The translations under genes were made by a program, and so were the position numbers. From an uncultured Gammaproteobacteria bacterium (lineage in GTDB: Bacteria; Pseudomonadota; Gammaproteobacteria; Pseudomonadales; Azotimanducaceae_A): a DNA stretch of 17,126 nt. Within the stretch, counting starts at the first letter, position 1. Each line of letters begins with the position of its first letter. Shown in pieces: positions 1 through 17,126 of the stretch. The notes under the pieces were generated by a model. That model saw nothing but the letters and a program-made list of their open reading frames with translations, made no database searches and was not told the origin of the DNA. The DNA is taken from NCBI GenBank assembly GCA_913041025.1, contig CAJWGQ010000044.1:1-17126 (forward strand), in the 5' to 3' direction.

Positions 1-20
1 TCTAACGCTGCTTCACTCAT
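1..20 (-). CDS. 5' end of an unidentified gene leaving the left edge
   Basis: On the minus strand an ATG at 20-18 opens a frame reading M-S-E-A-A-L that runs off the window. A weak purine-rich stretch (AGAGAAC, 32-26) lies 5 nt upstream. It follows the patatin gene on the same strand with a gap of 78 nt, so it could be a third member of that operon. Only six codons are visible, so no function can be assigned and the start itself may be fortuitous. I see no convincing terminator between 21 and 98. Confidence 0.3.
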
Positions 21-98
21 TGATTGTTCTCTGTAGTTACTGAAAACATAACCCTAGTTAACGTCTGATCCGATATCAAGCTCTCTTAAAAACCCAGG

Positions 99-1235
99 TC
101 AGTCAGACCCAACCAAAAACTCTCGAATTTCTGCCATTCGCTCCGCGGTATCTTCCTCACCTAACCGAATTAGGAGATCAATGTAATCCTTTTCAAAAAT
201 GACCATCGAAAGCGCATCGGCACTCCTGCGGTCTTTCCCTGCAAGCCCCCTCTCTAGATATCTAAACAGTTTTGGTAGGGTAAATTCATGCTCCGAGGCG
301 AGTTTACCGAGGTCTTGCTGAGGTCTTAAAACCATCACTTCCACACGCCGAAAATCATTTGCTTCAGTCTGATTTGCCACACCCAGCAATCGATTAATTC
401 GATTCATCTGTAACGCATCATAATCCAATAAATCCAGAAATATTGAATTCAAAAGAACTCCGGCAACCTGTCCGGGAGACGGGTATTCTTCAACTATTTT
501 TGGACTCTCCAAATCAGGTATTACTCTCGGTGAAACCGCTAAAATCTTACTGGCTCCTAGATGCATCGCCGGCGACAAAGGCGCATTGAGCCGAATACCG
601 CCGTCTCCATACCAGACATCATCAACGCTCACTGCTGGAAAAAAAAACGGTAATGCTGAGGAAGCCATGACATGCTTTATGGATAATTTAGTAGCTTTGG
701 CTTTGATTTGACTCCGATTCCAAATATTTTGCCCAGCGCCCTGGACCCAAGCCACCGAATGTCCTGAAGAATACTCAGTACCAATAACGGCTATTGCATC
801 CAGCACTTGAGATTGAATATTTTCATCAATTCCTTGTAAAACCAGGCTTTGATGCTCGAGCACCTTTTTCAAAAAATCCTCTAAAGGCTGATTGTCGACC
901 ATCCCTCTCAGATTATTCGCACCTAAACGTCCTCCCGTTAAAAATCGACCGATCACGAGAAAAATTCTCTGCAAAATTCGGCGTAAATCGGTGTGATACA
1001 CCTTTCTCGTTTCAAGCTGAAGCCAGGTTTCGATCAAGGAATTTACAGCGCTTGACCACTGTCCTTGATAAGAGGCCAGGTAGACCGCATTGATCGCGCC
1101 GGCAGATACACCAGTTATGATTTTTGGACGATACTCAGGGATTTCTCTCGCAATCTGACGAAGGCATCCCACCTGATAGGCAGCACGTGCACCCCCACCC
1201 GAGAGCACCAAAGCGTTGCGGTCTTCGGAATTCAA
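99..1235 (-). CDS. Patatin-like phospholipase family protein
   Basis: Predicted serine lipid acyl hydrolase of 378 aa. Seen in the protein: the oxyanion-hole glycine loop LSGGGAR (residues 11-17), the nucleophile elbow G-V-S-A-G (42-46, Ser44) and the second catalytic residue in the D-G-G motif (Asp211). Together these give the Ser-Asp dyad of patatins. No signal peptide or membrane span is evident, so a cytosolic or membrane-surface enzyme is likely. The C-terminal third is helical and charged, as in bacterial RssA/YlbK-like patatins with an extra domain. The start is TTG at 1235-1233. It shares the four bases TTGA with the stop of the upstream LLM oxidoreductase gene, implying translational coupling. 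The lipid substrate is unknown. Confidence 0.88.
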   Translation of the reverse strand: MNSEDRNALVLSGGGARAAYQVGCLRQIAREIPEYRPKIITGVSAGAINAVYLASYQGQWSSAVNSLIETWLQLETRKVYHTDLRRILQRIFLVIGRFLTGGRLGANNLRGMVDNQPLEDFLKKVLEHQSLVLQGIDENIQSQVLDAIAVIGTEYSSGHSVAWVQGAGQNIWNRSQIKAKATKLSIKHVMASSALPFFFPAVSVDDVWYGDGGIRLNAPLSPAMHLGASKILAVSPRVIPDLESPKIVEEYPSPGQVAGVLLNSIFLDLLDYDALQMNRINRLLGVANQTEANDFRRVEVMVLRPQQDLGKLASEHEFTLPKLFRYLERGLAGKDRRSADALSMVIFEKDYIDLLIRLGEEDTAERMAEIREFLVGSD

Positions 1236-2275
1236 TCAGTATTCCTTAAATCAACAATAATCTGTGAAAGTTCCTCTTCATCCTGCTCGCTGTCTACGGG
1301 AATGCTGACTTCGATGCGATCAAGGAGCAATCCAAAACGCTCGTGAATTTTTGATGCGAGATCATCGTATAACGCGACGATGACAATCTCTTCCAAAAGT
1401 TCATCGCTAACTAGCTCCGACATCTCGGCCCAGCGATTAGTGCGGGACAATTGATTCATTTCTTGACACAGATCCTGTAACTGAAAGACGTCAAACGCTT
1501 TAGCGTATGCAGGAGTCGATAGATAAAAGGCGAGTCGTTGCCTCGCGACCTCCTTTCGCGCAACCAGGACCTCCTCATCCTTAGCGGTTGCGATTAAAGG
1601 CTTCAGGCAGACCTCGAATCCGTCTGACTTTTTCTTGTTTATCCGAGGTAATAACACTTCCGAAATGTATCTAGAACTACAAACAGGATGTAATCTCACT
1701 CCTTCAGCGATTTCAAATGCCACTTCAAACATCCCTGGATTAACCGCGGCAACATGAATTGGTATCGGAGCAAAATCCATTGGAGATGGTGTGAATAAGG
1801 GCACGCTTAAATTTAGTTTGTAATGCTTGGATTCATATTCCAGCGGCTCCTCTTTTTGCCAGCTTTGCCATATCGCTCTAAGCGCCCCCACATAATCTTT
1901 CATCCACTGACCAGGAGGATGCCACTGCAAACCATGACGCCTGCGAATATGTCCCTTAACTTGAGATCCAATACCAAGCTCAAAGCGACCACCGCTGATT
2001 CTGTGCGCTGTCCACGCAGACTGCGCCAAAGTAAACGGGCTCCTTGCAAATGCGATGGCAACCGAAGTGCCAAGCTTAACTCTGCTGGTTTGACTTGCAG
2101 CCAGCGATAGAATTTGAAAAGGATCGTCTTTGGTCTCCTCCATTAACAACGAGTAGTAACCAAGGCGATCGACCAACTGAGCATCCGAACCAATAGAATC
2201 ATAGTCCAGCCCCCTCTCTGGAGCTTGCAACCCTGGATCTAATTTACCTAAAGGAAGTAACGTTTCGGCTTTCAA
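1232..2275 (-). CDS. LLM-class (luciferase-like) flavin/F420-dependent oxidoreductase
   Basis: Bacterial-luciferase-fold oxidoreductase, about 347 aa from the chosen start. Supporting stretches are EETKDDPF near residue 46, the TSRVKLGTSVAIAFARSP segment, and SGGRFELGIGSQ followed by the HPPGQW region; these are typical of TIGR03617-like proteins. Family members use F420H2 or FMNH2; which one is used here cannot be read from the sequence. The frame stays open to an ATG at 2353, but that start would overlap the divergent transporter gene by 9 bp and add a hydrophobic 26-residue leader foreign to the family. I prefer the TTG at 2275-2273, where the family-like beginning LKAETLLPLGKLDPG starts. 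The ribosome-binding site there is weak. The gene is cotranscribed with the downstream patatin gene. Confidence 0.82.
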   Translation of the reverse strand: MKAETLLPLGKLDPGLQAPERGLDYDSIGSDAQLVDRLGYYSLLMEETKDDPFQILSLAASQTSRVKLGTSVAIAFARSPFTLAQSAWTAHRISGGRFELGIGSQVKGHIRRRHGLQWHPPGQWMKDYVGALRAIWQSWQKEEPLEYESKHYKLNLSVPLFTPSPMDFAPIPIHVAAVNPGMFEVAFEIAEGVRLHPVCSSRYISEVLLPRINKKKSDGFEVCLKPLIATAKDEEVLVARKEVARQRLAFYLSTPAYAKAFDVFQLQDLCQEMNQLSRTNRWAEMSELVSDELLEEIVIVALYDDLASKIHERFGLLLDRIEVSIPVDSEQDEEELSQIIVDLRNTD

Positions 2276-2344
2276 CTCTCGTTGTCCCAAAATAGAACCC
2301 AACAAATATATCAGCAAACCTAGGAGATGGCTTAGAATAAGACC
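2276..2344. promoter_or_regulatory. Putative divergent promoter region between LLM oxidoreductase and transporter genes
   Basis: With the LLM start placed at 2275, a 69-bp spacer separates the two divergent genes. On the plus strand TAGAAT (2333-2338) resembles a -10 box and ends only 6 nt before the transporter ATG, which would make that transcript nearly leaderless. On the minus strand TATATT (2310-2305) could be the -10 box for the LLM-patatin operon. I see no good -35 match for either. The ten bases TTAGAATAAG around the plus-strand box recur upstream of another gene in the window (see findings). This is inference from short motifs only. Confidence 0.3.
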
Positions 2345-3628
2345 ATGTTCCAATGGTTTTCTGCTCTCAAGCCACGGGTCAATGAAGTGTTCAGACCGGG
2401 TGGCACGCTCTTTTACGGGTGGGTAATGGTCTTAGCCTGTGCAGCTATTCAATGGCTGTCTGCTGTCACCTGGATGCACTCCTATGGTGCCTACACGGTG
2501 CTCTTACAAGCCGAGTTTGGTTGGAGCATGACGATTTTGTCTCTCGCCTTTGCCTTGACTCGCCTTGAGAGTGGCCTGCTTGGACCAATTCAGGGATGGC
2601 TCGTGGACCGGTTTGGGCCGCGCAAAATATTGACGATCGGCTTGATTATTTTCGCCATCGGCTTTTTTCTCTTTAGCCAGGTCAATTCCATTCCAGTCTT
2701 TTTCTTAGCGTTCATATTGATTGCGTTGGGCAGCAGTCTTGGAGGCTGGGCGACTCTCATGGTCCCTATCGTCCATTGGTTTGATCAGCATCGAGCGAAA
2801 GCAATAGCCTGGTCACAGCTCGGTTTTTCTTTAGGGGGATTGTGCGTGCCACTAATGGCAATTGGCCTGGAAAATTTTGGCTGGCGCCATATGGGTATCA
2901 TCTCTGGTCTAGTCATCCTGATTGCAGGACTTCCACTAGTTTCGCTTATCTACCACCGTCCCTCTGATAAGGGGTTAACCGTCGACGGCTCCGATAGGAA
3001 AGACGGTGACCAGTACGAAAACGAAGACAAACCAGAAACCCGCAGTTTTACCTGGCGAGAAGCAATAAAAGAGCGTTCGTTCTGGTTGCTATCGACCGGG
3101 CATAGTCTCTCTTTATTGGCGGTGAGCTCAATGTTGGCCCACCTGATTCCGCACCTGACTAATTCACTAAACTACTCACTCCGGGACGCCAGTATTGCTT
3201 TTTCACTGATGACGGGCTTGCAGTTGATTGGAATCTTTTTGGGTGGATATCTCGGGGACAAATACAACAAAAAGAAGTTGGTTGTATTCTGCATGCTGGG
3301 TCACTTCCTCGGGTTGATGGCAATCGCGTTCGCAAGTAATTCCTATTGGGTAGTTGCCTTCGCAATCCTTCATGGAATAGCCTGGGGGATAAGAGGTCCC
3401 TTAATGGTGGCTCTGCGAGCTGATTATTTTGGTTCAAAGTTTTTCGGAACCATAATGGGATTTTCATCTCTTATTGTAATGATCGGCATGACTTTTGGGC
3501 CAATTATCTGCGGCATCCTTTACGACTATTACGGCAACTATCAGTTAGCCTTCACGCTCATGGCTTCGGCTTCTCTGCTGGGGGCTGTTTGTTTCTGGCT
3601 ATGCGAATCACCACAAAGTCAGAAGTAA
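2345..3628 (+). CDS. MFS transporter, monocarboxylate/oxalate-formate antiporter-like
   Basis: Polytopic inner-membrane transporter of 427 aa with about 12 hydrophobic spans. Seen: the MFS motif A, GWLVDRFGPRKIL, after the second span and a degenerate second copy, GGYLGDKYNKKKL, in the C-terminal half. A long hydrophilic charged loop lies between spans 6 and 7 (roughly residues 200-240). The opening FYGWVMVLACAAIQW and the spacing resemble MCT/OFA-type carriers of small organic anions. The substrate is not determined; a carboxylate is a guess from the subfamily. There is no clear Shine-Dalgarno near the ATG; AGGAGAT lies 23 nt upstream, too far to serve. The gene is divergent from the LLM-patatin pair and lies upstream, on the same strand, of the CoA-transferase operon, but 689 bp separate them. 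Confidence 0.85.
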   Translation: MFQWFSALKPRVNEVFRPGGTLFYGWVMVLACAAIQWLSAVTWMHSYGAYTVLLQAEFGWSMTILSLAFALTRLESGLLGPIQGWLVDRFGPRKILTIGLIIFAIGFFLFSQVNSIPVFFLAFILIALGSSLGGWATLMVPIVHWFDQHRAKAIAWSQLGFSLGGLCVPLMAIGLENFGWRHMGIISGLVILIAGLPLVSLIYHRPSDKGLTVDGSDRKDGDQYENEDKPETRSFTWREAIKERSFWLLSTGHSLSLLAVSSMLAHLIPHLTNSLNYSLRDASIAFSLMTGLQLIGIFLGGYLGDKYNKKKLVVFCMLGHFLGLMAIAFASNSYWVVAFAILHGIAWGIRGPLMVALRADYFGSKFFGTIMGFSSLIVMIGMTFGPIICGILYDYYGNYQLAFTLMASASLLGAVCFWLCESPQSQK

Positions 3629-3749
3629 AATTATTTATCACTCCCCGACGTCTAAACTATTGCGCTTACAAAAAATTGAAATACCCTATTGGGCCAACCA
3701 TACTGACAGTCGCCTGTTATAAAGCTAACAAAAAGAAAAAACTAATAAA

Positions 3750-4043
3750 ATGCCAACTTCCTGCCATCTCCAATATCTAGTGAAAGGGGTCAACGCTGAA
3801 CGCGAAGACAAATTTAGTTTGCGTCAGGAAATAGTCGACGCCCTTCCAAACGCGAGCTCAATTAATCTATTACCAGTAGTGGAAGGTTTCTCCCTAGACC
3901 TGGAGTTTGCCGACATCGAACCCTTTTCGAAAGCTAGCTTTGAACCCTACCTCGCTGAGCAAGTCCTGCTTGAACTAATCAATCGTAAGTGTCAGACCAT
4001 AGGTTCTGTTTCATTACAATTGATGCACAGTGAATTCAACTAA
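3750..4043 (+). CDS. Possible small hypothetical protein (97 aa)
   Basis: Not recognised. The ORF encodes an acidic small protein with no signal peptide, no membrane span and no cofactor motif. The middle part (about residues 37-80) has a protein-like mix of hydrophobic and charged residues, for example SINLLPVVEGFSLDLEF. An in-frame GTG at 3780 is an alternative start. Neither start has a good ribosome-binding site. In its favour, a terminator-like hairpin follows the stop by about 18 nt. It may be a real small gene, a remnant of one, or a chance frame. Confidence 0.35.
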   Translation: MPTSCHLQYLVKGVNAEREDKFSLRQEIVDALPNASSINLLPVVEGFSLDLEFADIEPFSKASFEPYLAEQVLLELINRKCQTIGSVSLQLMHSEFN

Positions 4044-4061
4044 ACCTGTTATTACACTCCT

Positions 4062-4093
4062 CCAATGGGAAGTTATTGGTATTTTGTTTTTTT
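4062..4093 (+). terminator. Terminator-like hairpin with T-rich tail
   Basis: The stem CCAAT (4062-4066) pairs with ATTGG (4075-4079) across an 8-nt loop and is followed at once by a T-rich run (TATTTTGTTTTTTT, 4080-4093). The five-pair stem has only two G-C pairs, so it is a weak intrinsic terminator. Its position would close a transcript from the MFS transporter and/or the small ORF before the CoA-transferase operon begins. Confidence 0.42.
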
Positions 4094-4246
4094 CAAGTCT
4101 CAGTATCAGCCTTAGAACAGCTCTGGAAAAATAGAGTTGGTCAAAAGCCAGCAGCCTTCGCCTAAACAAATGCAACACGATCGCTGAATGCTATCACTGG
4201 TTAGATCTGAACCTTAAAATCTAAGATTTAAAACACTGAATGGCCA

Positions 4247-4252
4247 TATACT
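4247..4252 (+). promoter_or_regulatory. Candidate -10 box for the CoA-transferase/lar operon
   Basis: TATACT matches the sigma70 -10 consensus at five of six positions and would give a leader of about 58 nt. No good -35 is present at 16-18 nt upstream: TAAGAT is 19 nt away and TTTAAA 14 nt. The promoter might be activator-dependent. This is the best candidate I see for the operon starting at 4317. Confidence 0.3.
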
Positions 4253-4255
4253 TAG

Positions 4256-4303
4256 TCGTTCAACATAAACCAGACGATCTAAACTGCCTTATCGAACCAA
4301 GGC
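4256..4303 (+). promoter_or_regulatory. Two small hairpins in the leader of the CoA-transferase gene
   Basis: TCGT (4256-4259) can pair with ACGA (4274-4277). GCCTT (4286-4290) pairs perfectly with AAGGC (4299-4303) around an 8-nt loop. The second hairpin ends one base before the Shine-Dalgarno AAAGGGA (4305-4311) of the CoA-transferase. They could tune ribosome access or stabilise the mRNA, but such short stems also arise by chance. Confidence 0.25.
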
Positions 4304-4316
4304 TAAAGGGAATTTA

Positions 4317-5546
4317 ATGAATGCTCCGTTGGACGACATAACCGTAATTGAAATAGACAACTGGATGGCAGCTCCAAGCGCGGGCGCTGTACTGGCCGAT
4401 CTAGGTGCAAAAGTCATCAAAATAGAACCTTTAACAGGCGATCCTATGAGAGACATGAGCAGACCGATTAAAGGTGAAGGCTTTTCTGAAGATCTAAAAA
4501 ACTACGACTTTCAATTTGACGTGGATAATCGAGGAAAAAACTCCATTGCCATAGCTATCGACACTGACGAAGGGGCAAATATTGTTCGGCAACTGGTATC
4601 TAATGCTCATGTGTTTATGTGTAATCTTTTAATAGCAAGACAAGAAAAGTACAGCCTAGACCCACAAAGCTTGTTTAGAGAAAACTCCTCATTGGTTCAC
4701 GCAACGCTAACGGGCTACGGTACTTCTGGTCCTGACGCCATGCGCCCCGGCTACGATGTAACCGCTTTTTTTGGCAGATCCGGATTATACGACGCGCAGC
4801 GAGAGGGGGATGGCGGAATCGTTCCAATGGCACGACCGGCCCAAGGTGACCACACCACAGGACTCGCCTTCGTCGCATCGATTTTGGCTGCACTGAGGCA
4901 AGCTGAAAAAACTAAAACTGGTCAGATCGTGGAGACCTCCTTGTATGAAACGGCTGTGTGGACTCAAGCGTCCGACTACGCGGTCACTGCCGTTGACAAA
5001 GCCCCTGTGAGGAAACGGGATCGAGAACATATGTTAGCTATCAGTGCTAACCGTTTTCCATGTGGAGACGGAAAATGGATAGTGTTCAATATGATGCCGG
5101 ACGCAGCTTATTGGCCAAGAATATGTTCTGCTATAAATCTTGAGCACCTGATTGAAGACGAGCGATTTATTGATTCGAGTGCCAGATACAAATTAATGCC
5201 AGAGCTGATTGCCCTATTCGATGAGGCTCTTTCTCGCAAATCTAGAGACGAATGGGGGGGAATATTTGATAAGGCGGGCCTTATATGGGGGCCAGTCCTT
5301 TCCTTGGACGAAGTTCCTAAAGACCCTCATGCGCTCCAACTCGGTATGTTTCCAGAAATCGAACATCCCTCAATGGGTAGTTATCCTACCGTAAATATTC
5401 CAATGAGATTCGCAACATCAGACGTCAGGCCAAGGGGACCGGCACCCGAATTAGGTCAGCACACAGATTCAATTCTCGAATCTTTAGGCTTCGACAAGAC
5501 CCAATTGGATTCTTTGAAAAAAAATGGAATTGTTCTAAGCTCTTAA
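4317..5546 (+). CDS. Class III CoA-transferase (CaiB/BaiF family)
   Basis: Moves CoA from one acyl-CoA to a free carboxylic acid through an enzyme-bound anhydride. It is 409 aa, normal for the family. Seen: the N-terminal Rossmann part with VLADLGAKVIKIEPLTGDPMR (residues 25-45), the GYGTSGPDAMRPGYD segment (133-147) and the likely catalytic Asp178 in AQGDHTTG. The segment TGQIVETSLYETAVW follows, as in formyl-CoA and carnitine CoA-transferases. The substrate cannot be assigned. The ATG at 4317 has a good Shine-Dalgarno (AAAGGGA, 5 nt upstream). It is the first gene of a five-gene run; the thiolase follows after 21 nt. A formyl-CoA:oxalate role is possible, but no oxalyl-CoA decarboxylase is nearby. 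Confidence 0.9.
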   Translation: MNAPLDDITVIEIDNWMAAPSAGAVLADLGAKVIKIEPLTGDPMRDMSRPIKGEGFSEDLKNYDFQFDVDNRGKNSIAIAIDTDEGANIVRQLVSNAHVFMCNLLIARQEKYSLDPQSLFRENSSLVHATLTGYGTSGPDAMRPGYDVTAFFGRSGLYDAQREGDGGIVPMARPAQGDHTTGLAFVASILAALRQAEKTKTGQIVETSLYETAVWTQASDYAVTAVDKAPVRKRDREHMLAISANRFPCGDGKWIVFNMMPDAAYWPRICSAINLEHLIEDERFIDSSARYKLMPELIALFDEALSRKSRDEWGGIFDKAGLIWGPVLSLDEVPKDPHALQLGMFPEIEHPSMGSYPTVNIPMRFATSDVRPRGPAPELGQHTDSILESLGFDKTQLDSLKKNGIVLSS

Positions 5547-5567
5547 CACGTCAAGGAGGGAAATTAC

Positions 5568-6755
5568 ATGGAAAACATCGTTATAGTAGATTGTGTGAGA
5601 ACGGGCTTGGCCAAAGCTCATCGAGGCACCTTTAACCTAACTCGTTCTGATGATCTTGTCGCCCATTGCATCAATGCACTGCTTGAACGTAATCCTGCAG
5701 TAGACCCTGGAGCGATAGAGGATGTGATCTTAGGCTGCGGTCGACAGGTTGGAGAGCAATCGGCTAATGTCGCTAGACACGCAGTCGCATTATCAAAACT
5801 GCCTATCACTGTACCAGCGACTACCATCAGTCGAGCATGCTCCTCTGGTCTTAATTCGATTGCTTTTGCTGCGAATCAGCTTGCAAGCGGATGCTCTGAA
5901 ATAATGTTAGCTGGCGGTGTTGAGTCTATTACTGGTTTGGACAGAGGAAATCCCGGGGAACACGCGGAAAATCCAATATTAATGGAGCAGAAACCCGACA
6001 TCTTCATGGCCATGGGTAATACAGCAGAAGTGGTCGCTAGACGTTACCAAGTGAGCCGCGAGGCGCAAGATTTGTATGCTCTCCAAAGTCAACAACGTTA
6101 CGCAGCCGCTGAAGAAAAAGGGTTTATTCAAGAGGAAATAGTCCCTATGGAGGTCTCCTGGAGCAAAATCGTCGACAAACAAACCAAGGAAACACAAATA
6201 GTCGAAGGCATCGTTGATCGAGACGAATGCAATCGTCCGGGTACGACTCTGGAAGGCCTTAACAAACTAGGCCCAGCATTCGAAGAGGATGGCTCCGTGA
6301 CAGCTGGAAACGCATCACAATTATCAGATGGAGCCGCACTTGCTCTGCTTATGACCGAGAAGAAAGCAGAGAAGCTGGGGTTAGATATTATGGGTTATTT
6401 CAGAGGGTTTACCGTGGCAGGTTGCGAGCCTGACGAAATGGGTATAGGACCAGTTTTCGCGATACCCAAACTCTTGGATTACCTCGGGCTCACTCTAAAC
6501 GATATCGACCTAGTTGAACTTAACGAGGCCTTCGCAAGCCAATGCCTCTATTGTAGAGACCGATTGGGTATTGAGAATGAAATTTATAACGTCAATGGGG
6601 GCTCAATCGCTATAGGCCATCCATTTGGTATGACTGGAGCAAGACTAACCGGTTCAGTACTCAGGGAACTGAAGCGCAGGAACCAGCGCTATGGAATAGT
6701 TTCAATGTGTATTGGTAAAGGGATGGGTGCGGCTGGATTATTTGAAGCAGCTTGA
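5568..6755 (+). CDS. Thiolase (acetyl-CoA C-acyltransferase family)
   Basis: Condenses or cleaves 3-ketoacyl-CoA with CoA. It is 395 aa, the usual length. All catalytic elements are visible: the nucleophile Cys91 in ISRACSSG, the NEAFA motif (319-323), His351 in GHPFGMTGAR, and the second Cys381 in SMCIGKGMGAAG. The last motif has Lys384 where Gly is usual. The strong Shine-Dalgarno AAGGAGGG (5553-5560) is 7 nt before the ATG, so this is likely a highly translated member of the run. Placed after a CoA-transferase, it suggests breakdown of an acyl-CoA by thiolysis, though the biosynthetic direction cannot be excluded. Confidence 0.93.
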   Translation: MENIVIVDCVRTGLAKAHRGTFNLTRSDDLVAHCINALLERNPAVDPGAIEDVILGCGRQVGEQSANVARHAVALSKLPITVPATTISRACSSGLNSIAFAANQLASGCSEIMLAGGVESITGLDRGNPGEHAENPILMEQKPDIFMAMGNTAEVVARRYQVSREAQDLYALQSQQRYAAAEEKGFIQEEIVPMEVSWSKIVDKQTKETQIVEGIVDRDECNRPGTTLEGLNKLGPAFEEDGSVTAGNASQLSDGAALALLMTEKKAEKLGLDIMGYFRGFTVAGCEPDEMGIGPVFAIPKLLDYLGLTLNDIDLVELNEAFASQCLYCRDRLGIENEIYNVNGGSIAIGHPFGMTGARLTGSVLRELKRRNQRYGIVSMCIGKGMGAAGLFEAA

Positions 6756-6801
6756 CCTCGGCGAGAGAAAGAACAACCAAAACCAATTAAAGAAGGCGAT
6801 G

Positions 6802-8019
6802 ATGAACAATAGACGGAATTTCCTGAAAGCAGGCCTACTCGCGACAGCGGCAGTGGGCTTGCCGAGCGGTCAATCGGAGGCTAAAACATTTCAAGGGGAA
6901 GTTAAGTCCTATCGACGTCTTGGACGGACTAACCTTGAGATTTCAGACATTAGTTTTGGTACCAGTCGCTTGCGAACCGGTGAAGAGCACTTGATTGAAC
7001 ATGCGATAGATCGTGGAGTGAATTACTTTGATTCTGCAGAGGGTTATACGAGGGGCCAAGCAGAAAAGGTCTTGGGTAACGCGCTCAAGGGGAAACGAGA
7101 CAAGGTTTACTTAGTCTCTAAAACTATGATCGATGCTAATACCAGCGAGTCGGAGCTGATGACAAGACTAGAGGGATCTCTCAAGAGTCTGCAAACTGAC
7201 TACGTCGACATTTATATGAATCATGCAGTTAATGATGTCGATGTCGTCGCCAATCCCGAATGGCAATCTTTTATTGAAACAGCGAAACGACAAGGGAAAG
7301 TCCGATTCACTGGGATATCAGGTCACGGAGGATATCTAGTTGACTGCGTAAATTATGCACTAGACCATGACATGATCGATCTCATGCTTACCGCGTACAA
7401 CTTTGGACAGGATCCGAAATTCTACGAAGGGCTTACTAGGCGATTAGATTGGATAGCTACACAAGAGGAACTTCCCAAAGCAATAAGCCGAGCCAAAAGC
7501 ATGGATGTAGGCGTAGTTGCAATGAAAACTCTCATGGGGGCCCGCCTTAACGATATGCGTCCCTACGAAAAAGATGGATCAACCTATGCTCAGGCTGCCT
7601 TCAAATGGGTTTTATCAAATCCGGAAGTAGACGCACTTGTTATTACTATGAAATCCATTGAAGAAATTAACGAATTTCTTGATGCCTCAGGTAAGCAAGA
7701 AATATCAACAATTGATAATCATCTTCTTAAACAATACGCGAAACTTAATGGAATGAGTTACTGCAAGCAGGTCTGCAATAGCTGCGAAGGCGCTTGTCCA
7801 GCACAAGTCCCCATAGCCGACGTTATGCGGACTAGGATGTACGCAATAGATTACAAAGATCTCGAATTTGCCAAGGACGAATATGCGTTGCTCGGAGACG
7901 CAGCAAGTAGTTGTCTGACTTGTTCCGGCCAGCCGTGCCAGAATGCCTGCCCAAAAGGCATCGAAATTAGCAAATGGTGTGCACCGACCCATCGAATGCT
8001 TAGCCGACAGATTGCTTAA
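6802..8019 (+). CDS. Tat-exported aldo/keto reductase with C-terminal Fe-S (ferredoxin-like) domain
   Basis: 405 aa from the chosen start. Residues 1-28 look like a Tat signal peptide: twin-arginine motif RRNFLKA (4-10), a hydrophobic stretch, then an A-type cleavage region near QSEA. The aldo/keto reductase barrel follows, with Asp77, Tyr82, Lys107 and His141 as the expected tetrad. At the C-terminus are two cysteine groups, C321/C325/C328/C332-Pro and C371/C374/C379/C383-Pro, as for two [4Fe-4S] clusters; the architecture resembles COG1453-type predicted oxidoreductases. The frame is open back to 6712 inside the thiolase gene, but GAAGG (6792-6796) and the signal peptide place the start at 6802 (or the adjacent ATG, 6799). 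Larger Fe-S proteins made in the cytosol and exported folded use Tat, so periplasmic location is plausible. Substrate and electron partner are unknown. Confidence 0.87.
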   Translation: MNNRRNFLKAGLLATAAVGLPSGQSEAKTFQGEVKSYRRLGRTNLEISDISFGTSRLRTGEEHLIEHAIDRGVNYFDSAEGYTRGQAEKVLGNALKGKRDKVYLVSKTMIDANTSESELMTRLEGSLKSLQTDYVDIYMNHAVNDVDVVANPEWQSFIETAKRQGKVRFTGISGHGGYLVDCVNYALDHDMIDLMLTAYNFGQDPKFYEGLTRRLDWIATQEELPKAISRAKSMDVGVVAMKTLMGARLNDMRPYEKDGSTYAQAAFKWVLSNPEVDALVITMKSIEEINEFLDASGKQEISTIDNHLLKQYAKLNGMSYCKQVCNSCEGACPAQVPIADVMRTRMYAIDYKDLEFAKDEYALLGDAASSCLTCSGQPCQNACPKGIEISKWCAPTHRMLSRQIA

Positions 8020-8760
8020 GTGAACCGAGAAGAAATACTCGACGCGTTCAAAGACGGACGTATCGATCTGAAAGAAACACTCTCTCAAATCGACCAGAGC
8101 TACTATCAAAATGTGGGGCATACTACAGTCGACCTGGATCGGGAAGCCAGAACGGGTGCACCAGAGGTCGTTTTTGGTTCCGGTAAGACCGCCAAGCAAA
8201 TTATCGAGATCGTTGACGTTTTGCTGTCAAAGGAGATCAATACGCTGGTCACAAGAATCGACGAAAAAAAATATTCAGATCTATCAGCGTCTCTGCCTAA
8301 GCATGCAGTCTACTCTTCCGACGCTCAACTTTTGAGCATCAAAATGAAACAGATAGAGCTTACAGAATCGTTCGTAGGGGTCGTTTCAGCAGGGACCTCA
8401 GACCACAAAATTGCTCAAGAGGCAGCTTTGACTGCAGAGTTTTTTGGAAGCAAGACGCTACAAATAACCGACGTCGGAGTCGCTGGTTTACACAGGCTAC
8501 TAACCAGAATAGACGAAATAAAGAAGGCAAAGGTTGTTGTTGTCGTCGCAGGTATGGAGGGCGCACTTCCGAGTGTAGTCGGAGGCCTCGTCAAAAGCCC
8601 AGTGATAGCAGTCCCTACTAGCGTCGGTTACGGAGCCGCATTTGAAGGGGTTGCGGCGCTACTAGGCATGCTAACAAGCTGTGCTTCTGGTATTTCAGTG
8701 GTGAATATTGATAATGGTTTTGGTGCTGGCTATTTGGCCAACATGATCAACCAGATTTGA
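8020..8760 (+). CDS. larB: Nickel-pincer cofactor biosynthesis protein LarB (NaAD carboxylase/hydrolase)
   Basis: LarB carboxylates the pyridinium ring of nicotinic acid adenine dinucleotide and cleaves the phosphoanhydride, the first step to the nickel-pincer nucleotide. It is 246 aa, the normal size. Seen: a variable N-terminal helical part; the AIR-carboxylase-like (PurE-type) domain with SAGTSD (123-128), VVAGMEGALPSVVGGLV (175-191) and VPTSVGYG (198-205); and Cys221 in LTSCASG, which matches the cysteine shown to bind substrate covalently in Lactobacillus LarB. NIDNGFGAG follows. The GTG start directly abuts the TAA of the preceding reductase gene and has no clear Shine-Dalgarno, so translation is probably coupled to that gene. 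Confidence 0.93.
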   Translation: MNREEILDAFKDGRIDLKETLSQIDQSYYQNVGHTTVDLDREARTGAPEVVFGSGKTAKQIIEIVDVLLSKEINTLVTRIDEKKYSDLSASLPKHAVYSSDAQLLSIKMKQIELTESFVGVVSAGTSDHKIAQEAALTAEFFGSKTLQITDVGVAGLHRLLTRIDEIKKAKVVVVVAGMEGALPSVVGGLVKSPVIAVPTSVGYGAAFEGVAALLGMLTSCASGISVVNIDNGFGAGYLANMINQI

Positions 8761-8769
8761 ACTACCGTC

Positions 8770-9618
8770 ATGAACGAACAAATATCAGAAAAATACCTAT
8801 CTCTTAAATCGATTATTAATCGGTATGACAGCGCGGTGGTCGCCTTTTCAGGGGGAATCGATAGCTCCCTGGTCGCTTATGTGGCTGGAGAGGTACTGGG
8901 AAATAATGCCCTGGCAGTCACCTCGGGATCAGCCAGTCTGAAGCGATCGGACCTTCAACTAGCAGAAACACTCGGTAAAGATTGGAATCTATCGCACGAA
9001 ATCATAGTCACAGACGAGTTGAGCAAACCCGATTACCGGCGAAACCCAGTCGACCGCTGCTTTCACTGCAAAACCTCGCTCTACACCTCACTGGATGTCA
9101 TTTGTAAAGAAAGAGGCATAGACGTTATTTTTAACGGGACAAACCTTGATGATCTAGGAGACCATCGACCAGGACTCATGGCCGCCGACAATTATCAAGT
9201 CTGCTCGCCTTTGGTCGAGGCCGGCTTTCACAAATCTGACGTCAGGCAACTAGCTAATGAACTGGGTTTAAAAAATGCCGATAAGCCTCAGTCCGCTTGT
9301 TTATCGAGCCGTTTCCCTTATGGCACATCAATCGATGAACAACTTCTATCACAAGTGGAACAAGCAGAGACAGTACTCGAATCCTTAGGTTTTACCCAGT
9401 TTCGAGTTCGGCATCATGGAGATCTAGCAAGGATAGAGGTAACCGAAAAAGAGCTCGAAAAAGCTATGGATCATCGACTACACATCAACGAGGCTCTAGG
9501 CGATCTTGGTTATCGATACATTACCTTGGATATGATCGGATTTCGTTCAGGTTCTCTCAATGAAGGACTTAAAAAAGAGCAGATACAGGTCGTCAATATT
9601 CACAACCCGGAGAATTAG
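8770..9618 (+). CDS. larE: ATP-dependent sacrificial sulfur transferase LarE
   Basis: LarE adenylates the carboxyl groups of pyridinium-3,5-biscarboxylate mononucleotide and converts them to thiocarboxylates, the second stage of nickel-pincer nucleotide synthesis. It is 282 aa, typical. Seen: the N-type ATP-pyrophosphatase P-loop FSGGIDSS (26-33), the DRCFHCK segment (95-101), and Cys177 in SACLSSRFPYG, the position of the cysteine that gives up its sulfur in Lactobacillus LarE. No cysteines follow Cys177, so this looks like the sacrificial type rather than the [4Fe-4S]-cluster type with extra cysteines. It starts 9 nt after larB without an obvious Shine-Dalgarno. larC, the nickel-inserting enzyme, is not in the window. 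Confidence 0.94.
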   Translation: MNEQISEKYLSLKSIINRYDSAVVAFSGGIDSSLVAYVAGEVLGNNALAVTSGSASLKRSDLQLAETLGKDWNLSHEIIVTDELSKPDYRRNPVDRCFHCKTSLYTSLDVICKERGIDVIFNGTNLDDLGDHRPGLMAADNYQVCSPLVEAGFHKSDVRQLANELGLKNADKPQSACLSSRFPYGTSIDEQLLSQVEQAETVLESLGFTQFRVRHHGDLARIEVTEKELEKAMDHRLHINEALGDLGYRYITLDMIGFRSGSLNEGLKKEQIQVVNIHNPEN

Positions 9619-9650
9619 CGAGCGAACTATCCCTTGTAGGAAAATCGAGG

Positions 9651-10526
9651 CTATTGTCGATAGTAAGATTTTAGCTGTCGGTCCTGCCTACTCGTATCCG
9701 ACTTATTTCCAACCCTGGCCCATGGCTTGTACTTCGGAGACGCTGTTCCCTCTGGCCTGTCTCCCATTATAGTTACCCTATGGATTATTCGCTCACCTTC
9801 GAAGTCATTTAACACCATGTGTTGCGTACATCGGTTATCCCAGATCCCGATCGTGCCCGCGGTCCAACCGTATCTGACCGTAAATCGGGGGTTTTGGACC
9901 CAACGGGTCAGATAGCTCAAAAGCATTTCGCTTTCCGATGCATTCATCTCAACAATACGACGAGTAAAGTGCTCATTTACATACAAAGTCTTCTGACCTG
10001 TTTCCGGATGGACCCTAATCACAGGATGCACCATCATTTTGTCCGTTCGATTGTGAGGCAACGCGTCATGTAGAGCGGTAATCGACTCACAAAGATCTTT
10101 CATTGGTTCAGATAGTTCTTCATAAGCCTGGCATAGGTTGGTCCACATGGTGTCTCCGCCGACCTCGGGACAGGTTACCATGTGAAGGACTGACATAATC
10201 GAAGGCTCTTCCATAAAGGTAAGGTCTGTATGCCATTCGTCCGCAATTCCACCTTTGGATGCTGCTAGCTCAAATACTTTATCGTGCTCGGTATAGGGGT
10301 TTTTTAAATTTGGGTGCGACTCGATCACCCCAAAGTGACTGCCCAACTCAACATGTTGATCCACCGTAATTGTCTGACCCGGAAAAAAAAGAACTTTGTG
10401 TTGCGACAACAATCCCTTAATACAATCCGCTTCTTCGGCGTTTATTTTGGAGAGGTCAGCATTCAATACCTCAGCCCCTAGCGACGCGGCAACTTTTCTT
10501 ACTTGCCAAGACTCAGTTCGACTCAA
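9651..10526 (-). CDS. TauD/TfdA-family Fe(II)/2-oxoglutarate-dependent dioxygenase
   Basis: Predicted non-haem iron oxygenase that couples 2-oxoglutarate decarboxylation to hydroxylation of a small substrate; 291 aa, usual length. The metal-binding residues are His99 and Asp101 in EWHTDLTF and His249 in IIHRVTIMGDRP. The WDNRCTQH segment (229-236) is also typical. An arginine about 11 residues after the distal His, which binds 2-oxoglutarate in TauD, is not obvious; Arg250 or Arg257 may fill this role. The start is TTG at 10526-10524, with a good Shine-Dalgarno AAGGGGA 5 nt upstream. It lies 25 nt downstream of an aldo/keto reductase gene on the same strand, so the two likely form an operon, and it is convergent with larE (32-nt gap). 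Taurine or 2,4-D should not be assumed as the substrate. Confidence 0.87.
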   Translation of the reverse strand: MSRTESWQVRKVAASLGAEVLNADLSKINAEEADCIKGLLSQHKVLFFPGQTITVDQHVELGSHFGVIESHPNLKNPYTEHDKVFELAASKGGIADEWHTDLTFMEEPSIMSVLHMVTCPEVGGDTMWTNLCQAYEELSEPMKDLCESITALHDALPHNRTDKMMVHPVIRVHPETGQKTLYVNEHFTRRIVEMNASESEMLLSYLTRWVQNPRFTVRYGWTAGTIGIWDNRCTQHMVLNDFEGERIIHRVTIMGDRPEGTASPKYKPWARVGNKSDTSRQDRQLKSYYRQ

Positions 10527-10551
10527 AATAATCCCCTTAATTCAAAGCCTT

Positions 10552-11433
10552 CTATACATCATCCGATATTCCGCGAACAAACAGAGGCTCCATGCCCAGC
10601 TCTCTATAATCATCTTGCATCTGTTCACCACTCGGTTCAAGAACCGGTTCGGCGGCTGCACTTAACAAAACTTCCAACAACGTCGCATCACTGGACGAAT
10701 TTAAAAACAAACCGTCCACACTCAAGGTATAGTCCACCGCTCTTTTTAATGGATGCTTATCGGTAATAGGCCTATACCAACTGTATCGCTTCTCCTTGTC
10801 ATCCTGACCCCAGCGTCTCAAAGCGATCGACTTGATCGTTTGAATAGCTACCCCCTTGCTTCTAGCAAGCGAATAAAGGTTTTCAAAATCATTTTTATAC
10901 TGTTCCTGGCTCATCATGGAAAAATTGTGAGGTAATAGTACCGAGTCAAAATCGTAGGTCTGCAAACTCTGTACGTGCATGCTGGCAGCAAACGTACCAT
11001 GCCCCGTAACCCCAATATTATTAACCAGCCCCTCTTCCTTAGCCTCAATTAAGCCCTCTAGAGCCCCATCCGATCCCATTGCCACATTCCATTCGTTCTG
11101 CTTGGTCAAATTATGCAATTGGATTAAGTCGACTTTGTCCACCCGCATTCGTTCCAGAGATCGCTTCAACTGGTCTTTAGCCTCAGTCTTGGTTCGCAGC
11201 CCTGTCTTAGTCGCCAAAAAGAAATCGGATCGTCTACTTTCCAATATCGGACCAAGTCGAATTTCTGCATCCCCATAACTTGCCGCCACATCAATATGAT
11301 TGATTCCAAACTTATCAAGCACCTCAAAAGTCGACTCCGCCCGATCTTGAGACATCGCTCCCAGAGCCGCAGCGCCAAAAATTACCCTCGAGCTCTGGTG
11401 ACCAGTCTTACCAAACAATTGTTTTTCTATCAT
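10552..11433 (-). CDS. Aldo/keto reductase (cytosolic)
   Basis: NAD(P)H-dependent carbonyl/alcohol oxidoreductase of the (beta/alpha)8 aldo/keto reductase family, 293 aa. The tetrad is visible: Asp48 and Tyr53 in HIDVAASYG, Lys76 in LATKTGL, His107 in LIQLHNL. There is no signal peptide and no Fe-S domain, unlike the reductase at 6802. The ATG at 11433 has AAGG 8 nt upstream. It is the first gene of a pair with the TauD-like dioxygenase and diverges from the NudC gene. The substrate is unknown; a role in the same pathway as the dioxygenase is an inference from spacing alone. Confidence 0.88.
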   Translation of the reverse strand: MIEKQLFGKTGHQSSRVIFGAAALGAMSQDRAESTFEVLDKFGINHIDVAASYGDAEIRLGPILESRRSDFFLATKTGLRTKTEAKDQLKRSLERMRVDKVDLIQLHNLTKQNEWNVAMGSDGALEGLIEAKEEGLVNNIGVTGHGTFAASMHVQSLQTYDFDSVLLPHNFSMMSQEQYKNDFENLYSLARSKGVAIQTIKSIALRRWGQDDKEKRYSWYRPITDKHPLKRAVDYTLSVDGLFLNSSSDATLLEVLLSAAAEPVLEPSGEQMQDDYRELGMEPLFVRGISDDV

Positions 11434-11483
11434 GCGATATGCCTTGAACTGAAACTTGGTTACACTACTTCTTTTATTCCAAC

Positions 11484-11495
11484 TTATTCTAACAG
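11484..11495. promoter_or_regulatory. Shared TTATTCTAACAG element in a divergent intergenic region
   Basis: This 12-mer lies between the divergent aldo/keto reductase and NudC genes and is found identically at 17114-17125. Read on the minus strand it contains TAGAAT (11491-11486), a plausible -10 box for the reductase-dioxygenase operon with a leader of about 45 nt. On the plus strand TATTCT (11485-11490) sits just before the GTG proposed as the NudC start, which could make that mRNA leaderless. No strong -35 is seen in either direction. Confidence 0.3.
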
Positions 11496-12400
11496 TGTTT
11501 TCTCAAGATCATACTTTTGCAGGCAATCCTCTAGATAGAGCGGAATATATCCGCAGAGACGAAGAAGCGATCCAAGAATTAATCAAATCCAAAGAAGGAA
11601 AATATTTGGTCTTTGATCGTTTAAAGGTGCATGTCGACGAAGAAGGTCAGCTAAAATGGCTCAACCAGACCGATCTACCGTCGCTCCCACAGCAACCAGC
11701 TTTGCTAGGCATCGATGACGATAAACCACATTTCGCCCTAGATCTTTCCGATACTCCCTGGGTTGGAGATAAACAGTTCGCTGACTGCCGGACGACAGCT
11801 ATGCATATAAGCGGCCCTGAGACAGGAATACTCGCGCAGGCCCGTTCGCAACTGGATTGGCATAGAAAGAACCGGTTCTGCGCCGTATGTGGTTCAAAAA
11901 ACCGCAAAGAGAGAGGAGGGCAGGTTCTCCGCTGCACAGGCTGTGAGAGACACATTTTTCCGCGCACTGATCCCGTGGTCATCATGCTTATTATTGACGC
12001 TTCTAATGAAGAAAGGTGTCTATTGGGCCAGGGCAAAGGACGAATGGTAAAGAGCAACTTTTACTCGGCACTTGCCGGGTTTATCGATCAAGGAGAATCA
12101 ATCGAAGAGGCCGTCAGACGCGAGGTTCATGAAGAATCTCAAGTTAAGGTAGGTCGAGTTCAATATCACTCTTCTCAACCTTGGCCCTTTCCTTCCTCAC
12201 TGATGATCGGATGTCATGGCTTGGCGGACTCCACAGAAATTGTTGTTAACTCATCAGAAATGGCCAATGTTGCCTGGTTTTCTAAAGAAGAAGTCATCAC
12301 CTCACTCAACGGCCAACACCCCGAATTAGCAGTTCCAGGCAAAATGGCGATAGCCCATCACCTGATTAAGTCTTGGACAGAAGACAAGGTTCAATTTTGA
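11495..12400 (+). CDS. nudC: NADH pyrophosphatase / NAD-cap hydrolase (NudC-type Nudix hydrolase)
   Basis: Hydrolyses NADH (and, in E. coli, removes NAD caps from RNA). About 301 aa from the chosen start. Domain order: Nudix-associated N-terminal region; zinc ribbon Cys129/Cys132/Cys147/Cys150; Nudix box at about 195-217 (GFIDQGE...REVHEESQV); then SQPWPFPSS (227-235), the NudC signature. In the Nudix box the usual Gly near the end is Gln216. The frame is open back to TTG 11456, but the family-like beginning (FAGNPLDRA) favours the GTG at 11495. That start has no Shine-Dalgarno, so the start is uncertain. The stop overlaps the TTG start of the next gene by four bases. Confidence 0.88.
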   Translation: MFSQDHTFAGNPLDRAEYIRRDEEAIQELIKSKEGKYLVFDRLKVHVDEEGQLKWLNQTDLPSLPQQPALLGIDDDKPHFALDLSDTPWVGDKQFADCRTTAMHISGPETGILAQARSQLDWHRKNRFCAVCGSKNRKERGGQVLRCTGCERHIFPRTDPVVIMLIIDASNEERCLLGQGKGRMVKSNFYSALAGFIDQGESIEEAVRREVHEESQVKVGRVQYHSSQPWPFPSSLMIGCHGLADSTEIVVNSSEMANVAWFSKEEVITSLNGQHPELAVPGKMAIAHHLIKSWTEDKVQF

Positions 12401-12783
12401 ATAGTTTGGTTTGTTGGAATTGCGGCTCTTCGCTAAGCGACGTGCCGCTACCGATCAGCAGACACAGTCAGTGTTCTGGCTGCTTCAACGACCTCCACTG
12501 CTGTCGTCTTTGTAAACATAACGACCCTGAACGTACGACCTATTGTTTCGAAGACCGCGCAGATCCTCCCATTCAAAAAGAAAACTCTAACTTTTGTGAC
12601 TATTTCAGACCAAGTTCGAACGCCTTCAATAGTGGAAGAGCAATAAAAAGCTCAGACTCCAGAGCCAAACTCGAGTCTCTTTTTGGTCAAGGTGAAGAAG
12701 AAGATACCATCTCTTCTGATAATGATTCCGTCAAATCAAAGGAAGACGAGACCAAGAAAGCTTTGAACGATCTATTCAAATAG
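12397..12783 (+). CDS. Small Cys-rich putative zinc-binding protein
   Basis: Not assigned to a named function. From TTG 12397 the product is 128 aa. The N-terminal half carries paired cysteines suited to zinc: CWNC, CSGC, CCRLC and single cysteines in TTYCFED and NFCDYF. The C-terminal half is acidic and low in complexity (GEEEDTISSDNDS) and ends in a short helix, KKALNDLFK. As I recall, similar small proteins beginning with C-x-x-C-G and ending the Cys-rich part with NFCDYF are common as uncharacterised ORFs in gammaproteobacteria. The TTG start shares TTGA with the NudC stop, so the two are likely translated together. An upstream in-frame ATG (12373) lies inside nudC and is less likely. Confidence 0.75.
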   Translation: MNSLVCWNCGSSLSDVPLPISRHSQCSGCFNDLHCCRLCKHNDPERTTYCFEDRADPPIQKENSNFCDYFRPSSNAFNSGRAIKSSDSRAKLESLFGQGEEEDTISSDNDSVKSKEDETKKALNDLFK

Positions 12784-12788
12784 CGTAT

Positions 12789-13463
12789 TCACAGGAGTAG
12801 CGTCTCCAACTCGTTCGCGATCTCAGCCAGAGAATTAAATCGCAATACCTGATATTTCGTAGTCCCGGGTCTCGGGGATTTGTTGTCAGGAACATGTAGA
12901 ACGTTGTACCCAGCCTGATACGCAGACTGAACACCATTTTTTGAATCTTCTATGGCCCAAGAGTTTTTCGGAACAACACCCAACTTGTTAGCGATGTTGA
13001 GATAGGGGGCCGGATGGGGCTTACCGTGTTCACTTTCCCCACCACAAACCATTGCTCTGAAAAATTTCTCAAATTTCAAATGAGCTAACGATTTTTCTAC
13101 GGTTTTGCGTCCGGTTGAGGTGCAAAGTCCCACTGGCACCTCAAGCGCATCTAACAACACAAGAAGCTCAATCGCGCCTTGTTTAAGATCAACTGGCCCT
13201 TGATCAATACGCTCTGAAAACCATCTCGAACTCAGCTTCCTAAGTTCAGGGTAGGGATAAACCGGACCAAGGCGCTCGAGAAACACTTCGTGTGCCTGTC
13301 TAACGTTTAACCCTACCGTTTCTTCGTAAACTTCGATTTCACAGGCACAGCCAACTTCACGACATGCTGAGATAAAAAGCTCTCTTGCGATCGTCTCCGT
13401 ATCAAGCAGCGTACCATCAAGATCAAAAACAACCCCTTCTGGGATCTTGTTTATACCAAACAG
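12789..13463 (-). CDS. HAD-superfamily phosphatase (beta-phosphoglucomutase/phosphoglycolate-phosphatase-like), apparent CTG start
   Basis: Predicted phosphatase or phosphomutase of about 224 aa. Motif I is VVFDLDGTLLDTE with nucleophile Asp14 and Asp16; motif II is CTSTG (114-118); motif III is Lys148 in GKPHPAPY; motif IV is IEDSKNG with Glu172-Asp173. The cap sits between motifs I and II (HAD-IA type). The first standard start codon in the frame is GTG 13286, but that would delete motif I. Upstream to the in-frame stop there is no ATG, GTG or TTG. CTG 13463-13461 lies 7 nt after AGGAGAG (13477-13471), so it is the best start. It sits 21 bp after acnA on the same strand, likely cotranscribed. 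The substrate is unknown. Confidence 0.85.
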   Translation of the reverse strand: MFGINKIPEGVVFDLDGTLLDTETIARELFISACREVGCACEIEVYEETVGLNVRQAHEVFLERLGPVYPYPELRKLSSRWFSERIDQGPVDLKQGAIELLVLLDALEVPVGLCTSTGRKTVEKSLAHLKFEKFFRAMVCGGESEHGKPHPAPYLNIANKLGVVPKNSWAIEDSKNGVQSAYQAGYNVLHVPDNKSPRPGTTKYQVLRFNSLAEIANELETLLL

Positions 13464-13470
13464 TTCAACG

Positions 13471-13477
13471 CTCTCCT
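13471..13477 (-). promoter_or_regulatory. Shine-Dalgarno that selects the CTG start of the HAD gene
   Basis: AGGAGAG on the minus strand lies 7 nt before CTG 13463-13461. It is the only good ribosome-binding site near the 5' end of the HAD frame and lies between the acnA stop (13487-13485) and the start. It supports initiation at a non-standard codon, unless the C is a sequencing or assembly error for A, G or T. Confidence 0.6.
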
Positions 13478-13484
13478 ATTTCAA

Positions 13485-16172
13485 CTAGGAAGCCTTCGCA
13501 AGATTTCTTAGAACATAGTGCAGGACGCCCCCATGCTCTATGTACTCGATCTCAATAGCCGTATCTATTCGACATTTTATTGTAATGTCTTTAGTAGACC
13601 CGTCAGGGTAAGCAATCTCACACCTTACTTCTTGTAGAGGTTGAATTTCATCCAAGCCAAAAATCGATATTGATTCATCACCAGTAAGACCCAGAGTCTT
13701 TCTAGTATCACCAGCAGTGAACTCGAAGGGAATAACCCCCATACCAACCAAATTAGAGCGGTGAATCCGTTCAAAACTCTCAGCAATAACCGCTTTCACT
13801 CCCAGTAGAGCGGTTCCTTTTGCCGCCCAATCCCGGCTGGATCCAGCACCATACTGTTCGCCTCCGAATATCACCAAGGGAACTTCTTCTTGCTGATAGG
13901 CCATGGCCGCCTCGAAGATCGACGTTTGCTTTCCATCAGGTCCCTTTGTGTACCCTCCTTCAACTTCATCGAGCATTTCATTCTTAATACGGATATTTGC
14001 AAAGGTACCGCGCATCATTACTTCATGATTCCCTCGTCGTGAACCATAACTATTAAATTCTTGAATCGGGACTTGGCGATCTGTTAAGTACTCCCCAGCA
14101 GGAGTAGTCGATTGAAAGGAACCGGCAGGGCTAATGTGATCAGTTGTAATCATGTCGCCCAACACAGCAAGTACTCTGGCTTTTTCTATGTTATTGATTA
14201 CGCCAGGCTCTTTGCCCATGTTCTGGAAATACGGAGGGTTCTGGACATAAGTCGAGGAAATAGGCCAATCATAGGTTTGACTCGCTGTCGTCTCTACCGA
14301 TTGCCACTTTTCATCTCCTTTAAACACGTCCGCATACTTTGAATTAAACGCTTCTCTGGTCACAGTACTTTCCACTAATTCGGCAACCTCCTTTGAGGTT
14401 GGCCAAACGTCTTTCAGGAAAACTGGCGCACCTGAACTGTCTGTCCCTATCGGGTCGTTAGTCAAATCAATATCCATCGTTCCTGCAAGTGCGTAAGCCA
14501 CTACTAGTGGTGGAGAAGCCAGGTAGTTGGCTCGAACATCAGGTGAAATTCTTCCCTCAAAATTTCTATTCCCGGACAAAACCGCGGTTGCGACAAGATC
14601 GCCATCGGAGATTGCTTGGCTGATTTCACTTTGTATCGGTCCAGAGTTCCCAATGCAGGTAGTACATCCATATCCGACCAAATTAAATCCAACTTTATCC
14701 AGATCTTCTTGCAGACCCGATGCTTCGAGATAGGCGCTCACGACTTGTGATCCTGGAGCAAGGGAGGTCTTAACCCATGGCTGTCTTTGCAGACCAAGTG
14801 CAGCCGCCTTTCTAGCAACTAAGCCAGCGGAAATCATCACATAAGGATTTGAGGTATTAGTGCAGGAGGTGATTGAAGCTATGACGACCTTGCCTGACTC
14901 CATCTCATAATCTTCATTTTCTACAGGAACCTGCTTTCCTAATGGTCGATCAAAAGTCTCTTTCATTTCCGTTCTAAAGGCGCTTTGAGCCTCATTCAAC
15001 GCAACATAATCTTGCGGTCTTTTTGGACCGGAGATCGCCGGAACAATAGAATCCATATTAAGATGAAGGGTATCTGTATATACGGGTGAATAGTCTTCCG
15101 ATCTCCAGAACCCGTTTTCCTTTGCATAAGCTTCGACCAAGGCAACACGATCTTCATCTCGTCCTGTATTTCGAAGATATCGAAGAGTTTCATCGTCTAT
15201 CGGGAAAAAACCGCAAGTGGCCCCGTATTCAGGCGCCATATTAGCGATCGTTGCTCGGTCAGCCAGAGGAAGTGAATCCAAGCCAGAACCATAGAACTCA
15301 ACAAACTTACCAACCACCCCCTTCTCTCTAAGCATCTCAACGACCTTTAACACGAGATCGGTTCCAGTCGTTCCCTCCGACATCGCTCCGGTTAGCTCAA
15401 AACCAACCACTTCAGGGATCAACATAGAAACAGGTTGGCCAAGCATGGCAGCTTCTGCCTCAATGCCTCCTACTCCCCAACCTAGCACAGCCATCCCATT
15501 AACCATCGTCGTATGACTGTCAGTACCTACCAAGGTATCTGGGTAAGCCACTTGCGCTCCATCTTGATCTACATCGCTCCAAACGGTCTGCGCTAGATAC
15601 TCCAGGTTCACCTGATGGCAGATGCCGGTCCCGGGTGGCACTACTCGGAAATTATCAAAAGCACTTTGACCCCACTTAAGGAAGGTGTATCGCTCCATAT
15701 TCCTCTCGTATTCTCGATCAACGTTCATTTGAAAAGCCTGCGGATTTCCAAATTCATCGATCATTACGGAGTGGTCAATTACCAAATCAACCGGGTTTAG
15801 AGGGTTTATTTTTTGCGCATCTCCTCCTAGCCCCACAATCCCATCCCGCATGGCCGCTAAATCCACGACAGCCGGCACCCCAGTAAAGTCTTGCATCAGA
15901 ACACGCGCCGGTCGATAAGCGATCTCTCTGGGGTTTTTCCCGCCTTGCTGCGCCCAATCTGCAAAGGCTTTAATGTCTTCGACCGTTACTGTATTGCCAT
16001 CCTCAAAACGCAACATATTCTCGAGAACAACCTTTAATGCTGCAGGGATACGAGAAAAATCTCCTAGGCCCTTTGCTTGCGCCTCGGGAATCGAGTAATA
16101 AGCGATAGACTTCCCATTTACCTCTAATGTCTTTCTCGACCCCGTACTATCCTGTCCCACGATAATTGGCAT
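13485..16172 (-). CDS. acnA: Aconitate hydratase A (aconitase)
   Basis: TCA-cycle enzyme interconverting citrate and isocitrate with a [4Fe-4S] cluster; 895 aa, the AcnA/IRP1 length. The cluster ligands are visible: Cys437 in SITSCTNTSNP, and Cys503 and Cys506 in YGCTTCIGNSGP. The N-terminal substrate-binding parts include DFTGVPAVVDLA (95-106) and GTDSHTTMVNG (216-226). The C-terminal swivel domain carries SYGSRRGNHEVMMRGTFAN (708-726) and GGEQYGAGSSRDWAAKG (770-786). The ATG at 16172 has AAGGAAAG just upstream. A weak -10-like TATAGG (16211-16206) lies in the 86-bp gap after the K+ channel gene. The protein seems complete with no broken motifs. Confidence 0.97.
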   Translation of the reverse strand: MPIIVGQDSTGSRKTLEVNGKSIAYYSIPEAQAKGLGDFSRIPAALKVVLENMLRFEDGNTVTVEDIKAFADWAQQGGKNPREIAYRPARVLMQDFTGVPAVVDLAAMRDGIVGLGGDAQKINPLNPVDLVIDHSVMIDEFGNPQAFQMNVDREYERNMERYTFLKWGQSAFDNFRVVPPGTGICHQVNLEYLAQTVWSDVDQDGAQVAYPDTLVGTDSHTTMVNGMAVLGWGVGGIEAEAAMLGQPVSMLIPEVVGFELTGAMSEGTTGTDLVLKVVEMLREKGVVGKFVEFYGSGLDSLPLADRATIANMAPEYGATCGFFPIDDETLRYLRNTGRDEDRVALVEAYAKENGFWRSEDYSPVYTDTLHLNMDSIVPAISGPKRPQDYVALNEAQSAFRTEMKETFDRPLGKQVPVENEDYEMESGKVVIASITSCTNTSNPYVMISAGLVARKAAALGLQRQPWVKTSLAPGSQVVSAYLEASGLQEDLDKVGFNLVGYGCTTCIGNSGPIQSEISQAISDGDLVATAVLSGNRNFEGRISPDVRANYLASPPLVVAYALAGTMDIDLTNDPIGTDSSGAPVFLKDVWPTSKEVAELVESTVTREAFNSKYADVFKGDEKWQSVETTASQTYDWPISSTYVQNPPYFQNMGKEPGVINNIEKARVLAVLGDMITTDHISPAGSFQSTTPAGEYLTDRQVPIQEFNSYGSRRGNHEVMMRGTFANIRIKNEMLDEVEGGYTKGPDGKQTSIFEAAMAYQQEEVPLVIFGGEQYGAGSSRDWAAKGTALLGVKAVIAESFERIHRSNLVGMGVIPFEFTAGDTRKTLGLTGDESISIFGLDEIQPLQEVRCEIAYPDGSTKDITIKCRIDTAIEIEYIEHGGVLHYVLRNLAKAS

Positions 16173-16258
16173 ACCAACTTTCCTTAAACACCTAACTTCT
16201 TCTTTCCTATATTTTGCCTGAAAGTCACGAAACCCCCAAAAAAATCTGGACTATCTCT

Positions 16259-17098
16259 TCAGCTATTCACGGGTTCTCTTTCGCCAAATAAGGCAGACCC
16301 ACACCTCCAACAAAAACTTGCCTCATAAGAATGGCCCTCGGCGGAGCAATTCGGGCAGATCTTGGTATTCGCTTGCTTGCGGTGAGCCTCGTTCAGCTCT
16401 AGCGTGACTATTCCAGTTGGCACCGCAATTATCCCGTAACCCATAATCATGATGATGGCAGCCAAGGCTCTACCCAGGCCAGTGACCGGAGCGACATCCC
16501 CGTAACCGACGGTAGTCATCGTCGTCACCGCCCAGTAAACGCTTTGAGGAATGCTCGAAAACTGAGCATTTGTTCCTCCTTCAATTAGATACATTAAAGA
16601 GCCAAAAACCAGCACCAAGGCAAATACTGAACAGAGAAACACCGTAATTTTACGTCGACTAGCTACCAGCGCTTGAGCGATAAGCTCCCCTTCTCCCACG
16701 TAACGAACCATTCGAAATATTCGAAACACGCGTAATACACGAAGTATCCGAAGGACAAGAAAATAATGGGCGTCAGCGAACCAGATACTCAGGTAAGTGG
16801 GTAAAGAACCTAACAGGTCTATCACTCCATAAAAGCTTCGAGCATATAACCAGGTGTTTTGTATGCTCCACAATCTCAGGAAATACTCGATGGTGAAGAT
16901 GATCGTGAACGTCCACTCAGCTAACGCCAGCCAGTGCCCATAACGGCTACTGATGCTAGTCACGGAGTCTAACAAGACCGCTGAGACGCTCAGCAAAATA
17001 CAGAGAATTAAAACGACATCAAAAACCTTTCCAGCCGAGGTATCGGCTTCAAAGATTACGGCTCTGACTTTCTCCTTTAGCTCGCTCACCCACCCCAC
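16259..17098 (-). CDS. Voltage-gated potassium channel with C-terminal zinc ribbon
   Basis: Inner-membrane six-span channel subunit, 279 aa. Seen: S1-S3 hydrophobic spans (about 25-110); an S4 voltage sensor with arginines at every third position (117, 120, 123, 126, 129, 132); a pore helix and the K+ selectivity filter TVGYGD (196-201); the S6 span to about 235; and a short soluble tail ending in a zinc ribbon, Cys248/Cys251 and Cys263/Cys266. No RCK/TrkA nucleotide-binding domain is present. The start is GTG 17098, or a second GTG at 17089; no ATG is available and the surrounding G-rich bases make the ribosome site hard to judge. TAGAAT on the minus strand (17121-17116) may be its -10 box. 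Confidence 0.9.
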   Translation of the reverse strand: MGWVSELKEKVRAVIFEADTSAGKVFDVVLILCILLSVSAVLLDSVTSISSRYGHWLALAEWTFTIIFTIEYFLRLWSIQNTWLYARSFYGVIDLLGSLPTYLSIWFADAHYFLVLRILRVLRVFRIFRMVRYVGEGELIAQALVASRRKITVFLCSVFALVLVFGSLMYLIEGGTNAQFSSIPQSVYWAVTTMTTVGYGDVAPVTGLGRALAAIIMIMGYGIIAVPTGIVTLELNEAHRKQANTKICPNCSAEGHSYEASFCWRCGSALFGEREPVNS

Positions 17099-17113
17099 CC
17101 CAAAAATGAGGGT

Positions 17114-17125
17114 TTATTCTAACAG
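17114..17125 (-). promoter_or_regulatory. Putative promoter element upstream of the K+ channel gene
   Basis: Read on the minus strand this is CTGTTAGAATAA, identical over 12 bases to the element between the aldo/keto reductase and NudC genes (11484-11495). The TAGAAT (17121-17116) is a credible -10 box 17 to 26 nt before the two possible GTG starts. The -35 region would lie beyond the window edge. Confidence 0.32.
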
Positions 17126-17126
17126 G

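Follow-up and report, generated by a model that had tools for sequence, protein, structure and literature searches.

A predicted exported aldo/keto reductase tracks nickel-pincer nucleotide genes and is a tentative candidate for their client in a lineage without detectable LarA

LarA is the classical, known user of the nickel-pincer nucleotide (NPN), a rare nickel cofactor. The window analyzed here (the whole stretch of 17,126 nt) resembles the lactate racemase (larA-larB-larC-larE) operons in that it encodes homologues of LarB and LarE above the curated cut-offs, and LarC is encoded elsewhere in the nearest relative. It differs in that LarA was not found in the lineage, larC occupies another locus, and the operon partners are a CaiB-type CoA-transferase, a thiolase and a reductase with predicted Tat export. 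NPN producers that keep the NPN genes without LarA, e.g., cyanobacteria, are described in a genome survey (PMC11796402), according to which roughly 15% of the surveyed genomes possess larB, larE and larC without larA; the NPN user in such genomes, and the existence of a client other than LarA, are stated there as an open question. Compared with these producers, the window adds a lar-linked exported reductase as a named candidate client. A literature search combining nickel-pincer and aldo-keto reductase found no paper (the spelling "aldo/keto" with a slash is not searchable), and among the nickel-pincer papers listed by a broader search none mentions a keto reductase.

Five ORFs on the plus strand are separated, from 5′ to 3′, by 21, 46, 0 and 9 nt. 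These coordinates agree with the original prediction, which had also described the genes as fused; they are instead five separate, adjacent ORFs. The ORFs encode a CaiB/BaiF (family III) CoA-transferase (hereafter CaiB; 4317..5546; CoA_transf_3, PF02515, 293.5 bits, cut-off 23.3; top NCBIfam match 175.7 bits against a cut-off of 750), a thiolase of the acetyl-CoA C-acyltransferase type (5568..6755; TIGR01930, 419 bits, cut-off 240.55; Pfam Thiolase_N/C, 216.6/153.5 bits), an aldo/keto-reductase-like protein with predicted Tat export and two four-cysteine motifs (AKR1; 6802..8019), LarB (pyridinium carboxylase/hydrolase of NPN biosynthesis; 8020..8760; NF033503, 291.9 bits, cut-off 175) and LarE (sulfur insertion in NPN biosynthesis, CXXC-C type; 8770..9618; TIGR00268, 310.2 bits, cut-off 150). 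The start codons of AKR1 and LarB are ATG and GTG, respectively, and the reading frame of AKR1 extends upstream without a stop to a TTG at 6712. The Pfam and NCBIfam matches support the gene identities that had been predicted, the Fe-S match of AKR1 (Fer4_9, 23.0 against 27) being below its cut-off. Upstream on the plus strand lies an MFS transporter, a possible substrate importer (2345..3628; PF07690, 190.8 bits; L-lactate MFS model below cut-off, 141.4 against 320). A TauD-family dioxygenase (9651..10526; PF02668, 181.5 bits) and a second aldo/keto reductase without a Tat signal (AKR_cyt; 10552..11433; PF00248, 78.2 bits) follow on the minus strand. As predicted, Pfam searches of 16 window proteins, and NCBIfam searches of ten of these, matched neither LarA nor LarC.

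The five-gene order is kept in the nearest contig (L001). LarE directly follows LarB in all 20 sub-clade LarB loci fetched, CaiB is upstream of LarB in 18 of them (the contigs of the other two stop past the thiolase), and the thiolase is present in 9; the gene order of L122 and L124 among these loci was taken from coordinates. These results indicate that the gene order exceeds chance. The predicted linkage of larB-larE with the CoA-transferase therefore stands within the sub-clade. It does not extend to the family, in which CaiB occurs in 79 lar+ and 34 lar- genomes (odds ratio 0.95), so that the CoA-transferase was rejected there as the defining partner, nor does it fully cover the thiolase. 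CaiB also adjoins AKR1 in five genomes with type-II LarC and adjoins LarC in a sixth.

The nearest solved structure to LarB was the P2CMN synthase 7mj0 (E 4.6e-73), and those to LarE were 6b2o and 5udq (E 9.4e-50 and 3.3e-49). The window LarE carries SGGxDS at 27 and the CXXC-C cysteines Cys97, Cys100 and Cys177; SGGxDS and CxxC are found in 42 of 42 LarE cluster members. By these residues, the protein shares with Thermotoga maritima LarE (PMC9283937) the loop and the cysteine pattern of the catalytic [4Fe-4S] type, and the features compared revealed no difference between the two. In the closest relative of the window (G001), LarC is split across two contig ends at a second locus, beside another aldo/keto reductase with predicted Tat export and without larA; a separate lactate racemase locus holding both larC and larA, which would have spoken against the original prediction, was thus not what we found.

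The distribution of AKR1 was determined in a family of 206 genomes sampled around G001, many of them fragmented assemblies in which linked genes drop out together. Genomes were taken as lar+ when LarB matched with E below about 1e-15 or when LarC exceeded its cut-off (145 of 206, leaving 61 lar-); 16 of 154 genomes with LarB matches were dropped from the LarB count as having weak, PurE-like matches only, and where a genome gave many first-look candidates the protein searches scored the best 8 to 10. The sub-clade (n = 40) comprises G281–G317, G001, G040 and G180, on the assumption that handle numbers follow taxonomy. All 110 AKR1 carriers were lar+ and AKR1 was found in 0 of the 61 lar- genomes (kinship uncorrected, in the Fisher p values too), whereas 35 of the 145 lar+ genomes lacked it. 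The carrier count omits G345, whose lone match is a paralogue (111 genomes matched at 1e-40). In 94 of the 110 copies, AKR1 precedes larB or larC in the same orientation at a distance of at most 2.5 kb, and in 82 the distance is at most 150 bp. It was present in 27 of 29 genomes with type-II LarC (19 within 200 bp). Within the sub-clade, AKR1 occurs in 12 of 40 genomes and is absent from 26 of the 38 lar+ ones. In a class sample of 229 genomes, AKR1 was found in 1 and LarC in 8, a count that includes a 21-position match (G590). A scan of the genome contigs gave one AKR1 locus, and AKR1 had no match among the plasmids in PLSDB. Relatives of AKR1 from beyond the Gammaproteobacteria include a Limisphaerales record (P0108). 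The exported reductase AKR1 is the gene that tracks lar.

AKR1 matched Aldo_ket_red (PF00248, 102.3 bits, cut-off 24) and TAT_signal (PF10518, 24.8 bits, cut-off 22.7). Of 28 orthologues, 27 have the Tat motif, and in the remaining one a residue within it is masked; all 28 have both four-cysteine motifs. By the cysteine motifs, the C terminus is a putative 4Fe-4S dicluster domain. The structural model has a barrel fold similar to that of L-galactose dehydrogenase-like aldo/keto reductases (7smi, 8usu; Foldseek E 5.5e-17). AKR1 shares with these the tetrad residues Asp77, Tyr82, Lys107 and His141, which are invariant and which we take to be the ordinary catalytic tetrad of the superfamily. It differs from them in the Tat signal, the C-terminal two-cluster cysteine domain and the terminal E-N pair, in which Asn is replaced by Phe or Tyr. 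These residue changes are only suggestive with regard to NAD(P) use. The invariant tetrad and the likeness to the NAD-dependent L-galactose dehydrogenase mean that AKR1 may still carry out plain NAD(P) chemistry. Glucose-fructose oxidoreductase is a precedent for Tat export with NADP bound.

We tentatively propose, at somewhat less than even chances, that AKR1 is the main, non-LarA client of the NPN supplied by this operon in a LarA-less lineage. For its NPN binding, reaction, substrate and electron path, we infer the following course. NPN would be made in the cytoplasm by LarB and LarE from this operon and by LarC, which the nearest relative encodes at its second locus, and it would enter the barrel of AKR1 instead of soluble NAD(P). 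AKR1 would fold with two iron-sulfur clusters and exit via Tat already loaded. Outside the inner membrane, the NPN ring would exchange hydride with a hydroxy-compound, and electrons would leave through the iron-sulfur clusters; import of the product would be followed by its processing by CaiB and, in genomes that have one, by the thiolase. With more reserve, we suggest that AKR1 is an exported dehydrogenase or epimerase that uses nickel-pincer chemistry on a fold other than that of LarA, NPN being tethered in the place of soluble NAD(P); AKR2 and AKR_cyt, also linked to lar, might be further nickel-pincer aldo/keto reductases. Such an enzyme would have a new fold for nickel-pincer enzymes and would be the first exported one known. 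AKR1 is one named family, found only with lar in 206 related genomes and mostly just upstream of the cofactor genes, which makes a direct bench test possible. We counted for AKR1 as client this occurrence and adjacency, the contrast with CaiB and LarA, the separate origins of the LarCs, the absence of LarA matches from the sub-clade, the Tat signal and the cysteine motifs. Counted against it were the lar+ genomes without AKR1, including those that also lack LarA and AKR2, the uncorrected kinship, the invariant tetrad, the clustering of AKR2 and AKR_cyt with lar, the assembly fragmentation, the single carrier in the class sample and the precedent of glucose-fructose oxidoreductase.

AKR1 might instead be a pathway enzyme: a hydroxy acid would be the substrate of another non-LarA NPN enzyme, with AKR1, AKR2, AKR_cyt and CaiB catalysing earlier or later steps by means of ordinary cofactors. 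The surroundings of lar repeatedly include three reductase families and CaiB, and in 13 lar+ genomes LarA, AKR1 and AKR2 are all missing, the five of these examined (G040, G290, G309, G310 and G312) retaining CaiB-larB-larE. However, if AKR1 were a partner relying on a different cofactor, it would be expected to survive in some lar- genomes, as CaiB does, but it was found in none; a search near the lar genes also gave no other candidate client. We give this explanation practically the same chances as AKR1 being the client, and even if AKR1 carries no NPN, its linkage still indicates a pathway needing NPN but not LarA. The co-occurrence could also reflect shared ancestry and assembly gaps, AKR1 being a mere neighbour lost together with lar: a single family is involved throughout, and adjoining genes vanish jointly from fragmented assemblies. 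This is unlikely, as the same AKR1 family heads lar operons whose LarCs differ in origin, all 16 copies lying away from lar in the assembly are in lar+ genomes (several of them close kin), and CaiB in the same genomes has no association with lar.

LarA, searched with the Lar_N domain (PF09861) only, was found in 59 of the 206 family genomes (50 lar+ and 9 lar-), and it adjoins LarE and LarC in two genomes from this order, G037 and G131. Five of the 59 matches were weak (E 2e-11 to 1e-7), which shows that the family includes divergent LarAs; one beyond the reach of the profile could be the ordinary client. The recovery of these weak matches argues that the search has reach, however, and it gave no match of any kind in the 40 sub-clade genomes, nor one in G001 (0/1); we consider a hidden LarA improbable. 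Since the lineage has no detectable LarA, the predicted homologue elsewhere is doubtful, and the other predicted option, a new cofactor user, is needed. The prediction had further allowed that LarB and LarE yield a nickel-free thiocarboxylate nucleotide for another use. The position of larC outside this operon and of the sub-clade lar genes at two loci would fit such a product, but LarB and LarC occur together in 28 of 40 sub-clade and 131 of 206 family genomes. Because LarC is kept, G001 included, this product is very improbable and need not be invoked.

In regards to the other neighbours of lar, AKR2 and AKR_cyt also cluster with it. AKR2 was rejected as the sole client, as it occurs in 106 lar+ but also 8 lar- genomes, 6 of which have LarA; the first AKR1 cysteine motif, the one tested, was found in 0 of 22 AKR2 cluster members. 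The carriers of AKR_cyt in a 110-genome sample were 50 lar+ and 3 lar- (n = 53), and 28 of the 53 copies lie within 3.5 kb of LarB. LarB matched 101 plasmid records in PLSDB, the best places all below 60% identity. Seven LarB plasmids were examined of 40 among the matches listed: four have a larA-like gene near larB, on two roseobacter plasmids larB has an alpha-hydrolase gene next to it, with no larA or larC annotated in the stretch, and one cyanobacterial plasmid has larB alone. An aldo/keto reductase was annotated within 6 kb of larB in 0 of the 7, according to the incomplete PLSDB gene tables. The TauD-family dioxygenase recurs beside larE in the sub-clade and forms a 15-member cluster.

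The five plus-strand ORFs at positions 4317–9618 occur with the strand and gaps originally described. LarB and LarE matched their profiles over the curated cut-offs, and profile searches backed the identities of the CaiB/BaiF CoA-transferase, the thiolase, and the Tat-signal aldo/keto reductase (AKR1, 6802–8019, plus strand). The lar genes, described as fused into the operon, are separate genes lying side by side. The window LarE possesses an SGGxDS motif plus Cys97, Cys100, and Cys177, a CXXC-C pattern in common with Thermotoga LarE, in which it binds a [4Fe-4S] cluster according to excerpts of PMC9283937. At 3750–4043 (plus strand) lies a 97-residue ORF that matched neither Pfam nor NCBIfam; it is conserved in the vicinity of the operon, with 44–50% identity and a cluster of 15 members.

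The single genome contig found, PBUF01000011.1 (Gammaproteobacteria bacterium isolate RS465, genome G001, the closest relative), repeats the window's gene order across its 14.6 kb, and its reductase is 95% identical to that of the window. The larBE-CaiB linkage also held in the 40 family genomes nearest the window (the sub-clade, delimited by handle order): LarB-LarE was present in 20/20 LarB loci fetched, CaiB lay upstream of LarB in 18 (the other two contigs stop before it), and AKR1 and the thiolase were found in 11 and 9, respectively. Among 20 sub-clade LarC loci, a second Tat-signal aldo/keto reductase (AKR2) was directly upstream in 16 and a second CaiB gene was within the stretch in 18.

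The search for larC and larA elsewhere, run in G001, yielded a LarC broken across two contig ends, with AKR2 lying just upstream of it, and no LarA match with the Lar_N profile (PF09861). In the family of G001 (206 genomes), LarB matched strongly in 138 genomes and LarC in 138, with both in 131 and at least one in 145 (lar+); LarA matched in 59, five of them weakly. In the sub-clade, LarB was found in 34/40 genomes, LarC in 32, both in 28, and LarA in none by the Lar_N search. The sub-clade keeps the nickel-pincer nucleotide (NPN) pathway without the only known client family. Lar_N may miss some LarAs, because Corynebacterium glutamicum, named as a LarA-homologue carrier in excerpts of PMC11770544, was one of the four LarC-bearing control genomes without a match; of the six, only Thermotoga maritima and Methanosarcina acetivorans matched, so by this search LarC without LarA also recurs among the controls. 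Excerpts of PMC11796402 report larB, larE, and larC without larA in about 15% of surveyed genomes, and state that NPN is indeed made by cyanobacterial lar genes, no client having been identified in those organisms. Nine family genomes (G240, G273, G274, G275, G324, G325, G326, G328, and G379) showed a Lar_N match without a strong LarB or LarC match; either these assemblies are incomplete or the cofactor is obtained elsewhere. One locus (L173, G207:C70) carries larC-larB twice, a few kilobases apart, the second larC being shorter.

AKR1 was present in 110/206 family genomes, all 110 lar+, and in none of the 61 lar− genomes (Fisher p = 1.4e-27, not corrected for kinship). Ninety-four copies precede larB or larC by no more than 2.5 kb in the same orientation (82 of them by no more than 150 bp), and the remaining 16 are also in lar+ genomes; outside the sub-clade, AKR1 is usually the gene immediately preceding larC or larB. 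CaiB occurred in 79 lar+ vs 34 lar− genomes (odds ratio 0.95, p = 0.88), AKR2 in 106 vs 8, and LarA in 50 vs 9. The original interpretation, in which the operon made the cofactor for a LarA homologue elsewhere or for a new user and the CoA enzymes degraded the acid product, is supported in part: the emphasis shifts off the CoA enzymes and onto the exported reductase as the component that depends on lar. A longer AKR1 paralogue (L195–L203, about 500 residues, 38–41% identity) occurs in 15 family genomes, all lar+; each of the 9 loci retrieved lies away from the lar genes.

A LarC tree of 45 of the 48 loci tried (quick method, no bootstrap) nested a type-II group (G226, G331, G244, G322, and G327; support 99) in a set (support 95) with extra-family sequences, one alphaproteobacterial plasmid among them; the type-I group, that of the window's relatives, lies apart. 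The AKR1s of both types form one family, separate from the nearest paralogue (support 100), and AKR1 occurs in 27/29 type-II LarC genomes, <200 bp from LarC in 19. Because one AKR1 family accompanies LarCs of separate origin, these sequence comparisons argue for dependence on lar rather than an inherited neighbourhood.

An exported reductase generally cannot rely on soluble NAD(P), and the Tat system exports proteins already folded and cofactor-loaded. NPN is described in excerpts of PMC11770544 and PMC11796402 as an enzyme-bound, hydride-carrying pyridinium nucleotide. We tentatively propose NPN as the AKR1 cofactor; carrying NPN plus iron-sulfur clusters, AKR1 would be a self-contained hydride-transfer enzyme outside the cytoplasm. 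Our literature search found no paper linking nickel-pincer genes to aldo/keto reductases. The barrel is of the aldo/keto-reductase type with invariant Asp77, Tyr82, Lys107, and His141; the Tat motif is present in 27/28 orthologues and two four-cysteine motifs in 28/28. Structure matches to the AlphaFold2 model of AKR1 were 7smi (L-galactose dehydrogenase) and 4exa/4exb (PA4992); mean pLDDT was 75.2, with high values for most of the barrel and low ones for the C-terminal domain. The E-N pair that L-galactose dehydrogenases have close to the barrel end, the Asn of which presumably contacts adenine, is E-F/Y in AKR1, a replacement that is only suggestive as to the cofactor.

Against AKR1 as the client, it is absent from 35/145 lar+ genomes and present in only 12/40 sub-clade genomes. 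LarA, AKR1, and AKR2 are all absent from 13 lar+ genomes, among which G040, G290, G309, G310, and G312 keep CaiB-larB-larE and G134 has a lar locus without adjoining CaiB; these need a further client or another NPN role, or reflect assembly gaps. The Tat-less reductase AKR_cyt (10552–11433, minus strand) likewise clusters with lar: in a 110-genome sample, 50/53 carriers were lar+, and 28/53 copies lay within 3.5 kb of LarB. It may be a further client or a partner enzyme. In a 229-genome class sample, AKR1 occurred only in G001 and LarC in 8, so AKR1 is at best a family-level answer.

A DUF1800 gene adjoins AKR2-larC in L096–L099, L101, L102, and L104, with a DUF1501 gene next in 6/7. A conserved cysteine-rich ORF of 136 residues at 12373–12783 (plus strand; 9-member cluster) matched nothing in Pfam and overlaps the Nudix gene at the latter's end. 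The luciferase-like oxidoreductase at 1232–2353 (minus strand) scored 314.3 bits against TIGR03617 (F420-dependent subfamily; cut-off 278.15); F420 use would be unusual in a gammaproteobacterium.
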